Below, piece by piece: positions 1-64,000 of a stretch of 64,000 nt of DNA (position 1 is the first letter of the stretch; every line of letters begins with the position of its first letter). The notes below the pieces were generated by a model. It had not been told where the DNA came from. It did not search any database and saw only the letters and a list, made by a program, of their open reading frames with translations. A program made the position numbers and the translations under genes. This DNA comes from Chryseobacterium binzhouense. Its GTDB lineage: Bacteria > Bacteroidota > Bacteroidia > Flavobacteriales > Weeksellaceae. The stretch covers positions 124,001 through 188,000 of the forward strand of contig NZ_VKOG01000004.1 of assembly GCF_007474545.1 (NCBI RefSeq), given 5' to 3'.

Positions 1-2989
1 TCAAAACATCTTCCGAAACATTTCCTAAATGAAGCAGTAATCTTGGATTCGCACCCAATGTATTACCGTCAGCATAAGGATCCATCATCCAGAATTCTAC
101 GTATTCAATATTGGAATTAATGAAATTGGAAACACTTATAGGCCTCATAATTCCCGCCCATCGCTGAGCTGTACTTTCTGTATTTGGATTGGCATTATAA
201 GGTCCTTTTTCCTGCGGATAATAAGAAATATCAAACGTATTGGTAAAAGTCTGTTCACCAGCAACAAAATCTCTGTTGTTGAAAATCTCAGAAAACTGCA
301 CACGTCTTGAAGCGTGATTAGAAACCGACTGCGGGGTAATTCCCTGCGGTGGTCTTCCTCCTACTCCCCAAAATCTCGGATCTATATTATACCATGACAG
401 CAAACCTCTTCCGTATCCGTTGGTAAGATTGTCATTGGCTCCTGCTCCAGCAAAAATAGGATTTGCCTGATTCTTTTCAGGTTTTGAAGCTAAACTCCAT
501 GCTGTAGGTTCTTTTAAAGAAATTTTTGATGTTGTTTGTTCAAAATCATCAATATAAGACTGATTGTTCGTTCCTTTATTCAATCCAGGAATAAGATAGG
601 CACCTTCCATCTTGAAATTCAGGTTGGATGGAGCTTCAGTATTGATTCCGGGAATTTTATCGGTAAGCCTCGTCAGGAATGGCAGCTGATTGTTATACAT
701 CATATTGATTCCTGCCATTGTATTGTTTACAGCTTCCTGACCATAATTTACTTTTTGAGTAAGCGGAGATTCTGAGTAATTGACCACCGTTCCGCCAAAG
801 ATAAAGTTTTCACTTACCCTTCTTTCTAAATTTAATCCTAAAAATCTTTTTCTCTGTGTATTAAACGTCAGCTGATTTTCCAGTGAAATATTGATTGCCT
901 GACCTGACTGTTTTACTGTTTCATTGATAATATTTACCGTTCCCAGCATATAATCTACGGTATAATCTATTCCTTCTGTAAGCTGCACGCCGTTTGCAGA
1001 AACTTTCACAGAACCTTGAGGTACATTTACTGCACCAAGCGAAATACCCTGTCCCTGTGCTCCTTTATAACGACCTTCAATAGTATATCGCTGCGCAAGA
1101 TTACTTTGGCTTGCCACCTGCTTCTGCTGATTATATAAATCTGCAAATACATATTGCGGATTATTGCCAACTAAACCTGCCATGTACGAACCGAAAGGCT
1201 GAACTTTGGTAAACATCACTCTTCCCTGTGACTGGCGAATCGTAATACCTTCTACAAAATCAAAAACCCCATCTCCTAAAACTCCATTATTGCTTTGCAA
1301 ATCGCCATTGACGTTGAGACGATCCCAGTTTAGAAGCTTTAGTAAATTGGTTTCCTGAACCGGAGTATTTGGTAAATAATTAACCTTACCTCCTGTTTGA
1401 GGATCACGGTAAAAAACATTTAAAATAAATCCGTCACGGTCAACCTGTACAGCATCTAAAGAATAAAAGTTTTTCATCATCAAATCCCACATCGGAGATT
1501 CAACGTTGATTTTATTGTTAGGTCTCAATAATTTGGTAACCAAGACCGGACTTTCTTCTGAAAACTCACCTACTTTGTACACCTGATTGGTTCCGTTTAC
1601 TGTAAATGAATAAGAAACTGCTAAAAGCTGGTTCTCATTAAGTCTTTGGTTAAGAGAAATATATCCTAACTGCGGATGAAACGTAAACTCATTAGCATCA
1701 AGCCTTCTTGCTTTAGTATTGAAGACAAAATGCTCTCCGTTATCATAAGGCTGTGCACTTCCCGGAAAGGTCTGTCCCTGAAAATTCGGTAGATAATTTT
1801 TGCCCTGTTCTCTTGGAGTTCCAATAGCAGAGTTCACCTGTTGGTATAATCCATTCTGGGAATTATCCGGTAAGCCGGAGGCACCTTCTCCCAAATCTCT
1901 GATTCCTATGATACTTTTCTGATAGGCAAGATTAGAATTTCCCTGATCCAAAACCCAAACTTCCATTCTGGAAATATTAATTCTTGAATTGATCTGCGGA
2001 TAATTGAGTAAAGCATTATCATAATTATTCAGAAAATACTGTCCGATGAAAAAGTGCTGGTTTTCTTCATAATCCAAAGCATTGATCTTGAAAGTACTCA
2101 TTGTACCTCCTCCCTGTACTACAATATTTCTTGCTTCACCCTGTTGCTGGGAAAGTACTACTGTTCCGAAAGTTTTACCAAGCTGAAATTCGGATTTAAT
2201 CCCGAACAAAGATTCCGAACCCCGGATTAAGCTGGTTGCAAGAGGCATATTGACGTTACCGAACTCAATTCTTTTAATAATTTTATCTTCTCCGCCCGCA
2301 TTGGGTTTATTGACATCTCCCAAACCTTTTGTCTGAAGATCTTTCCATGTTCCTTTAGACTGCCAAACAAGATTCATCCGGTTTTCAAATGCAAAACCGC
2401 TCTGCGTATCATAATTGGCTTTTAACTGTAAGTTTTCTCCCACCTTCCCGAGTAAACCCAGCTGAATTCTCTGGTCAATGTCAAACGTAAAGCTTGTCCT
2501 GTTTTGGGGCAGAATCATTGGGTTATCAATCTTCTGATACAATCCTCCAAAATCAAATGAAGCGTATCCCGAAGGAATAATTTCAATCTTATTGCTTCCG
2601 AAAATAGATTCAAAAAGTTTATTATTGATCGTAAGTGACGGGATTAAACCTTTTTTTGCCGCATCAGATTTGTCTTTTCTGAACATCAGATTATAGCGGT
2701 CAGATTTATCTTTATAAAATGCTCTGGATTGCTCTGCAAGCATAAATTCTTTGTATTCTTCCGGTGACATAGCAGTAGGCGGACCCGTTACCGTATTCCC
2801 AACCTTTGGATATACGTAATACATCCCGGTTTTGATGTCATAGTAAGCTTCGTAATAAGTAGGGTCTGTCACTTCGTAGTTTTTCCGGATAGAAAAACCC
2901 TGTTGGTTTGGTTCCTGTCCCAATAGATCTACAGAATAAAATAAAAGAGACAAGAATATATATATGCTGAGAAATTTATTATTTTTCAC
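1..2989 (-). CDS. sprA: SprA, outer-membrane T9SS translocon (N-terminal part)
   Basis: Partial gene running off the left edge; 996 codons are visible and the family is about 2400 residues, so roughly the N-terminal 40 percent is here. SprA forms the giant outer-membrane beta-barrel through which the type IX secretion system exports proteins. I translated it directly: it starts with a signal peptide (MKNNKFLSIYIFLSLL, cleavage probable near LLGQE), followed by long stretches typical of SprA such as LQLKANYDTQSGFAFENR and GNVNMPLATSLIRGSESLFG. The start is GTG at 2989; a TTG lies one codon upstream in frame and no ATG lies before the signal peptide. The start is only 7 bases after the ruvA stop codon, so the two are probably cotranscribed. 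The reading frame is open across the visible part, with no frameshift seen. The partner proteins GldK to GldN are encoded 12 kb away. Confidence 0.95.
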   Translation of the reverse strand, partial: MKNNKFLSIYIFLSLLFYSVDLLGQEPNQQGFSIRKNYEVTDPTYYEAYYDIKTGMYYVYPKVGNTVTGPPTAMSPEEYKEFMLAEQSRAFYKDKSDRYNLMFRKDKSDAAKKGLIPSLTINNKLFESIFGSNKIEIIPSGYASFDFGGLYQKIDNPMILPQNRTSFTFDIDQRIQLGLLGKVGENLQLKANYDTQSGFAFENRMNLVWQSKGTWKDLQTKGLGDVNKPNAGGEDKIIKRIEFGNVNMPLATSLIRGSESLFGIKSEFQLGKTFGTVVLSQQQGEARNIVVQGGGTMSTFKINALDYEENQHFFIGQYFLNNYDNALLNYPQINSRINISRMEVWVLDQGNSNLAYQKSIIGIRDLGEGASGLPDNSQNGLYQQVNSAIGTPREQGKNYLPNFQGQTFPGSAQPYDNGEHFVFNTKARRLDANEFTFHPQLGYISLNQRLNENQLLAVSYSFTVNGTNQVYKVGEFSEESPVLVTKLLRPNNKINVESPMWDLMMKNFYSLDAVQVDRDGFILNVFYRDPQTGGKVNYLPNTPVQETNLLKLLNWDRLNVNGDLQSNNGVLGDGVFDFVEGITIRQSQGRVMFTKVQPFGSYMAGLVGNNPQYVFADLYNQQKQVASQSNLAQRYTIEGRYKGAQGQGISLGAVNVPQGSVKVSANGVQLTEGIDYTVDYMLGTVNIINETVKQSGQAINISLENQLTFNTQRKRFLGLNLERRVSENFIFGGTVVNYSESPLTQKVNYGQEAVNNTMAGINMMYNNQLPFLTRLTDKIPGINTEAPSNLNFKMEGAYLIPGLNKGTNNQSYIDDFEQTTSKISLKEPTAWSLASKPEKNQANPIFAGAGANDNLTNGYGRGLLSWYNIDPRFWGVGGRPPQGITPQSVSNHASRRVQFSEIFNNRDFVAGEQTFTNTFDISYYPQEKGPYNANPNTESTAQRWAGIMRPISVSNFINSNIEYVEFWMMDPYADGNTLGANPRLLLHLGNVSEDVL

Positions 2990-2996
2990 CAAGAAT

Positions 2997-3581
2997 TTAA
3001 ATATTTTTTAAAATTTGTTTCACCAATTCTTCCACAGAAATTTCCGGATCTTGCTTTAAAATACGATCTGCAATTTTCTCACTGGCTCTTTTAGGAATAC
3101 CTAAAACTTCTAAAGCAGATAACGACTCATCCTTGATTTTATTATTTGCCACCGAAGAAATATTGTCCTCTGCATTGCTGAATTTCTGCACTTTATCTTT
3201 CAGATCAACAATGATTCTCTCTGCTGTTTTTGCACCTATTCCTTTGGCTTTCTGAATAACTGCGCTGTTTCCGGAAAGGATTGCCGTCGCAATTTCGTGA
3301 AGACTTAAAGTTGAAAGCAATATTAAAGCTGACACCGCTCCTACTCCGTTTACGCTGATCAAAAGATTGAACATTTCTTTTTCAGCTTGTGAATGAAAAC
3401 CGAAAAGCAAGTGTGCATCTTCACGGATGATTTGCTGGATAAAAAGGAAAGTTTCTTTATGTAAAGTCAGTTTTTGTGAAGTCATCAGGCTGATTCCTGC
3501 ATAGTAGCCAACCCCATTTACGTTGATTACTGCATAGGTAGGAGTAAGCTCCTGTACGATGCCCTGTAAAGAAAATATCAT
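2997..3581 (-). CDS. ruvA: Holliday junction branch migration protein RuvA
   Basis: RuvA binds four-way DNA junctions as a tetramer and directs the RuvB helicase during recombination repair. At 194 residues it has the usual length. The N-terminal OB-fold begins MIFSLQGIVQEL, and two helix-hairpin-helix motifs are visible near residues 74-86 (ISVNGVGAVSA) and 109-124 (KAKGIGAKTAERI), which bind the DNA backbone. The C-terminal segment, about 145-194, is the mobile RuvB-binding domain (ALEVLGIPKRASEKI). A -7 box lies about 20 bases upstream and sprA follows almost directly. ruvB is not in the window. Confidence 0.97.
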   Translation of the reverse strand: MIFSLQGIVQELTPTYAVINVNGVGYYAGISLMTSQKLTLHKETFLFIQQIIREDAHLLFGFHSQAEKEMFNLLISVNGVGAVSALILLSTLSLHEIATAILSGNSAVIQKAKGIGAKTAERIIVDLKDKVQKFSNAEDNISSVANNKIKDESLSALEVLGIPKRASEKIADRILKQDPEISVEELVKQILKNI

Positions 3582-3600
3582 TATCTATTTTTATAACTCC

Positions 3601-3608
3601 CAAATATA
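3601..3608 (-). promoter_or_regulatory. Putative -7 box for ruvA-sprA
   Basis: Reads TATATTTG on the minus strand, matching the flavobacterial TAnnTTTG consensus, and ends 20 bases before the ruvA start. No TTG -33 element is visible at the usual spacing, so the call rests on one box and position. Confidence 0.5.
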
Positions 3609-3765
3609 GTAATTTAAACTAAGTTATAGATTCATTTAAAACAAGAATAGTATTTAACTTTTTTTTAAACAACTCCTTCAACAAAAGAGCACAAAAACAT
3701 TAAACTCCGAAAACTGTTTTAAAATAAATTTAACAAGTGTAAAATCAGGAAAAAACCGGAAAATA

Positions 3766-3800
3766 AAAATGCGTATGATTTATTAAAACATACGCATTTT
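3766..3800 (-). terminator. Hairpin terminator after maeB
   Basis: A 12-base perfect stem (AAAATGCGTATG with CATACGCATTTT) and an 11-base loop, 18 bases after the maeB stop codon. The stem arms end in A and T runs as in an intrinsic terminator. The remaining 3582-3765 spacer to ruvA is AT-rich and shows nothing else beyond the ruvA -7 box. Confidence 0.8.
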
Positions 3801-3818
3801 ATTTATAATTAAAAGAAA

Positions 3819-6107
3819 CTATTTTTTCGCTTCTCTTCTCTGAGCATCTAACACAGCAACCGTAGCAAGATTCACAATCTCATCTACGCTTGAGCGCATC
3901 TGAAGAACGTGAACCGGCTGTTTTAGTCCCATCAGGATAGGTCCGATCACCTGAGCAACTTTCATTCCTCTGATGATTTTATAGGAAAGATTGGCAGATT
4001 CCAGATTCGGGAAAATAAAGGTATTTGCCGGAGTGGTTCCAAGCTTTGAAAACGGATAATCGCTGAGGTGATCTGCATTCATCGCAAAGTCAGGCTGAAT
4101 TTCACCATCAACAACCATTTTCGGATATTTTTCATGAAGGATATTTACCGCTTTTGCCACTTTTTTGGAAGTTTCGGAAATCGCTGCAAAGTTTTCAAAT
4201 CCCAACATCGCAATTCTTGGTTCAATAGCAAAAGATTTCACCGTAAACTCAGCCATTTTAGCAATATTCACCAGATCTTCCGCAGTAGGATTCTGATTGA
4301 TAGAAGTATCTGCAAAGAAAATCGGCTTCTTTTCAGATAAGATCATCATCATGGCAGCCACCTTATCAACTCCTTTGTCTTTTTCGATGACCTCAAGTAC
4401 AGGGCGCAAAACGGAAGTATAGTTTTTGGAAAATCCGATAATCAATCCGTCGGTATCACCATGTTTCAGCATCAAAGGTCCAAAATAATCTCTCTGACGA
4501 ACATATCTTTTCGCTTTATATTCGTTCATTCCTTTTCTCTGACGAAGTTTCCAAAGGGTTTCTCTGTACTTTTTGCGGTTTTCTTTCTGATCATCATCAC
4601 TCGGATCTACAATCGGCAAATCAAGCTGAATCCCGAAACGCTCCATCTGTTCTTTAATATATTTTTTGTCTCCTAACAGAATAGGATGCGCAATTCCTTC
4701 TTCATACAAAATCTGGGCTGCTTTCAGCACATTATATTCTTCCGCATTTCCTAAAGTGATTCTTTTCGGATTGGCTTTAGCGCGGTTTTGCATCATTCTT
4801 ACCAGTTTTTCGTCTCTTCCCATTCTGTCGAGAAGCTGGTTTTCATATTCATTAAAATCCGCAATCGTCTTTCTTGCAATACCGCTTTCGATAGCTGCTT
4901 TTGCCACTGCACAAGAAACTTTGGTAATCAAACGGTTATCAAATGGTTTCGGAATAAAATATTCTCTTCCAAACTGAAGACTTTTTAAATTATAAGCTAA
5001 AATAACAGCTTCAGGAACAGGTTCTTTTGCCAAATCTGCAATCGCATGAACGGCTGCCAGTTTCATTTCTTCATTGATGCCCTTTGCCTGAACATCCAAA
5101 GCTCCGCGGAAAATATAAGGGAAACCCAAAACATTGTTGACCTGATTAGGAAAGTCGCTTCGTCCTGTTGCCATAATCACGTCTTTTCTGGTAGCAATAG
5201 CCAAATCATAAGCAATTTCCGGATCCGGATTTGCCAATGCAAAAACGATAGGATTTTCATTCATGCTGCTCAGCATTTCTGCCGTCATAACATTTCCTTT
5301 AGAAAGTCCGACAAAAACATCAGAACCCTTTAAAGCATCTTCCAGCGTATCAATATCGGTATTGGCAACGAAGTCTATTTTCTCCGGAGTAAGGTTTTCT
5401 CTTTTGTGATTGATCACTCCTTTGCTGTCACACATCAGGATGTTTTCTCTCTTTAGACCTAAAGAAATATATAGATTGGTACAAGCTATTGCCGCAGCTC
5501 CTGCTCCGTTAACTACCATTTTTACGTCTTCAATTTTTTTGTTGGCAATCTGAAGAGAATTGATCAGGGCGGCTGCAGAAATAATTGCCGTTCCGTGCTG
5601 ATCATCATGCATTAAAGGGATATCAAGCTCTTCTTTAAGTTTCTGCTCAATATAAAAAGCCTCCGGAGCTTTGATATCTTCCAGATTGATTCCGCCGAAA
5701 GTAGGAGCAATTCCTTTAACAATCTGAATAAATTTCTCAGGATCTTTCTCATTAATCTCAATATCAAAAACATTGATGTCGGCAAAAATTTTAAACAAAA
5801 GTCCCTTTCCTTCCATTACCGGTTTTGAAGCTTCGGCTCCAATGTCTCCCAAACCAAGAACTGCTGTTCCGTTTGAAATTACGGCTACCAAATTTCCTTT
5901 TCCTGTATAATCATACACCGTTTCAGGCTTATCATGAATTTCCATACATGGTACCGCAACACCCGGAGAATAAGCCAGTGATAAATCTCTTTGGGAAGAG
6001 TGTGGCTTTGAAGGGATAACTTCTATTTTTCCTTTGGGCTCCGCTTTATGATAATCTAACGCTGCCTGATTGAATTTTGCTTCGTCACGATTGGTTTTGC
6101 TTGACAT
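3819..6107 (-). CDS. maeB: NADP-dependent malic enzyme (malic enzyme/phosphotransacetylase-like)
   Basis: Oxidatively decarboxylates malate to pyruvate and yields NADPH. The 762-residue length is that of the MaeB type, in which a malic enzyme is followed by a phosphotransacetylase-like domain. The first 420 residues hold the malic domain: SLAYSPGVAVPC (about 43-54), the metal and substrate region MHDDQHGTAI (166-175) and a Rossmann nucleotide loop VNGAGAAAIA (199-208). Residues from about 435 (NPKRITLGNAEEYNVLKAA) to the end form the phosphotransacetylase-like domain, which in relatives is regulatory and does not make acetyl phosphate. It follows the sugar kinase gene by 16 bases on the same strand, so the two are probably one operon, ended by the hairpin at 3766-3800. 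Confidence 0.95.
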   Translation of the reverse strand: MSSKTNRDEAKFNQAALDYHKAEPKGKIEVIPSKPHSSQRDLSLAYSPGVAVPCMEIHDKPETVYDYTGKGNLVAVISNGTAVLGLGDIGAEASKPVMEGKGLLFKIFADINVFDIEINEKDPEKFIQIVKGIAPTFGGINLEDIKAPEAFYIEQKLKEELDIPLMHDDQHGTAIISAAALINSLQIANKKIEDVKMVVNGAGAAAIACTNLYISLGLKRENILMCDSKGVINHKRENLTPEKIDFVANTDIDTLEDALKGSDVFVGLSKGNVMTAEMLSSMNENPIVFALANPDPEIAYDLAIATRKDVIMATGRSDFPNQVNNVLGFPYIFRGALDVQAKGINEEMKLAAVHAIADLAKEPVPEAVILAYNLKSLQFGREYFIPKPFDNRLITKVSCAVAKAAIESGIARKTIADFNEYENQLLDRMGRDEKLVRMMQNRAKANPKRITLGNAEEYNVLKAAQILYEEGIAHPILLGDKKYIKEQMERFGIQLDLPIVDPSDDDQKENRKKYRETLWKLRQRKGMNEYKAKRYVRQRDYFGPLMLKHGDTDGLIIGFSKNYTSVLRPVLEVIEKDKGVDKVAAMMMILSEKKPIFFADTSINQNPTAEDLVNIAKMAEFTVKSFAIEPRIAMLGFENFAAISETSKKVAKAVNILHEKYPKMVVDGEIQPDFAMNADHLSDYPFSKLGTTPANTFIFPNLESANLSYKIIRGMKVAQVIGPILMGLKQPVHVLQMRSSVDEIVNLATVAVLDAQRREAKK

Positions 6108-6123
6108 AAATTTTTTCTTTTTT

Positions 6124-6978
6124 TTAAAGTATATATTTAATGTGGTAATTCACGAGACTTTCGATGGGTTTCTGAACGATATGCCCCACATTGAGATTGA
6201 GTTCTGATGCAGCAGAACGTAAAATATTTTCATAATAATAAGCGATGGAGCCGATAAAGTTGATTTCGGCATTTTGTGATTCTTCGTAAGGAAGTACCTG
6301 ATAATCAAAGAAATTTTTCATCTCTTCCGAAACCATCCGGCTGAAATACGGATGCTCTTTTCTTTCAACCACAAATTTATTAAAATCAGCCAAATATGCA
6401 TTGGGTCTGGAACTGTGATACATATTTTTGAGTGCTTCTTCAATTGTTAAACGATAAGTATTTTCAAACTCCGCATGAAGATCCTGCGGTAGTTTCTGCA
6501 TGAAAAATCTTCTGACGAGCTGCTTTCCTATTGCACTTCCGCTGCCTTCATCGCCCATAAGAAAACCGAGCGAAGGAAGCTTTATCTTTACTTTTTCACC
6601 GTCAAAAAAACAAGAATTGGAACCCGTTCCCAAAATACAGACAATTGCAGGCTTACCATTGTACGCTGCATACGCCGCAGCAGTAAGATCTTCTTTTACA
6701 ACAATATCTTCTGCTTTGTAAAAGAATTTTTTGAGCTCTCTTTCTATAGTTGCGCAATTTTCTGCTACACCACAACCCGATCCGTAGAAAAAAACTTTGG
6801 TAATAGAATTTTTTACAGAACTCAGATTGATGTTTTTTTCAATCTCGGGTACAATAAGTTCTGCTGCAATATTATTAGGATTGAAGCCTATGGTTTCTGT
6901 TTTAAGAAAAATTTTATTGAAATCATCTAAAATTACCCAATCGCATTTGGTAGAGCCTCCATCAACAATAGCAACCAT
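6124..6978 (-). CDS. BadF/BadG-type sugar kinase, probable N-acetylglucosamine kinase
   Basis: A 284-residue member of the ASKHA ATPase fold of the BadF/BadG/BcrA/BcrD type, as in mammalian NAGK. Visible motifs are the phosphate-1 loop VDGGSTKCDW (5-14), the phosphate-2 segment ILGTGSNSCFF (115-125) and GDEGSGSAIGK (142-152). Phosphorylation of N-acetylglucosamine is the usual assignment for flavobacterial members, but the sugar cannot be read from sequence. It precedes maeB and lies 1.8 kb from a FucP/GluP-like sugar transporter on the other strand, which fits a role in sugar uptake and salvage. A -7 box is present at 7046-7053. Confidence 0.8.
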   Translation of the reverse strand: MVAIVDGGSTKCDWVILDDFNKIFLKTETIGFNPNNIAAELIVPEIEKNINLSSVKNSITKVFFYGSGCGVAENCATIERELKKFFYKAEDIVVKEDLTAAAYAAYNGKPAIVCILGTGSNSCFFDGEKVKIKLPSLGFLMGDEGSGSAIGKQLVRRFFMQKLPQDLHAEFENTYRLTIEEALKNMYHSSRPNAYLADFNKFVVERKEHPYFSRMVSEEMKNFFDYQVLPYEESQNAEINFIGSIAYYYENILRSAASELNLNVGHIVQKPIESLVNYHIKYIL

Positions 6979-7045
6979 ATTTCTGTTTTTTTAAGAGGGC
7001 TAAATTATGAATTTATCTTTAATTAAACCCTACAAACAGACTCTG

Positions 7046-7053
7046 CAAATATA
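7046..7053 (-). promoter_or_regulatory. Putative -7 box for sugar kinase-maeB
   Basis: TATATTTG on the minus strand, a full match to TAnnTTTG, 67 bases upstream of the kinase start. No clear -33 TTG. Confidence 0.45.
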
Positions 7054-7066
7054 TTTATGATTAACT

Positions 7067-7384
7067 TCAGCTTTTTACTTCATGATCATGATGACCAAAT
7101 TGAATGAGCCAGTCTTCTATCTCTTCTTCCAGATAAGAAGTCTGCAAATGAATGGCTTCTAAAAAATCATCAGGAACAGAACTGCTGTCTGAGTTTTCTA
7201 AATTCCAGAGATCATCAGACATATTTTCATATTCGGAATATACCCTTTTAAAACGTGAATTTTCCTTTCCAAGAGCTTCAATATTTTTTTGGTGAAGCTG
7301 AAATTTTCTGTATTTGTTTTGAGATTTCATACAAAGATTGATTATTGTGTTGTGTGAAAAATTATGAAAATATTTCTCAATCAT
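7067..7384 (-). CDS. Small hypothetical protein, DUF465-like helical pattern
   Basis: A 105-residue protein I do not recognise with certainty. Met19 (MKSQNKYRKFQLHQ, start about 7330) is an alternative start and may be the true one, since the 18 residues before it look unlike a domain. The remainder is predicted to be two charged helices (FQLHQKNIEALGKENSRF and DFLEAIHLQTSYLEEEI), resembling the antiparallel coiled pair of YdcH/DUF465 proteins, but with a longer acidic linker between them. The C-terminal tail is rich in His (FGHHDHEVKS). It lies alone between the sugar kinase and the plus-strand GtrA gene. Confidence 0.6.
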   Translation of the reverse strand: MIEKYFHNFSHNTIINLCMKSQNKYRKFQLHQKNIEALGKENSRFKRVYSEYENMSDDLWNLENSDSSSVPDDFLEAIHLQTSYLEEEIEDWLIQFGHHDHEVKS

Positions 7385-7535
7385 TCATTACAAGATAGAA
7401 AGACCATCAACAGAAAAAGTTGAAAATGAATTTTTTATCAGGTTTAGTTTCCTCAGTTCTGAAAATTAAAATTAGAAATTATTTTCATTCTAAAAAAAAA
7501 ATTAACAAGTTTTTTCACTGTTTAACATATAGTTA

Positions 7536-7543
7536 TAAATTTG
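7536..7543 (+). promoter_or_regulatory. Putative -7 box for the GtrA gene
   Basis: TAAATTTG, a full match to TAnnTTTG, 16 bases before the ATG at 7560. Probable promoter for the GtrA-PlsC pair. Confidence 0.5.
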
Positions 7544-7559
7544 CGTATTATAAAAAACA

Positions 7560-8018
7560 ATGAGAGCATTACTTCTGCGCCAAAAACAGGTGTTTTTATT
7601 TATTGTTGCCGGCGGACTGAGTGCGGTAGTAGAAATTGGAAGCTTCAAACTTTTCAGTATTTACCTTCCACAAATGCTTGCTCAGGAGCAGAATTTTCAT
7701 GGCATACACTATCCTTTAAGCAATATCCTGTCTACAACATGCGGAATTTTATTCAACTATTTTCTGAGTATATGGTTTGTTTTTGAGAGGGGAAAACACT
7801 CTAAAAAAAGAGAGTTTTTATATTTTATGGTAGTATCTTTTATTTCCACAATTTTAAGCTTAAGCTTTTTCCAGGTATTTTACAGCTATATTTTCAAAGA
7901 TAATATCAATTTAATTTTTTATACCTTGAGTCCGGAAATGATCAGTAAAATTGCAGCAATTTTGCTGGTTTCTATTCTTAATTATTCGGTGAAGAAAAAA
8001 ATAATATTTAACGGCTGA
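7560..8018 (+). CDS. GtrA-like membrane protein
   Basis: A 152-residue integral membrane protein with four predicted transmembrane segments at about 10-34, 55-76, 86-112 and 128-145. The arrangement and the motif GILFNYFLSIWFVFERG after the second helix are typical of GtrA/DPMS3-like proteins, which take part in moving or modifying polyprenyl-linked sugars in the inner membrane. The specific substrate is not known. The acyltransferase gene begins three bases after its stop codon, so the two are translationally close and probably one transcript. Confidence 0.85.
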   Translation: MRALLLRQKQVFLFIVAGGLSAVVEIGSFKLFSIYLPQMLAQEQNFHGIHYPLSNILSTTCGILFNYFLSIWFVFERGKHSKKREFLYFMVVSFISTILSLSFFQVFYSYIFKDNINLIFYTLSPEMISKIAAILLVSILNYSVKKKIIFNG

Positions 8019-8021
8019 TTT

Positions 8022-8747
8022 GTGACTAAAATTTTAAATTACCTCTGGAGAGGATGGCTTTTCATTCTTGCATTTGTACTGACGATTATTCTGGGAATAC
8101 CGGTTTATCTGCTGTCGTTTAATAAAAAGAATTACAAATATGCTTATCAGCTCATCAGATTATGGTGTTTCGGTATGTTTTTCGGAATGGGACTCCGATA
8201 TGAGCTCATTAACCTTACCGATAAAAAAATTGATAAGAACAAACAGTACGTTGTGATCTCCAACCATACCTCTATTATGGACATTATGTTGCCATGCATT
8301 CTGTTTCCCAATCATCCGCTTTGCTACGTTGGCAAAAAAGAGCTGGTAAAAATTCCGATTTTCGGAACTATCTACAAAAGAATCTGTGTAATGGTAGACA
8401 GAAGCAGTGCAAGAAGCCGCGCCGACGTCTACAGAAGGTGCGCCGAAAAAATGGAAGAAGGAAACAGCATTGTTATTTTTCCTGAAGGCGGTGTTCCTGA
8501 CGACACATCAATTGTTTTGGACGATTTTAAAGACGGAGCTTTTACATTATCATATAAACATCATTCTCCGATTGCCGTTTTTACTTTTATTGGCTTGAAA
8601 GAAATGTTCCCTTTTGATAATTCAAAAGGCTACCCAGGGAAGGTAAAAGTATACTTTAATGACATTCTTGAACCAGCAGATTCACCGAAAGACTTAAAAT
8701 TGTCAGCTTTTGAGACAATAAAAAAAACATTGGCAGAACACAGTTAA
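8022..8747 (+). CDS. 1-acyl-sn-glycerol-3-phosphate acyltransferase (PlsC family)
   Basis: Transfers an acyl chain to lysophosphatidic acid in phospholipid synthesis, or acts on a related lysolipid. It has an N-terminal membrane anchor (about 11-32), the catalytic motif NHTSIMD (81-87, the H-x4-D pair) and the glycerol-phosphate binding motif FPEGG (153-157). Length 241 is normal for the family. The start codon is GTG, three bases after the GtrA stop. Substrate specificity cannot be read; flavobacteria carry several paralogues, some of which work on aminolipids. Confidence 0.88.
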   Translation: MTKILNYLWRGWLFILAFVLTIILGIPVYLLSFNKKNYKYAYQLIRLWCFGMFFGMGLRYELINLTDKKIDKNKQYVVISNHTSIMDIMLPCILFPNHPLCYVGKKELVKIPIFGTIYKRICVMVDRSSARSRADVYRRCAEKMEEGNSIVIFPEGGVPDDTSIVLDDFKDGAFTLSYKHHSPIAVFTFIGLKEMFPFDNSKGYPGKVKVYFNDILEPADSPKDLKLSAFETIKKTLAEHS

Positions 8748-8790
8748 TCAAAGAAAAAAATTATATTTGTTATGAAATTTATAATAGTAT

Positions 8791-10560
8791 ATGTCTAAAA
8801 CAACTCAACCAACTAATTACCCAGCTCTTTACACATTAATTTTGGTGTTTTTCTTCTGGGGTTTTATTGCTGCAGGAAACAGTATTTTTATTCCGTTTTG
8901 TAAAAATTATTTTTCTCTCGACCAATTTCAGTCGCAGCTCATTGACTTTGCTTTTTACACAGCATATTTTCTTGGTGCGTTATTACTTTTTATTTTTAGT
9001 ACAATAAAAGGAATAGACATAATCGGAAAATGGGGATACAAGAAAAGTATCGTTTATGGTCTCTTACTTTCCGCCATAGGAGCAGCAATTATGATTATTG
9101 CTGTTAAAAGCAATGTATATTACGGAATGCTGATCGGTTTGTTTGTAGTAGCACTTGGCTTCTCTATCCAGCAGACTGCCGCAAACCCTTTTGCCGTTTT
9201 GTTGGGAGATCCAAAAACAGGAACCAGTCGTCAAAACCTTGCCGGAGGTGTGAACTCTTTCGGAACCTCTATAGGACCAATTATTGTTGGTTTGGCTCTT
9301 TTCGGAACCACAGCTACCGTAGATGATGATCAGATTAAACATTTAGCATTAGATAAAGTTATTTTGCTGTATACTGCTGTCGGAGCCTTATTTCTAATTG
9401 CTGCTGGAATTTTTCATTTTTCTAAAAAACTGCCTGCAGGAATTTCTACCGAACCAATGGAAAAAGCAGGAAAAGCAAGAGTAAACCTCATTGTGATGAC
9501 TATTCTTGTTATTATTTGCTTCATCCCTGTTTTTGCAAGCTATAATTCTGATGCCGCTAAAAAAATTGTAACTTTTAATGATGAAATAACCGTTTTAGAC
9601 AACAGCAAAAAAACTGAGACTAATGCCGTTGTAATAGAAAATATTCAGAAAGATATTGATGCTAAAAAGGCAGAGCTGCAGGAAATAAAACATCCTTTAG
9701 AAAAAACAAGAATGTATTATTTGGGAGCTGCTTTACTATCAGTAGTTCTTTGTCTGGTATACGCCAATACAAGCTCGAAGAAAAACCCTGAAGGATGGGG
9801 AGCAATGAAATATCCTCAACTAGTTTTGGGTATGCTTGCCATTCTTGCTTACGTAGGTGTAGAAGTTGCTATTGGAAGTAATCTGGGGGAATTATTAAGT
9901 CTACCGGAATTTGGCGGACATCAGTCCTCAGATCTCGCTCCGTATATTTCGATGTATTGGGGGAGTTTAATGATCGGAAGATGGACGGGTGCTATTACCG
10001 TTTTCAACCTAAACAAGCAGCAGCAAATGCTTGCGACAATCATTGTACCTTTTATTGCATTTTTAGTAATTATCGGAATCAATGTAATTGCACAAAAGGA
10101 TATGTCTAATCTTTATTTCTATGCGATCTGTATTGTCATTCAGGTAATTTTATTCCTTGTCAGCAAAAACAAACCTGCGCTTACACTGATTATTTTCGGT
10201 CTTTTTGGAGTAATTGCCATGATTGTAGGTTTAATGACAACAGGAAATTTTGCCATTTATGCTTTCTTATCCGGAGGATTAGCCTGTAGTATTATGTGGC
10301 CGTCAATTTTCACGCTAGCCATTACCGGTTTAGGAAAATATACTGCTCAAGGATCTGCATTTTTAGTTATGATGATTTTAGGTGGTGGAATCATTCCTCC
10401 GCTTCAGGGAAAACTTTCCGATATTATAGGAATTCACAGCTCATATATCATTCCTGTAATCTGTTTTGCTTATATTACTCTATTTGCTTATCTTGCAAAG
10501 CAAACCCTTAGCAGACAGGGAATTGATGTTGACGTTTTAGAATCTGAAGGTGCACACTAA
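8791..10560 (+). CDS. FucP/GluP-like MFS sugar transporter
   Basis: Major facilitator transporter related to the glucose/galactose/fucose-proton symporters of the FucP family. The signature [15 protein letters not shown] near residues 127-141 and [17 protein letters not shown] are characteristic of GluP and NagP proteins. At 589 residues it is well above the usual 400-440: a polar, partly coiled insert (about 245-305, with [18 protein letters not shown]) follows the first helix bundle, and an extra membrane pair seems present around 395-475. Its sugar is not determinable; a nearby GlcNAc-kinase-like gene makes an amino sugar plausible. The following gene overlaps its last codons. Confidence 0.85.
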
Positions 10561-11611
10561 GAATACAAAAACATATCATAAAAAAAGATTTTGGGCAGCT
10601 ATATTGGTTGTCCAAATTCTTTTATTTTATGTTTTATCTAAAATACAGACAGCAATTTCTTTTTTCGAAAACTTTTTTGAGTTTCAAAAAAAGATTCATC
10701 TTCTATTATTTGCCTGGCAGCCGTTTTCTATAGGAGATGCAATGTATGTTTCAGCCGGAATATTTATCCTTTTTTTATTCATTAAAATTTTAAAAAAAAG
10801 AACCCGAAGTAGCGCATTGCTGAAAATGCTGATTTTCATTAACTCATTTTATTTCATATATCAGATTTTCTGGGGAATGTTGTATTTTCAGACACCTTTA
10901 ATCACGAGACTTCCTGAAACAGAAATTACCATTGATAAAAGAAAAAGACTTGCACTGGAATATCTTAAAAAGGCAAAAGCAACCCGGGAGCTTGTTCGGG
11001 AAGACCAAAACGGAGTTTTTATTTTAAATGATATTGCTGCGGTTCAAAATGAAATTTTAAGTAATCAAAATAAGCTTCCAGTGCTTATTACAGACAAAAA
11101 AAGTTACAATGTCAATTCTCTTAAGAGCAGTTTGTTCTCAGAATTCATGAGTTTTACGGGAATTTTGGGTTATTATAATCCATTCACGGCTGAAGCACAA
11201 TATAACAACAATTTACCATCTTCTTACCTGCCCTTCACCATTTCACACGAAAGTTCACATCAAATGGGTTTTGCGCGTGAACAGGAAGCTAATTTTGTGG
11301 GATATTTAATTGGTGTATCTTCTCAGAATACAGATTTACGGTACAGCACAGAGTATTTCACTTTAAAAAGCCTTTTGAACTCAATCATTCAGGAAGACGA
11401 AGAATTTGTAAAATTTGTCTTGGATAATTATTCTGAAGGAATGAAGAGAGACAGAATGTATGAAAAGCAATTCGTCATGCAGCACCAGGGTCTGATGAAT
11501 GATTTTTTTGGTTTTACCAACAATCTCTTTTTAAAAAGCAATCAGCAGGAAGGCTCGGTTACCTATTCTTATTTTGTTGATCTTTTAGTTCGTTATAAGA
11601 GCTTCAAATAA
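10550..11611 (+). CDS. DUF3810 membrane protein, putative zinc metallopeptidase
   Basis: A 353-residue protein of the DUF3810 family. Three hydrophobic segments lie at about 14-31, 62-80 and 92-112, and a soluble C-terminal part carries an HExxH zinc motif, HESSH (233-237), followed by a possible third ligand in REQEAN (243-248). This is the layout of a membrane-anchored zinc peptidase, but no substrate is known for the family. Translation starts at a GTG that overlaps the transporter stop codon by 11 bases, so coupling of the two is likely. A hairpin follows the stop directly. Confidence 0.85.
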
Positions 11612-11615
11612 AAAA

Positions 11616-11641
11616 AGAATCGTATCAGGCGATACGATTCT
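11616..11641. terminator. Hairpin terminator after the DUF3810 gene
   Basis: A perfect 11-base stem (AGAATCGTATC with GATACGATTCT) and a four-base loop AGGC, 5 bases after the stop codon. A run of seven A lies before it, which gives a T tail for transcripts of the opposite strand, so it may serve both directions. Confidence 0.75.
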
Positions 11642-12068
11642 AAAAACACAAATGATGAAAAAAAATTTATTACCTTGACTTGTTCCCTCATTCAAGGCGA
11701 TGTAAAATTACAATTATTTTTCTAATTTCAAAACTCTTTGTGTAAAAATATGAACATTTTAAGAAAATTTTATGAGTTAAAATTTCATATTTTTCCCTCT
11801 TTTCTCTATACAATGATTTATAAAATTCATCATATCTAATATTGAAAGTAGTCTATAGAATTATCTTGACTAAACATATTAAAATAAATTCAAACTTAAT
11901 AATTCCTGTAGATTTAAATTTTAACTTTTTTTATATTACAGCATTTGAATCTCTGCAATGAGCGATAAAAATTGATTATTAAGGAATAATAAAAATCTCC
12001 TACTTAAAAATATATCAATGTGAAACTGTTTTAAAATAATTATTCAAGTAAAATCTTAAATTCCAAAA
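11642..12068. other. AT-rich intergenic stretch without a gene
   Basis: About 430 bases of very AT-rich sequence. It holds a second hairpin at 11675-11699 (CCTTGA pairing with TCAAGG) followed, on the minus strand, by a T run at about 11660-11667; this could end transcripts of the orphan gene at 12069-12743. I see no open frame of convincing composition, no tRNA and no repeat beyond simple AT tracts. Confidence 0.5.
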
Positions 12069-12743
12069 TCAATTGCAAATTGTAAGATAGTTCTGATTTC
12101 TCAAGTGAATTTTAACCAGAGCCTTAGACTTTAGCTCATAGTACATACTCTGATCGAATGCCTCAACCTCTTTAAGCTTGTAGTCAATAAAATCTGCAAT
12201 TTTTGTTACTGAATGATAAAATGTTGTGTACAAAGATATATCTACAGTGTTTCCTGATTTTGGCAAAAAAGCTTTTAGAAAAGGTAGCTTTTTTTGATGG
12301 TTGGTATAATCTATACAAAATCCGGTTTTTTCCGGCATTTCCAGGATTGTATGATGATTAATGTAATTAAGGATGTTTTCATTTTCTTTCACAATTTTAT
12401 TTTTGCAGAAATAAAGATTAATTCGGTCTAAAATAATCTGCGCATACTCCATCATTGATATTATCTCTATTTCAGAAACAGGTTTAAATTTCATATCATA
12501 ATGGCTAAAGGACAATCCAAAATTTTCATACTTTGGAAACGACAAACTACGTATTTCCAGTGCAGCATCCGTAACAAGCTTATCATCCAGAAAACTATAA
12601 CAAACATATTCTTTATACATGTTCTTCATATAAAGAAGAAAGTCAGTTTCAGAGCTATTGATATTATTCTCAAACCATTTTTCAAGGTTATCGTAATAAC
12701 TATTTTCAAAATCTTTAAAATTCAAATAAAAAGGCACTTTCAT
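12069..12743 (-). CDS. Orphan hypothetical protein
   Basis: A 224-residue protein with no domain I recognise. It lacks a signal peptide and membrane segments and is rich in Asn, Tyr, Phe, Ile and Lys. The second half looks mixed alpha/beta, with a long central helix (EIISMMEYAQIILDRINLYF). It is flanked by the longest gene-free stretches of the window on both sides, and its codons are more AT-rich than those of the neighbours, so recent acquisition is possible. A -7 box and a palindrome lie about 90 to 120 bases upstream. Confidence 0.6.
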   Translation of the reverse strand: MKVPFYLNFKDFENSYYDNLEKWFENNINSSETDFLLYMKNMYKEYVCYSFLDDKLVTDAALEIRSLSFPKYENFGLSFSHYDMKFKPVSEIEIISMMEYAQIILDRINLYFCKNKIVKENENILNYINHHTILEMPEKTGFCIDYTNHQKKLPFLKAFLPKSGNTVDISLYTTFYHSVTKIADFIDYKLKEVEAFDQSMYYELKSKALVKIHLRNQNYLTICN

Positions 12744-12832
12744 TGGTCAATATTTATTGTTAATGGTCATTTATTACCGTATTGTACTATTGCAACCAGA
12801 ATTAATGATTCAATAGCTATATATTATTGAAG

Positions 12833-12840
12833 CAAATGTA
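12833..12840 (-). promoter_or_regulatory. Putative -7 box for the orphan gene
   Basis: TACATTTG on the minus strand fits TAnnTTTG, 89 bases before the start of the orphan gene. A TTG on the same strand lies 14 bases further upstream, somewhat short for a -33 element. Confidence 0.4.
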
Positions 12841-12851
12841 AATGCGTAATG

Positions 12852-12866
12852 CGACAAAACTTGTCG
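12852..12866. promoter_or_regulatory. Operator-like palindrome CGACAA-aac-TTGTCG
   Basis: Perfect six-base arms around a three-base spacer, GC-richer than its surroundings, overlapping the -33 region of the putative orphan-gene promoter. The position suits a repressor or activator site; no regulator is encoded nearby. Confidence 0.35.
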
Positions 12867-13078
12867 TGTTTAAATTGAATATTGATTATTTTTTAAAGAA
12901 TTTAAATTATTAGTTGGTAAGTATTTTGATTACTAAAATAACATCACATTGGGTTATGAGTTCTTTCTTTAAATATAAAACACAATATTATAATTATTAA
13001 TTTCATTATCAAAACTCATAAAATTACCATTTACATATTATTTTAATAAAATTTAACAGTTATACAAAAATAATTATG
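12867..13078. other. AT-rich intergenic stretch
   Basis: Together with 12744-12832 this makes up the 390-base gap between divergent genes. Apart from the boxes listed separately I see only AT-rich sequence without open frames or repeats. Confidence 0.4.
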
Positions 13079-13086
13079 TAAATTTG
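13079..13086 (+). promoter_or_regulatory. Putative -7 box for the small lipoprotein
   Basis: TAAATTTG, a full match to TAnnTTTG, 47 bases before the ATG at 13134. Confidence 0.45.
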
Positions 13087-13133
13087 CATCACACTAAATA
13101 TTAATATGAAACCTATTAAAATTCACAACTGCA

Positions 13134-13517
13134 ATGAAAACAAAACTATTTACTTTAGGAATTTTATATTCTCTGATTGCCTGCACACATTCCGCAAAAG
13201 ATGCAGATGCTAAAACAACTGTACAAACAGAAGTTAATACTAATGATGATGAAATTATAAGAGAAACCATTACTGATCGTCATGGTGAGCAAATGGAGAT
13301 TATTAGAAATCAAACCAAGAACACCATAGTTATAAGACTGAACGGAACATCGTACGAGCTGTATAAAAATCAGGAAAACCCCGGTTATTCTACATCTGAC
13401 AATAAATATCAATTTACAGAAAATAAAAAAGACGTTACATTTCTGAAAAAAGACGCAGATATGGTTTTGTTTCACGGAGAGAAATCTCCCAACAATGAAA
13501 AAATAGCTTCACAATAA
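13134..13517 (+). CDS. Small lipoprotein, possibly MliC-like
   Basis: A 127-residue protein with a lipoprotein signal peptide: the lipobox LIAC places the lipidated cysteine at residue 17. The mature part starts with a Thr/Asp-rich linker (about 18-45), then a short beta-rich domain (NTIVIRLNGTSYELYKNQ, NKYQFTENKKDVTFL). The strand pattern and length recall periplasmic MliC-type lysozyme inhibitors, but the conserved residues are not clear enough to assign it. It is probably anchored in the outer or inner membrane. The gene stands alone and ends at a strong bidirectional terminator. Confidence 0.75.
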   Translation: MKTKLFTLGILYSLIACTHSAKDADAKTTVQTEVNTNDDEIIRETITDRHGEQMEIIRNQTKNTIVIRLNGTSYELYKNQENPGYSTSDNKYQFTENKKDVTFLKKDADMVLFHGEKSPNNEKIASQ

Positions 13518-13550
13518 AAAAAACGGTGCTTCCATAGCACCGTTTTTTTT
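13516..13550. terminator. Bidirectional terminator between convergent genes
   Basis: A stem ACGGTGCT/AGCACCGT around the loop TCCAT, flanked by A8 on the left and T8 on the right, so it can stop transcription in both directions. It separates the plus-strand lipoprotein gene from the minus-strand FAD oxidoreductase and overlaps both stop codons. Confidence 0.9.
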
Positions 13551-14580
13551 AAAATCTATTTAAAGAAATTTCTTCATGTAAAGGAATGTCTTTTTCTATA
13601 AAATCGAATAACGCTTTTGAAAAATAGCAGCCGTTTAAAATACCTCTCGCTCCCAATCCGTTAAAAACATACAGATCATCAAGTTCAGGATGCTTTCCTA
13701 TAATAGGACGGCGGTCTTTTACAGTAGGTCTAAAACCAAAATGTACCTCTTTAACATCAAATTCGTTATGATAAAATTCGGATAATCCATTTTTCAGCTG
13801 CTCAACGGCAGAGTCATCTATACTTTCGTGGAGCTGATCGCGATCATAAGTTCCTCCGTAAAAATAAAGTTCACTATTTAATTGAAACAGAAAATGCTTT
13901 TTCTTAATGGTTATATTGTGTTTAAGCGAGTGTGAAAGTTTCACCCTAATATGATGACCTTTATTAGGATTTACTGGAATATCAGAAAAATAAGGGTTTA
14001 ATCTTACTCCCATTCCTTCACAAAATACAATATGCTTAAATTTAAATTCTTTATAAGTGTTTTCTAAGATATCTAAAATGTTATAATCAAAACATTCAGT
14101 AATAAAGTTATTATTGTGAGATAAGAAGTTTATCATTCCATGAAAAAAGCCTTCTACATTAAGTCTTGCAGATTGATTTACTTTCCCCGTGCTAAAATCA
14201 TTTTTAACGGTATTTAAAGGAATGAATTTTTTATCAAGAAAGTTATTAAGATCGGTATGGTCAGACTTTTTCAGCCATAATTTTTGTTCGTTTTCATCAT
14301 GGAAAATACGATGAATAGGTGCATCAATCAAATAGTTTTCTCCGGTATATTCAGCGATTTCACTTAGTGTTTTCCGTAGGAAATCAATCTGTTCCTGAGC
14401 TTTCCAAAAGGTAGTAAATTTTTTAAGCACAACAGGATTGATGATCCCTGCCGAAATTTGAGATGCACTTTTTTTATCTTCCGAATAAATAATAAATGAT
14501 TTGTCATTCAAAATAAGCTGATGCGCAAAAAAGAGTGCCGCATAACCGTCACCAACAATAATATAATCTACATTTTGCAT
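13549..14580 (-). CDS. FAD-dependent oxidoreductase (DadA/ThiO-like)
   Basis: A 343-residue flavoprotein. The N-terminus MQNVDYIIVGDGYAALF is a dinucleotide-binding beta-alpha-beta with GxG at residues 10-12; the C-terminal part carries HFGFRPTVKDRRPIIG, typical of D-amino-acid oxidase/glycine oxidase-like enzymes. The frame is open upstream to 14850, but the extra 90 residues overlap the end of gldN and look random, so I take the ATG at 14580. The substrate is unknown. It follows the gldN terminator by a few bases and therefore probably depends on readthrough or its own weak promoter. Confidence 0.85.
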   Translation of the reverse strand: MQNVDYIIVGDGYAALFFAHQLILNDKSFIIYSEDKKSASQISAGIINPVVLKKFTTFWKAQEQIDFLRKTLSEIAEYTGENYLIDAPIHRIFHDENEQKLWLKKSDHTDLNNFLDKKFIPLNTVKNDFSTGKVNQSARLNVEGFFHGMINFLSHNNNFITECFDYNILDILENTYKEFKFKHIVFCEGMGVRLNPYFSDIPVNPNKGHHIRVKLSHSLKHNITIKKKHFLFQLNSELYFYGGTYDRDQLHESIDDSAVEQLKNGLSEFYHNEFDVKEVHFGFRPTVKDRRPIIGKHPELDDLYVFNGLGARGILNGCYFSKALFDFIEKDIPLHEEISLNRF

Positions 14581-14584
14581 AATA

Positions 14585-14616
14585 AAAAAACCTGAGTAAA
14601 AGTACTCAGGTTTTTT
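14585..14616 (-). terminator. Terminator of the gldKLMN operon
   Basis: A 14-base stem with core CCTGAGTA/TACTCAGG, loop AAAG, with A6 and T6 at the outer ends, 19 bases after the gldN stop codon. Confidence 0.88.
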
Positions 14617-14635
14617 ATAAATATCAAGCGAAATT

Positions 14636-15574
14636 TTAGTAATTCCACATATCATTTTCCATTTGAAGAATCTGTTCTTTGATTCTTTCACTTTCAGCCA
14701 ACTGCTCTTCAGAGTTTCTTGGAATATAATCTTTGATTTTACCATCACCAAGACCCGTTGAAGATTTATAAATAATTGAAGAGAATCTTCTCGCATTAAT
14801 GATGTCATCAAAAGATAAATCTGCAGATGAATTAGCTCTGTTGAACACATAATTATTAGCTAAAATCTCTCTCGCTTTTGGATAGTATACCCAAAAAAGA
14901 TCAATTAAATCATTTGCTCCCTCTAAAGGCATACCGTCCGGAGTAGTTCTACCAATCATTTGCGGATCTGGTCCCATAGCAGCAATACCCAACGGTCTGT
15001 ACTTCATTTGACCATCTCTTTTATCAATGAACCACATGCCCATTATTTTTAAAACTTTAACTTTATCGGTAGTAGTCTCAAAAATATCCGTTAATTCTTT
15101 TTTCTCTTGTTCTGTAAGTTGTCTGCCACTATTAAGAATATTTACCGCTTCATCGTCAACCCTAACACTTGTTAACCTATCTTTAATTTGTTGCGGAGTA
15201 AGCCTTTGAACAAAATTTTCATCATCATAAACTTCTTCAATTTGTCCATTTAAAGCTGCATCCAACAAAGTTTTGTATAAAGATCTGGTATTCTTTGATA
15301 GCAATCCATTTGGATTATCATAATAGAAAGGTTGATTGATTTTGTCATTCATGTCAATAATCTCCCAAACCATTATACTTTTAAGAATATCTTTTTCGTC
15401 AACAAAACCATATTCTAATGGAGTTACTTTATTGCTTATCATTGTGTCGCCAACTTTCCTCATATTCTCATCCCTCATCTGTCTGAACTCTTCTGGAGAG
15501 GAAGCATTTAGAATAGTCTGAGAAAATGCAAACCCAGAAGCTAATATTAAAAAACTGCTAATATACTTTTTCAT
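14636..15574 (-). CDS. gldN: Gliding motility/T9SS protein GldN
   Basis: Periplasmic partner of GldK in the ring of the type IX secretion system (PorN in Porphyromonas). The 312-residue protein starts with a signal peptide (MKKYISSFLILASGFAFSQ) and contains the family core ILKSIMVWEIIDMNDKINQP followed by KVLKIMGMWFIDKRDGQMKYRPLGI. Length agrees with known GldN. It is the last gene of gldKLMN, 22 bases after gldM, and is followed by a strong terminator. Confidence 0.96.
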   Translation of the reverse strand: MKKYISSFLILASGFAFSQTILNASSPEEFRQMRDENMRKVGDTMISNKVTPLEYGFVDEKDILKSIMVWEIIDMNDKINQPFYYDNPNGLLSKNTRSLYKTLLDAALNGQIEEVYDDENFVQRLTPQQIKDRLTSVRVDDEAVNILNSGRQLTEQEKKELTDIFETTTDKVKVLKIMGMWFIDKRDGQMKYRPLGIAAMGPDPQMIGRTTPDGMPLEGANDLIDLFWVYYPKAREILANNYVFNRANSSADLSFDDIINARRFSSIIYKSSTGLGDGKIKDYIPRNSEEQLAESERIKEQILQMENDMWNY

Positions 15575-15596
15575 AACACTTTATATTTCTCTTAAA

Positions 15597-17189
15597 CTAT
15601 TGAATATTGATTAATACAGGTGAGATATTTGGAACAATCATATTACCTAATCCCGTTGCTTGAGCTTTAATTTCAAAAATGTAAACTCCATCACCTGGTC
15701 TAAGATTCTTGAATAATCCTGCTGCATTTTGAAGCGAATTACCTTGAACTAAAATTGATGCTCTGCCTGGAACCCTTACCATAAATGATGTTACATTAAA
15801 TGAAACTGGGAAATCAAAATCAGGTATTACGGCTTGCAATTGTTGATTTTCAACAGATGTTGCAGGCATTGTCAAAGAATTCTTTCCTCTAATTTGACCT
15901 TGAGGCGGGGGAACATTCTTTATTCTATATTCAAAAACCTGAGAAATGCTTTTACCACTTGGGTCAGTTCCCGACAAAGTTAATTTTAAAACATTACCTG
16001 CTCCTGGTTTCACATCCCATTTACCATTACCTTTGCTTTTCACTACAGCTCCAGGAGCTGACAATGACAATTTAGAATTATCAGCACCCAAAATAGAACC
16101 AGATACTGGGTTATCAAGGTTTCTATACATCACATTCATTTTATCTGCAGATAGTAATAAACCTTGTTGCAGTTTTACTTCCTGTGGACCAGCAATTACA
16201 TTATAAGTGTGCGTAAAAGGAAACTGCTGAGCTTTTCCAGAAGCATCTAACAAAGTAATTACTCCACCAATTTTCTTTTCACCAAGACCACCAGTGTTCA
16301 AAGGTAAATACCCTTTACCATTTTCCTGTCTGCTTACGCCACTCATACTGATTTTGTTGCTGTTGGAGTAATTACCCAACATTACAACAGCTTCTGCTTT
16401 TTTACCAACTATTACATCCGTAGGTGCAGAAACAATAGCTTCGTAGCTAGAAAATTTAATGCTTGCATCAACTTTTTCCTGAAGCATCATGGCTAAAGCA
16501 TCAGACTGTACGTTTCTTGCATCATTCTGAATAATCTCCAAATTAGAGATTGCAGCTATTAATGGCTGATTGTAGAATTTATTTTGAAACCAAGTTTTTC
16601 CATTTGGAGATTTTCCGTTCGGATATTCTGCGATTAAAGATGTATTGGCTCTGTCAACCAACTTTTTCAACTGCTGATTTCCACCGAATTTAGTATTAAT
16701 GTAATTTCTTACTTCATCCAGTTTTTTCTTCAATTCTAAAGCATTTGAAGAAGGAGTATTCTCATCACCTTCCTTAAAAAAATACTCAGTTGTTGCCTCA
16801 TTGTTATTCAATGCTGCAAAGTTTTCCTGAACATCAATTTCTTTTCCTGTTACAGGATTTTTATCTACAAATTCAGATTGCTTTTTTAATTTTCTTTTAA
16901 CATCTTCAGCATAACCTACCAAATCATCAATCTTTACTTTTAAAATCTTATAATCCTCCCAAGGCTGTGCATAAGTATCTGGAACCTGCTGAGCTTTTGC
17001 TTCTAAGGTTTTTTCAAAGATATCCTTATTCTTTTGCTCTGTAAGAGATCTTGTTTCATTTAATGCTTTTGTAGAATCATAATATGACCTAATGATTTCA
17101 ACGTCAATATTTAGGGCCATCATTGCGATGAACACCAAATACATTAGGTTGATCATCTTCTGACGTGGAGTCTGTTTTCCTTTTGCCAT
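15597..17189 (-). CDS. gldM: Gliding motility/T9SS motor protein GldM
   Basis: GldM (PorM) is the long periplasmic shaft of the T9SS motor, anchored in the inner membrane by one helix that, with GldL, converts proton flow into rotation. The single membrane segment is at about 11-30 (INLMYLVFIAMMALNID), beginning right after MAKGKQTPRQK as in other GldM proteins. The long periplasmic part holds the successive D1-D4 domains, ending VPNISPVLINIQ. The 530-residue length is normal. It starts 38 bases after gldL. Confidence 0.96.
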   Translation of the reverse strand: MAKGKQTPRQKMINLMYLVFIAMMALNIDVEIIRSYYDSTKALNETRSLTEQKNKDIFEKTLEAKAQQVPDTYAQPWEDYKILKVKIDDLVGYAEDVKRKLKKQSEFVDKNPVTGKEIDVQENFAALNNNEATTEYFFKEGDENTPSSNALELKKKLDEVRNYINTKFGGNQQLKKLVDRANTSLIAEYPNGKSPNGKTWFQNKFYNQPLIAAISNLEIIQNDARNVQSDALAMMLQEKVDASIKFSSYEAIVSAPTDVIVGKKAEAVVMLGNYSNSNKISMSGVSRQENGKGYLPLNTGGLGEKKIGGVITLLDASGKAQQFPFTHTYNVIAGPQEVKLQQGLLLSADKMNVMYRNLDNPVSGSILGADNSKLSLSAPGAVVKSKGNGKWDVKPGAGNVLKLTLSGTDPSGKSISQVFEYRIKNVPPPQGQIRGKNSLTMPATSVENQQLQAVIPDFDFPVSFNVTSFMVRVPGRASILVQGNSLQNAAGLFKNLRPGDGVYIFEIKAQATGLGNMIVPNISPVLINIQ

Positions 17190-17227
17190 TCTCTTTTCTT
17201 TAGTTTTGTTTAATTAATGGTTCAGGA

Positions 17228-17920
17228 TTATGACTTCATAGCAGTTAACATACCACCGTAAACTCTGTTTAAATTGTTTAAGTTAGCTGTTAAACCTTGT
17301 AATTCTTGATTAAACTTCTCAGACTGTTCTGCAGATTTCTGCATATCTGCTACGTATTGTTTAGCAAATTCTGCTTGTCTCTGACCGTTTTCCAACTGCA
17401 TTGCATAAAGAGCATTCATACTTTCCATATGCTGAGCAGCTTTATTTAACTGATCATTATATTTATGAGTAGAAGCAGATACATCAACAGTCTGGTTGAT
17501 CTGATCTACAGAGTTTGAAAACTTATCAATACCTGTTCTTAATCTGTCGAACAACTGCACATCAAGTTTTGCATCCTGAAGCATTTTATCCAACTTGTTT
17601 GAAAGAGAGTTTTCTAATTCTGCAAACTGAGCATTAGCACTTTTTGCACTGATATTTGAGTGTAAAGGATTTGGATTTGCATGCTTATCCAACAATTCAG
17701 GATAAACGTTTTCCCAAGCATAAGACTCTTCGTTTTTTGGAGGGTCAAAAGCAAAGATGATGAAAATAATTGCCTCAGTGATCAATCCTACTGTAAGAGC
17801 AATGTTTCCATTGATAGGTCCCAAGGTAATGTGAGTAATTTTAAGCCAAGCTCCAAGAATTACAATTGCAGCACCGAATGAATAAAAGAAGTTCATCCAA
17901 GCATCTTTAGTCTTAAACAT
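17228..17920 (-). CDS. gldL: Gliding motility/T9SS motor protein GldL
   Basis: Inner-membrane stator-like subunit (PorL) of the T9SS motor. Two transmembrane helices are at about 9-28 and 36-56; the second holds the glutamate-bearing segment LITEAIIFIIFAFDP, and a Glu in this helix is essential for the motor in relatives. The remaining C-terminal 170 residues form a cytoplasmic, coiled-coil-rich domain (DKLDKMLQDAKLDVQLFDRL). Length 230 is typical. It lies between gldK and gldM. Confidence 0.96.
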   Translation of the reverse strand: MFKTKDAWMNFFYSFGAAIVILGAWLKITHITLGPINGNIALTVGLITEAIIFIIFAFDPPKNEESYAWENVYPELLDKHANPNPLHSNISAKSANAQFAELENSLSNKLDKMLQDAKLDVQLFDRLRTGIDKFSNSVDQINQTVDVSASTHKYNDQLNKAAQHMESMNALYAMQLENGQRQAEFAKQYVADMQKSAEQSEKFNQELQGLTANLNNLNRVYGGMLTAMKS

Positions 17921-17977
17921 ATAAGTTAGTTTTTTTTAGTTTTAAAATAAATTGATATAAATAATTTAAGCAAAATA

Positions 17978-19396
17978 TTATCTGTTAACTCTTTTTGCTT
18001 TAACAGATGCTTCAGGAATATCCTGCACTGTTCTGAATCCGATATAACTTCTTGCAGAATCTTTGTGCTCCCAGTCTCTTGCACCAGTCATCAACATATA
18101 TCCTACATCTTTCCAAGAACCACCTCTTACAGACTTTTTATTGTCTGATTTGTCTTTAATAGAAGGGTTAAGAGTTGAAGAAAATCCGTAAGCAGAATTA
18201 TTGTATCCGGAAACAGTCCATTCAGAAACATTCCCTGCCATATCAAATAATCCGAAAGCATTTTTTCTGAATTTTTTTACAGGAGCCGTGTAAGTATACG
18301 TTCCTTTTTTCTCATCTTCCATGTAGCTACCTCTTTTTGGTTTAAAGTTTGCTAAATAACAACCTCTATCATCCATTAAATAAGGTCCTCCCCATGGATA
18401 AGTAGCATTCTGCTTTCCACCTCTTGCAGCATATTCCCATTCCATTTCATTAGGAAGACGGAACTGCAATGGTCTTTGCTTTCTTCTTTTAAGGCTTTCA
18501 TTATAATCAGACTTTAATTTAGATCTGAAATTACAGTAAGCTCTTGCCTGATCCCAGGTAACTCCTACTACAGGATAATCTTTGTAAGCCTTGTGCCAGA
18601 AATACTGCTCAAATAAAGGCTCGTTATAAGTAAAATGGAAATCGTTTACCCAAACAGTTGTATCAGGATAAATTGCAATACTTTCACTTCTAAGGAAATT
18701 GATTCCTCTTTCGTTATCAGCGATTGCAGCATCCATATCACCCCACTTATATGTATATTTTAATTTGCTAACATCAATGATTCTTTCATTACCTACTCTT
18801 GATGAAGCCGGCAAATACATAGACTCAAGTACTTCTGCATATTCTACATCAGGATATTTTGAAGTATTCCAATGCAATGGGATTTTCCAGTCTAATCTTT
18901 TGCTATCATCAAATCCATCTCTTCCTCCTGCTCCTTCAAGATACTCCTGATAAGGTGTTAAATCATCTTCTTTTTTAGCAAGATATGCATAGTCACCAAT
19001 GCTGGTACCTCTGCCTCTTCCACTACCGTCACCACCTTCTCCTGCAGCTTCTGCAAGCATGGTTCTGGCAATAGAATCTCTTACATAATTAATAAAAACC
19101 CTGTATTCCGCATTTGTAGTTTCTGCCTCATCCATAAAGAAAGGAGCAACAGTTACAGTTTTCAAGGGTGCAGTTTCACCATTGTTGGTAAATGATTCAT
19201 CAGCCATACCCGCAATAAAAGAACCGCCAGGAATTGCCACCATACCATAAGGTCTTTCCGCAACAAATGATTTTGTTTTTTCTCTAGGTATCAATTCTCC
19301 TTTTGTTCCTGGTTTTCCTACCGAAGAAGTTCCACCACCTGAACAAGATACCGATGCTACCGACGCAGACAATAATAAAAGAAATATCCTTTTCAT
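17978..19396 (-). CDS. gldK: Gliding motility/T9SS lipoprotein GldK
   Basis: Outer-membrane lipoprotein (PorK) that forms the periplasmic T9SS ring with GldN. The signal peptide ends in the lipobox SVSC with lipidated Cys18. The rest is a formylglycine-generating-enzyme/sulfatase-modifying fold: GGSFIAGMADESF, FFMDEAETTNAEYRVFI, LPNEMEWEYAARGG, GNVSEWTVSGY and SVRGGSWKD are visible in order. In GldK this fold is structural, not catalytic. 472 residues, first gene of gldKLMN; 108 bases separate it from glmS. The best -7 candidate upstream, TATATTTA, is one base off consensus. Confidence 0.96.
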   Translation of the reverse strand: MKRIFLLLLSASVASVSCSGGGTSSVGKPGTKGELIPREKTKSFVAERPYGMVAIPGGSFIAGMADESFTNNGETAPLKTVTVAPFFMDEAETTNAEYRVFINYVRDSIARTMLAEAAGEGGDGSGRGRGTSIGDYAYLAKKEDDLTPYQEYLEGAGGRDGFDDSKRLDWKIPLHWNTSKYPDVEYAEVLESMYLPASSRVGNERIIDVSKLKYTYKWGDMDAAIADNERGINFLRSESIAIYPDTTVWVNDFHFTYNEPLFEQYFWHKAYKDYPVVGVTWDQARAYCNFRSKLKSDYNESLKRRKQRPLQFRLPNEMEWEYAARGGKQNATYPWGGPYLMDDRGCYLANFKPKRGSYMEDEKKGTYTYTAPVKKFRKNAFGLFDMAGNVSEWTVSGYNNSAYGFSSTLNPSIKDKSDNKKSVRGGSWKDVGYMLMTGARDWEHKDSARSYIGFRTVQDIPEASVKAKRVNR

Positions 19397-19504
19397 GTTA
19401 ATTTTTATAATTAAGCCGTAAATATATAATTTTTTTAAGAAACTTTTAAGATTTTTTTTAGAATAACGAAAAAAATCTGAACTTATTTTATTTGCAAGTA
19501 CTTT

Positions 19505-21358
19505 TTATTCTACTGTAACCGATTTTGCAAGATTTCTTGGCTGGTCAACATTTGCTCCTCTGTACACTGCTATATAATAAGCCAATAACTGTAACGGAAC
19601 TGATGCAACGATTGGTGAGAAACACTCTGAGGTTTCCGGAATTTCAATTACATAGTCTGCCATTGCACTTACCTGCTGATCTCCTTTATTTACTACAGCG
19701 ATTACTTTTCCTTTTCTGGCTTTAATTTCCTGAACATTGCTTACAATCTTATCATAATGTCCTTTTTTAGGAGCAATAATTACAATTGGCATATTCTCAT
19801 CTATTAAAGCAATAGGACCATGTTTCATTTCCGCAGCCGGATACCCTTCTGCATGAATGTAAGAAATTTCTTTAAGCTTCAAAGCTCCTTCTAATGCTGC
19901 AGGATAATTATATCCTCTTCCCAAATAAAGGAAATTGGATGCATTAATAAAATCTTTAGCGATATTTTGTGTAAGCTCGTGTGTTGCATCCAGAACTTCT
20001 TCAATTTTTTTAGGAATAGCATCAAGTTCAGAGATAAGACTCATAAATTCTGCATTGCCTAAGTTTCCGTTGTGTTTTCCTAGCTTCAGTGCTATTAAAG
20101 ACAAAATAGTAAGCTGAGCAGTAAACGCTTTAGTAGAAGCAACTCCGATTTCCGGACCTGCGTGAGTATAAGAACCTGCATCTGTAATTCTTGCAATAGA
20201 AGAATCAACAACATTACAGATACCGTAGATGAAAGCTCCTTTTTCTTTAGCTAATTTAAGAGCAGCCATTGTATCTGCCGTTTCTCCGGACTGAGAAATA
20301 GCTATTACCACATCTTTATCTGTGATAATTGGATTTCTGTACCTAAATTCTGAAGCATATTCTACTTCAACAGGAATTCTTGCAAATTCTTCAATCAGAT
20401 ACTCACCAATAAGACCTGCATGCCAAGAAGTACCACATGCAATGATAATAATTCTGTTTGCATTTTTGAATTTCTCCAAATGATCCCAGATTCCTGCCAT
20501 TTTAATGATTCCTTCATTCACAAGAAGCCTTCCTCTCATGGTGTCATGGATTGATTTAGCCTGTTCGAAAATTTCTTTCAGCATAAAATGTTCGTAACCA
20601 CCTTTTTCTATCTGCTCCAAATTAAGTTTAAGTTCCTGAATTTCCGGAGTAATTTTTGAATTCTCAACAATCGTGCGGATATCAACTCCTCCTTCAAGAG
20701 AAATTGTTGCCATGTGTCCTTCTTCAAGATAAATGGCTTCTTTTGTAAATTCAACAAAAGGAGATGCATCAGAAGCAATAAAGAATTCGTTTTCACCGAT
20801 CCCTATTGCTAATGGAGAACCTAATCTTGCTACAACCAATAACCCAGGATAATCATCATGCATTACTGTAATAGCATACGCACCGTACACTTCATTTAAT
20901 GCATACCGTACTGCCGTTGGAAAATCGGTTTCGGAATTGACATCCATAAAATACTGAATCAGGTTGACCAACACTTCGGTATCTGTTTCAGATTTAAAAT
21001 TAAAACCTTTATCAATAAGCATTGTTTTAATAGTATCATAATTTTCAATAATACCATTATGTACAATCGCTAATTTTCCGTTATTTGAAATATGAGGATG
21101 TGAATTACGGTCACTCGGCACACCATGTGTCGCCCATCTTGTATGCCCCATTCCTACTTTAGCAGTTCCTTTAAGTTGATTTGAAATCGTAACCAAATCA
21201 TCAACTTTACCTTTAGTTTTCTCGACACTAAACTTACTGTCTTTATTTTCTAAAACAATTCCTGCACTGTCATATCCTCTGTATTCTAATCTTCTAAGAC
21301 CATTGATAACAATATCATAAGCATCCTGAAAACCTGTATAACCAACTATTCCACACAT
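19505..21358 (-). CDS. glmS: Glutamine-fructose-6-phosphate aminotransferase
   Basis: Makes glucosamine-6-phosphate from fructose-6-phosphate and glutamine, the first step toward UDP-GlcNAc for peptidoglycan. The N-terminal Ntn amidotransferase domain starts MCGIVGY with nucleophile Cys2, and GHTRWATHG is conserved. Two SIS sugar-isomerase domains follow (ISQSGETADTMAALK and KLKEISYIHAEGYPAAEMKHG), and the protein ends NLAKSVTVE as the family does. 617 residues is normal. Third gene of an operon with the glycogen-synthase-like protein and the DUF4270 lipoprotein, 23 bases after the latter. Confidence 0.98.
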   Translation of the reverse strand: MCGIVGYTGFQDAYDIVINGLRRLEYRGYDSAGIVLENKDSKFSVEKTKGKVDDLVTISNQLKGTAKVGMGHTRWATHGVPSDRNSHPHISNNGKLAIVHNGIIENYDTIKTMLIDKGFNFKSETDTEVLVNLIQYFMDVNSETDFPTAVRYALNEVYGAYAITVMHDDYPGLLVVARLGSPLAIGIGENEFFIASDASPFVEFTKEAIYLEEGHMATISLEGGVDIRTIVENSKITPEIQELKLNLEQIEKGGYEHFMLKEIFEQAKSIHDTMRGRLLVNEGIIKMAGIWDHLEKFKNANRIIIIACGTSWHAGLIGEYLIEEFARIPVEVEYASEFRYRNPIITDKDVVIAISQSGETADTMAALKLAKEKGAFIYGICNVVDSSIARITDAGSYTHAGPEIGVASTKAFTAQLTILSLIALKLGKHNGNLGNAEFMSLISELDAIPKKIEEVLDATHELTQNIAKDFINASNFLYLGRGYNYPAALEGALKLKEISYIHAEGYPAAEMKHGPIALIDENMPIVIIAPKKGHYDKIVSNVQEIKARKGKVIAVVNKGDQQVSAMADYVIEIPETSECFSPIVASVPLQLLAYYIAVYRGANVDQPRNLAKSVTVE

Positions 21359-21381
21359 AATTTTATCAAGCGTATTTTTTA

Positions 21382-22971
21382 TTATTTTGTACCGTAAGTA
21401 ACTCTTAACTGAATTTTATTTGTATTTGAAGGATCAGAACCTACAAATACAGCTCTTGCCATAGAAAATGGTCTTGAAGTATATTTATATCCTGCAAGAC
21501 TTCCTGCACTGGTACTTAAAAACTGAGCCAAATCTATTTTAAAATATTTATCACTATAATCTTTTCCGGATTCTACAATATCTTTTACAGACTGTGTAAC
21601 TGTAAAATCATAATAAGCAGGGTTTTTATCCAAATCGTAAACTCTTATAGGAAGGAAAGTGGATGCACTTCCTAAAACAGAGTAATCTGTAGTAAATGCA
21701 GTCGTTTCCTTTCCAGCGGAATCTTTATCTCTTTGAAGAATTGTAAATACAGTAGGTTTAGGGTATTTATTAGACCAGACAGAAGCATCTGTATAAAGCC
21801 TTATTTTTGCAGTAATAATTGCCGCTTTGTTGGTTTTATATAATTCCTTAAGCTGATTAATTGTAGAAGCAGGAAATTTCACTCCGATAGAATTTCCTCC
21901 CATGCCTTGAGCATACAGTTTCAGATCTCCGTTCACTGAATTTCCGAGTGCATAAGTCTGAATTGCAGCTCCCGCTCTACTATATTCATAATAACCTGTA
22001 TGAACATTAGCACTGCCTAAAGCAAAATTATATTTAGACTGAGGTCTGGTTGTTATACCATTTTCGACTTTTTCGTTCTTATAGTACATAATGAGTTCTA
22101 TATCATTTGGTGTAAACTGAAACAAATACCCGTCGCTTTCTGCTACCGAAACTCTTAAACCTCTAAAATGTCTGATAAAATTAGCTGCATCTTTCAGCTC
22201 CATCTGACCTTTTTTATCAATAATCTTCTGCTTGAAAAAATCTGCACTAAGAGGTATTCTTATACCAACCGGCGTTCTTAGAATTTCAGTATTATCAGCA
22301 TCTTTGGTAATTACTACAGAATTTACATCTCCGAAAATTTCTTTTGATCCCAAAATATTGGCTTCATCAACTGCAAATTTTTTGTTGGAATAAACAGCAT
22401 CATTCACTCCATTCATAAACTCTGTTACTTCGTGAACCTTAAGCGTAAGTTTACCACCGTTTAATTTTGCTTTTCCGAATTTAGTAATAGGAAAATTATT
22501 CACCACCTTTTTTGCTGCAACATTTCCGTCGGGATAGACGTAGTCTTCATTAGTTGTTGTTTTAATAGAATCTATAGCATAGGTAGGTTTAATCACCATC
22601 ACAACAGAATCTACTGTTGGGTTGGTTCCAAAATCCGGATCATAAGATGGGAGTCTTAACTGGGTAAAGTAGGTTGCCTTCTGCATCCCAAACTGATTTT
22701 CTGTAAAAGCTCCCAAAACCGCTGTAGAAGAGGTTGCCGCATTACTCCCAAAAAGATTGACAAATGTATTGGCATCCGCTCTTATGGTATCACTATTACT
22801 AATATTGTATGCTATAACATCAAACGAAGACTCAGTTCCGTTGGCTGCACCATCCAAAAAAAGCTGTTCGCCCAAAGAATCCGGATCGGGCTCACAATTA
22901 TAAAGTATAACACTTCCTAAAACCATCATCGAAAGAATGGTGAAAGTTTTTTTTAAATTATAAATCATCAA
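21382..22971 (-). CDS. DUF4270 lipoprotein
   Basis: A 529-residue secreted lipoprotein. The signal peptide is followed by a lipobox-like LYNC with Cys26, then CEPDPDSLGEQLF, the conserved opening of DUF4270 proteins. The body is beta-rich with family features such as TYFTQLRLPSYDPDFG and VVMVIKPTYAID. DUF4270 proteins are confined largely to Bacteroidota and have no proven function. The gene sits 8 bases after the glycogen-synthase-like gene and 23 bases before glmS, an arrangement suggesting a link with cell-envelope sugar supply. Confidence 0.88.
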   Translation of the reverse strand: MMIYNLKKTFTILSMMVLGSVILYNCEPDPDSLGEQLFLDGAANGTESSFDVIAYNISNSDTIRADANTFVNLFGSNAATSSTAVLGAFTENQFGMQKATYFTQLRLPSYDPDFGTNPTVDSVVMVIKPTYAIDSIKTTTNEDYVYPDGNVAAKKVVNNFPITKFGKAKLNGGKLTLKVHEVTEFMNGVNDAVYSNKKFAVDEANILGSKEIFGDVNSVVITKDADNTEILRTPVGIRIPLSADFFKQKIIDKKGQMELKDAANFIRHFRGLRVSVAESDGYLFQFTPNDIELIMYYKNEKVENGITTRPQSKYNFALGSANVHTGYYEYSRAGAAIQTYALGNSVNGDLKLYAQGMGGNSIGVKFPASTINQLKELYKTNKAAIITAKIRLYTDASVWSNKYPKPTVFTILQRDKDSAGKETTAFTTDYSVLGSASTFLPIRVYDLDKNPAYYDFTVTQSVKDIVESGKDYSDKYFKIDLAQFLSTSAGSLAGYKYTSRPFSMARAVFVGSDPSNTNKIQLRVTYGTK

Positions 22972-22979
22972 AATGTATA

Positions 22980-23750
22980 TTAATATAGTTTACTGATAGA
23001 ATCTACGTCCAGATATTCTGACTTAGACGCAGAAGTTTCATTAAATGCTTTATCAAGTTCTCCATTTAAAAACTCATCCCCTTTTACTACTTCATCAACA
23101 TAGTTCATGCTTTCAATGACAAAACTTTCAAAGCTTGGATTATCTAACGCTTTTAAACCTGAAATATTATCAAACTGAAGCTTTTCACCAACGTTAGAAG
23201 CCAAAGGAGCATCTTTCTCATTGTATAAAGAAAGAACTATTTTGGCATCTTTAAAGTAAGAATCAGATTGGTAATAAGTCTTAAGATAAATTGGAACAAA
23301 AGAAGACATCCATCCGTTCAGATGGATCACATCAGGAACCCAGTTGAGTTTTTTAATCGTTTCAATTACTCCTCTTGCAAAGAAGATAGCGCGCTCATCA
23401 TTATCCTCAAAAGCTCTTCCTTCGTCATCAAAATAATATTGCTTTCTTTTAAAATATTCTTCATTATCAATAAAATAAACCTGAAGCCGTTCTCCAGGCA
23501 GAGAAGCTACTTTTATAATAAGAGGCTGATCAAGATCATTGATAATAATATTCATTCCGGAGAGGCGGATCACCTCATGAAGCTGAAATTTCCTTTCACT
23601 TATCTGTCCAAATCTTGGCATAAAAACTCTTACATCATTGCCTTCTTGGTGCATTTTAAGTGCCATTTTGTTTACCACCGCTGCTAAATTTGTATCTTCC
23701 TGATAAGGGTACATCTCTGTGGTAATGTACAGTATTTTCTGATTGGGCAT
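22980..23750 (-). CDS. Glycogen/starch synthase-like protein, GT5 N-terminal domain only
   Basis: The 256 residues from MPNQKILYITTEMYPYQED match the N-terminal Rossmann domain of GT5 glycogen synthases (ADP-glucose acceptor side; LAAVVNKMALKMHQEGNDVRVFMPRFG, then VIHLNGWMSSFVPIYLK). The second Rossmann domain, which binds the nucleotide sugar in GlgA of about 480 residues, is absent, and the next gene starts 8 bases later. An upstream in-frame Met at 23789 adds 13 residues; I prefer 23750 because family members begin with MPNQK-like sequence. Known relatives in flavobacteria have this short form. Whether it is catalytic is uncertain; alpha-glucan phosphorylase is encoded 12 kb away. Confidence 0.82.
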   Translation of the reverse strand: MPNQKILYITTEMYPYQEDTNLAAVVNKMALKMHQEGNDVRVFMPRFGQISERKFQLHEVIRLSGMNIIINDLDQPLIIKVASLPGERLQVYFIDNEEYFKRKQYYFDDEGRAFEDNDERAIFFARGVIETIKKLNWVPDVIHLNGWMSSFVPIYLKTYYQSDSYFKDAKIVLSLYNEKDAPLASNVGEKLQFDNISGLKALDNPSFESFVIESMNYVDEVVKGDEFLNGELDKAFNETSASKSEYLDVDSISKLY

Positions 23751-23786
23751 ATAATCTTTATATAATTTAAATAACGCTTTAATTCG

Positions 23787-23794
23787 CAAAATTA
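23787..23794 (-). promoter_or_regulatory. Putative -7 box for the glycogen-synthase-like/DUF4270/glmS operon
   Basis: TAATTTTG on the minus strand fits TAnnTTTG and lies 36 bases before the chosen start. If used, it supports the start at 23750 over 23789. Confidence 0.5.
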
Positions 23795-23888
23795 CGAAAA
23801 AACATTCAACATTATGGTAATTAACATTTTTTTACGATAGTTGTGAACAATATTATAATAAAGTAAAAATGAATCTCCCAATATTTAG

Positions 23889-23896
23889 TATTTTTG
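23889..23896 (+). promoter_or_regulatory. Putative -7 box for panC
   Basis: TATTTTTG fits TAnnTTTG and ends 18 bases before the ATG at 23915. It would rule out a start at the TTG at 23894, which lies inside the box. Confidence 0.5.
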
Positions 23897-23914
23897 AAAT
23901 ATATAATGATAAAC

Positions 23915-24763
23915 ATGGAAATTCTAAAAAATAAGAAGGTACTGCAGGATTTTATAGAAAGACAGAAAGAAATGGGCAAGAGAATTGGCTTCGCACCCAC
24001 AATGGGAGCTTTGCACGAAGGGCATCTTTCACTATACAAAGCCGCCAGACAGGAAAACGATCTGGTAATCTCCTCTATATTTGTAAATCCCACACAATTC
24101 AACAATTCTGAAGATCTGGAAAAATACCCTCGTGACACCCAAAAAGATCTGGATATTCTCGAAAAATCCGGATTGGTAGATGCTGTTTATCTTCCACAGG
24201 TAGAGGATATCTATCCTAAAAAAACCGAAAGCAGAAAATATAACTATGACGGTCTTGAAGATGAAATGGAAGGCAAATCACGACCGGGACATTTTGACGG
24301 TGTAGGCACAGTAGTAGAAGAGCTGTTTAATCAGGTAAAACCAAATAACGCTTATTTTGGTGAAAAAGATTTTCAGCAGTTGGCTATTATTAAGAAAATG
24401 ACAGAAAAAAAACAATTGCCGATAAGAATTATAGGAGTACCTATCTACAGAGCAGAAAACGGACTTGCTTTAAGCTCCAGAAACCAGCGACTGACAGAAG
24501 AAAGACGAAACGACTCCAAGATCATCTATGAAAGTCTCTTAAAAGCGAAAGACTGGTTTAAAACTTTAGCCATTTCGGATATAAAAGAAAAAGTAGGCAC
24601 AATTTTTGAGAATAAGCACAACATGGAGTTAGAATATTTCCTTATCGCAGACGAACAAACACTGAAAGAAGCTGACCAAAAAGAAAACGGAAGTTCTTAC
24701 CGTGCGTTTATTGTAGTAAATGTAGACGGAGTAAGACTTATTGATAATATGCATTTGGAGTAA
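23915..24763 (+). CDS. panC: Pantothenate synthetase
   Basis: Condenses pantoate with beta-alanine using ATP, the last step of vitamin B5 synthesis. Conserved motifs are FAPTMGALHEGHLSL (N-terminal HxGH nucleotidyl-transfer site), VNPTQFNNSEDL, RPGHFDGVGTVV, YFGEKDFQQLAIIK and ALSSRNQRLT. With the start at 23915 (MEILKNKKVLQDF) it has 282 residues, the usual length; the frame is open a little further upstream, and an ATG at 23906 is a possible alternative. Divergent from the glycogen-synthase-like operon and followed by a hairpin terminator. Confidence 0.97.
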   Translation: MEILKNKKVLQDFIERQKEMGKRIGFAPTMGALHEGHLSLYKAARQENDLVISSIFVNPTQFNNSEDLEKYPRDTQKDLDILEKSGLVDAVYLPQVEDIYPKKTESRKYNYDGLEDEMEGKSRPGHFDGVGTVVEELFNQVKPNNAYFGEKDFQQLAIIKKMTEKKQLPIRIIGVPIYRAENGLALSSRNQRLTEERRNDSKIIYESLLKAKDWFKTLAISDIKEKVGTIFENKHNMELEYFLIADEQTLKEADQKENGSSYRAFIVVNVDGVRLIDNMHLE

Positions 24764-24768
24764 AAAAT

Positions 24769-24794
24769 CAAAGGCTTCCTATGGGAAGCCTTTG
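24769..24794. terminator. Terminator after panC
   Basis: A perfect 11-base stem CAAAGGCTTCC/GGAAGCCTTTG with loop TATG, 5 bases after the stop codon. On the minus strand the stem is followed by a T6 run, so it could also back up the tRNA terminator. Confidence 0.75.
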
Positions 24795-24821
24795 AACACC
24801 AAATCACAAAATATTAATATG

Positions 24822-24844
24822 AAAAAAATTTACTTTTCAGTAAA
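24822..24844 (-). terminator. Terminator of the tRNA cluster
   Basis: On the minus strand, a short stem TTTACT/AGTAAA with a GAAA tetraloop followed by T7, four bases after the 3' end of the tRNA-Lys. Confidence 0.65.
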
Positions 24845-24848
24845 CTTG

Positions 24849-24921
24849 TGACCCGGCTGGGATTCGAACCCAGGACCCATACATTAAAAGTGTATTGCTC
24901 TACCAGCTGAGCTACCGAGTC
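24849..24921 (-). tRNA. tRNA-Lys (anticodon TTT)
   Basis: 73 bases, minus strand. Acceptor GACTCGG pairs with CCGGGTC, the D-arm reads GCTCAGCTGGTAGAGC, the anticodon loop CTTTTAA gives TTT, and the T-arm contains GGTTCGAATCC. Discriminator A; no CCA encoded. Identical to the copy at 25117-25189. Confidence 0.97.
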
Positions 24922-24998
24922 GGTCATCAAATTAATTGCGATAAATATAAAAATTTATTTCAGAATTACCAGCAATTTTTTCAATATTTTTTTTGCAG

Positions 24999-25081
24999 TG
25001 CCTGCGACTGGACTCGAACCAGCACATCCTTAGGAAACCACCCCCTCAAGATGGCGTGTCTACCAATTTCACCACGCAGGC
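24999..25081 (-). tRNA. tRNA-Leu (anticodon GAG)
   Basis: 83 bases, minus strand. Acceptor GCCTGCG pairs with CGCAGGC; anticodon stem CCATC/GGTGG encloses the loop TTGAGGG, giving anticodon GAG. A long variable arm (around TTTCCTAAGGAT) marks it as class II, as expected for leucine. Discriminator A; no encoded CCA. Confidence 0.96.
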
Positions 25082-25116
25082 TAAAAAACACATTATCTAT
25101 GCGAATTTTCCCTTAG

Positions 25117-25189
25117 TGACCCGGCTGGGATTCGAACCCAGGACCCATACATTAAAAGTGTATTGCTCTACCAGCTGAGCTACCGAGTC
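25117..25189 (-). tRNA. tRNA-Lys (anticodon TTT), second copy
   Basis: 73 bases, base-for-base identical to the downstream copy at 24849-24921. First gene of the Lys-Leu-Lys cluster, read from a consensus promoter at 25244-25272. Confidence 0.97.
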
Positions 25190-25243
25190 GGCCACTTATT
25201 ATCAAGTTTTCACTATAAATAATGTCCCTTGTTTTTAGTGGTG

Positions 25244-25272
25244 CAAAGATAGGACTTTTTTCATTATCTCAA
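25244..25272 (-). promoter_or_regulatory. Promoter of the tRNA cluster
   Basis: On the minus strand TTG (25272-25270), an 18-base spacer, then TATCTTTG (25251-25244). This matches both elements and the spacing of the Bacteroidota consensus TTG-N17-23-TAnnTTTG. It lies 54 bases before the first tRNA. Confidence 0.75.
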
Positions 25273-25304
25273 AACTTTTTCGCAAATTTGTTTAAAATAA
25301 ATTC

Positions 25305-25820
25305 ATGATAATTTCACTACTCGGATACATGGGGAGCGGCAAATCTCACATTTCCAAAATATTAAGCGACGAAATAAATTACAAATTAATTGATCTTGAT
25401 AAAGAGATTTCCAAACGTCAAAAGCTTACCATTCCGGAAATTTTCGAAAAAAAAGGCGAAATCTACTTTAGGAAGCTGGAAAGAGAAGTTTTGGAAGAAA
25501 TCCTTGCAACAAGGGAAAACACTGTTTTGAGTCTTGGTGGAGGAACTCCTGCTTATTACAATAATATGGAGATCATCAACCATAATTCTAAAAGCATCTT
25601 TCTTATGACATCTGTGCCTATTCTATCTGAAAGACTTTCAAAACAAAAAGAAAAAAGACCGCTTATTGCTAAAATACCTGACGAAGACTTACCAGAATTT
25701 ATTGCCAAACACCTGTTCGAAAGAAATGCTTTTTATTCTAAAGCACAATTCAGCATTAAAACCGATCAAAAAACTCCTGAAAATATTATCCGGGAAATTA
25801 TAGAAAAGCTCTATCTCTAG
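25305..25820 (+). CDS. aroK: Shikimate kinase
   Basis: Phosphorylates shikimate at the 3-hydroxyl in aromatic amino acid synthesis. The P-loop is GYMGSGKSHI (7-16); the shikimate site includes the LIDLDKEI aspartate and FRKLEREVL, and the glycine-rich LSLGGGTPAY and the lid region KEKRPLI are present. 171 residues is typical. aroE of the same pathway is 28 kb away, so the pathway is dispersed. Its stop codon lies inside a hairpin shared with the convergent S4 gene. Confidence 0.96.
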   Translation: MIISLLGYMGSGKSHISKILSDEINYKLIDLDKEISKRQKLTIPEIFEKKGEIYFRKLEREVLEEILATRENTVLSLGGGTPAYYNNMEIINHNSKSIFLMTSVPILSERLSKQKEKRPLIAKIPDEDLPEFIAKHLFERNAFYSKAQFSIKTDQKTPENIIREIIEKLYL

Positions 25821-25826
25821 AGCTTT
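25805..25826. terminator. Shared hairpin at the convergent ends of aroK and the S4 gene
   Basis: A perfect nine-base stem AAAGCTCTA/TAGAGCTTT with loop TCTC. It contains the aroK stop codon and touches the stop of the opposite gene. The flanking T runs are weak, so it may protect 3' ends more than terminate. Confidence 0.5.
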
Positions 25827-26262
25827 AATCTTCGTCTTTATCATTATTATCGGTTTCACCAAAGAAATCGTCCCAATCGGTAAAATCTGAAGACAAATCA
25901 CCTTCAACGTAATCATCCATATCACGTCTGTCTTTTTTGGTAGGTCTTCCTTCTCCGCGGTTACGGTAGTAATCCTGACTTAGCTTACGCATTTTAAGCA
26001 GTTCAAGCTGTTCTTTATCAGTCACGTCTTTTATGTGCAGGGAAACCAGCTTGGCTCCAATCCTGCTTTTGGGAATCTGAATTACTTTTATTTTATAATC
26101 AATTTGGTTTTTACGAATTTTAATAACATCCCCTTCCTTCACTTCTTTTGAAGATTTTACTGCAGAGGTTCCGATCGAAACTCTGTTCTTTTTAATTTCT
26201 TCTGCAGCAATTGATCTGGTCTTATAAAAACGAATGCTCCACAAAAATTTATCTATTCTCAT
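25825..26262 (-). CDS. S4-domain RNA-binding protein (Hsp15-like)
   Basis: The 145-residue protein begins with an S4 RNA-binding domain (MRIDKFLWSIRFYKTRSIA to about residue 60, with GDVIKIRKNQ), like the heat-shock protein HslR/Hsp15, which binds stalled 50S subunits carrying nascent chains. A basic segment (YYRNRGEGRPTKKDRRDMD, about 92-110) follows; the C-terminus is strongly acidic (SDFTDWDDFFGETDNNDKDED), a common flavobacterial extension. Function by analogy: ribosome rescue or rRNA binding. Confidence 0.87.
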   Translation of the reverse strand: MRIDKFLWSIRFYKTRSIAAEEIKKNRVSIGTSAVKSSKEVKEGDVIKIRKNQIDYKIKVIQIPKSRIGAKLVSLHIKDVTDKEQLELLKMRKLSQDYYRNRGEGRPTKKDRRDMDDYVEGDLSSDFTDWDDFFGETDNNDKDED

Positions 26263-26271
26263 AATTTTTTA

Positions 26272-26279
26272 TACTTTTG
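26272..26279 (+). promoter_or_regulatory. Putative -7 box for the FKBP-like lipoprotein
   Basis: TACTTTTG fits TAnnTTTG and ends 38 bases before the ATG at 26318. Confidence 0.45.
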
Positions 26280-26317
26280 CCGTTATATTATTTGTAAAGT
26301 AATTAAAGTTTTTTGAA

Positions 26318-27064
26318 ATGAAAAAAATATTTTTATATATCCTTGCAGGATCTCTTTGCTTCACTGCTTGTAAAAAGGATGATGAAGTGGAGAGATTTGT
26401 AGAGCCTGAAGACATCAATGTGAGAAATGCCTATGATGAGCAAGCAATTATGAAGTTTATGGAGAATAATTATCTCGACAGTCAGGGAAATATAAAAGCA
26501 TTCAGTGCAACAGATGCTGCAGATGATAATGAAAAAAAACTTTCTGAACTGAATCCTGTAAAACTTCCTTCCGGCGTAATCTACATTAAAAGACAAGGAG
26601 CACAGCCTGACCCGGGAGCTGCAATCAATACTGATTCCAGTTCAAATACGGCAAGTCTTATTAAAACCATGATGAGAGCCAACTATTACGTAGCTACTGA
26701 TACAGATGGAAATGTTTCTTTAAGCTATTACGGTGCACTTGTAAATACTATTGACGGTAATGCCTCACCTGTAACCGATCCTAGATTTTACTATGTGAAA
26801 AAATCTGTTTTAGACGGTGCTTCGACAGATGCAGCAAAACAAAGAAGTTACTACGAAATAGAAGGATTACAGGAAGGTCTTTCGTATTTTAATGGTTTTC
26901 AGGGAATGGGAAATGAAGCCAATTACAATCTTCAGGGTGTTATTATTGTACCTTCTAAAGCAGCTTTTGCAAGAGACAATAATTTTTATGGTCTTCAGAA
27001 TGCCACTTTTATATTTAATTTTCAGATTTACGATACAAAAGTAAGACCTGCGGATCAGCAATAA
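26318..27064 (+). CDS. Lipoprotein with a divergent FKBP-like domain
   Basis: A 248-residue lipoprotein; the lipobox FTAC gives Cys18. The C-terminal half has the layout of an FKBP peptidyl-prolyl isomerase: GLSYFNGFQGMGNEANYNLQ, then GVIIVPSKAAFARD and the final strand NATFIFNFQIYD, equivalent to the usual PS-lAyG and LiFdveL motifs. Several active-site aromatics of FKBP cannot be identified and the usual glycine of the AyG turn is missing, so it may bind without catalysing isomerisation. GldI-type lipoproteins of flavobacteria have a similar plan. It is a single gene ended by a hairpin. Confidence 0.75.
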   Translation: MKKIFLYILAGSLCFTACKKDDEVERFVEPEDINVRNAYDEQAIMKFMENNYLDSQGNIKAFSATDAADDNEKKLSELNPVKLPSGVIYIKRQGAQPDPGAAINTDSSSNTASLIKTMMRANYYVATDTDGNVSLSYYGALVNTIDGNASPVTDPRFYYVKKSVLDGASTDAAKQRSYYEIEGLQEGLSYFNGFQGMGNEANYNLQGVIIVPSKAAFARDNNFYGLQNATFIFNFQIYDTKVRPADQQ

Positions 27065-27085
27065 ATAATTTTGTAATAAAAAAAC

Positions 27086-27114
27086 AAAGCGCATCATTAC
27101 TTTTGATGCGCTTT
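27086..27114. terminator. Terminator between convergent genes
   Basis: Stem AAAGCGCATCA/TGATGCGCTTT, 11 perfect pairs with a seven-base loop, 21 bases after the lipoprotein stop and just before the end of the opposing FMN-enzyme gene. A and T runs on either side suit both directions. Confidence 0.85.
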
Positions 27115-27134
27115 TATTTTTATGTTTAAATAAT

Positions 27135-28637
27135 CTATTTTACATTCCCTAAAATATCCGGAAAGTAATGATCTGAAAGATGTTCAAACTCATCCCCTCT
27201 CATAAACATTGAGGCATCTACCTCGTCATAGCTTTCTCTTCCTGCTGCTGCAATAAGTTCGTTACACGTATGAAGCGTATTTTTGTGAAAATGGTATACT
27301 CTTTCTGCTTTATCCGTAACATCCAGTCCTTTTATCAGCATTTTATCCTGTGTTGCTACACCTGTAGGACAGTTATTATTGTTACATCTCAGTGCCTGAA
27401 TGCAGCCCAAAGCAAACATAAAACCTCTTGCATTGTTGCAAACATCAGCTCCCATTGCCACAGCCCTCAAAATATCCAGACTGGTAAGCACTTTTCCGCT
27501 TGCAATAATTTTCAGTTTATCTCTTAGATTGTAATTTTTCAACGTCCGGTTTACAAAAATTAAGGCTGGTTCCAAAGGCATTCCTACTCCATCAGAAAAT
27601 TCTGGCGGAGCAGCTCCGGTTCCACCCTCAGCTCCATCTACTGTTATAAAATCCGGATAAATTTTTAAAGCATTCATCTGAACACAGATATCTTCAAACT
27701 CTTTGGTATCACCTATACACAGTTTAAAGCCGACCGGCTTTCCATCTGAAAGTTCTCTAAGCTGCTTTACAAAATGAAGCAAACCTGCTGCATCAGAAAA
27801 AGCGGAATGAGAAGGAGGTGAAATAATGGTCATTCCCGGCATGACATGGCGGATCTTTGCAATTTCCGGTGTATTTTTCACTGCGGGTAAAACACCTCCA
27901 TGACCGGGTTTTGCACCTTGAGATAATTTTATTTCTATCATTTTAACGCTCGGAAGTGAGGCGTATTTAGCAAATAACTCAGGATTGAATTTTCCTTCCT
28001 CATCTCTGCATCCAAAATATCCCGTACCTATTTGCCAGCAAAGATCGCCACCTTCCAAATGGTAAGGTGAGATACCGCCCTCTCCTGTATTATGGTAGAA
28101 TTTCCCTTTCTTGGCTCCTCGGTTTAAAGAAATATGTGCTCTGTCGCTTAATGCTCCGAAACTCATTGCCGATATATTAAACAAAGAGGCATGATAACGC
28201 TGGGTGCAATCTTCACCACCAATCCATACTCTTGGCAAGTCTTCTTTGGGACTCTTTGCATAAATAGAGTGTTTTATTCCTTCATATTTTCTGTGATTAA
28301 TTTCAAGCTGAGTTCCAAACGGAACGGTATCACTCAGATTTTTAGAACGTCTGTAAGCAGCGGCTCTCTGATTTCGTGGAAAAGGTTTCCCGTCTGTTTC
28401 TCTTTCAATAAAATATTGCTGCATTTCCGGCGAAATACTTTCAAAAAAATATCTAAAGTAGCCTAATACCGGAAAATTTCTTAAAATAGCATGTTTGCTT
28501 TGATTGGCGTTGTAAATACCTAATACATAAATTGCGGTAAGAAGAATCGGAATCCAGTAATGCGCCCTGATCAGCAGCGCAACAATCCACGTAAATATAA
28601 CAAGAATACTTCCCCACAGTAAAAATTTATCTCTCAT
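27135..28637 (-). CDS. FMN-binding glutamate synthase-family protein
   Basis: A 500-residue protein with the FMN and alpha-subunit core of glutamate synthase but without the glutaminase domain. Two hydrophobic segments at about 7-25 and 28-45 anchor it in the inner membrane. The flavin barrel shows SAMSFGALS, GEGGISPYHLEGG, KPGHGGVLPAVK, TVDGAEGGTGAAP and the cysteine-rich stretch CIQALRCNNNNCPTGVATQ that binds an iron-sulfur cluster in GltS. Whether it makes glutamate, and with which amino donor, is unproven for this stand-alone type. Confidence 0.88.
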   Translation of the reverse strand: MRDKFLLWGSILVIFTWIVALLIRAHYWIPILLTAIYVLGIYNANQSKHAILRNFPVLGYFRYFFESISPEMQQYFIERETDGKPFPRNQRAAAYRRSKNLSDTVPFGTQLEINHRKYEGIKHSIYAKSPKEDLPRVWIGGEDCTQRYHASLFNISAMSFGALSDRAHISLNRGAKKGKFYHNTGEGGISPYHLEGGDLCWQIGTGYFGCRDEEGKFNPELFAKYASLPSVKMIEIKLSQGAKPGHGGVLPAVKNTPEIAKIRHVMPGMTIISPPSHSAFSDAAGLLHFVKQLRELSDGKPVGFKLCIGDTKEFEDICVQMNALKIYPDFITVDGAEGGTGAAPPEFSDGVGMPLEPALIFVNRTLKNYNLRDKLKIIASGKVLTSLDILRAVAMGADVCNNARGFMFALGCIQALRCNNNNCPTGVATQDKMLIKGLDVTDKAERVYHFHKNTLHTCNELIAAAGRESYDEVDASMFMRGDEFEHLSDHYFPDILGNVK

Positions 28638-28654
28638 TCTATCATTATTTACAT

Positions 28655-28662
28655 CAAAGATA
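28655..28662 (-). promoter_or_regulatory. Putative -7 box for the FMN enzyme
   Basis: TATCTTTG on the minus strand, 17 bases before the start codon. Confidence 0.5.
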
Positions 28663-28782
28663 AAGATTGAAAAACAATTAAGCAGTCTTATTTTCCTAAA
28701 AATTCCACAGACTTTGATTTGAATTAAGAAAAAAATATCTCTTTTGCAAACACAATAATTCTACATCAACTGAAAGCTTTTG

Positions 28783-28790
28783 TATATTTG
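28783..28790 (+). promoter_or_regulatory. Putative -7 box for the membrane protein at 28813
   Basis: TATATTTG, full match to TAnnTTTG, 22 bases before the ATG. Confidence 0.5.
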
Positions 28791-28812
28791 AGCTTTAACA
28801 TTATAACAAAAT

Positions 28813-29370
28813 ATGAGCGTAAGCAGAAAGATTTTAGAAGGCAAATCAAATCAAGAGCTAGAGAAATATATTGCACCTGACAGTAAATTTGTTCCTGAAG
28901 CAAATTTGCTTGCTTATGAGATTTTAAAAGCTCGTGGCAGAGAATTTACTACAAAAGAAAAAGAGCGGATCATTTCAATAAATAATAAACAAGAACAAAA
29001 GAACACAGAGATTATTATTCATCCAAATTATAAAAAATCTGCTGATTTAATTTACATTTCTGCAACGCTGGGAATTGGAAATTTAATCTGGACTTATGAC
29101 ATTTTAAATAGTGGAATAAAAATCTTCATTGCAGTTATTTCTCTAGCCTTTATTTTTGGAATCGGTTATTTGGTAAGTAAAGGAACTGAATGGATAAAGT
29201 ATGTGCTTTTGATACTTTTGATTCTGGGATTGATTGGACTTCCTTATATCATTATCAATCTTAAAAACGAACCTATTGTCGGAGTAATCAATATTGTACA
29301 GACAGTTTTACAAATATGGGCATTAGTTTTACTATTTGTAATTCCGAAAGATGGAAAAATTGAGGTATAA
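28813..29370 (+). CDS. Hypothetical membrane protein with four helices
   Basis: A 185-residue protein. The soluble N-terminal part (1-60) has the helical pattern ELEKYIAPDSKFVPEANLLA and EILKARGREFT, a module seen at the start of many Bacteroidota membrane proteins. Four hydrophobic segments follow at about 76-95, 103-121, 128-149 and 156-177. No enzymatic motif is visible and no function can be given. It is followed 64 bases later by the serine hydrolase gene in the same direction. Confidence 0.7.
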   Translation: MSVSRKILEGKSNQELEKYIAPDSKFVPEANLLAYEILKARGREFTTKEKERIISINNKQEQKNTEIIIHPNYKKSADLIYISATLGIGNLIWTYDILNSGIKIFIAVISLAFIFGIGYLVSKGTEWIKYVLLILLILGLIGLPYIIINLKNEPIVGVINIVQTVLQIWALVLLFVIPKDGKIEV

Positions 29371-29434
29371 ATTAAACCTTTTAGACAACATTCATAAAAA
29401 TCTTATCAATAATCCGTAGTTGGCGGTTCACAAA

Positions 29435-30904
29435 ATGAAAAAACAAATAGCTTTCGTAATATTTTTCCTGTCATTTACAGCTTTTTCGCAGGTTGACAAA
29501 AATGATGATTTGTACAAAACCATTCTTTCAAATGACAGCTTACTTTTTGATGTGGGCTTTAATCATTGTAACATCAAACAATTTGAAATTCTGTTGAGTG
29601 AAAATTTAAAATTCTACCATGATAAAGACGGGATTTCCGACAAGGCAAAATTTCTCTATGATTTAAAGAATGGTCTTTGCAAAAATCCGGAAACAAGACA
29701 GGTGAAGAGGTTTTTGGTAAAAGAAAGTACCGAAATTTTCCCGCTTTACAAAAATGCAGTTCTTTATGGTGCGGTGCATAATGGAGAACATCTATTTTCT
29801 GAAAAACGTGAAACGCAAAGCGGAATTGCTAAATTTACCAATGTCTGGCAATTAGAAAACGGAGATTGGAAATTAGTAACTTCATTTAGTTTTGACCATC
29901 ATCCTTTTGAAGATAATAAATCAGCCAACCCAATTTTTGACAATGATTCTGAAATCGAAAAGTGGTTAAACGAAAAGAAAATTCCGACATTGGGTATTGG
30001 CGTCATCAAAAATGGAAAACTAAACCAAGTAAAAGTTTTTGGAGAAATTACAGAAGGAATTGCTGCACCTTACAATACTATTTTTAATGTAGCATCGTTA
30101 ACCAAACCTGTAACTGCAATAGTTGCGTTAAAATTAGTAAGTGCCGGAAAATGGAATTTAGACGAACCTCTTTACAAATTCTGGAATGATCCGGATATAT
30201 CCGATGATCCCCGAAGCAAAAAGATCACTACAAGATTAATTCTAAGCCATCAAACAGGTTTTCCCAATTGGCGATGGATGAATCAAGATAAGAAACTCAG
30301 CTTTCAATTTGAGCCAGGAACGCAGTATCATTATTCCGGGGAAGGAATGGAATTTTTACGGAAAGCACTGGAAAAAAAATTTAAAAAATCTTTACAGCAG
30401 CTAGCAGACGAGTTGATTTTTCAGCCTTTAAAAATGACCGATACAAGATATATCTGGGACAAAAACATAGATATGTCACGATTGGCAACAGGCTATGACA
30501 AAAACGGGAAAGCGTATGAAACCGTTAAAAATAAAATACCAAATGCTGCTGATGATTTATTGACCACAATAGAAGATTACGGAAACTTTCTGACAAGCAT
30601 TATCAATGGTGATGGGCTCACAAAAGAAGTCTTTAAAGAAATGACATTTAATCAGGTTGCAACTACTAAAGGAAAGCACTTCGGACTAGGTTTTGAAATA
30701 TATGATCTTGGAAACGGAGAATTGGCATTATCACACAGTGGTTCAGACAACGGTGTCCAGACAATCTTTTTTATTTTTCCTAAATATAAAAATGGAATTG
30801 TAATCTTTACTAATTCTGACACCGGCGGAAGTGTTTTTGGAAATCTCCTGAATTATTATCTAGGTAAAAACGGACAGAAAATATATGATATTGAGACAAA
30901 CTAA
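29435..30904 (+). CDS. Secreted serine hydrolase, class C beta-lactamase fold, with N-terminal DUF4440-like domain
   Basis: The 489-residue protein starts with a signal peptide (MKKQIAFVIFFLSFTAFSQ); the frame is open upstream but the ATG at 29435 places the signal correctly. Residues 25-155 resemble a DUF4440/SnoaL-like cone domain (FEILLSENLKFYHDKDG, NVWQLENGDWKLV). The rest is the penicillin-binding/esterase fold: catalytic SLTK (Ser221, Lys224), the Tyr motif YHYSGEGMEFL and the third motif LSHSGSDNG, with HSG in place of KTG. HSG and tandem cone domain suggest an esterase or D-peptidase more than a true beta-lactamase. Confidence 0.85.
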   Translation: MKKQIAFVIFFLSFTAFSQVDKNDDLYKTILSNDSLLFDVGFNHCNIKQFEILLSENLKFYHDKDGISDKAKFLYDLKNGLCKNPETRQVKRFLVKESTEIFPLYKNAVLYGAVHNGEHLFSEKRETQSGIAKFTNVWQLENGDWKLVTSFSFDHHPFEDNKSANPIFDNDSEIEKWLNEKKIPTLGIGVIKNGKLNQVKVFGEITEGIAAPYNTIFNVASLTKPVTAIVALKLVSAGKWNLDEPLYKFWNDPDISDDPRSKKITTRLILSHQTGFPNWRWMNQDKKLSFQFEPGTQYHYSGEGMEFLRKALEKKFKKSLQQLADELIFQPLKMTDTRYIWDKNIDMSRLATGYDKNGKAYETVKNKIPNAADDLLTTIEDYGNFLTSIINGDGLTKEVFKEMTFNQVATTKGKHFGLGFEIYDLGNGELALSHSGSDNGVQTIFFIFPKYKNGIVIFTNSDTGGSVFGNLLNYYLGKNGQKIYDIETN

Positions 30905-30998
30905 CAACTCCCAACAATTTTAGAAATATAATTTTCAATAAAATACTGATTGCAATTACAGTTAATTAATACTTAGCAGAGATTATTCAATGCTTCAA

Positions 30999-32345
30999 TT
31001 ACACCTTTTCCAGAAAAGTTTCAAAAGAATTTAAAACAGAAACAGTGCCGTCGGCTTCTATTGTATCAAGCTTTAAAAATTCGATTGTGTTAACAAATTT
31101 CTCATCAAAATCTTTTTGCACTCTCACATAATTTTCTGTGAAACCAAACATTTTACCATCTTTATTTTCGTGTTCCCAAAGCACCGGGAGAATCTTCCCT
31201 AGCTGGGTTTGATAGAATGCCATCTTTTTCTTTTCAGATAAAATTCTGAGCATTTTATTACGTTTTTTCCGTTCAGAAATTGGAACAATACCTTCCATTT
31301 CTGCTGCTTCTGTATTTTCTCTTTCAGAATATGTAAAAACATGGAGGTAGGTAATCGGAAGTTCGTTCAGAAACTGATATGTTTCCATAAATTTTTCTTC
31401 CGTCTCTCCTGGAAATCCTACAATCACATCTACTCCTATCGCCGCATGAGGCATCACTTCACGAATTTTTGAAACTCTGTCGCTGTATAATTTGGTCAGG
31501 TAACGACGTTTCATTTTTTTCAGCAGATCATCACTTCCAGACTGCAGCGGAATATGAAAATGCGGAACAAAACTCTTACTTTTAGAAACCAGATCTATAC
31601 TTTCATCTTTCAGAAGATTAGGCTCAATAGAAGAAATACGGATTCTCTCGATACCTTCAACCTGATCCAGCTCAGAAATGAGATCCAGAAAAGTATGCTC
31701 ATGTTTTTTATTTCCGAATTCTCCTTTTCCGTAATCTCCGATATTTACCCCGGTTAACACAATTTCTTTAATTCCCTTTTCAGCAATTTCTCTGGCATTT
31801 TTCAGAACATTTCCGATAGTATCAGAACGGGAAATCCCTCTGGCTAAAGGAATTGTGCAATAAGTACATTTATAATCGCATCCATCCTGAACTTTCAGAA
31901 AAGCTCTCGTTCTGTCACCAATAGAATAACTTCCAATGAAAAAATCTGTCTCTTCAATTTCACATGAATGCACGATGCCTTCGTTCTGAGATTTTTGCAG
32001 ATCATCAAGATAACTCAGAATATTGAATTTCTCCTTTGCTCCTAAAACCAAATCCACTCCCTCAATCTGTGAAATTTCTTCCGGTTTCAGTTGTGCATAA
32101 CATCCAACAATCACCACCAAACCTTCGGCATTGGCTTTCATTGCCCTTTTTACGTGAAGTTTGCATTCTCGGTCTGCATTTTCGGTCACCGAACAGGTAT
32201 TGATGACATAAATATCAGCTTTTTCGTCAAAACTCACCTTTTCATACCCGGCATCCGTCAATTGACGGGCGATCGTAGAAGTTTCTGCAAAATTGAGTTT
32301 GCAGCCAAGAGTATGAAATGCGGCAGTTTTCTGAATTGTTGACAT
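30999..32345 (-). CDS. mtaB: tRNA threonylcarbamoyladenosine methylthiotransferase MtaB
   Basis: Radical-SAM enzyme that adds a methylthio group to t6A37 of tRNAs reading ANN codons, including the tRNA-Lys encoded in this window. The N-terminal UPF0004 domain has AAFHTLGCKLNFAE and VINTCSVTENADREC; the radical-SAM triad is in QDGCDYKCTYCTIPLARG; a TRAM domain ends the protein. The frame continues 35 codons upstream, but MSTIQKTAAFHTLG at 32345 is the natural start, supported by a -7 box at 32372-32379. 448 residues. Confidence 0.95.
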   Translation of the reverse strand: MSTIQKTAAFHTLGCKLNFAETSTIARQLTDAGYEKVSFDEKADIYVINTCSVTENADRECKLHVKRAMKANAEGLVVIVGCYAQLKPEEISQIEGVDLVLGAKEKFNILSYLDDLQKSQNEGIVHSCEIEETDFFIGSYSIGDRTRAFLKVQDGCDYKCTYCTIPLARGISRSDTIGNVLKNAREIAEKGIKEIVLTGVNIGDYGKGEFGNKKHEHTFLDLISELDQVEGIERIRISSIEPNLLKDESIDLVSKSKSFVPHFHIPLQSGSDDLLKKMKRRYLTKLYSDRVSKIREVMPHAAIGVDVIVGFPGETEEKFMETYQFLNELPITYLHVFTYSERENTEAAEMEGIVPISERKKRNKMLRILSEKKKMAFYQTQLGKILPVLWEHENKDGKMFGFTENYVRVQKDFDEKFVNTIEFLKLDTIEADGTVSVLNSFETFLEKV

Positions 32346-32371
32346 TTTTTTGACACTGAATTTTCTGGGTG

Positions 32372-32379
32372 CAAAGATA
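32372..32379 (-). promoter_or_regulatory. Putative -7 box for mtaB
   Basis: TATCTTTG on the minus strand, 26 bases before the start at 32345; it lies within the longer open frame and so argues for the shorter protein. Confidence 0.5.
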
Positions 32380-32450
32380 ATCAATTTAATATGAATATAA
32401 TCAGAGTGAATATCTACTACCTTTACAATTGTCTTTATAGTAAAAAACAA

Positions 32451-32482
32451 TTAAGCTGCTTCAATTCTATGAGGCAGCTTAA
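32451..32482 (-). terminator. Terminator after the dipeptidyl peptidase gene
   Basis: Stem TTAAGCTGC/GCAGCTTAA, extendable by TC/GA, followed on the minus strand by TTGTTTTTT. It starts 27 bases after the stop codon. Confidence 0.8.
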
Positions 32483-32509
32483 TATTAATGTTTTCTTTAA
32501 AGATCCTGT

Positions 32510-34639
32510 TTAAAGATTTTCTAAAATAAAATCTGTCATTTTCTGGTAAAGCTGAGGTCTGGTCTGTCCGCCATAAATGCCGTGATTTTTATCAGGATAT
32601 GCCATAAAATCAAACTGTTTTTTATTTTGAATCAAAGCTTCAGAAAACTCCATTGAATTTTGAAAATGTACGTTATCATCTGCAGTTCCGTGGATCAATA
32701 AAAATTTTCCTTTCAACAATTTTGCATGCGTTGTCGGAGAATTGTCATCATATCCTTCCGGATTTTCCTGAGGAGTCAGCAAAAATCTTTCAGTATATAC
32801 CGAATCATAATATCTCCAGTTGGTTACAGGAGCTACTGCAATTCCCATCTTGAAAACATCTGCCCCTTTCGTCATCGCAAGACTTGCCATATATCCGCCA
32901 AAACTCCATCCGAAAATTCCGATTCTCGTTTTGTCGATATAACTTTGATTTCCGAACCATTTTGCTGCGGTAATCTGATCTTCTATTTCGTATTTTCCAA
33001 GATTTTTATAGGTTACTTTTTTAAATCTTGCTCCTTTATAGCCGGTTCCTCTTCCGTCTACACAGGCAACAATATAGCCTTTCTGCGCCAGCATTTCAAA
33101 CCAAAGCGCATTCCCGTTGTCCCAGGAATTGGCAACCTGCTGCGATCCCGGTCCCGAATACTGAAACATGAAAAGCGGATATTTTTTCTTAGGATCAAAA
33201 TTTTTCGGTTTAATAATCCACGCATTCATCTGATCTCCCGCTGAGTTGGGAATTGTGATAAACTCTTTTACCGAAAAATTATCAGACTGTAGTTTTTTAA
33301 GCTGTTCATCATTATTCTGAAGCTCTTTTACTACTTTTCCGTTTCCGTCTTTCAAAACAAAAGTATAAGGCTTTGAAGCTGTAGAAGAAGTCTCAATGAA
33401 ATAATTGTAATTTTTACTGAAATTGGCAGAATTATTTCCTTCAGCATTGGAAATCAGCTGAGCTTTCCCGTTTTCAATACTGATTTTTGAAACTACTTTA
33501 TTAATACTTCCTTTTTCTGTAGTCTGAACGTAGATTTCTTTAGATTTAGGATTAAAACCATAATAATCTGTCACCTCCCAATTTCCTTTGGTAACCTGTT
33601 TTTTAAGTTTACCATCTTTGTCATACCAGTATAAATGTCGGAAACCATCTCTTTCAGATCCCCACAAGAACGAATTGTCATCCAAAAATTCTAAGGTAAT
33701 ATTATCTGTATCAATCCACTTATCATCTGTTTCCGTAAAAAGTTTTTTTACTTCTCCGGTTTTGGTATTTACTTTCAAAACATCTGATGCATTTTGCGTT
33801 CTTTGAGAAGTCACAAGAACTATCTCGTCGGCAGCAGAAGTCTGTATTACATTAGGGATATAATAATTTTTGAAACTGTTAAGGTTTATTTTGCTCAGTT
33901 TTCCGCTGCTAAGACTAAAAATATGGGCAGAAACTACTGAATTTTTTTCTCCGGCTTTAGGATATTTATACCTCATCTCTGCAGGATAAAGCATTTTTCC
34001 ATAGATCGGAATGTAAATTTCCGGAACCTCTTTTTCGTCAGACTTTACAAAAACGACAGCATCAGAATTTTTGGTCCATTCATATAATCTTGCATGACCA
34101 AATTCCTCTTCGTAAACCCAGTCTGCTAATCCGTTGAGAATTTCATTTTTCTTGCAATCCTGAGTAATCTGTGTAATTTTGCCTGAAGAAAGATCCTGAT
34201 AATACAAATTATTTTCAGCTACAAACGCTACTTTAGAAGCATCAGGAGAAAATCTGGGTTCCTGAACAGGTTTTCCCTCATTCAGAGTGATTGTTTTTCC
34301 TGTTTTCAAATCTTTTACATCATACATTCCTAAAAATGAATGCCTGTAAATCGGCTGGCTTTCTTTCAACAAAAGAATTTTAGATTCATCATCAGAAAAT
34401 TCATAGCTTTCAAAATTACCATCAACAAGATTTCCTTCTTTTTGAGAATTTTTGTAGGAATATTTAGCAATTCCTCCCTTTTCAATGACGAGATAATTTT
34501 CGCCATTTTTCATGGAGGTAATTCCGGCAATTCCTTTTCCGCGGTAATATCCAGAATATATTTTATCTAATGTAATTTCCTGAGCTGCAAAATTGTGAAA
34601 TACAACTGCAAGACTAAGTGTGAGGATGAGTTTTTTCAT
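32510..34639 (-). CDS. Dipeptidyl peptidase IV-type S9 serine peptidase
   Basis: A secreted 709-residue peptidase of the prolyl oligopeptidase family S9B, which removes X-Pro or X-Ala dipeptides. The signal peptide is MKKLILTLSLAVVFHNFAAQ; the longer open frame upstream (to 34747) is not used. The beta-propeller carries DWVYEEEFGH, the double-Glu motif that binds the substrate N-terminus in DPP4. The alpha/beta-hydrolase domain has the nucleophile in GWSFGGYMA, the acid in GTADDNVHF and the histidine in DKNHGIYGG. Such enzymes feed peptide catabolism in the periplasm. Confidence 0.95.
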   Translation of the reverse strand: MKKLILTLSLAVVFHNFAAQEITLDKIYSGYYRGKGIAGITSMKNGENYLVIEKGGIAKYSYKNSQKEGNLVDGNFESYEFSDDESKILLLKESQPIYRHSFLGMYDVKDLKTGKTITLNEGKPVQEPRFSPDASKVAFVAENNLYYQDLSSGKITQITQDCKKNEILNGLADWVYEEEFGHARLYEWTKNSDAVVFVKSDEKEVPEIYIPIYGKMLYPAEMRYKYPKAGEKNSVVSAHIFSLSSGKLSKINLNSFKNYYIPNVIQTSAADEIVLVTSQRTQNASDVLKVNTKTGEVKKLFTETDDKWIDTDNITLEFLDDNSFLWGSERDGFRHLYWYDKDGKLKKQVTKGNWEVTDYYGFNPKSKEIYVQTTEKGSINKVVSKISIENGKAQLISNAEGNNSANFSKNYNYFIETSSTASKPYTFVLKDGNGKVVKELQNNDEQLKKLQSDNFSVKEFITIPNSAGDQMNAWIIKPKNFDPKKKYPLFMFQYSGPGSQQVANSWDNGNALWFEMLAQKGYIVACVDGRGTGYKGARFKKVTYKNLGKYEIEDQITAAKWFGNQSYIDKTRIGIFGWSFGGYMASLAMTKGADVFKMGIAVAPVTNWRYYDSVYTERFLLTPQENPEGYDDNSPTTHAKLLKGKFLLIHGTADDNVHFQNSMEFSEALIQNKKQFDFMAYPDKNHGIYGGQTRPQLYQKMTDFILENL

Positions 34640-34659
34640 TGTAAAATTGTACTGAATTC

Positions 34660-34667
34660 CAAAGATA
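34660..34667 (-). promoter_or_regulatory. Putative -7 box for the dipeptidyl peptidase gene
   Basis: TATCTTTG on the minus strand, 20 bases before the start at 34639, supporting that start. Confidence 0.5.
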
Positions 34668-34752
34668 AACATTTTATTAAATCCATGATAAATCTCAAGC
34701 ATCAGGTTTTGGCAAAAAAATTGAATAACTGTAAGTATTAAAGTCAATAATT

Positions 34753-35226
34753 ATGGAAACTAAAGACAACGAAAGAAAACTAAATCGTTATGATCTGGAA
34801 GATCAGATTTTATACACCGGTTTTTCAAATTTCGATGATGCCGAAAACTATGCTCAGACCGAAAACGGTGAATTGGTTGAGGTAGCCTTCAAAGACGGAA
34901 ATGACAATCCGGAGGTCAGCAATGAAGCTGACTTATTGGAAAAGAAACTTCATTATTCTGTAAAAGCCGGTCCCGAATATAAATTTATTCATTCATCAGA
35001 TGAAGCTTTCAGACAATATGCTGACGAACTGCAAAAAATAAAAGCAAAATTGGAAGAATCACCGCCCGATGAAAGATATTTGGCCAACTTTGAGCTGGAA
35101 AATGCAGAAGATCCGATTATAGTTTTAAAAAATGATCAGTTTGAGTCGGTGACATCACGGGAACGATCAAAATATCTGAAACATGCGAGCGTATATGAAA
35201 TAGGTGTTTCTACTAAAAAATCTTAA
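34753..35226 (+). CDS. Hypothetical acidic protein
   Basis: A 157-residue cytoplasmic protein that I do not recognise. It is acidic and hydrophilic, without signal or membrane segment. Two blocks, ILYTGFSNFDDAENYAQ and KFIHSSDEAFRQYADELQ, resemble each other loosely (aromatic, then acidic helix), which may reflect an internal repeat. Single gene, divergent from the dipeptidyl peptidase and followed by the REP-like element. Confidence 0.65.
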   Translation: METKDNERKLNRYDLEDQILYTGFSNFDDAENYAQTENGELVEVAFKDGNDNPEVSNEADLLEKKLHYSVKAGPEYKFIHSSDEAFRQYADELQKIKAKLEESPPDERYLANFELENAEDPIIVLKNDQFESVTSRERSKYLKHASVYEIGVSTKKS

Positions 35227-35247
35227 TGAACTTGTCTAAAATAGATA

Positions 35248-35314
35248 GCGTTCCTACGGAACGCAGAATGTTTTTAAACATTATTTCTACACAGATAAAA
35301 CTCCAAAAGAGTTT
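35248..35314. repeat. REP-like composite of three palindromes
   Basis: Three perfect palindromes in 67 bases: GCGTTCC-TAC-GGAACGC (35248-35264), AATGTTT-TT-AAACATT (35267-35282) and AAACTC-CAAAA-GAGTTT (35298-35314), with TTTCTACACAGAT between the last two. The CCTACGG core and the TTTCTACA linker are, from memory, typical of dispersed palindromic repeats in Bacteroidota genomes. No transposase is nearby; only one copy is in the window. Confidence 0.6.
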
Positions 35315-35354
35315 GCAACAAAGTGAATTTTAATTTACTTTAAACAACTTCAAT

Positions 35355-35392
35355 AAAAAAATCGGTTTGAAAGTATTCAGACCGATTTTTTT
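35355..35392. terminator. Terminator after glgP
   Basis: Stem AAAAAAATCGGT/ACCGATTTTTTT with partial inner pairing TGAA/TTCA. It starts 18 bases beyond the glgP stop on the minus strand and can also serve the plus-strand gene before it. Confidence 0.85.
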
Positions 35393-35410
35393 AGTTTAAA
35401 TATTAGATCA

Positions 35411-37075
35411 CTACGATTTATGGTTATATAAACTACTGTAGTATTCGTCTGCCATTCTATCGCTGTTGAAATAATCCTTTACATCTTTCATTGAATTATG
35501 CTGAATCTTTCTCCATTGATCTGGCTTATCATAATATATAGGAAGTACTTCGTTCTCCAAAATATCATATAATGTGTTGAGATCATAATTATCCTGTTCA
35601 TAAATGCTCATATTCATGTAATCTGCCTTTGGAACAACAAAAGAATTTACGCCATGTTTAGCAAACTCTGGAATCCAGCCGTCATCGGTAGAAAGATTCA
35701 CAGAACCGTTCATTGCAGCCGTCATTCCTGAAGTTCCCGAAGCTTCCCTCGGAACTCTGGGATTGTTGAGCCACAGATCCGAACCTTGTTTCAAAGATTT
35801 GCTTAAAGCCAGCTCATAACCCGTAAGTACAGCCATATTCTTATGATTACTGCTTTCTTCCACCAACGTATTAAAGGTGGAAATAGAGGTATAATCCATC
35901 GGATATGGTTTACCTGCCCAAATGATCTGTACAGGATATTTCGGGTTATTCAGCAGCTTTCTGAATCTTTCTTTATCATGAAGAAGCAAATCTGCTCTTT
36001 TGTAACCTGCAAATCTTCTTGCCCATACAATGGTAAAAATATTCGGATCAAATAAATCTCCCGTCTGATCTGCTACAATTTTAAATAACCTTTTTTTCAG
36101 CAATTTTTTGCGGTAATCAAAGATCGTGTGATTGTTTTCGTCTTTAGCAATATACAATTCCTTATCGCCCCAGTATTTGAATTCCTGTGCATTGGTAATT
36201 GAGGTAATTTCGCAGATTCCTCTGTATTTGCTCCACATTGCTCTGGAAACTTCACCATGAAGTTTAGAAACACCGTTGGCAATTCTTGCCATTTTCAAAG
36301 CACAAAGTGAATGATTGAACATTTCCCCTTCACTACCTTCAAGCTCCTTCACTTCATCAATGCTTAATCCTGAAAAATAAGACATATCATAGCATAATTT
36401 CAGATTATGCTTTTCGTTTCCGGCTTCTTCGGGAGTATGAGTGGTAAAAACTAATTTCTGTTTTACCTTTTTTAAATTTCCATTATATTTTTTGAGGAGA
36501 TGAAAAGCAGCAGGTAATCCGTGTGCCTCGTTGAGATGATAAACATCCCGTTCAATATTCATTTCATCCAGAAGTTTAGCACCACCTTTACCCAACAAGA
36601 TGTACTGAGCCAGTTTTGTAGATTCGTTGGCATCATATAATCTGTGACAAATGGTTTTTGAGATATGATCATTTTCCGGAACGTCTGTAGAAAGGAAGAA
36701 CATCGGTGCAGTATTGAAAATTTCAGGATCCAGATACCAGACTTTTACCCAAACCGGAGCACTGTGAATTTCAATCTGAAATTTTATCCCGGTATCTTCC
36801 AGAAAACTATACATTTTTTTTGTCCAGACCGGCTGTAAAGTCTGATCGTGATTTCTTGCCTGATCATAATAGCCAAACTTCCACAAAATTCCTATTCCCA
36901 CGAGATCCTGATTAAGATTATAAGCGCTTCTCATGTGAGAACCTGCCAAAAATCCCAATCCGCCGGAGTAGATTTTCAAGACCTGTTCAATGCCAAATTC
37001 CATGGAGAAATAAGCAACTTTCGTAGAATATTTAGGGTTGATGCTGTAAGGTACTGTATAATTTTTAAAATCCAT
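35411..37075 (-). CDS. glgP: Alpha-glucan phosphorylase
   Basis: Phosphorolysis of alpha-1,4-glucan to glucose-1-phosphate with pyridoxal phosphate. At 554 residues it belongs to the compact alpha-glucan phosphorylases, which are distantly related to the roughly 830-residue GlgP of E. coli. Visible are VAYFSMEFGIEQVLKIYSGGLG, LNEAHGLPAAFHLL, FTTHTPEEAGNEKH, WARRFAGYKRADLLL and the PLP/phosphate region PREASGTSGMTAAMNGSVN. Single gene with its own promoter and terminator; a glycogen-synthase-like protein is encoded at 23 kb. Confidence 0.92.
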   Translation of the reverse strand: MDFKNYTVPYSINPKYSTKVAYFSMEFGIEQVLKIYSGGLGFLAGSHMRSAYNLNQDLVGIGILWKFGYYDQARNHDQTLQPVWTKKMYSFLEDTGIKFQIEIHSAPVWVKVWYLDPEIFNTAPMFFLSTDVPENDHISKTICHRLYDANESTKLAQYILLGKGGAKLLDEMNIERDVYHLNEAHGLPAAFHLLKKYNGNLKKVKQKLVFTTHTPEEAGNEKHNLKLCYDMSYFSGLSIDEVKELEGSEGEMFNHSLCALKMARIANGVSKLHGEVSRAMWSKYRGICEITSITNAQEFKYWGDKELYIAKDENNHTIFDYRKKLLKKRLFKIVADQTGDLFDPNIFTIVWARRFAGYKRADLLLHDKERFRKLLNNPKYPVQIIWAGKPYPMDYTSISTFNTLVEESSNHKNMAVLTGYELALSKSLKQGSDLWLNNPRVPREASGTSGMTAAMNGSVNLSTDDGWIPEFAKHGVNSFVVPKADYMNMSIYEQDNYDLNTLYDILENEVLPIYYDKPDQWRKIQHNSMKDVKDYFNSDRMADEYYSSLYNHKS

Positions 37076-37102
37076 AAATCATTTGTTTGTGTTAAAAAGA
37101 AA

Positions 37103-37110
37103 CAAAGGTA
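37103..37110 (-). promoter_or_regulatory. Putative -7 box for glgP
   Basis: TACCTTTG on the minus strand, 27 bases before the start codon. Confidence 0.45.
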
Positions 37111-37272
37111 TTGAATAAGAAAATAAACTCTGTATTAATTATTTAATAAATTATTTTAAAAAGCTGTACAGAATAATAATTTTCTTTACCTTTAAATGTA
37201 ATTTTTTGATAATCAAAACCTTCAAAACTAATTTCCAGATTTTGTGTAAGTATTCATTTTAAATACAGCACC

Positions 37273-38070
37273 ATGAAAAGAGCGTTTTCTGAAGAAGATT
37301 TGGTAAAAAATCTCAGTTTGTATTATCTCAATAAGCATTTGAAAAAAAAGCCTATTGAAAAATATCATCGTACCATAGATGAGTCGCAGCTTCACGAACG
37401 TGAAAAATATAAGAAAAAGACAGAAATTCTTTTGCTGAATTCATTTATGCATCATTTTCCCGAAATCACTTTTGAAAACCTGACTTGCGAAAGCCCTGAT
37501 TTCATTGCTAAATTGAATGATAAAAAAATCGGAATTGAACTTACAGAAGTGATCAATCATCTCGAAATGAAAAAAATTGAAAGCAATCTGAATAAAATTT
37601 TCCGTCAGGCTGAAATATTACTGGAACAGGAAAACGCTGCGAAATATCGTGGCGTTTATTTTTTGGAATTTCATCCGCATCTCCGGCTTGAGAGTCTCGA
37701 AAAACAACAGGAAATGATTGTAAACATTTATAAAAGCATCAAAAAAGAAAAACCTTTCGGGAACGTAAAAAGTCTTCGCAAATCATCCCACCGAAGAAAC
37801 GTGTTTATTACCCATGAATACAATATGAATTTGTTTGATGAGCTGTGTTCTGAAAAAATTGTAGAACTGATTGAAAAGAAAAATGAGAAATTCCCCTACT
37901 ACGACAATACTGTTGATGAATGCTGGCTTGTGATTGTATCGGATATGAATTCTATTGCCTCAAGATATACTTTTATTCAGGATCGGGAACATTTAGACTC
38001 AGTAAAAAGTCCGTTTCACAAGATACTGCATCTTGAAAACTTATATGGAAATATTACAAGCATCAAATAA
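37273..38070 (+). CDS. Hypothetical protein, possible PD-(D/E)XK-type nuclease fold
   Basis: A 265-residue soluble protein without a family I can name. Around residues 51-92 it shows the order of a restriction-endonuclease-like core: a helix with Glu51 (KTEILLLNSFM), then CESPDFIAKL with Pro75-Asp76, and a strand KIGIELTEV with Glu89-x-Thr91. The usual ExK lysine is replaced by Thr, as in some divergent families. The N-terminal 45 residues are highly basic (NKHLKKKPIEKYHR). No methylase or other conflict gene is adjacent, so it would be a solitary nuclease-like protein. The fold is an inference from motif order alone. Confidence 0.6.
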   Translation: MKRAFSEEDLVKNLSLYYLNKHLKKKPIEKYHRTIDESQLHEREKYKKKTEILLLNSFMHHFPEITFENLTCESPDFIAKLNDKKIGIELTEVINHLEMKKIESNLNKIFRQAEILLEQENAAKYRGVYFLEFHPHLRLESLEKQQEMIVNIYKSIKKEKPFGNVKSLRKSSHRRNVFITHEYNMNLFDELCSEKIVELIEKKNEKFPYYDNTVDECWLVIVSDMNSIASRYTFIQDREHLDSVKSPFHKILHLENLYGNITSIK

Positions 38071-38166
38071 TACCACATATTACTAAAAGATTAATAACAG
38101 AAAGTATTTTTTCTTATTTAAATGATATTATTTATCCTAAAAAAGTGATTTTTAATTAAAATTCAT

Positions 38167-38174
38167 TATATTTG
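38167..38174 (+). promoter_or_regulatory. Putative -7 box for the T9SS cargo gene
   Basis: TATATTTG, full consensus match, 31 bases before the ATG at 38206. Confidence 0.5.
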
Positions 38175-38205
38175 AAATACCTTTTAACCTTAAAATCAAT
38201 TAAAT

Positions 38206-40302
38206 ATGAAAAAAATTCTACTATTTATTCTTTTTTGTGTTTCATCATCTTTTTTCGCTCAGGCAGATTGCTCTACTGCATTATCAGTCTGCGGAAATTC
38301 TACCATAACCTACAGTCCTTCCGGAATTGGAAACGTTAATGAATCGTTGGGAGGCTGTCTCACCAGTGGTGAACACAATTCGATCTGGTATAAACTTACC
38401 ATTGCTACAAGCGGAACACTGACGTTTGATCTCGTACCAACAGATCCAAATGCGGATTACGACTGGGCTATTTACGGACCCAATGCTTCCTGCGGAGCAC
38501 TCGGATCTCCCATTCGCTGTAACGCAGCAACAGTTATTGGAGTCGGCGCATCTACAGGACTGAATATGACCAGTACAATAACCAATGCAGCTGGAGGTTC
38601 GCTCACACCTTACTGCCAATATCTTGATGTGACTGCTGGACAAACCTATTACTTGTATATTGATAACTGGGTAGGTGCGGGAAGCTCAACTACAGCACCT
38701 TTTTCATTAACCTGGGGCGGAACCGCAACCTTAGCTTCACCGTTTACAAATCCTGCGCTTCAGCCCAATCCTTTTGTACCTCCAGGAGTTGCTGCAACAA
38801 ATCCTAATGATCCGAGAGAAATTCTTATCTGTGTAAGCCCTGCAGTTTTTAATTTCAATACACTTTCTACGGGAATTTTAAATTCAAATCCAAATTTTAC
38901 GATTTCGTATCATACTTCTCAAAATGATGCGCTGACAGGGGCAAACCCAATTACCACTCCGCAAACGGTAAATACAACTACAGTTTATTATTACAGTATT
39001 CATTATCAGGATCCTGCTAATCCCAATAATCCTCTTAATTCTTGCAGACAAATTGGTACATTTAAATTTAAACAAGGCAATATTGTTGCTAATGATGTAA
39101 CTATTTATGCCTGCAACAATAATCAAAGCGGACAGGCTACTTTTAATCTTACTACTGCCAATGTATTTTCCGGTACAAATGTGACGATTAAATATTATCC
39201 GTCTATGTCAGATCTTAATGCGGGAACTTCTCAGATCTCAAATCCGGCACAATATCTTTCTGCTCAAGGAACAATTTATGCCTTGGTAACTACCACAGAG
39301 GGATGTTCTGACTCCGCAGCGATTACCTTAAGTTTTTACCCCTCATTTGCAGTAAACGATACTACTTTAAGAGTTTGTACTTTAGATACCGAATCAAAAA
39401 CGGCATCTTTTAATCTTACCATCGCCAATGTAACATCACAATCGGGAACAACCAAAAAGTTTTATCCTTCTGTGACTGATGCTGTTAATCAAACCAATGA
39501 AATTTTAAATCCTCTAAATTTTATTGCGCCCAACTCATTCGTATACGTAAGAGTAACAGATAATAACGGATGTTATAATATTGCAAAAATTACTCTGGAA
39601 GTTATTCCACCGGTTTATTCTACCGTATTGAAAGATAAAACAATATGCATGGAAGACAGAACCACACTGGATGCAGGAGCAGGATTCAGCGGATACGAAT
39701 GGAGCACGGGAGCTACTACACAAACTATTTCGAATGTAGGAGTGGGAACTTATTGGGTAAAACTAAAAACAGGAGACTGTATTTCTATGCAGACGGTGAG
39801 AATTTATCCGGCTGAAAATCCTGTAATTACCAGTGTAAGTATTTCAAATACCACTGTTACCATCAATGTAAACGGAGGGACATCACCTTACCAATATTCA
39901 ATAGACAACATTAATTGGCAGGATTCTAATGTCTTTAGTAATCTGAAAAGAGGTGATCATAAAATTTATGTAAAAGACCTGTATGATTGTACTCCGATTG
40001 AAATTTCTATTGTTGTTCCTAATATCATCAATGTTATTACTCCAAACGGTGACGGATATAACGACTCAATAGATTATTCTGCATTAGCCAATAAGAAAAA
40101 TCTGGTTTTTGATGTATATGACAGATACGGAAATATGATTTTCCATGCTGATCAATCTAAAAATTATAAATGGGACGGAACTTCCGGAAACAAAAAAGTG
40201 CCTACCGGAAACTATTGGTTTTCTGTAACATGGAATGAAAATGATAAAAACAGTACCCTAATGAAATACTCCGGTTGGGTATTAGTAAAAAACAGAGAAT
40301 AA
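38206..40302 (+). CDS. T9SS-secreted surface protein with gliding-motility-associated C-terminal domain
   Basis: A 698-residue exported protein. Signal peptide MKKILLFILFCVSSSFFAQ; an N-terminal beta-sandwich with paired cysteines (DCSTALSVCG, SIWYKLTIATSGTLTFDLVP, YYLYIDNWVG), as in PPC-like adhesive domains; a middle of repeated Ig-like modules each ending in a disordered Thr/Asn-rich strand (ITLSFYP, ITLEVIP); and, from about 608, the type-B sorting domain INVITPNGDGYNDSIDY to KYSGWVLVKN (TIGR04131 type). This domain directs secretion through SprA with PorP/SprF-like helpers, so the protein is probably cell-surface bound. Ligand unknown. Confidence 0.93.
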   Translation: MKKILLFILFCVSSSFFAQADCSTALSVCGNSTITYSPSGIGNVNESLGGCLTSGEHNSIWYKLTIATSGTLTFDLVPTDPNADYDWAIYGPNASCGALGSPIRCNAATVIGVGASTGLNMTSTITNAAGGSLTPYCQYLDVTAGQTYYLYIDNWVGAGSSTTAPFSLTWGGTATLASPFTNPALQPNPFVPPGVAATNPNDPREILICVSPAVFNFNTLSTGILNSNPNFTISYHTSQNDALTGANPITTPQTVNTTTVYYYSIHYQDPANPNNPLNSCRQIGTFKFKQGNIVANDVTIYACNNNQSGQATFNLTTANVFSGTNVTIKYYPSMSDLNAGTSQISNPAQYLSAQGTIYALVTTTEGCSDSAAITLSFYPSFAVNDTTLRVCTLDTESKTASFNLTIANVTSQSGTTKKFYPSVTDAVNQTNEILNPLNFIAPNSFVYVRVTDNNGCYNIAKITLEVIPPVYSTVLKDKTICMEDRTTLDAGAGFSGYEWSTGATTQTISNVGVGTYWVKLKTGDCISMQTVRIYPAENPVITSVSISNTTVTINVNGGTSPYQYSIDNINWQDSNVFSNLKRGDHKIYVKDLYDCTPIEISIVVPNIINVITPNGDGYNDSIDYSALANKKNLVFDVYDRYGNMIFHADQSKNYKWDGTSGNKKVPTGNYWFSVTWNENDKNSTLMKYSGWVLVKNRE

Positions 40303-40322
40303 TCTAAACTCTGATAACCATG

Positions 40323-40349
40323 AAAAACCGCCAACCGGCGGTTTTTTTT
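40323..40349. terminator. Terminator after the cargo gene
   Basis: Stem AAAAACCGCC/GGCGGTTTTT with loop AACC and T8, 20 bases after the stop codon. It also lies just beyond the end of the opposing bpX-like operon and may stop both. Confidence 0.9.
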
Positions 40350-40370
40350 ATTGCATAAAAGGCAATCCCT

Positions 40371-41384
40371 TTAATTTCTAAAAATTTTATTCTTTCCTGT
40401 TTTATACCTTGAAATATCTTTCAGAATAATCTCATCAGACGGATTAAAATATTTCAGCTCATTAACAATAGAAGAATTTTTATCTGCATTTTCAGCAATA
40501 ATCTCGTAAGCAATATCCCTCGTTACAGACTGAAGCTTATGATCTTTTTTAAACTCATGTTTCATCGCTTCCAGATAAGTCAGTTTCTTTTCTGCGGGAG
40601 TAACTTTATATAATTCCTGAATTTTATCATTCAACATATCCACATCATTAATATTCACAAAATAATTATTCAGGCAATTGAAGGCATCTTTACTTTCATT
40701 CCAGCCTTTCAAAAGAATTTCCTGTGCCTTTTCAGGCATTTCCATTTTTTTTCTATAAATAAGAGAGCCTTTCAACATTTGGTTATTATTCACATAATCA
40801 TCTACCACCATCTGATAATATGTATTGGCATTTTCCATATCATTCAGCTGCTTATACAAATCTCCTACTTTTTCTTTCTGCCCTAAATCTTTGTATAAAT
40901 CTATAGATTTATGAAACTGTTTTGCTTTTTCGTAGCAATAGGCAGCTTCAGATTTATTTTTTAGCTTTTTAAGATAAATAACTGCTGCCTCATTATATAA
41001 ACCGCCTTCTTCCAGCGTTTTTGCGCCCCGATAATTATCCTGAAGCAAATTCATATATACTTTTGCCGCACGGGTATATTCTTTTTCATCAATATATTTC
41101 TGCGCCAGTTCTTCATACTTATTTCTCAGTTTATCAAATAATGCTGATTCCAGATAAAAACTGCCATTGCCTGATCTTTTTCTTCCTGAAGAGTTTTTTT
41201 CTTTATCTTTTAAAGATGTTAAAACTAAAAAAACAATGAATGCAATTACGAGAAACAGCACTAAAGTTCCCACTACACTCCAGAAACTTTTGTGAAAAAG
41301 CTGCGCAAATATTCCGATCAGTTTGAAGATTGCCAGAATAAAAAATGCAGCCATAAATTTGTCTATATACTTCTGCTTATTCAT
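40371..41384 (-). CDS. Membrane-anchored TPR-like protein, last gene of the MoxR operon
   Basis: 337 residues. Two transmembrane helices at about 11-31 and 34-57 are followed by a basic linker and a series of helix pairs (YEELAQKYIDEKEYTRAAKVYMNLL is the first; then LYNEAAVIYLKKL, AAYCYEKAKQFHKSIDLY, VGDLYKQLNDMENANTYY) spaced like tetratricopeptide or Sel1-like repeats, about residues 90-205. It overlaps the preceding gene by 8 bases and is thus translationally coupled to the system. A scaffold role at the membrane is likely; the orientation predicts the repeats face the cytoplasm. I know no named family for it. Confidence 0.75.
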   Translation of the reverse strand: MNKQKYIDKFMAAFFILAIFKLIGIFAQLFHKSFWSVVGTLVLFLVIAFIVFLVLTSLKDKEKNSSGRKRSGNGSFYLESALFDKLRNKYEELAQKYIDEKEYTRAAKVYMNLLQDNYRGAKTLEEGGLYNEAAVIYLKKLKNKSEAAYCYEKAKQFHKSIDLYKDLGQKEKVGDLYKQLNDMENANTYYQMVVDDYVNNNQMLKGSLIYRKKMEMPEKAQEILLKGWNESKDAFNCLNNYFVNINDVDMLNDKIQELYKVTPAEKKLTYLEAMKHEFKKDHKLQSVTRDIAYEIIAENADKNSSIVNELKYFNPSDEIILKDISRYKTGKNKIFRN

Positions 41385-43032
41385 CTTTATCGGTATTTAA
41401 AATGGTTTTGTCTTCACTGAAAAGACGATAAAGCACCAGTATAACTGCAATCACGAGTATCCAGAACAGCCAGTTGTAGCCGAACATTTCTACCAAAGGA
41501 TAAAAAATATAAACCAGCATTGCCACAAGCAGAACCATAAGAAATACTTTCATTCCCTGAGAAAGATTATCACCTCCCAAATGAATCTGTTTCTTTTTAA
41601 AGAGCCTGAAATACAGCGCAATTCCTCCTGCTATCAAAACAATCAGTCCTAAAATTTCAGAAAGCGAAACGCTTTCAGGTTGATCATCTGACGACACATT
41701 ATTTCCTTCCAGATAAGACTGAGGATTTTCCGGAATCTCAGATACTGGCTCAATGGTTCCGTAAAATCTCCCCAGAGAATCTTCCATCATTTTTTGTTTT
41801 TTCGTAAGAACAGATTTAAATACGCCTTCATCTGCCTGATTTCCGGTGCCGGACTTTTTAAGTGAATCTAAAACTTCATCCTGAACTTTCTGCATTTTTC
41901 TGACAACAACTTCCTCTATTTTCAGGCTGTAAATTCCTTTCAGCGAATCTTTTGATTTTTTTTCGTCTTCCCGGTATTTTTGAATGTCTTTTTCTACTTC
42001 TTTCATTGATTTCCCACGGAAAGATTCAGATTGAGCCATTGTAAAATCATTCATCAGCTTTCCTCTCCTTTTTCTGTATAGAGAATCTATTTTTTGGTTG
42101 ATCTCTGTAACTCCCGATTTGAATGCTAAAATATTTTCGGCTTCTTTTTGACTTTCAACATTGCCAACAAATTTCTTCTCTCCGGCTTGATTTTCATCTT
42201 TATTAAGATAAAACCCGATTCTTGCTAAAGCCAGTACAATCAAAAACATCCAAAAAACCCAGCGGTATTTTTCTGAACCTGAACTTTTTGATGAATTGCT
42301 TTCTCCAAAAATTTTATTCCACCACGAATTTCCAAATCTGAATTTGCTGAAACCATCTCCTCTTGAAGTTCCCATAATATCAAGCGGAACGCCAAGTTCA
42401 ACTGCTCTGTCGGGATATTTTTCAATATATTTTAAATATTTTTCGATTTCTTTTTTGTTACCTGCCATCACTTTTTTCATGTCAAAAGGCAGGTTTTTCA
42501 TCCATTCTTCTTCAGTTTGCGGCTTTTCCAGTGACTCCAGAACTTTTTCGTCATCCATTTCAACCATAAAACTCCTGATTTCGGAAGGAATTCCCACTCC
42601 GTTCAAAGGTTTACGAATTGTCTCGGCTGATAATTCCGGATACTGAATGAGAGAAAGCCAGTCGATTTCTTCATTTAACTTCACCAAACCAAATTCGGGA
42701 TGCATGATGAGGTATTGCGCTTCAATATTCTGCCATTCTTCAGGATTTACTTTAGGATAAAAAATGGTGTTTTCCGGAATGAAAAATTTGTTTTCAACGC
42801 ATTGAACGTAAGAATTTTTTCCGATTTCATTCGGAGCCAGATTTTTGAAAACCAGGAAACATCCGTACAAAACATTCGGCTCATCTGAAGGAACCGGGAA
42901 TGAACGGACTTCATCCAGATCAATATTTAAAAGATCCATTTCCCGAAGCCATAAATACGGTGCAGAACCTTTGATTAAAAGTCCTCTTTTCGGATAAGAA
43001 TTTTTCGGAAAAGGTTTAATTCTAAATTCCAT
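41377..43032 (-). CDS. Membrane protein with bpX6-like N-terminal domain, MoxR operon
   Basis: 551 residues in two parts. The N-terminal 150 residues include GLLIKGSAPYLWLREMDLLNIDLDEVRSFPVPSD and VLYGCFLVFKN; this spacing of a Trp-Leu motif, a Leu-rich helix and a Gly-Cys strand recalls the bpX6-type domain of MoxR-vWA-beta-propeller systems, as I remember it. The C-terminal part has a transmembrane helix at about 257-276, a long charged coiled-coil region (295-425) probably in the periplasm, and three more helices at 457-477, 493-515 and 519-537. It overlaps both neighbours (11 and 8 bases). This membrane part would tether the system to the inner membrane. Confidence 0.7.
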   Translation of the reverse strand: MEFRIKPFPKNSYPKRGLLIKGSAPYLWLREMDLLNIDLDEVRSFPVPSDEPNVLYGCFLVFKNLAPNEIGKNSYVQCVENKFFIPENTIFYPKVNPEEWQNIEAQYLIMHPEFGLVKLNEEIDWLSLIQYPELSAETIRKPLNGVGIPSEIRSFMVEMDDEKVLESLEKPQTEEEWMKNLPFDMKKVMAGNKKEIEKYLKYIEKYPDRAVELGVPLDIMGTSRGDGFSKFRFGNSWWNKIFGESNSSKSSGSEKYRWVFWMFLIVLALARIGFYLNKDENQAGEKKFVGNVESQKEAENILAFKSGVTEINQKIDSLYRKRRGKLMNDFTMAQSESFRGKSMKEVEKDIQKYREDEKKSKDSLKGIYSLKIEEVVVRKMQKVQDEVLDSLKKSGTGNQADEGVFKSVLTKKQKMMEDSLGRFYGTIEPVSEIPENPQSYLEGNNVSSDDQPESVSLSEILGLIVLIAGGIALYFRLFKKKQIHLGGDNLSQGMKVFLMVLLVAMLVYIFYPLVEMFGYNWLFWILVIAVILVLYRLFSEDKTILNTDKDE

Positions 43033-45412
43033 AATCCAAAATTTGATCTATAAAAGGCGTTAGATATTCCTCATACATTTGCTCTGTTGTCTTCATTTTC
43101 AGCAGATTTTCCTGCGGAAGAAAATATTCTGAGCCTGAAAATTCAGTTTTGGTTCCGATTGCCAAATATCGTTGAATGGAAGTCGGGATGTAAAAAGCAG
43201 GAATGTTTTTGTTACTGCTATTGAAAGTCATCATTCCACGAGAGTCTGTGATAATTTCACTGCCTTCAGAAAAAGTAAATTTGTTCTTATTTTTTGTTGC
43301 GAATATTTCAACCTTTGATTTGTTTTTTGTTAAAATTAATGCTTCGTTGTAATCAGGTTCCAATGCATATTTAGATATAACCAAATCTTTTGTACCATTG
43401 ATTCCTATGAAATTAAAATTACTCAGAAGTTTATTAGAACCATATTGCAATCTTTCCAATTCCGTTTTTACTTTTGTGTTGCTTTTGGTTATTTCAGGAT
43501 CATTCTTTACCGATTCTAAAGATATCTGTCCGTCAATATTTATTTCAAAAATCCATGGTGAATCATCATTTCTCAGATAAAATTTTCTGTTGAAATAATT
43601 TACTTCAAAATTCAACGGAATTTTATGCTCAGATAAATTTAGTTCAGAATATTCTTTTGTATTCAGATTGAGTTTAGAAATCAGTTTTTTATCTGACTGA
43701 TACTGACATAAAATAAAATGCTGCTGTTTATTTTTTGCCAATGCAAACTGACCTCTCGGTTTTACCGAAATATTTTCGATCAAAACCTCACATCCACGAT
43801 GAATTCTATATTGGTCATAATATTCCCGATTGTAATAATTATCTGAAAGATAAGTTTTCAAAAGCTGTTTTTTAGCACTTAAAATGAAAAATTCACCTTC
43901 ATATAAAAATGCAGCAATCTTGTTTATTGGTATCGGAAACAAAATCGGGTAATTTATCGGAACATCAGTTGCTTTTAATCTTCTTCTATGCAAATTATCA
44001 CTTTTATGGGTCTTTTTCGGCGGATTTGCCCACAATTCCTGCAATGGCAGCATGATTTTCTGAATGTGTTTTCTCGTCCCTTTATGGTGCTTGTAAAAGT
44101 TCAATTCACCATTTGCGGAAGTCGTCACCAAAAATTTCAGACGGTCTCTGTTTTCATGAATAACTTTCTGAATTTTTTGATGATTTAAGTTCTCCTGATT
44201 AGTGATGAAAAATACTTCCAGATCGTTCTCTGTATGCTCTTCGCTAAAAAACTTTTCGAGTGTTTCTGAAACTTCCAGAACCGGACTTACATGATTTTGG
44301 TTTTCTATTACCTCTTCTACCCTGTTAAGAGAAATCGGGAAAATATCATTTCCTAATGCAAAAACTTTACATTCTGAATACGCTTTTGGATGCTTGATAA
44401 CTGCAATTGCCGATGCAAACGCCAAAACTTTTGGGGTTCCCCAGTTTTTCAGGGAAGTATCAATTAAAATAATTCTTTCAAAAATATTTTCTTCAGGTGG
44501 AATTTCCCTTTGAATAAACAACGCTTCATTGTTCGCAATACGGTTCATAAAAACCTCATCCTCATTGGCAAATTCTGACAAAAGCATTTTGTTGAAATCA
44601 CCCTTGTTGGTTATATCCGAGATTCCTCCAATCGGCTGTTCTCCCGGCGAAAGATGACGCATCGGAATTTTCAGACCGCTCCAGATTCTTTTAATTAAGC
44701 TTCCGATCTGAAATGTTTTCGGCTCTTCAATGAGTTCCTGAATAAAATCTTTATCAGTTTCAACGGTGGTTTCTTCTTCCACGACTTCATCTTCCAGTTC
44801 CGGAATATCAATAATGCCTTTCATTGCATTAATAATAGATTCTGTTGTTGGAAATTTACTATTTAAACTGTTCAAAACCCTTAAGTCTCTGGAAAATTTA
44901 GCAATCGTTATTTCGATTTTATTTGCCGAAGCACCTATTAAAAAAGGAGATTTTTTAAGTTCTGACAGAATTTCTTTAGAGGTACGAACGCTAATTGAAT
45001 TGAAATCATCAGTAAACAAAGTCTGAATTAATAAAATCCGGTTTTGTCCTTTTTTATAATTTGAAGGCAGATGATTGAGATTATTTAAAAATCTTACCGA
45101 AGGATCAATAAAATCTCCAATATACTTTACTGAGCTCTTGGGATTTTTCCTAAGCAAATTCTCAAGACTTATTAAATCAATATATCCCTCGTTTGTAGCA
45201 TAAAGAACCAACAAAAAAGGACTAAACAAAGGCAGCCCGTTCTCCAAAGTATTGAGAACTTCTATAATATAAGAACGATAGGCAATAACGCCAATATCAG
45301 GAATAGAGATGAGATTATTTTCGTTATATTCGCTATCATCCTGAATATCCTCATCGGTTGTCCATTCCCAAATAAAATCCTCGTACGACTGAAAATACTC
45401 TTTTACATCCAT
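43022..45412 (-). CDS. vWA-like/beta-rich (probable beta-propeller) fusion protein, MoxR operon
   Basis: 796 residues. An alpha-helical N-terminal part (1-200) is followed by an acidic linker (203-232), then HLSPGEQPIGGISDITNKG (253-271) and MLLSEFANEDEVFMNRI, a conserved block that precedes the vWA domain in related proteins. The vWA-like domain runs from about 312 to 460; its metal-ion motif is degenerate, Asp318-Thr-Ser320-Leu-Lys322, lacking the third Ser. The C-terminal 320 residues are beta-rich with repeated four-strand patterns, consistent with a beta-propeller. The client of the MoxR ATPase would be recognised or remodelled through this protein. It overlaps the genes on both sides by about 10 bases. 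Confidence 0.75.
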   Translation of the reverse strand: MDVKEYFQSYEDFIWEWTTDEDIQDDSEYNENNLISIPDIGVIAYRSYIIEVLNTLENGLPLFSPFLLVLYATNEGYIDLISLENLLRKNPKSSVKYIGDFIDPSVRFLNNLNHLPSNYKKGQNRILLIQTLFTDDFNSISVRTSKEILSELKKSPFLIGASANKIEITIAKFSRDLRVLNSLNSKFPTTESIINAMKGIIDIPELEDEVVEEETTVETDKDFIQELIEEPKTFQIGSLIKRIWSGLKIPMRHLSPGEQPIGGISDITNKGDFNKMLLSEFANEDEVFMNRIANNEALFIQREIPPEENIFERIILIDTSLKNWGTPKVLAFASAIAVIKHPKAYSECKVFALGNDIFPISLNRVEEVIENQNHVSPVLEVSETLEKFFSEEHTENDLEVFFITNQENLNHQKIQKVIHENRDRLKFLVTTSANGELNFYKHHKGTRKHIQKIMLPLQELWANPPKKTHKSDNLHRRRLKATDVPINYPILFPIPINKIAAFLYEGEFFILSAKKQLLKTYLSDNYYNREYYDQYRIHRGCEVLIENISVKPRGQFALAKNKQQHFILCQYQSDKKLISKLNLNTKEYSELNLSEHKIPLNFEVNYFNRKFYLRNDDSPWIFEINIDGQISLESVKNDPEITKSNTKVKTELERLQYGSNKLLSNFNFIGINGTKDLVISKYALEPDYNEALILTKNKSKVEIFATKNKNKFTFSEGSEIITDSRGMMTFNSSNKNIPAFYIPTSIQRYLAIGTKTEFSGSEYFLPQENLLKMKTTEQMYEEYLTPFIDQILDYGI

Positions 45413-46146
45413 TCCAAAGATTTTTCTGTTAAACGAAATGAACTTACAGATAACTTCCGGAAATCATCTTTATTAAGATGCAAAACATTTCCGCTTTCGT
45501 TCCATAAAAGCCATTTTTCATCACATTCATTGTACTTTTTCTGCAATAAAACACTCAGATTTTTAAATTCAAAATCAAAACCGGTTGGCAAAAAATGTCC
45601 GTCCTTCTCCCAAAATGTTTTTCCAGGGAAACTAAGTAATGGTATTCCGGTAAACAGTGCCTTATTTCCAACCACAATCCAGTTGATTTTTTCTAATTTA
45701 AATTTAGGCAAGGTTATCATTACATCCTTAATTTCAGCAATCGAACATAATAAAACCGTTGCAGGATGCTCTTCTTCGCTGGGTTTCAGTTTGACTTCAA
45801 TTTTTCCATCAATTCCAAAAAAATTATTGTTGGAAATAGGAAATTTTAGCCTTAAAGCTTTATCAATAGGAGTCCAGAGCAAAGCCGTTCTCATTTTTTT
45901 GCTTGGAACCAGAGCCTCTTTCCTGAATAAAAGTCCGTCTCTTAATTCATAAAGCAGAAAATTAGGCAACTGCTGAATTTCAGATGAAACAGCCTGTTCG
46001 TCGGTAAAACCTTTCAGCCAAACTACGTCTTCCTCCAAGGCAATCTGAACATTTTTCCAGTCACGGATGGAACCCAGAAAATCTTCATCTGCACGCGGAA
46101 TTTCTGCCCAGAACTCTTTTAGACTGTTTGAAGGATCTTTTGCCAT
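45403..46146 (-). CDS. Unknown protein between MoxR and vWA genes (bpX-type component)
   Basis: 247 residues, no signal peptide or membrane segment. It contains several Trp-centred strands (VQIALEEDVVWLKGF, EKINWIVVGNKALFTGIPL) and GKTFWEKDGHFLPTGFDFEF, suggesting a compact beta-rich domain. Small proteins of this kind stand between the ATPase and the vWA protein in MoxR-vWA-beta-propeller systems, where they were given bpX numbers; I cannot say which one this is. The gene overlaps the end of the MoxR gene by 28 bases and the vWA gene by 10. Confidence 0.65.
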   Translation of the reverse strand: MAKDPSNSLKEFWAEIPRADEDFLGSIRDWKNVQIALEEDVVWLKGFTDEQAVSSEIQQLPNFLLYELRDGLLFRKEALVPSKKMRTALLWTPIDKALRLKFPISNNNFFGIDGKIEVKLKPSEEEHPATVLLCSIAEIKDVMITLPKFKLEKINWIVVGNKALFTGIPLLSFPGKTFWEKDGHFLPTGFDFEFKNLSVLLQKKYNECDEKWLLWNESGNVLHLNKDDFRKLSVSSFRLTEKSLEWM

Positions 46147-47252
46147 AGACTTTCAATTTCCTGTTGAATGTACTGTTTCTGTTCAGGATTTCTGATCCAC
46201 TCGCATCGCGTCTGAAGATATCTTAGTTTATCTTTGATCACGTTCTGCTCTTCAAAACTTAAAGAACCCTGATTCCATCTTTCAATCAGGATTTTTACAT
46301 CTTTCATCACTTCTTCCGGATTCGGCGTTTTGTTTTGCATTGCCTGAGGATGAGATTTGGGGTTGTCATCTATTTCAATCGTTCTGTTGATGATGCCTTC
46401 TAAAATCTCAATCTGTTCTTCGGTATCCCAAATATGTTTCAGCACCCACAAATCTGACAAAATGGCTTCGTTTCTGCCACAAATTAAAGCACTTGCTGCG
46501 ATGAGGTTCTGTAATTTTACGGCTCTACGATCAGAAATAGCAATTCCTGTATTTCGGAGATTGATGATTGTATTTAAATATACTTCGTAAATCGGTCTCA
46601 GATCGACTGTTTTACACAAATTCTGAAGTTCTTTTATTTCGTGGGAGAGAATTTCCGGAGTTTCTGTTTCGGTATTGTTTTCCAGTTTTCTTCCGGCTAA
46701 AAGTACCTGCTGAAGAAGATCGGGATGAACATAATCTACATTAATTCTGATCAGAAAGCGGTCGAACAACGCGTTCAAGGCTTCATCTTCAGGAAGAACG
46801 TTGCTTGCTCCCACGAACATGAGCGCGGGAAGATGCTTGGTTTCTTTTCCTCTTTTAAAAATCTTTTCATTTAAAGCCATCAACAGGGAATTCAGAATGG
46901 CTGAATTAGCATTGAAGATTTCGTCCAGAAAAACCATGGATGCTTCGGGCATCATTCCTTCTGTGTTGGTTAATAATTCTCCTTCTTTTAATTTTCTGAT
47001 ATCAAAAGGACCGAAAATTTCGTTCGGCTCGGTAAAACGGGTTAATAAATATTCGAAATTTTTTCCGTCTTTTACTGTTTTTGCCAACGTTCTTACAATG
47101 GCAGATTTTGCGGTTCCGGGAGGTCCGTACAAAAATGCGTTTTCTCTTGCCAAAAGGCAGATTCCCAATAAATCGACGACGTCATTTTTTCCGACAAATG
47201 TATCTTTTACGAAGGCTAAAACCTTGTTTAATTTTTCTATATTTTGAGTCAT
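46119..47252 (-). CDS. MoxR/RavA-type AAA+ ATPase
   Basis: 377 residues from the ATG at 47252; the open frame extends 14 codons upstream into AT-rich sequence and is not used. Walker A is GPPGTAKS (43-50), Walker B MVFLDEIF (106-113), sensor 1 GASN (148-151) and the Arg finger LFDRF (162-166). The sequence TRFTEPNEIFGPFDI after Walker A and the C-terminal lid are like RavA. MoxR ATPases remodel proteins together with vWA-domain partners; here the partner is encoded two genes downstream. No sign of truncation. Confidence 0.93.
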   Translation of the reverse strand: MTQNIEKLNKVLAFVKDTFVGKNDVVDLLGICLLARENAFLYGPPGTAKSAIVRTLAKTVKDGKNFEYLLTRFTEPNEIFGPFDIRKLKEGELLTNTEGMMPEASMVFLDEIFNANSAILNSLLMALNEKIFKRGKETKHLPALMFVGASNVLPEDEALNALFDRFLIRINVDYVHPDLLQQVLLAGRKLENNTETETPEILSHEIKELQNLCKTVDLRPIYEVYLNTIINLRNTGIAISDRRAVKLQNLIAASALICGRNEAILSDLWVLKHIWDTEEQIEILEGIINRTIEIDDNPKSHPQAMQNKTPNPEEVMKDVKILIERWNQGSLSFEEQNVIKDKLRYLQTRCEWIRNPEQKQYIQQEIESLWQKILQTV

Positions 47253-47306
47253 TTGTTTTTTTATTGTAATTATTGACTTCTTTTTTAATTGCAACTGTTT
47301 TTTAAA

Positions 47307-47387
47307 CGCAAAGTCCGCAAAGTTTTTTTTGACTACTAACTGTTTTTAAGTTCGCTAAGGCGTTTCACTTAACTAAGTGAGCAAAGG
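47307..47387. repeat. Degenerate palindromic repeat between the unknown gene and moxR
   Basis: Left part: two direct copies of CGCAAAGT (47307-47314 and 47316-47323) followed by T8. Right part: GTTCGCTAAGGCG and a perfect palindrome TCACTTA-AC-TAAGTGA (47365-47380). The motifs CGCAAAG and TTCGCTAAGG recall a dispersed flavobacterial intergenic repeat I know from memory. It fills almost the whole gap between the two genes of the operon. Confidence 0.5.
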
Positions 47388-48026
47388 TTAGTTTTCTGTT
47401 GTTTTCAGTTCTTTCCAATAAATATCTTTATAAATGCCAAATTCCGCAATCAGTAATTGATTGATGTATGGAATTTCAGCAAGTTTATAATCTTTTTTCT
47501 CAACAATTCTTTCGAGATATAGTTTTCGGTAAGTTTTGTCTTTTAACTCTTCTTCCCAGTTGATTTCTTCAAGATCCAGATCACATCCAACCGCTGAATA
47601 GTGAAACTGTTTTAAAATATTTTCCAGCATTTTAATCAATGGATCTTCGGAATCTGCAACCTGTAATGCATCATAAATTTGCGGTAAAAATCTTAAAGTT
47701 AAATCTGCCGAAATAATTGCCGAAATATCTTTTTCACTCTGAAAATCTACAATTAATTTCTGCAAATCTTTTGTCGTATCTTTTCTTATAAGGTACAACT
47801 GTGCACTATGATAAACAACTTTTGCCGCCCAAATTGCTGCATTTTTGCTAAATGATATTGTATCTGCAAGAAAATTGAGTCTTTCTCTTTCAAATTCTGA
47901 TTGAAGATAATCTGCTGCATCCTGTTCTTCTTTTGCAGAAGTTTGGTGAAGATCTGAATAGACGATCAGTGAGCCGTCTTTTCTGAGTTGTAAAATTGTA
48001 TCTAAAAATGGAGATTTATTTTGCAT
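47388..48026 (-). CDS. Unknown helical protein, first gene of the MoxR operon
   Basis: 212 residues, predicted almost entirely helical, cytoplasmic and acidic near the C-terminus (GCDLDLEEINWEEELKDKTY). No domain recognised. It begins right behind a -7 box, with only about 7 bases between box and ATG. The gap to moxR is 135 bases and holds a repeat, so it may be loosely coupled with the rest. Its constant position in front of a MoxR gene, if found in other genomes, would make it a core part of the system. Confidence 0.7.
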   Translation of the reverse strand: MQNKSPFLDTILQLRKDGSLIVYSDLHQTSAKEEQDAADYLQSEFERERLNFLADTISFSKNAAIWAAKVVYHSAQLYLIRKDTTKDLQKLIVDFQSEKDISAIISADLTLRFLPQIYDALQVADSEDPLIKMLENILKQFHYSAVGCDLDLEEINWEEELKDKTYRKLYLERIVEKKDYKLAEIPYINQLLIAEFGIYKDIYWKELKTTEN

Positions 48027-48033
48027 TGCTGAA

Positions 48034-48041
48034 CAAATTTA
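48034..48041 (-). promoter_or_regulatory. Putative -7 box for the MoxR operon
   Basis: TAAATTTG on the minus strand; the start codon at 48026 begins 8 bases after it, which implies a leader of zero to a few bases. No TTG at -33. Confidence 0.45.
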
Positions 48042-48122
48042 AAATTTTTTCCGAATTATCTGAATTTTAACATGTTGATTTTATCATCTTTTAAAGATGT
48101 CTTTTGATGAAAAACCTGAATT

Positions 48123-48216
48123 CTAGCCCCGATTGCAGCGGCATCCTTTTTTGTGGCGGCGAAGTGAAACGGAGCCGCCGCAAAAAAGATACAGCGGAAA
48201 GCGGGAAAAAGCTCCT
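48123..48216. ncRNA. Structured intergenic element, possible RNA or palindromic repeat
   Basis: GC-rich island in AT-rich surroundings. The core is a 14-pair stem TTTTTTGTGGCGGC (48147-48160) with GCCGCCGCAAAAAA (48174-48187), loop 13 bases; the stem is extended by ATC/GAT across one bulged C. Outer arms AGCCCCG (48125-48131) and CGGG...AGCT (48202-48213) can close a second helix, and AGCGG occurs on both sides (48136-48140 and 48193-48197). I recall closely similar sequences scattered through Chryseobacterium and Flavobacterium genomes. It could be an RNA, a transcript-end structure or a mobile palindrome. It lies between divergent genes. Confidence 0.5.
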
Positions 48217-48305
48217 AAAAAAATATTCGACCTTATCAAAAAATTTTTACTAGATATGATGAAAATACATTAAAAATACCTGAGTCTGATAATTCAGTTA
48301 ATTAT

Positions 48306-48313
48306 TATCTTTG
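48306..48313 (+). promoter_or_regulatory. Putative -7 box for deoD
   Basis: TATCTTTG, full consensus match, 22 bases before the ATG at 48336. Confidence 0.5.
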
Positions 48314-48335
48314 TGAAAATTTTTAAATTAAAAAA

Positions 48336-49046
48336 ATGAGCATTCACATCAGTGCCAAAAAAGGAGAAATCGCAAAAGTAGTTTTACAACCGGGAGATCC
48401 TTTAAGAGCAAAATATATCGCAGAAAATTTCCTTGAAAATGCAAAATTGGTCAGTCAGACAAGAGGCATTTTTTATTATACAGGAACTTATAAAGGCAAA
48501 GAAATTACCGTTGGTGCAAGCGGAATGGGTTTTCCAAGCATCGGAATTTATTCTTTTGAACTTTTTACGGAATACGAGGTAGATACAATCATCAGAATCG
48601 GAACCTGCGGCGGATATTCTAATGATGTGAAATTATTTGATCTCCTGAACGTGGAAAATGCAGCAAGCGAGAGTACGTATGCAAAATTTGCATGGGGATT
48701 TGAGGAAGATATCCTTTCACACCAGGGAAACATTTATGACATCATCAATGAGACTTCAAAAGAACTGGAATTAGCATCAAGACCTGTCAATATTCACAGC
48801 AGTGATATTTTTTACAGAAAAGATCCTGCCGTTCCTGAAATTGCTACAAAATACAACTGTCCTGCTGTAGAAATGGAAGCTTTCGGTTTGTTTGCCAATG
48901 CTAAACAATTAGGGAAAAATGCAGCGACTATTCTCACCGTTTCGGATATTATTCCTACTCATGAACAAATTTCTGCTGACGAAAGAGAAAGAGCTTTAAA
49001 ACCCATGATAGAATTAGCTCTGGAATCTGCATTAAAGGTAATTTAA
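48336..49046 (+). CDS. deoD: Purine-nucleoside phosphorylase (DeoD type)
   Basis: Cleaves purine nucleosides with phosphate to base and ribose-1-phosphate in salvage. Features of the hexameric PNP/UP family: QPGDPLRAKYIAENF near the start, the phosphate-site loop VGASGMGFPSIGIYSFELF, RIGTCGGYSNDVKLFD, the ribose-binding CPAVEMEAFGLF and the catalytic Asp in TVSDIIPTHE. 236 residues is usual. Single gene with its own -7 box and terminator. Confidence 0.95.
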   Translation: MSIHISAKKGEIAKVVLQPGDPLRAKYIAENFLENAKLVSQTRGIFYYTGTYKGKEITVGASGMGFPSIGIYSFELFTEYEVDTIIRIGTCGGYSNDVKLFDLLNVENAASESTYAKFAWGFEEDILSHQGNIYDIINETSKELELASRPVNIHSSDIFYRKDPAVPEIATKYNCPAVEMEAFGLFANAKQLGKNAATILTVSDIIPTHEQISADERERALKPMIELALESALKVI

Positions 49047-49067
49047 TCTGAAAAACATATAAAATAT

Positions 49068-49097
49068 AAGCTCACCTCGTTTTTGAAGTGAGCTTTT
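49068..49097. terminator. Terminator between deoD and the convergent gene
   Basis: Stem AAGCTCAC/GTGAGCTT with further TC/GA pairing and T4, 21 bases after the deoD stop codon. Confidence 0.8.
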
Positions 49098-49101
49098 GTA
49101 T

Positions 49102-49875
49102 TTAATCATTTTTTTTGAGATGAAAAGACTTCGGATCAGGATACTTAAAGCTATATCCAAGCTCTAAAATGATTTTTTCTGAAGAAATAATTCTGTTTTC
49201 AGGATTGAATTCATCGGGCAAAGGAAGATTTTTTTGGCTGGAAATTACTTCAGCTTTAGTCGGATGAATGGGAGCTACAACATTGTATAATTTTGAATGC
49301 AGCCTCTGATTGATCATCAATTCTATCACCAAAGCAATATCTTCGTAATGGATGTGATTGACTCGTGCATTTGTATCTGATACATTATAATTGCTCAACA
49401 ATCTGTTGTCTCCCATTAAACCAGCCAATCTCAAAATATTGATCTGCGGATATTTTGCTTTAATTATTCTTTCTTCCGTAACTTGTTGGGAAGGCAAATC
49501 TTCTTCTGAAAATTCTTTTAGCTGATCTGGATAGACTCCCGTGGAATTCATGAAAAACATTTGTTTGTCATAATCTCCAATGAATGAAAATAAATTCTGA
49601 AACCGATTTTGTAAAGTTTCTTCTGAATATCTTTTATGAGAAAACGGAACAGTAATAATTACAGCATCCAGATCTGAAATATTTTCCCATTGATTGATAT
49701 TGTCAATGATTTTATCATCCGGAAAACTTACGATCGTGGGATTGAGATTTCTTACCTTTAAGACTTCTGCTTTTTCGCTATTTGTTGTCGTAGTAAATAT
49801 TTCAAAAACCGAATTCCATTTTTCGGCTAATCTTAAACCCAGCCAGCCACAACCGATTATTCCTATTTTTTTCAT
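49102..49875 (-). CDS. NAD(P)-binding sugar epimerase-like protein
   Basis: 257 residues. The N-terminal Rossmann fold KKIGIIGCGWLGLRLAEKW has the GxGxxG-type loop at 8-13. Further features (FFMNSTGVYP, ILRLAGLMGDNRLLSN, HIHYEDIALVIELMI) are those of atypical extended SDR proteins such as YeeZ. The substrate is unknown. It starts 14 bases after the GNAT-nitrilase gene on the same strand, so the two are probably cotranscribed. Confidence 0.82.
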   Translation of the reverse strand: MKKIGIIGCGWLGLRLAEKWNSVFEIFTTTTNSEKAEVLKVRNLNPTIVSFPDDKIIDNINQWENISDLDAVIITVPFSHKRYSEETLQNRFQNLFSFIGDYDKQMFFMNSTGVYPDQLKEFSEEDLPSQQVTEERIIKAKYPQINILRLAGLMGDNRLLSNYNVSDTNARVNHIHYEDIALVIELMINQRLHSKLYNVVAPIHPTKAEVISSQKNLPLPDEFNPENRIISSEKIILELGYSFKYPDPKSFHLKKND

Positions 49876-49889
49876 TTTAGAATTATAAT

Positions 49890-51392
49890 TTACCTTAAAT
49901 ATGTTTCGTACAAATCTTTCCTGCGATCATTCAAAATCTGAACTGAACCATTATAGTGAAGATCTTTCAGCAAATTCAAATCAACATCAACAATTAAGGT
50001 CATTTCTGTATTGGGTGTTGCTTCTCCCTTTATGGCATTTGACGGAAAGGCAAAATCTGAAGGCGTGAAAACCGCCGCCTGACCAAACTGAATATCCATA
50101 TTATTTACTCCCGGTAAATTTCCTACACATCCTGCAATAGCAACATAACATTCGTTTTCTATGGCTCTTGCTGCAGCACAATGACGAACTCTGGTATATG
50201 CATTCTGCGTATCAGTTAGATAAGGAACAAAAAGAATTTTCATTCCCTGATCGGCGAGAATTCTCGGCAGTTCCGGAAACTCCACATCGTAACAGATTAC
50301 CAAACCTATTTTCCCGCAGTCGGTATCGAAAACTCTGATTTCACTTCCGCCTTTCATCCCATAATATTTCCTTTCGTTGGGTGTGATGTGCACTTTTCTG
50401 TATTCATCTATTCTTCCGTCACGATGCAGCAGGTAACTGACGTTATACAATTCGTTATTTTCATAAATCGGCATGCTTCCTGAAATAATATTGACATTAT
50501 AACTGATCGCTAATTCTGAGATTTTATTTTTAATCTGTTCTGTCAGCTTTGCCAGCTCAATCATACTGTCTCTCTCCGAAAGCTTATTGAAAGGGGCAAG
50601 CAAAGGTGTATTGAATAGCTCCGGAAAAAGTACAAAATCTGATTTATAATCTCCCATTACATTAACAAAAAACTCTACCTGCTCATAAAATTCATTAATA
50701 TCTTTGAAATGCCTCATTTGCCATTGCACCAGCCCAAGTCTCACAACACTATCCTGCATCGTGTTGGGTTTTTTGCTGTAATAGATATTATTCCACTGCA
50801 TTAAAACCGCATTTTCACGGGAAGCTTCATCTTCCGGAAGATATTTTTTAAGAACTTTTATCGGCAAAAAATTATTGGAAAGCTGGAATGAAAGCACAGG
50901 GTCATACATTTCTTTATCCCTCACTTTTCTAATGTATTCTCTGGGTGATAGCTCGTGACTGTATTTATGATAATGAGGAATTCTACCGCCCAGAATGATG
51001 GATTTGAGGTTGAGCTGTTCACAAAGTTCTTTTCTGGCATCATACAATCTTCTTCCCAATCTCAGTTCCCGATACTGAGGATCTACAAATATTTCGATTC
51101 CATATAAAACATTTCCTGTTGAAATATGTGTATTGAATGTGTAATTACCGGTAATATCGCTATAGGTATGATCATCACCAAATTCATCATAATTTACAAT
51201 GATAGATAGAGCAACTGCAGCAATTTTATCATCTACAGTAATACAGATCTGTCCTGCTTCGAAGATTTTATTGAGTTTTGCAATACTTTTTTTTGACCAG
51301 ACGTACTCTGACATTTGAGGATAGGCTCTTCTCATGGTGTCTACCAGCTCATCATAGTCTTCCACTTTCAGCGTTCGTGTTTCTATCTGCAT
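49890..51392 (-). CDS. GNAT acetyltransferase-nitrilase fusion protein
   Basis: 500 residues with two catalytic modules. Residues 1-170 are a GNAT N-acetyltransferase, with the acetyl-CoA strand YGIEIFVDPQYRELRLGRRLY (about 98-118). Residues 215-500 are a carbon-nitrogen hydrolase (nitrilase) domain with the complete catalytic triad: Glu258 in LFPELF, Lys333 in YRKVHITPNE and Cys367 in VICYDVEFPE. Fused proteins like this are known in several phyla but have no settled substrate. An amide or amidine substrate is expected. First gene of a pair with the epimerase-like protein. Confidence 0.92.
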   Translation of the reverse strand: MQIETRTLKVEDYDELVDTMRRAYPQMSEYVWSKKSIAKLNKIFEAGQICITVDDKIAAVALSIIVNYDEFGDDHTYSDITGNYTFNTHISTGNVLYGIEIFVDPQYRELRLGRRLYDARKELCEQLNLKSIILGGRIPHYHKYSHELSPREYIRKVRDKEMYDPVLSFQLSNNFLPIKVLKKYLPEDEASRENAVLMQWNNIYYSKKPNTMQDSVVRLGLVQWQMRHFKDINEFYEQVEFFVNVMGDYKSDFVLFPELFNTPLLAPFNKLSERDSMIELAKLTEQIKNKISELAISYNVNIISGSMPIYENNELYNVSYLLHRDGRIDEYRKVHITPNERKYYGMKGGSEIRVFDTDCGKIGLVICYDVEFPELPRILADQGMKILFVPYLTDTQNAYTRVRHCAAARAIENECYVAIAGCVGNLPGVNNMDIQFGQAAVFTPSDFAFPSNAIKGEATPNTEMTLIVDVDLNLLKDLHYNGSVQILNDRRKDLYETYLR

Positions 51393-51511
51393 ATTTTTTA
51401 TTTTTTTTAAAGTTACTTAAAAACTTAGAAAATATCAAGTTCAACAAACTTTTGCTTTCTTGGAGAAAATAAATTGAGCTTACTATAAATATTAGAGAGA
51501 TCCAAAAAAAT

Positions 51512-51542
51512 AAAAGAACCTTTATTTGAAAGGCTCTCTTTT
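51512..51542 (-). terminator. Terminator after the sugar dehydrogenase gene
   Basis: Stem AAAAGAACCTTT against AAAGGCTCT...TTTT with one mismatch and a short loop, 23 bases beyond the stop codon on the minus strand. Confidence 0.65.
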
Positions 51543-51564
51543 AATTATAATATCTTTCCAGGCT

Positions 51565-52800
51565 TTATTGTCTCTGAATTTTGTACAGTCTCCCTCCATC
51601 GGTAATTGCATATAAAGCATTGTCTGTCCCCTGAACAATATCTCTAAAACGCTGTCCTTCGTTTTCAAGCAGACGCTCCTCTCCCATTACTTTATTATCT
51701 TTAATTACTAATCTTACAATATGCTGACCGCTCAAAGCTCCTACGAAAAGATTATTCTGCCATTCGAGAATGTTGTTTCCACGATAAAAAGTCATTCCGC
51801 TTGGCGAAATAACCGGATCCCAGTAATACACTGGCTGCTCCATTCCGCTCTGCTGCTGAATTCCGCTTCCAATAACCGCTCCGCTATATTCAATACCGTA
51901 CGTAATTGTAGGCCACCCGTAATTTTTTCCCGGTAAGACCCTGTTGATCTCATCGCCGCCTCTGGGCCCATGCTCTCCCTGCCACAACTCTCCAGTTACA
52001 GGATGCAATGCAATACCTTGTGGATTCCTGTGTCCTATACTGTATAATTCTGGTAATGCTCCCGATTGAGAAAATGCAGGATTTCCCGGCGCAGGATTTC
52101 CGTCTTTAGTAATTCTTATAATCTTTCCAATTGCTGCTGTAACAGACTGCGCCAAAGGTCTTGTAGATAAATCTGATCTTTCACCAACACTTATCATAAG
52201 ATTTCCGGTAGGATCAAATAAAATTCTTCCGCCATAATGCAGATTCCCAGCTGAGGAAGAAGGGTTTGCTCTGTAAATAACAGTAGGATTCTGTATGGCT
52301 GCTTCAGAACTTGAAAGCGTTCCTTTAGCAACCGAAGTTACAGTTCCTCCTGCAACATTTTCAGAAAAAACCCAATAGATCATTCTGTTAGAAGAAAATT
52401 GGGGATCAATACAGACTCCAAGCAAGCCACCCTGTCCGTTTGAATTTACAGAAGGAATTCCTGTGATAGGATTTCCTACAGATCCTGTATTGGTAACAAT
52501 TCTCATGGTTCCGCCTTTTTGAGTAACTAGAAGCCGCCCATCCGGCAGAGCTGTGATTCCCCAAGGCGAGTTTAATGAGGATGTAATGATTGCACTCGTA
52601 AAAGGAGTTGTAGTTTTGACGCCGTTTGCTCTTGTTTGTCCGGCAAAAGCGGGAGGATAATTCGTATTTGCCGGATTGCTCTCCACCGGCGGATAAATTG
52701 CTTCATTAATAGGTTCCTCAATAACCTGCTCAAGACTGTCTGAACAGCTTACAAAAAAAAATGCCGAAGCAAGCAGAAGATAATTAGCTTTAAATTTCAT
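51565..52800 (-). CDS. PQQ-dependent sugar dehydrogenase-like lipoprotein
   Basis: 411 residues from the ATG at 52800; an in-frame ATG eight codons earlier would spoil the signal peptide. The lipobox FVSC gives lipidated Cys19, then a linker rich in Pro/Asn. The rest is the six-bladed propeller of soluble glucose/aldose sugar dehydrogenases: SPWGITALPDGRLLVTQKGG, GGLLGVCIDPQFSSN, HYGGRILFDPTGNLMISVG, SIGHRNPQGIALHP and GEHGPRGGDEINRV, which includes the PQQ and calcium-site regions. Oxidises sugars in the periplasm or at the outer membrane. Enzymatic activity depends on imported or synthesised PQQ; no pqq genes are in view. Confidence 0.9.
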   Translation of the reverse strand: MKFKANYLLLASAFFFVSCSDSLEQVIEEPINEAIYPPVESNPANTNYPPAFAGQTRANGVKTTTPFTSAIITSSLNSPWGITALPDGRLLVTQKGGTMRIVTNTGSVGNPITGIPSVNSNGQGGLLGVCIDPQFSSNRMIYWVFSENVAGGTVTSVAKGTLSSSEAAIQNPTVIYRANPSSSAGNLHYGGRILFDPTGNLMISVGERSDLSTRPLAQSVTAAIGKIIRITKDGNPAPGNPAFSQSGALPELYSIGHRNPQGIALHPVTGELWQGEHGPRGGDEINRVLPGKNYGWPTITYGIEYSGAVIGSGIQQQSGMEQPVYYWDPVISPSGMTFYRGNNILEWQNNLFVGALSGQHIVRLVIKDNKVMGEERLLENEGQRFRDIVQGTDNALYAITDGGRLYKIQRQ

Positions 52801-52970
52801 AACTAAATGATTTGGTGATTTCAATCAGTACAAAATCAAATTTCGCACCAACATATTGCTTGTCAATGAAATAGTTAAATCCTAATAATCCAGAAACCAA
52901 ACTTTTTTTCAGTCATTTAAGGTTGATAAATTTCACCTTTAAGATAATGAATAATTATTCTTGAAAATTA

Positions 52971-52999
52971 CAATCTTATCAGCCTTTTTACTAATTTTG
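52971..52999 (+). promoter_or_regulatory. Consensus promoter of aroE, probably leaderless
   Basis: TTG (52971-52973), 18-base spacer, TAATTTTG (52992-52999). Both boxes and spacing match the Bacteroidota consensus. The ATG of aroE is at 53004, only 4 bases after the -7 box, so transcription would start at or within a few bases of the start codon. Confidence 0.65.
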
Positions 53000-53003
53000 A
53001 ATT

Positions 53004-53741
53004 ATGGAAACAACACATAAACTGGGATTAATCGGCAGGAATATCTCCTATTCTTTTTCAAAAAAATATTTTGAGGATAAATTCAAAAAGAAAAAACTGA
53101 CAGATTTTTCTTATGACATTTTTGATGTTCAGAACATTGATGAGATAGAAAAAATTTTCTCAGATCCAACTATTTCCGGACTGAATGTTACCATTCCATA
53201 TAAAGAGGCAATCATATCATATTTGGATGATCTAAGCGACGAAGCCCAAAAAATTGGGGCAGTAAACTGTATTTTGTTTGAAAACGGTAAAACAACGGGA
53301 TATAACACAGATGCATATGGTTTTGAGAAGACATTAATTGCCCATAAGAAACACCATCATCAGTCTGCACTTGTTTTGGGAAATGGCGGTGCAGCAAAAG
53401 CGGTACAATACGTGTTAAACAAACATCAGATTCCGTTTCAAACAGTATCCAGAAAATCTGAAATCAATTTTGAAAATTTAGATACTGATATTGTTTCTCA
53501 GAATAAAATGATCATTCAGTGTACACCTGTAGGAACTTTTCCCAACACACAAGACTGCCTGAAATTTCCTTTTGAAGCACTTACAGAGCAACATTTAGTA
53601 ATTGATCTTATCTACAATCCTGAATGTTCAAGATTTATTCTCAATGCAGCAGAAAAAGGCGCAAAAACAGTCAACGGATTTTATATGCTGGAACAACAGG
53701 CAGAAAAAGCATGGGAAATTTGGTCATTTCAAAAAAAATAA
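53004..53741 (+). CDS. aroE: Shikimate dehydrogenase
   Basis: Reduces 3-dehydroshikimate to shikimate with NADPH. The shikimate site is at LIGRNISYSFSKKYF, the catalytic Lys in LNVTIPYKEAI (about 60-70), the substrate Asp in TGYNTDAYGF, and the NADP loop in VLGNGGAAKAVQYVL. 245 residues, somewhat short but complete. It has a near-perfect promoter directly at the start codon. The next gene follows after 75 bases. Confidence 0.95.
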   Translation: METTHKLGLIGRNISYSFSKKYFEDKFKKKKLTDFSYDIFDVQNIDEIEKIFSDPTISGLNVTIPYKEAIISYLDDLSDEAQKIGAVNCILFENGKTTGYNTDAYGFEKTLIAHKKHHHQSALVLGNGGAAKAVQYVLNKHQIPFQTVSRKSEINFENLDTDIVSQNKMIIQCTPVGTFPNTQDCLKFPFEALTEQHLVIDLIYNPECSRFILNAAEKGAKTVNGFYMLEQQAEKAWEIWSFQKK

Positions 53742-53816
53742 CATAAATTAGTAACTTAATTGGCTGTATCAACTCATTTTTAAGAAATTTAATGCCATTA
53801 TCATAAAAGATTTGCT

Positions 53817-55610
53817 ATGACAACAGAAAATAATCTTTCTGAAAACGAAGAAAACAAACCTTCTGTAGAAGTTCAGGAAAACGAACAAAACATCGATAAC
53901 CAGGAAAATCATCATGATGATCATGGCGATAATGAACATGATCCTGTTGCCGAACTGTCTCTTTCCGACACCTTAAAGGAAATGGAAAAAATCATCAATT
54001 CCAGCAATGCCGGGGAAAGATTCCGCGAGTTTAATGCACTAAAAGAAAAAGCAAATCACTCTATCCATGATGAGATAGAAGACAAAAAACACGAATATAC
54101 TGATGCTGGGAATACGCCAGAAGATTTCAGCTATGAACATCCGCTACAGTCAAAACTCTCTGCGCTGATTAATATTTTCAGAGAGAAACACGACAACTTT
54201 CAGAAAAGTCAGGAGGAAGAGCATAAAAAGAATCTTGAACACCGTCAGGGAATTATTGAGAGACTTAAAAATCTTTACACTAATTCTGAGCCCGGTATCA
54301 ATTTATTCAAATCAATCCGAGAGATTAAAGAAGAGTGGACCAACGCAGGTCAGGTTGCCAAATCTGAATTCAAAATCCTGAACAACAATTATTTCCATCA
54401 TCTGAATCAGTTTTATCAGATGCTGGATATGAATAAAGAGTTTCTGGAGCAGGAATACAGCCACAATTTAGAAAAAAGACAGCATATTATTGCCCGTGCT
54501 AAAGAACTGGAGAACGAACCGGTGGTACAAAAAGCATTAAATGAGCTTCAATACCTTCACAAGCTCTGGAAAGAAGAAGCAGAACCTGTGGCAGAAGAGT
54601 TCCGTGAAAAAACATGGGAAGAATTTAAGGAAATTTCAAACAAAATTCACGAAAGAAAAACTGAACTTTCAGCCGCAATTGAGACTGAGCAAAATGCTAA
54701 TCTTGAGAAGAAAAACGAAATTATAGCCGAAATAAAAAAGCTTTCTGAACCGCAGGAAAATCCTAATCATAACTATTGGCAGAATGCTATTAAAAAGGTT
54801 GAAGAACTCCGCACAGAATTTCTGAAAACCGGCAGCGTTCCGAGAAAGCTCTCAAATACTAACTGGACCGATTTTAAAACTACTTTAAGAAGTTTTAATA
54901 CTACAAAAAACAATTATTATAAATCCCTGAAAGGGTCACAGCAGCAAAATCTGGAAGAAAAAATGAAGCTCATTCAGACTGCTAAGGATAATATGCATTC
55001 TGAGGACTGGGATATTGCCGTTGCTTTGTTTAAAAAACTTCAGGAAGACTGGAAGAAAATAGGACACGTCCCAAAAAGCATGACCAACAAAATCTGGGAT
55101 GAATTTCGTGATGCGTGTAATATATTCTTTAATAATTATCGCGAAAAAAGCAGTGCTTCTACCGATAATTGGAAAGAAAACTACAAGCTCAAAAAAGATC
55201 TTCTTGAAGAGTTAAAAGCAATCTCCAATGATGAAGGCAGTATTGAAAAAATTGAGGCAATCAAAACTTCCTGGAACAATATCGGTAAAGTACCAAGAGA
55301 CAAGATGGCTATCAATTCAGAATTCAACCGTACATTAAGAGAAAAGCTTAAGCTTAATAAAACGAATGAACTGGAGCTTAAAGAAGAAGGATTATCTGAA
55401 AATCAGTTAACTGATAAAGCCAGAAAAATTAAAAGCCAGATTGCCGATCTGGAATCAGAAATTGCAAAGCTTGAAAATAACTTAGCCTTCTTCAACAAAC
55501 CAACAAGAGAAAACCCGCTCCTTAGAGATACTTATAATACTATAGATGACAAGAAAGCTCACCTCGAGACCTTAAAACAGAATCTTCACAGTATTATTTC
55601 CGGTGAATAA
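53817..55610 (+). CDS. DUF349 repeat protein
   Basis: 597 residues, soluble and very rich in Glu, Lys and Asn. A disordered acidic N-terminus (1-60, with NHHDDHGDNEHD) is followed by at least five helical repeats of the DUF349 type, each with a central W-K/N motif (REIKEEWTNAGQVAKSE, LQEDWKKIGHVPKSMTNKIW, IKTSWNNIGKVPRDK). A terminal coiled coil (about 530-595) starts KARKIKSQIADLESEI. DUF349 proteins in proteobacteria have been linked to nucleic-acid handling, but the flavobacterial ones have no assigned role. Between aroE and ribD in the same direction. Confidence 0.88.
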   Translation: MTTENNLSENEENKPSVEVQENEQNIDNQENHHDDHGDNEHDPVAELSLSDTLKEMEKIINSSNAGERFREFNALKEKANHSIHDEIEDKKHEYTDAGNTPEDFSYEHPLQSKLSALINIFREKHDNFQKSQEEEHKKNLEHRQGIIERLKNLYTNSEPGINLFKSIREIKEEWTNAGQVAKSEFKILNNNYFHHLNQFYQMLDMNKEFLEQEYSHNLEKRQHIIARAKELENEPVVQKALNELQYLHKLWKEEAEPVAEEFREKTWEEFKEISNKIHERKTELSAAIETEQNANLEKKNEIIAEIKKLSEPQENPNHNYWQNAIKKVEELRTEFLKTGSVPRKLSNTNWTDFKTTLRSFNTTKNNYYKSLKGSQQQNLEEKMKLIQTAKDNMHSEDWDIAVALFKKLQEDWKKIGHVPKSMTNKIWDEFRDACNIFFNNYREKSSASTDNWKENYKLKKDLLEELKAISNDEGSIEKIEAIKTSWNNIGKVPRDKMAINSEFNRTLREKLKLNKTNELELKEEGLSENQLTDKARKIKSQIADLESEIAKLENNLAFFNKPTRENPLLRDTYNTIDDKKAHLETLKQNLHSIISGE

Positions 55611-55672
55611 TTAAAATAAAATATTGATCTTATAAGGCGAAGCAAAATTTTTGTATTCGCTTTTTTTGTCTT

Positions 55673-56698
55673 ATGCAGCACGAAATTTTTATCAGAAGAT
55701 GTATTGAGCTGGCTCAGAAAGCCACAGGAAATACTTACCCAAATCCTTTAGTAGGAAGTGTGATTGTCCACAACGGAAAAATTATTGGTGAAGGTTATCA
55801 TCAGAAAGCCGGAGATAACCATGCAGAAATCAATGCCATTCATTCTGTTGAAGATAAAAGCCTTATTCCTGAATCTACCATTTATGTTTCACTTGAGCCT
55901 TGTGCACACTACGGGAAAACACCACCCTGCGCTTTAAAAATTGTAGAAATGGGATTTAAAAAGGTAGTGATAGGTGCAATGGATTCTCATGACAAGGTAA
56001 ACGGAAAAGGAAAAAAAATAATTCAGGATGCAGGTATTGAAGTAATCTCCGGAATACTTGAAGATGAATGCATTGCGCTGAATAAGAGATTTTTTACTTA
56101 CCATAATAAAAAGCGTCCGTACATTATACTGAAATGGGCAGAATCTAAAGATCATTTTATGGATAAAGATTTTAGGCCTACACAAATCAGTAATTCTCTT
56201 ACCAAACAGTTTGTACACCAGCTGAGAAATAACGAGCATTCGATTTTAATAGGAACAATGACGGCTTTGCGAGACAACCCAAGCCTTACGACAAGAGAAA
56301 TTATCGGAAGAAACCCCGTAAGAATTCTGATAGATATTGATCTGAAAGTTCCCACTGATTATCACATATTCAATCATGAAGCTGAAACTCTTATATTTAA
56401 TTCTATTAAAGACTCAGAGGAAGGAAATGTTAAATTCATCAAAACATCAAGAGAAAACTTTATCCTTAATCTTTTAAAAAAACTTCACGAAATGCAGATA
56501 CAATCTGTTATTATTGAAGGAGGCGGACATGTTTTGCAACAATTTATAGATGCAGGTTTGTGGGATGAGACTTTGATTATTAGAAATAACAATCTTATAC
56601 TGGAGAACGGAACAAAAGCTCCGAAATTCCATGAAATTCCGGTTGAGACAGGGGATTTCAGAGACAACTGTATTGAATTTTATAAAAATTCAAACTAA
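55673..56698 (+). CDS. ribD: Bifunctional riboflavin biosynthesis protein RibD
   Basis: Deaminates and then reduces the pyrimidine intermediate in riboflavin synthesis. The N-terminal deaminase domain carries the zinc motif HAEINAI (His and Glu) and PCAHYGKTPPC; the C-terminal reductase domain has KWAESKDHFM, SILIGTMTALRDNPSLTTR and VIIEGGGHVLQQF. 341 residues is normal. YigZ follows 5 bases after the stop codon. Confidence 0.96.
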   Translation: MQHEIFIRRCIELAQKATGNTYPNPLVGSVIVHNGKIIGEGYHQKAGDNHAEINAIHSVEDKSLIPESTIYVSLEPCAHYGKTPPCALKIVEMGFKKVVIGAMDSHDKVNGKGKKIIQDAGIEVISGILEDECIALNKRFFTYHNKKRPYIILKWAESKDHFMDKDFRPTQISNSLTKQFVHQLRNNEHSILIGTMTALRDNPSLTTREIIGRNPVRILIDIDLKVPTDYHIFNHEAETLIFNSIKDSEEGNVKFIKTSRENFILNLLKKLHEMQIQSVIIEGGGHVLQQFIDAGLWDETLIIRNNNLILENGTKAPKFHEIPVETGDFRDNCIEFYKNSN

Positions 56699-56703
56699 TA
56701 CAA

Positions 56704-57309
56704 ATGCTGTACGAATACAAAACAATCAACACGCCTGTTGAAAACATTCTGTTAAAAGAAAAAGGCAGCAAGTTTATCGGATTCGCGTTTCCCGTAATTA
56801 ATGACACAGAACTCAAAACAGCCTTAGACAAAATAAAATCTGAGCATCCGAAAGCAACTCATCACTGTTACGCTTTCAGAATGGGCTTAAACGGAGAAAA
56901 CTACCGCGCTAATGATGACGGCGAACCATCCGGAAGTGCGGGATTACCAATTTATAATCAGCTTTTAGGGAATGAACTTACCAATATCCTTGTGATCGTT
57001 GTACGATATTACGGCGGAACAAAATTAGGTGTTTCAGGTCTTGTCAAAGCATACAAAGAAACTGCGAAAATTACTCTGGAAGAAGCTGATGTTATTACAA
57101 AAGAACTGGAAACAGAGATAGAAATTCAATTTAATTTTAGTCAGCAAAACATCATTTTTACTTTGCTTTCTAAATTTGATGCGAAAATTCTGAGTTTTGA
57201 AGCTGAAGAACACTGTACTCTTACCGCATCTGTCAAAACTTTATTACAAGAAAACATCTCAGACAAATTGTCTGAGATGCAGCATATTTCTTTTAAATTT
57301 AAAAACTAA
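56704..57309 (+). CDS. YigZ/IMPACT family protein
   Basis: 201 residues, belonging to the UPF0029/IMPACT family. The N-terminal domain shows LKEKGSKFIGFAFPV, HPKATHHCYAFRMG, DDGEPSGSAGLPI and VVRYYGGTKLGVSGLVKAY, which is nearly the whole family signature; a C-terminal DUF1949-like ferredoxin fold follows from about 140. Function is uncertain: the fold resembles elongation factor domains and binds nucleic acids. Coupled to ribD by its spacing; its end overlaps the convergent YugP gene by 4 bases. Confidence 0.9.
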   Translation: MLYEYKTINTPVENILLKEKGSKFIGFAFPVINDTELKTALDKIKSEHPKATHHCYAFRMGLNGENYRANDDGEPSGSAGLPIYNQLLGNELTNILVIVVRYYGGTKLGVSGLVKAYKETAKITLEEADVITKELETEIEIQFNFSQQNIIFTLLSKFDAKILSFEAEEHCTLTASVKTLLQENISDKLSEMQHISFKFKN

Positions 57310-57995
57310 TCTCTTCTTCCTCCCATCAGCAATGATGCAAAATAAAGAAGCTGAACTAAAGACCCGATAGCCGCAACTACATAAGTTCTTGCTGCCCATT
57401 TTAAACTGTCTTTTACTCCAACAAACTCTTCCGAAGTAACCGTTCCGGTATCTCTCAGCCATTTCATCGCTCTGTTGCTTGCATCATATTCTACAGGTAA
57501 TGTTATAAAAGCAAACAATGTAGTTACTGCAAACATAATAACTCCGATTGCTAATAATAATTTACTTCCGCTTGCAATCATTACCGCAATTCCTGCAAAA
57601 ATTACAAACTGCATGAGATTGGAACTGATGCTTACAACCGGCACAAGCTTAGATCTTAATTGAAGCATAGAATAACCAACTGCATGCTGTACCGCATGAC
57701 CACATTCGTGTGCGGCAACCGCAGCCGCCGCAGCGTTTCTCTGCATATAAACAGCTTCGGACAAGTTAACAGTTTTATCTGCGGGGTTATAATGATCTGT
57801 TAACTGACCGGGAACCGAAATCACTTGTACATCATGTATATTGTTGTCTCTAAGCATTTTTTCGGCAACTTCTTTTCCGGACATTCCGTTTCTTAGATGA
57901 ACGTTGGAGTAATACTCAAATTTAGATTTTAATCTTGAGGAAACCAGCCAGCTTACCAGCATGATAATTCCTATAATAAGATAATAACCTCCCAT
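57306..57995 (-). CDS. YugP-type zinc metallopeptidase
   Basis: 229 residues. A transmembrane helix at the N-terminus (about 3-18) precedes the catalytic region AAHECGHAVQHAVGY (around 94-107) with the HExxH zinc motif; three further membrane helices lie at about 122-145, 148-171 and 202-225. LVPVVSISSNLMQFVIFAG and PVEYDASNRAMKWL are typical of the family (PF04298). No substrate known. It is the only gene here on the minus strand within a plus-strand block. Confidence 0.9.
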   Translation of the reverse strand: MGGYYLIIGIIMLVSWLVSSRLKSKFEYYSNVHLRNGMSGKEVAEKMLRDNNIHDVQVISVPGQLTDHYNPADKTVNLSEAVYMQRNAAAAAVAAHECGHAVQHAVGYSMLQLRSKLVPVVSISSNLMQFVIFAGIAVMIASGSKLLLAIGVIMFAVTTLFAFITLPVEYDASNRAMKWLRDTGTVTSEEFVGVKDSLKWAARTYVVAAIGSLVQLLYFASLLMGGRRD

Positions 57996-58070
57996 TTTCT
58001 TATAAATTTTAAATAATAATAATCTTTTAATCCAAGTAAAAATTGTGCCAAAACATTAGGTATTATTAAT

Positions 58071-58078
58071 TATATTTG
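58071..58078 (+). promoter_or_regulatory. Putative -7 box for the GNAT-like gene
   Basis: TATATTTG, full consensus match, 22 bases before the ATG at 58101. A TTG 25 bases further up is slightly too distant for a -33 box. Confidence 0.45.
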
Positions 58079-58100
58079 TCATTCAAATTACCTGAATATC

Positions 58101-59225
58101 ATGTCAGAAATTTCAATTTTTGAAGTAAAAACGCAAGATGAACTCAATCAGTTTGTGAAATTCCCTATGGATTTGTACAAAAATAACCCTTTTTTTGTAC
58201 CATCCTTTATCAATGATGAAAAAAACATCTGGAATCCTGACGAAAACCCTGCACTTAAGTATTCTGAAGCCAAAAAATTTTTAGCTCAGAGAAACGGAAA
58301 AACAGTCGGAAGAATTGCAGTTATCATCAATCATAAAGAAGAAAAAGAACTGGGAATAAAAAAAGTGCGTTTTGGCTGGATTGATTTTATTGATGATATA
58401 GAAGTTTCAAAAGCGCTAATTGATACTGCCATTAATTTTGCAAAGGAAAAGCAAATCAGCATGATTGAAGGTCCTATGGGATTTACCAATCTCGACAAAG
58501 CCGGCATGCTTACGTTGGGTTTTGACAAACTTGCAACAATGATCGGTATTTATAATCATGAATATTATCCAAAACATCTAGAAAAGCTAGGTCTTACAAA
58601 AGAAAAGGAATGGGTGGAATTTGAATTGATATTTCCTGAAATTCTGCCGGAAAAAATTCATAAATTCAATGAATTAATTTCTCAGAAATACAAACTGAAA
58701 GTCCTGAATTTTAAAAATAAAGAAGGAATATTACAGTATGTAGATCCTATGTTTGATCTATTAGACGAGACCTACAAACATCTTTCTACTTACACTCCTA
58801 TTTCAGATGAGCAAAGAAAAACATATAAAGAGAAGTACTTCAAACTGATTGATAAAGATTTTATTGTATGCATTGCAGATGAAAACAACAATCTTATCTC
58901 TTTTGCCATTACAATGCCTTCTTACTCCAAAGCTTTACAAAAATCAAAAGGAAAACTGCTACCTTTCGGATGGTGGCATTTTTTGCAGGCAGGAATAAAA
59001 AATGACAGGGCAAATTTTTATTTAATAGGAATTCATCCAGATTATCAAAGACGTGGTGTAACCTCAATTATTTTTAAAGAAATCTGGAAAATTTTCAGAA
59101 AAAAAGGAGTAAAATACCTTGAGACCAATCCTGAATTAGAAGAAAACAAAAGCATCCAACTGCTTTGGCAGGATTACAATCCGGTAAATCATAAAAGAAG
59201 AAGAACATATTCCTTAAAATTTTAG
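58101..59225 (+). CDS. GNAT-like acetyltransferase family protein
   Basis: 374 residues of a type common in Bacteroidota and usually annotated as GNAT or hypothetical protein. The N-terminal part (1-150) includes LAQRNGKTVGRIAVIINHKEE and EGPMGFTNLDKAGMLTLGFD; the C-terminal part carries the acetyl-CoA strand FYLIGIHPDYQRRGVTSIIFKE followed by KYLETNPELEENKSIQLLWQ, as in GNAT enzymes. Two such folds in one chain suggest a duplicated acetyltransferase like those handling aminoacyl donors. Substrate unknown. Confidence 0.8.
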   Translation: MSEISIFEVKTQDELNQFVKFPMDLYKNNPFFVPSFINDEKNIWNPDENPALKYSEAKKFLAQRNGKTVGRIAVIINHKEEKELGIKKVRFGWIDFIDDIEVSKALIDTAINFAKEKQISMIEGPMGFTNLDKAGMLTLGFDKLATMIGIYNHEYYPKHLEKLGLTKEKEWVEFELIFPEILPEKIHKFNELISQKYKLKVLNFKNKEGILQYVDPMFDLLDETYKHLSTYTPISDEQRKTYKEKYFKLIDKDFIVCIADENNNLISFAITMPSYSKALQKSKGKLLPFGWWHFLQAGIKNDRANFYLIGIHPDYQRRGVTSIIFKEIWKIFRKKGVKYLETNPELEENKSIQLLWQDYNPVNHKRRRTYSLKF

Positions 59226-59226
59226 T

Positions 59227-59403
59227 ATGAAAATACATCTTTTCATTTTTGCTTTGCTTATTGCTGGTTTTGTAATTTACAATTTATTTTTTGCAGTAAA
59301 TGATGACAGACTCAATACTCTAATTAACATCATTTATGCAAGTATTCTCTTCGGCTATATTTCTTTTATGGCTTTTATGCTGCTGAAAAAAATGAAGAAA
59401 TAA
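59227..59403 (+). CDS. Tiny membrane protein
   Basis: 58 residues, starting 1 base after the stop codon of the GNAT-like gene (MKIHLFIFALLIAGFVIYN). Two hydrophobic helices at about 4-24 and 34-54 are joined by a short polar turn, VNDDRLN, and the C-terminus is basic (KKMKK). It is too short to assign to a family, but close spacing, good start context and clean two-helix composition support a real gene. Confidence 0.6.
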   Translation: MKIHLFIFALLIAGFVIYNLFFAVNDDRLNTLINIIYASILFGYISFMAFMLLKKMKK

Positions 59404-59492
59404 AGTTATTTTTATTGATTCTAAATTATCGCTTTTTCCTAATTTAATCAGACTTTTAAGTTGATTAATTTTATGCTTTATGGTTTATTCCC

Positions 59493-59500
59493 TAAATTTG
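59493..59500 (+). promoter_or_regulatory. Putative -7 box of the nuo operon
   Basis: TAAATTTG, full consensus match, 23 bases before the nuoA ATG at 59524. Confidence 0.55.
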
Positions 59501-59523
59501 CAACTTGAGATAATAATGTAAAA

Positions 59524-59895
59524 ATGAATTTACCTGAAAGTTATATTCCGATACTCATACAAGCTGGTGTGGCAGTGGGCTTTGTAGCCATTTCTTTACT
59601 TGGCGCTCACTTTTTGGGACCAAAGCAGAAAAAAGGAAATTCTGTAAAAAACCAGAGCTGGGAATGTGGTGTCGCAGTTGAAGGAAATGCAAGAACTCCT
59701 TTTTCCATCAAATATTTCCTCACAGCAGTATTATTTGTACTTTTTGATATCGAAATCGTATTTTTTTATCCATATGCAGTAAACTTCAGAGAATTTGGTC
59801 TTGAAGGGTTTTTTGCTGTACTCACATTTGTTGCAATCTTTTTTCTGGCATTTTTTTATGTTTGGAAACGTGGTGCACTAGACTGGGATAAATAA
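59524..59895 (+). CDS. nuoA: NADH-quinone oxidoreductase subunit A
   Basis: Membrane subunit at the junction of the arms of complex I. 123 residues with three transmembrane helices (about 10-30, 62-83, 93-112). Conserved features are the loop KNQSWECGVAVEGNARTPF, with the quinone-site Cys, and FDIEIVFFYPYAV with acidic residues of the proton path. First gene of nuo; nuoB begins 104 bases later. Confidence 0.96.
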   Translation: MNLPESYIPILIQAGVAVGFVAISLLGAHFLGPKQKKGNSVKNQSWECGVAVEGNARTPFSIKYFLTAVLFVLFDIEIVFFYPYAVNFREFGLEGFFAVLTFVAIFFLAFFYVWKRGALDWDK

Positions 59896-59920
59896 TATCA
59901 ATTATAATTTTAAATAAGAC

Positions 59921-59978
59921 ATTTAGATCAACTCAATTGGATCTCAGGTTAACATTAACAGTGATTTCTGATCTAAAT
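59921..59978. repeat. Inverted repeat in the nuoA-nuoB spacer
   Basis: ATTTAGATCA (59921-59930) pairs perfectly with TGATCTAAAT (59969-59978) around a 38-base loop. It might form a hairpin in the mRNA. Confidence 0.5.
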
Positions 59979-59999
59979 TAAAATCTTAAAACAATCAAA

Positions 60000-60560
60000 A
60001 TGTCAGATCAAAAACCAATAATAAGAACAGATGCACCAGCTCCGGAAGGTTATGAAGGAGAAGGATTTTTCGCAACTAAATTAAGCAGCGTAATCGGAAT
60101 GGCGAGAAAATTTTCGCTTTGGCCTTTGCCTTTTGCTACCTCGTGCTGCGGAATTGAGTTTATGGCAACATTAAACCCAACTTACGATGCATCAAGATTC
60201 GGAATGGAAAGAAACTCTTTCTCGCCGAGACAGGCAGATATGCTGATGGTCTGTGGAACCATTTCTAAAAAGCTGGGACCTGTATTGAAAGAAGTATACA
60301 CACAGATGGCAGAGCCGAAATGGGTGGTTGCTGTTGGTGCTTGTGCTTCCAGCGGCGGTATCTTTGATACATACTCCGTTTTACAGGGAATAGATAAGAT
60401 TATTCCGGTTGATGTATATGTTCCGGGATGTCCTCCAAGACCAGAGCAGATAATAGAAGGTGTAATGCAGGTACAGGCTTTGGCAGAAAGTGAAAGTATC
60501 AGAAGAAGAGACACCCCTGAATATCAGAAACTTTTAGATTCTTACAACATAAGCAACTAA
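60000..60560 (+). CDS. nuoB: NADH-quinone oxidoreductase subunit B
   Basis: Carries the terminal [4Fe-4S] cluster N2 that passes electrons to quinone. 186 residues. The ligands are in TSCCGIEFM (tandem Cys), GACASSGGIF and CPPRPEQ. The quinone region GMERNSFSPRQADMLMVCGT is conserved. The extra N-terminal 40 residues are polar. nuoC starts 3 bases after its stop codon. Confidence 0.98.
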   Translation: MSDQKPIIRTDAPAPEGYEGEGFFATKLSSVIGMARKFSLWPLPFATSCCGIEFMATLNPTYDASRFGMERNSFSPRQADMLMVCGTISKKLGPVLKEVYTQMAEPKWVVAVGACASSGGIFDTYSVLQGIDKIIPVDVYVPGCPPRPEQIIEGVMQVQALAESESIRRRDTPEYQKLLDSYNISN

Positions 60561-60563
60561 GAA

Positions 60564-61058
60564 ATGACTAACGAATTTGTATTAGAAGCCATCACAAGAG
60601 AATTTCCTGAATCTGTAATTTCCAGTTCGGAACCTTACGGAATGCTAACTCTTGAAATTAAAAAAGATGACATCAAAAAAGTAATTCATTATCTTAGAGA
60701 TTCTTCTTTAGAAATCAATTTCCTTACAGATATCTGTGGAATTCATTATCCTGAATTTCCGGAAAAAGAAATAGGTGTAGTTTACCATCTTCATAATATG
60801 ATGACCAATTTCAGAATACGTCTGAAAATATTCATGTCCAGAGAAAACATTGAAGTTGACTCTATGACTGAACTATATGCAGGAGCCAACTGGATGGAAA
60901 GGGAAACTTATGATTTCTTTGGAATTAAATTTAAAGGTCATCCGGATCTGAGACCTATTCTGAATATGGAAGATCTTGGTTATCATCCAATGTTGAAAGA
61001 ATACCGTTTGGAAGACGGAACAAGAACAGATAAGGACGATGCCATGTTCGGAAGATAA
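60564..61058 (+). CDS. nuoC: NADH-quinone oxidoreductase subunit C
   Basis: Peripheral-arm subunit (30 kDa type). 164 residues, with NFLTDICGIHYPEFPEKEIG and the signature YAGANWMERETYDFFGIKFKGHPDLRPI near the C-terminus; the last part, LKEYRLEDG, matches the subunit family. Separate from nuoD, not fused as in enterobacteria. The spacer to nuoD has a heptamer repeat. Confidence 0.96.
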   Translation: MTNEFVLEAITREFPESVISSSEPYGMLTLEIKKDDIKKVIHYLRDSSLEINFLTDICGIHYPEFPEKEIGVVYHLHNMMTNFRIRLKIFMSRENIEVDSMTELYAGANWMERETYDFFGIKFKGHPDLRPILNMEDLGYHPMLKEYRLEDGTRTDKDDAMFGR

Positions 61059-61065
61059 AAATAAT

Positions 61066-61114
61066 GCAATAAGCAGTAAGCAATAAGCTTAAAGCCTAAA
61101 GCCTAAAGCATTTA
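61066..61114. repeat. Seven-base tandem repeat, nuoC-nuoD spacer
   Basis: Seven consecutive seven-base units starting with GC: GCAATAA, GCAGTAA, GCAATAA, GCTTAAA, GCCTAAA, GCCTAAA, GCATTTA. The units are related in pattern GCnnTAA/GCnTAAA. The array fills most of the gap of 60 bases and stops four bases before the nuoD start codon. Confidence 0.75.
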
Positions 61115-61118
61115 AAAT

Positions 61119-62342
61119 ATGAAAGACAACTCATTATCTAATATACTTAATCATTACGACAGTAAGGAGCAGATTGACGGGCAGTTATATACCCTGAATC
61201 TGGGACCTACCCACCCTGCAACACACGGAATTTTCCAGAACGTACTTACGATGGACGGAGAGAGAATTCTGCATTCTGAGCAAACTGTTGGGTATATCCA
61301 CAGAGCATTTGAGAAAATTTCTGAAAGAAGAAACTATTCTCAGATCACTACCCTTACAGATCGTATGAATTATTGTTCTGCCCCAATCAATAATCTCGGA
61401 TGGCACATGACGGTAGAGAAACTTATCGGAGTTGAAGTTCCTAAACGTGTAGATTACATGCGTGTCATCCTAATGGAATTGGCAAGAATCGGAGATCACC
61501 TGATTTGTAACGGTGTAACCGGAATGGATTCCGGAGCAATTACCGGTCTTACCTATATGTTTATCGAAAGAGAGCGTATCTATGACATGTACGAGCAGAT
61601 ATGCGGAGCAAGAATGACAACTAATATGGGAAGAATCGGAGGTTTTGAAAGAGATTTCACTCCAAAATTCCATGAGCTGATCAAAGATTTTCTTAAAACC
61701 TTCCCACCAAGATTTCAGGAATTCTGTAACCTTTTAGAAAGAAACAGAATTTTTATGGACAGAACCATTGGTACTGGAGCAATTTCAGCAGAAAGAGCTT
61801 TAAGCTATGGTTTCACGGGACCAAATTTACGTGCAGCGGGAGTTGATTACGATGTAAGAGTTGCGCAGCCATATTCATCTTATCAGGATTTTGACTTTAT
61901 TATTCCTGTAGGAACAGCGGGTGATACATATGATCGCTTTATGGTTCGCCAACAGGAAGTCTGGGAATCCATCAAGATTATTAAACAAGCTTACGAAAAT
62001 CTTCCTGAAGGAGATTTCCACGCTGAAGTTCCTGATTTTTACCTTCCTGAAAAAGCGGATGTTTATCAAAAAATGGAAGCATTAATCTATCATTTCAAAA
62101 TTGTAATGGGAGAAACAGATGTACCAAAAGGTGAAGTGTACCATGCTGTAGAAGGTGGAAACGGAGAATTAGGTTTTTATCTTGTTAGTGATGGAGGAAG
62201 AAGCCCTTACAGGTTACATTTCAGAAGACCTTGTTTTATATATTATCAGGCATATCCTGAAATGATTACGGGTTCTGTAATATCTGATGCTATCGTTACG
62301 ATGTGCAGCATGAATATTATTGCCGGAGAATTAGACGCATAA
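61119..62342 (+). CDS. nuoD: NADH-quinone oxidoreductase subunit D
   Basis: The 49-kDa-type subunit that shapes the quinone site with NuoB. 407 residues. Conserved: LNLGPTHPATHGIFQNVL, VGYIHRAFEKISERRNY, DRMNYCSAPINNLGW, LYPS-equivalent region VKRVDYMRVILMEL and DYDVRVAQPYSSYQDFDF. The C-terminal DPVMGEVDR-like end is RSPYRLHFRRPCFIY with the final helix ITGSVISDAIVTMCS. ATG at 61119 after the heptamer repeat. Confidence 0.97.
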   Translation: MKDNSLSNILNHYDSKEQIDGQLYTLNLGPTHPATHGIFQNVLTMDGERILHSEQTVGYIHRAFEKISERRNYSQITTLTDRMNYCSAPINNLGWHMTVEKLIGVEVPKRVDYMRVILMELARIGDHLICNGVTGMDSGAITGLTYMFIERERIYDMYEQICGARMTTNMGRIGGFERDFTPKFHELIKDFLKTFPPRFQEFCNLLERNRIFMDRTIGTGAISAERALSYGFTGPNLRAAGVDYDVRVAQPYSSYQDFDFIIPVGTAGDTYDRFMVRQQEVWESIKIIKQAYENLPEGDFHAEVPDFYLPEKADVYQKMEALIYHFKIVMGETDVPKGEVYHAVEGGNGELGFYLVSDGGRSPYRLHFRRPCFIYYQAYPEMITGSVISDAIVTMCSMNIIAGELDA

Positions 62343-62351
62343 AAAGAAGAC

Positions 62352-62442
62352 GTCAGACATCAGATTTTAGATGTTAGACTCTTTACCTTATATATAAAAT
62401 TTAAAATCTGATGTCTGAAATCTGGCATCTGAAATCTTAGAT
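62352..62442. repeat. Inverted pair of seven-base periodic repeats, nuoD-nuoE spacer
   Basis: Left array: CGTCAGA, CATCAGA, TTTTAGA, TGTTAGA (62352-62379). Right array: TCTGATG, TCTGAAA, TCTGGCA, TCTGAAA, TCTTAGA (62408-62442). The two are in opposite orientation; TCAGACATCAGATTTTA (62354-62370) is the exact reverse complement of 62403-62419, a 17-pair stem with a 32-base loop. Confidence 0.75.
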
Positions 62443-62447
62443 AAAAA

Positions 62448-62957
62448 ATGAGCGAAACAATAGCTTTTAAACCGGAAAGTTTAGCACAGGTTCACAAAAT
62501 TATTGCAAGATATCCGGAAGGGAAACAAAAATCTGCTCTTCTTCCTGTACTGCATTTAGCACAGAAGGAGTTCGGAGGCTGGCTGGATGTTCCTGTCATG
62601 GATTATGTTGCAGAATTATTAAGCATTAAGCCAATTGAAGTATACGAAGTAGCTACTTTTTATACTATGTTTAACATGAAACCAGTCGGCAAATATGTTT
62701 TGGAAGTCTGCAGAACAGGACCTTGTATGGTTTCAGGAAGTGAAAAAATTCTTAACCATATCAGAACCAAGCTCAACATCAAAGACGGACAGACTACTGA
62801 AGACGGAATGTTTACTCTGAAGCCAGCTGAATGTTTAGGTGCATGTGGATATGCTCCAATGCTGCAGTTAGGAAAATTCTATCATGAAAATTTAACGATA
62901 GAGAAAGTAGATGAAATTCTTGATCTATGCAGAGAAGGACAAATCGCTTTAGACTAA
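62448..62957 (+). CDS. nuoE: NADH-quinone oxidoreductase subunit E
   Basis: 24-kDa thioredoxin-like subunit with the [2Fe-2S] cluster N1a. 169 residues; ligands in VCRTGPCMVSG (C-x4-C) and ECLGACGYAPM (C-x3-C). EVYEVATFYTMFNMKPVGKY is characteristic. Works with NuoF in NADH oxidation; nuoF starts 87 bases later. Confidence 0.97.
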   Translation: MSETIAFKPESLAQVHKIIARYPEGKQKSALLPVLHLAQKEFGGWLDVPVMDYVAELLSIKPIEVYEVATFYTMFNMKPVGKYVLEVCRTGPCMVSGSEKILNHIRTKLNIKDGQTTEDGMFTLKPAECLGACGYAPMLQLGKFYHENLTIEKVDEILDLCREGQIALD

Positions 62958-62996
62958 AAATAAATTTTAAATTAATTAAAAAGGCGTACAGCTATC

Positions 62997-63016
62997 ACAC
63001 TAAGTTCATCGAAGTG
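62997..63016. repeat. Imperfect palindrome in the nuoE-nuoF spacer
   Basis: ACACTAAGTTCATCGAAGTGT-like sequence with five-base perfect ends. It resembles, with several changes, the CACTGAGC-TTGTCGAAGTG repeat known from memory in many Bacteroidota genomes. Weak on its own. Confidence 0.35.
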
Positions 63017-63044
63017 TAAAGCCATTCGCTAAAAGCATATAACA

Positions 63045-64000
63045 ATGAGTAAAAAACTTTTACTTAAAGACGCACACATAGAAGGTATCCGCTACTTTGA
63101 AACTTACCGCAAACAGGGAGGTTACGGAGCGGCAGAAAAAGCTTTGAAGATGACTCCGGACGAAATTCTGGAAGAAGTAAAAGCTTCCGGACTTCGTGGA
63201 CGTGGTGGTGCAGGTTTCCCTACCGGTATGAAATGGAGCTTTTTGGCTAAACCGGAAGGCGTTCCAAGACACTTGGTAGTAAATGCTGATGAATCTGAAC
63301 CGGGAACTTTCAAAGACAGATACCTAATGGAATTTCTTCCTCATTTGTTGATCGAAGGAATGCTTATTTCATCTTACTGTTTAGGCTCAAATGTTTCTTA
63401 TATCTATATCCGTGGAGAATACTCATGGATTCCTGATATTTTAGAAGAAGCCATTGAAGAGGCTAAAGCAGCAGGATTTTTAGGTAAAAATATTTTGGGA
63501 AGCGGTTTTGATTGTGAAATTTACGTTCAAAGAGGAGGTGGAGCATATATATGCGGTGAAGAAACTGCATTGCTTGAATCTCTTGAAGGTAAAAGAGGCA
63601 ACCCAAGACTAAAACCACCATTCCCGGCTGTAAAAGGGCTTTGGGAAAGACCAACGGTTGTGAATAATGTAGAATCTATTGCAGCAGTTGTTCCTATCAT
63701 AGATATTACAGGGGCTGAATATGCTAAAATAGGAGTGGGAAAATCTACAGGTACTAAATTAATTTCTGCTTGTGGAAATATCAACAAACCTGGAGTTTAT
63801 GAAATTGATATGACGATTACGGTTGAAGAATTCATTTACTCTGACGAATATTGCGGTGGAATTAAGGACGGAAAAAAATTAAAAGCCTGTATTCCCGGAG
63901 GAAGCTCAGTTCCGATCGTTCCGGCTAACTTGTTATTAAAAACCGTAAACGGTGAACCAAGATACATGAACTATGAATCTCTTGCTGATGGTGGTTTTGC
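63045..64000 (+). CDS. nuoF: NADH-quinone oxidoreductase subunit F (5' part)
   Basis: 51-kDa subunit binding NADH, FMN and cluster N3; cut by the right edge after 318 codons of an expected 450 or so. I translated it from ATG 63045 (MSKKLLLKDAHIEGIRYFE). Visible: SGLRGRGGAGFPTGMKW, the NADH-binding glycine-rich loop; VVNADESEPGTFKDRY, the FMN region; and YICGEETALLESLEG. The [4Fe-4S] cysteines lie beyond the edge. The frame is open without interruption. Confidence 0.96.
   Translation, partial: MSKKLLLKDAHIEGIRYFETYRKQGGYGAAEKALKMTPDEILEEVKASGLRGRGGAGFPTGMKWSFLAKPEGVPRHLVVNADESEPGTFKDRYLMEFLPHLLIEGMLISSYCLGSNVSYIYIRGEYSWIPDILEEAIEEAKAAGFLGKNILGSGFDCEIYVQRGGGAYICGEETALLESLEGKRGNPRLKPPFPAVKGLWERPTVVNNVESIAAVVPIIDITGAEYAKIGVGKSTGTKLISACGNINKPGVYEIDMTITVEEFIYSDEYCGGIKDGKKLKACIPGGSSVPIVPANLLLKTVNGEPRYMNYESLADGGF

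Follow-up and report, generated by a model that had tools for sequence, protein, structure and literature searches.

MoxR-vWA-beta-propeller ternary systems have been described by comparative genomics, and no assigned job was found for them in the parts of the literature that our search covered. As presented in the main text of Kaur et al. 2020 (PMC7159879), subsystem 4 of these systems comprises an ATPase, often with a GXXXTAKS P-loop, a protein with a long helical N-terminal and a beta-rich C-terminal region in which a divergent vWA domain is followed by a propeller of about four blades, a third component with a membrane segment, TPR, and typically a propeller as well, and extra helical and mixed proteins. 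The name bpX is absent from that main text, which does not name Ro60, RNA ligase, R2K, or RtcB either and has "RNA repair" only in the title of a reference. Another related system is RavA-ViaA of E. coli, consisting of a MoxR ATPase and a vWA partner. To our knowledge, it has no counterparts of bpX2–bpX4 or of the TPR protein described below. RavA-ViaA interacts with the inner membrane (PMC9489729).

Several described tRNA and RNA-repair loci are also relevant to the present case. The passage on tRNA-array systems in Altae-Tran et al. 2023 (PMC10910872) names no MoxR, bpX, RNA ligase, or Ro60, and these arrays could be the same loci as those considered here. The Anabaena trn operon of 26 tRNAs resembles them as a second tRNA set arranged in an array and used under translation stress, and it shares its repression with the RNA ligase gene rtcB; it differs in being located on a megaplasmid under TrcR control, and the available sections of its description mention no MoxR-vWA operon (PMC10272220). 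The rtcBA-Ro60-Y RNA repair operons, as outlined in the excerpt of PMC7790460, combine an RNA ligase with Ro60 and are activated by damaged tRNA.

Gene content of the operon

The window, a 64,000-nucleotide stretch of the Chryseobacterium binzhouense genome, contains six minus-strand ORFs at 40371–48026, according to its ORF list. As originally predicted, five of them are tied by overlaps, four in number: 40371–41384 with 41377–43032 (8 nt), the latter with 43022–45412 (11 nt), this one with 45403–46146 (10 nt), and the last with the MoxR ORF 46119–47294 (28 nt). The sixth ORF, 47388–48026, is separate. Five of the six proteins match system-specific Pfam models with E-values from 3.6e-21 to 5.3e-99, and the operon is therefore more than a chance grouping of genes. 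Pfam describes bpMoxR and bpX0–bpX4 as domains of MoxR-vWA-beta-propeller ternary systems; given these matches, the P-loop motif, and the vWA and propeller-like folds, the predicted membership of the operon in these systems is near certain.

The first gene (47388–48026, minus strand) encodes a 212-aa bpX4 protein (PF19920, 7.7e-63); the predicted helical protein is thus a family member and not an unknown. The bpMoxR AAA+ ATPase follows on the same strand after 135 nt if counted from its ATG. The listed ORF begins at a TTG (47294), and the ATG giving 377 aa (46119–47252) is the more likely start because the MoxR frames of relatives, for which a script took ATG starts giving 360–400 aa, comprise 376–382 aa. 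Its prediction as a MoxR/RavA-type ATPase was borne out by matches to PF20030 (5.3e-99) and AAA_lid_8 (1.9e-12) and by the location of both motifs, Walker A GPPGTAKS at residue 43, which fits the GXXXTAKS P-loop of bpMoxR ATPases, and Walker B VFLDEIF at residue 107, with LFDRF at residue 162, all numbered in the 377-aa form. RavA is its best relative of solved structure among PDB sequences (4.4e-43), but the score of 190.5 bits falls short of the RavA equivalog threshold of 681 (NCBIfam NF010054), which distinguishes the enzyme from RavA. The 247-aa protein (45403–46146, minus strand), predicted as Trp-rich, can now be named bpX2 (PF19918, 3.7e-69). A relationship of bpX2 to eIF4E, suggested by two weak PDB-sequence matches (0.54–0.65), was rejected as chance.

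The 796-aa co-chaperone (43022–45412, minus strand) contains bpX0 at residues 42–195 (1.2e-30), a conserved linker holding GGISDITNKG, a vWA-like fold at about 308–455, a beta-rich propeller-like part at about 498–759, and bpX1 at 709–791 (3.6e-21). Both bpX0 and bpX1 were found in all 50 orthologues scanned. The profile searches proposed with the prediction thus placed the vWA protein, like the 247-residue one, in bpX families, and the fold comparison is in line with the predicted fusion of a vWA-like and a beta-rich part. A profile of the vWA protein had no match among PDB sequences. In the structural alignment, which was a second look at the Foldseek list and gave middling Z values, the top matches included TcdA1 chains, read here only as a beta-rich arrangement.

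A simple hydropathy scan predicted membrane segments in only two of the six proteins, four segments in the 551-aa protein and two in the 337-aa one. The 551-aa protein (41377–43032, minus strand) had been credited with a bpX6-like N-terminus; this label was rejected, since the domain at residues 2–170 is bpX3 (PF19919, 2.3e-44). The 337-aa protein (40371–41384, minus strand) agrees with the predicted membrane TPR-like protein: its two membrane segments are followed by a TPR-like region with a TPR_6 match (2.2e-4) that at 22.1 bits lies under the curated cut-off of 26.3. Its residues 89–329 align to residues 386–632 of a 959-aa bpX3 protein of Hymenobacter, and bpX3 and TPR are fused into one protein in three of the four second-family loci that were read first, as well as in the Hymenobacter plasmid copy. 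Since the genes are fused in some relatives, the membrane arm most probably corresponds to the split third component that Kaur et al. 2020 described, and the 337-aa protein is predicted from the alignment to be its second half. A membrane arm was therefore rightly foreseen, but it does not form a separate, extra branch. Besides the distribution of the third component over two genes, the operon differs from subsystem 4, as the main text presents it, in that the 337-aa TPR half is too short for the propeller that is typical of this component.

Conservation of the operon

Of 96 relatives found, the best 80 entered the neighborhood survey, and 77 of these loci keep the six genes together in an unchanged order; of the exceptions, L051 and L122 are cut by contig ends, and L114 has no intact MoxR frame. 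Both checks set with the original prediction, profile matches and gene linkage, thus came out in its favor. The operon is a stable trait of the genus, with a single bpX2 in 108 of 119 genomes, and one copy was found on a Hymenobacter plasmid. A deoD-like gene lies near it in 62 of the same best 80 loci. The gap between bpX4 and MoxR exceeds 300 bp in 28 of 78 loci, mostly due to an inserted DUF4919 gene and/or a membrane protein gene. The idea that the inserted membrane protein is a site-2-protease relic was dropped: the likeness was by eye only, four of these proteins had no Pfam match above chance, and no HExxH occurs among the invariant residues. Flavo-1 RNA was likewise discarded as a part of the operon; in the window it lies in the bpX4–deoD interval, but only one of seven further loci scanned has it, and in L138 it is elsewhere. 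Mean pairwise identity was 0.92 for MoxR, 0.90 for the neighboring deoD-like gene, and 0.60 for bpX3, the most variable component, whose variability is concentrated mainly at residues 226–475, while residues 176–225 are well conserved.

tRNA arrays and RNA-repair genes near the operon

In two families, the operon is repeatedly linked to tRNA and RNA-processing genes that lie on its own strand. In the genus of the window and its near kin, the first 5 kb past the TPR gene contain at least five same-strand tRNAs (5–18 genes) in 67 of 73 eligible loci, and the other six have no tRNA array. Eligible were those of the best 80 of 96 relatives whose sequence runs on for 3 kb or more past the TPR gene; L051 and L122, without a TPR gene, were dropped, as were the too short L053, L077, L084, L089, and L120, with 2, 0, 8, 0, and 2 tRNAs, respectively. 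The array tRNAs form a second set of about 14 common isoacceptors, with none for Gly, Ala, or Val, and in several the anticodon-stem pair 31–39 is changed. Beyond the tRNAs are genes for RNA ligases, 3′-5′ exonucleases, and Ro60, and the island also encodes an RNase H-like protein. Unlike in the rtcBA-Ro60-Y operons, the ligases found are of the T4 Rnl2 and RLIG1 types, RtcB lying outside the search, and the sources scanned yielded no Y RNA at gathering score. When one array was scanned permissively with Rfam, its spacers gave a single weak tRNA-Sec-like match, and sub-threshold YrlA matches overlapped real tRNAs, which does not support a reading of the array spacers as degenerate tRNAs.

Ro60 was matched in 86 of the 119 genomes, with usable places for 83, of which 82 contain bpX2. 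It is located on the same strand, 13.6–34.9 kb downstream of bpX2, in 74 of these 82 genomes; in the remaining eight, the two genes are on different contigs. Ro60 was present in 85 of 109 genomes with bpX2 and in 1 of 10 without it (Fisher p 3e-5, uncorrected for phylogeny). Array and Ro60 occur in G251 without bpX2, so the array is not dependent on the operon. The window's own genome has the operon on one contig (C11) and the array/Ro60 island on another (C9), which is why the repair neighbors were not visible to the original prediction; L043, the most similar of the best 80 of 96 loci, has no tRNA in 20 kb. Loci within a genus are not independent, and the linkage may therefore go back to a few ancestral events or to transfer.

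The second family, whose genus is probably Flavobacterium, was represented by 22 loci, in which tRNAs were counted up to 10 kb away and proteins up to 12 kb. Same-strand tRNAs number at least two in 16 of them, and opposite-strand tRNAs are absent from all within this distance. The tRNAs are mostly before the operon, and after it in G1154. Genes for RNA ligase were found in 14 loci and for an RNase_T exonuclease in 18; when Ro60 and a conserved unknown protein of 261 aa are counted as well, 20 loci have one or more of the four (19 if the unknown is left out). Six loci fall outside the tRNA rule. G900 has five tRNAs just beyond the 10-kb limit. No marker is present in G176 or in the Hymenobacter plasmid copy, and G216 has only an R2K ATP-grasp gene. 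Compared with ordinary tRNAs, taken from the window genome alone (35 distinct), 50 of 76 comparable same-strand tRNAs of the second family are closer to array tRNAs and 10 to ordinary ones, with 16 ties; G494 meets the tRNA rule, but its three tRNAs are closer to ordinary tRNAs. Around other MoxR genes, none of 20 stretches of 20 kb, drawn from 10 genomes of which nine are without bpX2, holds any tRNA or reference repair gene.

Possible function of the operon

The usual presence of spare tRNAs and RNA-repair genes near the operon suggests help in surviving tRNA damage. With about even confidence, we propose that it encodes a membrane-tethered AAA+ remodeling machine that is usually partnered with a tRNA-damage island and works in the same stress response. 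By analogy with RavA, the MoxR subunits would form an ATPase ring, to which the vWA-propeller co-chaperone, bpX2, and bpX4 would contribute client binding, while the split bpX3/TPR component, judging from its predicted membrane segments, would hold the assembly at the inner membrane. In such a response, the machine may remodel or disarm a protein at the membrane, and meanwhile the spare tRNAs and ligases would restore translation after attack by an anticodon nuclease or the like.

Some of the same observations could instead reflect a housekeeping chaperone, similar to RavA-ViaA or NorQD, that serves one membrane complex and has its RNA-repair neighbors by old shared synteny. The resemblance of MoxR to RavA, its conservation at the level of the neighboring deoD-like gene, the frequent proximity of the latter to the operon, and the separation of operon and array in the window genome are all in line with this. 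Shared synteny is harder to reconcile with the recurrence of the linkage in a second family, where the operon usually flanks the tRNAs from the opposite side and the strand bias persists, with its maintenance over varying distances to Ro60, or with the absence of such neighbors at other MoxR loci; we regard a housekeeping role as rather improbable.

The conflict role mentioned in the original prediction, proposed for this family by Kaur et al., would make the bpX3-membrane component a variable effector freed by the MoxR-vWA pair on infection. The low identity of bpX3 relative to MoxR and the insertions between bpX4 and MoxR point in this direction, but the confinement of most bpX3 variability to one region next to a conserved one does not. 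Moreover, comparison with the PADLOC models assigned the six proteins to no system, giving only two weak ATPase-model hits, both on MoxR (0.002 and 0.0046), and no effector was found. A pattern scan of viral contigs for bpX2 gave no relative, and the operon is a stable single-copy trait; together these findings make a conflict role unlikely. The last two also argue against a mobile-element relic, in which the arrays would supply nuclease-resistant tRNAs and the MoxR-vWA pair would once have served particle assembly, as does the lack of phage structural families among 40 flanking proteins scanned. Tail assembly of an archaeal virus needs a MoxR-vWA pair, a virion-assembly role was proposed in jumbo phages, and phage tRNAs were proposed to evade tRNases, according to the available excerpts of these studies; even with these precedents and the one plasmid copy, a relic is very improbable.

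Compared with described systems, the kind of machine and its third component, which can be split, were already known, and what is new is the neighborhood of a tRNA array and RNA-repair genes. The literature searched contained no paper that connects MoxR-bpX operons with tRNA arrays, although a prior mention elsewhere is possible. Extending the remodeling proposal, we tentatively consider a more specific version, which is possible though doubtful: the MoxR-vWA-bpX machine may be the ATPase arm, anchored in the membrane, of a system by which bacteria survive the loss of tRNAs. It would be co-inherited with the array, ligases, exonucleases, and Ro60, and its targets at the inner membrane may be stalled complexes or proteins that cleave tRNAs, with the array replenishing the tRNA pool in the meantime. 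The strand-specific, recurrent tie to spare tRNAs and RNA-repair enzymes in two families offers a first testable function for these ternary systems. If the proposal is true, AAA+ remodeling at the membrane would be linked with tRNA damage, and the tie could account for the retention of a second, divergent tRNA gene set by some bacteria.

Operon composition and membrane arm

The six-gene overlapping operon of the original prediction holds: six minus-strand genes occupy positions 40371–48026, five of them linked by overlaps of 8, 11, 10, and 28 nt, with bpX4 separate, and five of the six match families described in Pfam as components of one system. These are bpX4 (47388–48026; 7.7e-63), bpMoxR (46119–47252 from the ATG; 5.3e-99), bpX2 (45403–46146; 3.7e-69), a 796-aa vWA protein with bpX0 and bpX1 (43022–45412; 1.2e-30 and 3.6e-21), and a 551-aa membrane protein (41377–43032) wrongly labeled bpX6, its Pfam match being bpX3 (2.3e-44). 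The sixth, the TPR gene (40371–41384), encodes two predicted membrane segments, and its TPR match scores under the curated cut-off.

In the passages of Kaur et al. 2020 (PMC7159879) on MoxR-vWA-beta-propeller systems, the third component contains a membrane segment, usually along with TPR and propeller regions. In genus g2 (probably Flavobacterium), which represents a second family in the window's order, bpX3 and TPR were fused in three of the four loci first read, giving proteins of 594, 569, and 585 aa, and were two genes in the fourth; a Hymenobacter yonginensis plasmid encoded a single 959-aa protein with bpX3 and then a TPR-like region. Because of these fusions, we regard the last two genes of the window's operon as halves of the third component; the window's TPR half leaves no room for an equivalent of the C-terminal region that follows TPR in the Hymenobacter protein.

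On the plus strand, a Flavo-1 RNA (Rfam RF01705, 73 bits; 48121–48212), present in only one of seven further named loci scanned, lies between bpX4 and a deoD-like gene (48336–49046) that adjoins the operon. Convergent with the operon is a plus-strand gene (38206–40302) for a 698-aa secreted-looking protein, the end of which, by eye, presumably resembles a T9SS/gliding sorting domain.

Distribution and conservation

bpX2 was found in 109 of the 119 genomes of the window's genus (single copy in 108), and in 10/100 genomes of the family sample, 43/395 of the order sample, 19/299 of g2, and 3/148 of the phylum sample. The ten genus genomes without bpX2 also lacked a close bpMoxR, their MoxR matches being two weaker ones in each. 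A scan of viral contigs with a bpX2 pattern turned up no relative, and the only match to the vWA protein among 72,556 plasmid records was the Hymenobacter plasmid. All six genes in identical order were present in 77 of the 80 named loci (the best 80 of 96, almost all of them from Chryseobacterium or Epilithonimonas). Mean pairwise identity in these loci was 0.92 for MoxR, 0.75 for TPR, 0.73 for bpX2, 0.72 for bpX4, 0.68 for vWA, and 0.60 for bpX3; for comparison, it was 0.90 for the neighboring deoD-like gene. Locus L114 had bpX4 and bpX2, and an intact MoxR frame was not found upstream of bpX2. In the remaining genus genome with bpX2, G304 (75% complete), the gene was split into three pieces with stop codons (C1:1441602-1442276), which may be an assembly error or decay.

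The bpX4–MoxR gap exceeded 300 bp in 28 of 78 loci. Frequent inserts in this variable slot were a DUF4919 protein (ORF cluster in 19 loci; three scanned, 32–36 bits versus a cut-off of 29) and, with or without it, an unassigned 232–238-aa membrane protein (cluster in 14 loci). L044 carried two copies of each (L044:5155-8171), and no ORF of at least 40 aa was found in the L046 insert. The same pair occupied the same slot in G1154 of genus g2 (41% and 23% identity).

Several other genes were observed near bpX4 or elsewhere around the operon. Upstream of bpX4 lay another, smaller group of unusual tRNA genes, with Gly, Ala, Val, Leu, Ser, and SeC-like or unassigned anticodons (L044:728-1349, L070:2902-5617, and similar); some second-family loci had a similar group beside DUF434 and a 455-aa short-chain-dehydrogenase-like gene. 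Directly upstream of bpX4, L232:11500-12003 encodes an Endonuclease V-like protein (PF04493, 1.1e-12), and 167-aa proteins encoded near bpX4 in L234 and L136 look similar to it. DUF6493/DUF7824/DUF7825 proteins, one with WGR and two with a SWIM-type partner, adjoined the operon or lay within the RNA-processing island (L166:1098-7670, L234:2723-7167, L135:14066-15943).

tRNA array and RNA-processing island

Among 73 eligible named loci, 67 had 5 to 18 same-strand tRNA genes after the TPR gene, the first lying 740–2,645 bp past it, and six had none; where loci were scanned, the Rfam tRNA model supported many of these genes. Spacers in these arrays were bimodal (<20 nt, 301/796; 60–119 nt, 276/796). 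Past the array were RNA-processing genes, each recognized in a single locus or a small number of loci: an RNase H-like protein (PF04308 in the one member scanned; ORF cluster in 61 of 80 loci), RNase_T exonucleases, cREC, R2K ATP-grasp, metallophosphoesterase, Band_7, SWIM, and two RNA ligases, one T4 Rnl2-type and one RLIG1-type. Ro60 lay beyond these RNA-processing genes. Ro60 (TROVE) was present in 86 of 119 genus genomes; among the 82 that had bpX2 and for which a Ro60 position was listed, it was on the same strand 13.6–34.9 kb downstream of bpX2 in 74 and on a different contig in eight.

In the window's own genome, the operon (contig C11) did not adjoin the array; the RNase H-like protein, R2K, cREC, Rnl2, RNase_T, and Ro60 were grouped with 12 ARAGORN tRNAs on contig C9. 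In G251, deoD adjoined the array without an intervening operon. We read the former as a split of TPR from array in the window's lineage and the latter as loss of the whole operon in one piece in G251. The separation and the absence weaken any claim that adjacency is obligatory for joint action.

The array tRNAs of the window's genome were 57%–69% identical to the best ordinary tRNA with the same anticodon, and across the named loci 866 tRNAs past the operon had anticodon loops that were identical to ordinary ones or differed by a few bases. The 31-39 stem pair of downstream tRNAs was T-A in His (59/62), Phe (50/59), Asn (44/48), Lys (50/51), and Arg(tct) (52/52); in the window genome's ordinary set it was A-T in His, Phe, Asn, and Lys and C-G in Arg. 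This change is not universal, since A-T was mostly retained in Tyr, Leu(tag), and Gln(ttg), and Cys and Trp had T-A in both sets. Gly, Ala, and Val tRNAs were absent from the downstream counts in the named loci. We hypothesize that array tRNAs may resist anticodon nucleases, the model being phage tRNAs as treated in passages of van den Berg et al. (PMC10264068).

Recurrence in a second family

The usual one-strand order in g2 was tRNAs, RLIG1-type ligase, a 261-aa protein without a Pfam family, a 365-aa protein (the single one scanned matched Band_7), exonuclease, and operon; in G1154 it was operon, tRNAs, Rnl2, 365-aa protein, and exonuclease. Two or more same-strand tRNAs lay within 10 kb in 16 of 22 second-family loci, and opposite-strand tRNAs lay within that distance in none of the 22. 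The ligase was present in 14/22 and RNase_T in 18/22; 20/22 had at least one of ligase, RNase_T, 261-aa protein, and Ro60 (19/22 excluding the 261-aa protein). Of 76 comparable same-strand g2 tRNAs, 50 were nearer array tRNAs and 10 nearer ordinary ones, with 16 ties. The three tRNAs of G494 were nearer ordinary tRNAs, making it a weak member of the 16. Among the exceptions, the G1077 stretch had no tRNA or marker gene, G1094 no tRNA, G538 one tRNA and SWIM/WGR-type genes, G1121 only Ro60, and G981 one tRNA; in G900 the tRNAs lay slightly beyond 10 kb. In G216, a genome of the window's family, an R2K gene was directly upstream; the G176 and Hymenobacter plasmid stretches had no tRNA or RNA-repair markers.

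Possible function

The components, their gene order, and their linkage are observed directly. By analogy with RavA, midasin, and other MoxR-vWA pairs, the ATPase ring would work on a bound client by way of the vWA protein; the predicted membrane segments suggest the inner membrane as the site of action, and the neighboring genes suggest tRNA damage as the occasion. The system may instead be an anti-invader effector, or a housekeeping chaperone whose neighbors reflect old synteny only. Neither tRNA nor reference repair gene was found in twenty 20-kb control stretches at two other MoxR genes in each of ten genus genomes, a control imperfectly matched because nine of the ten lack bpX2.

The kind of system is already known from the parts of Kaur et al. 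2020 (PMC7159879) that describe it, and passages of Altae-Tran et al. 2023 (PMC10910872) report tRNA arrays accompanied by RNase H and an exonuclease resembling Pol III epsilon. A literature search excluding supplements and Burroughs and Aravind 2016 found no published link of the bpX operon to tRNA arrays with RNA ligases and Ro60. What appears to be new is this tie.
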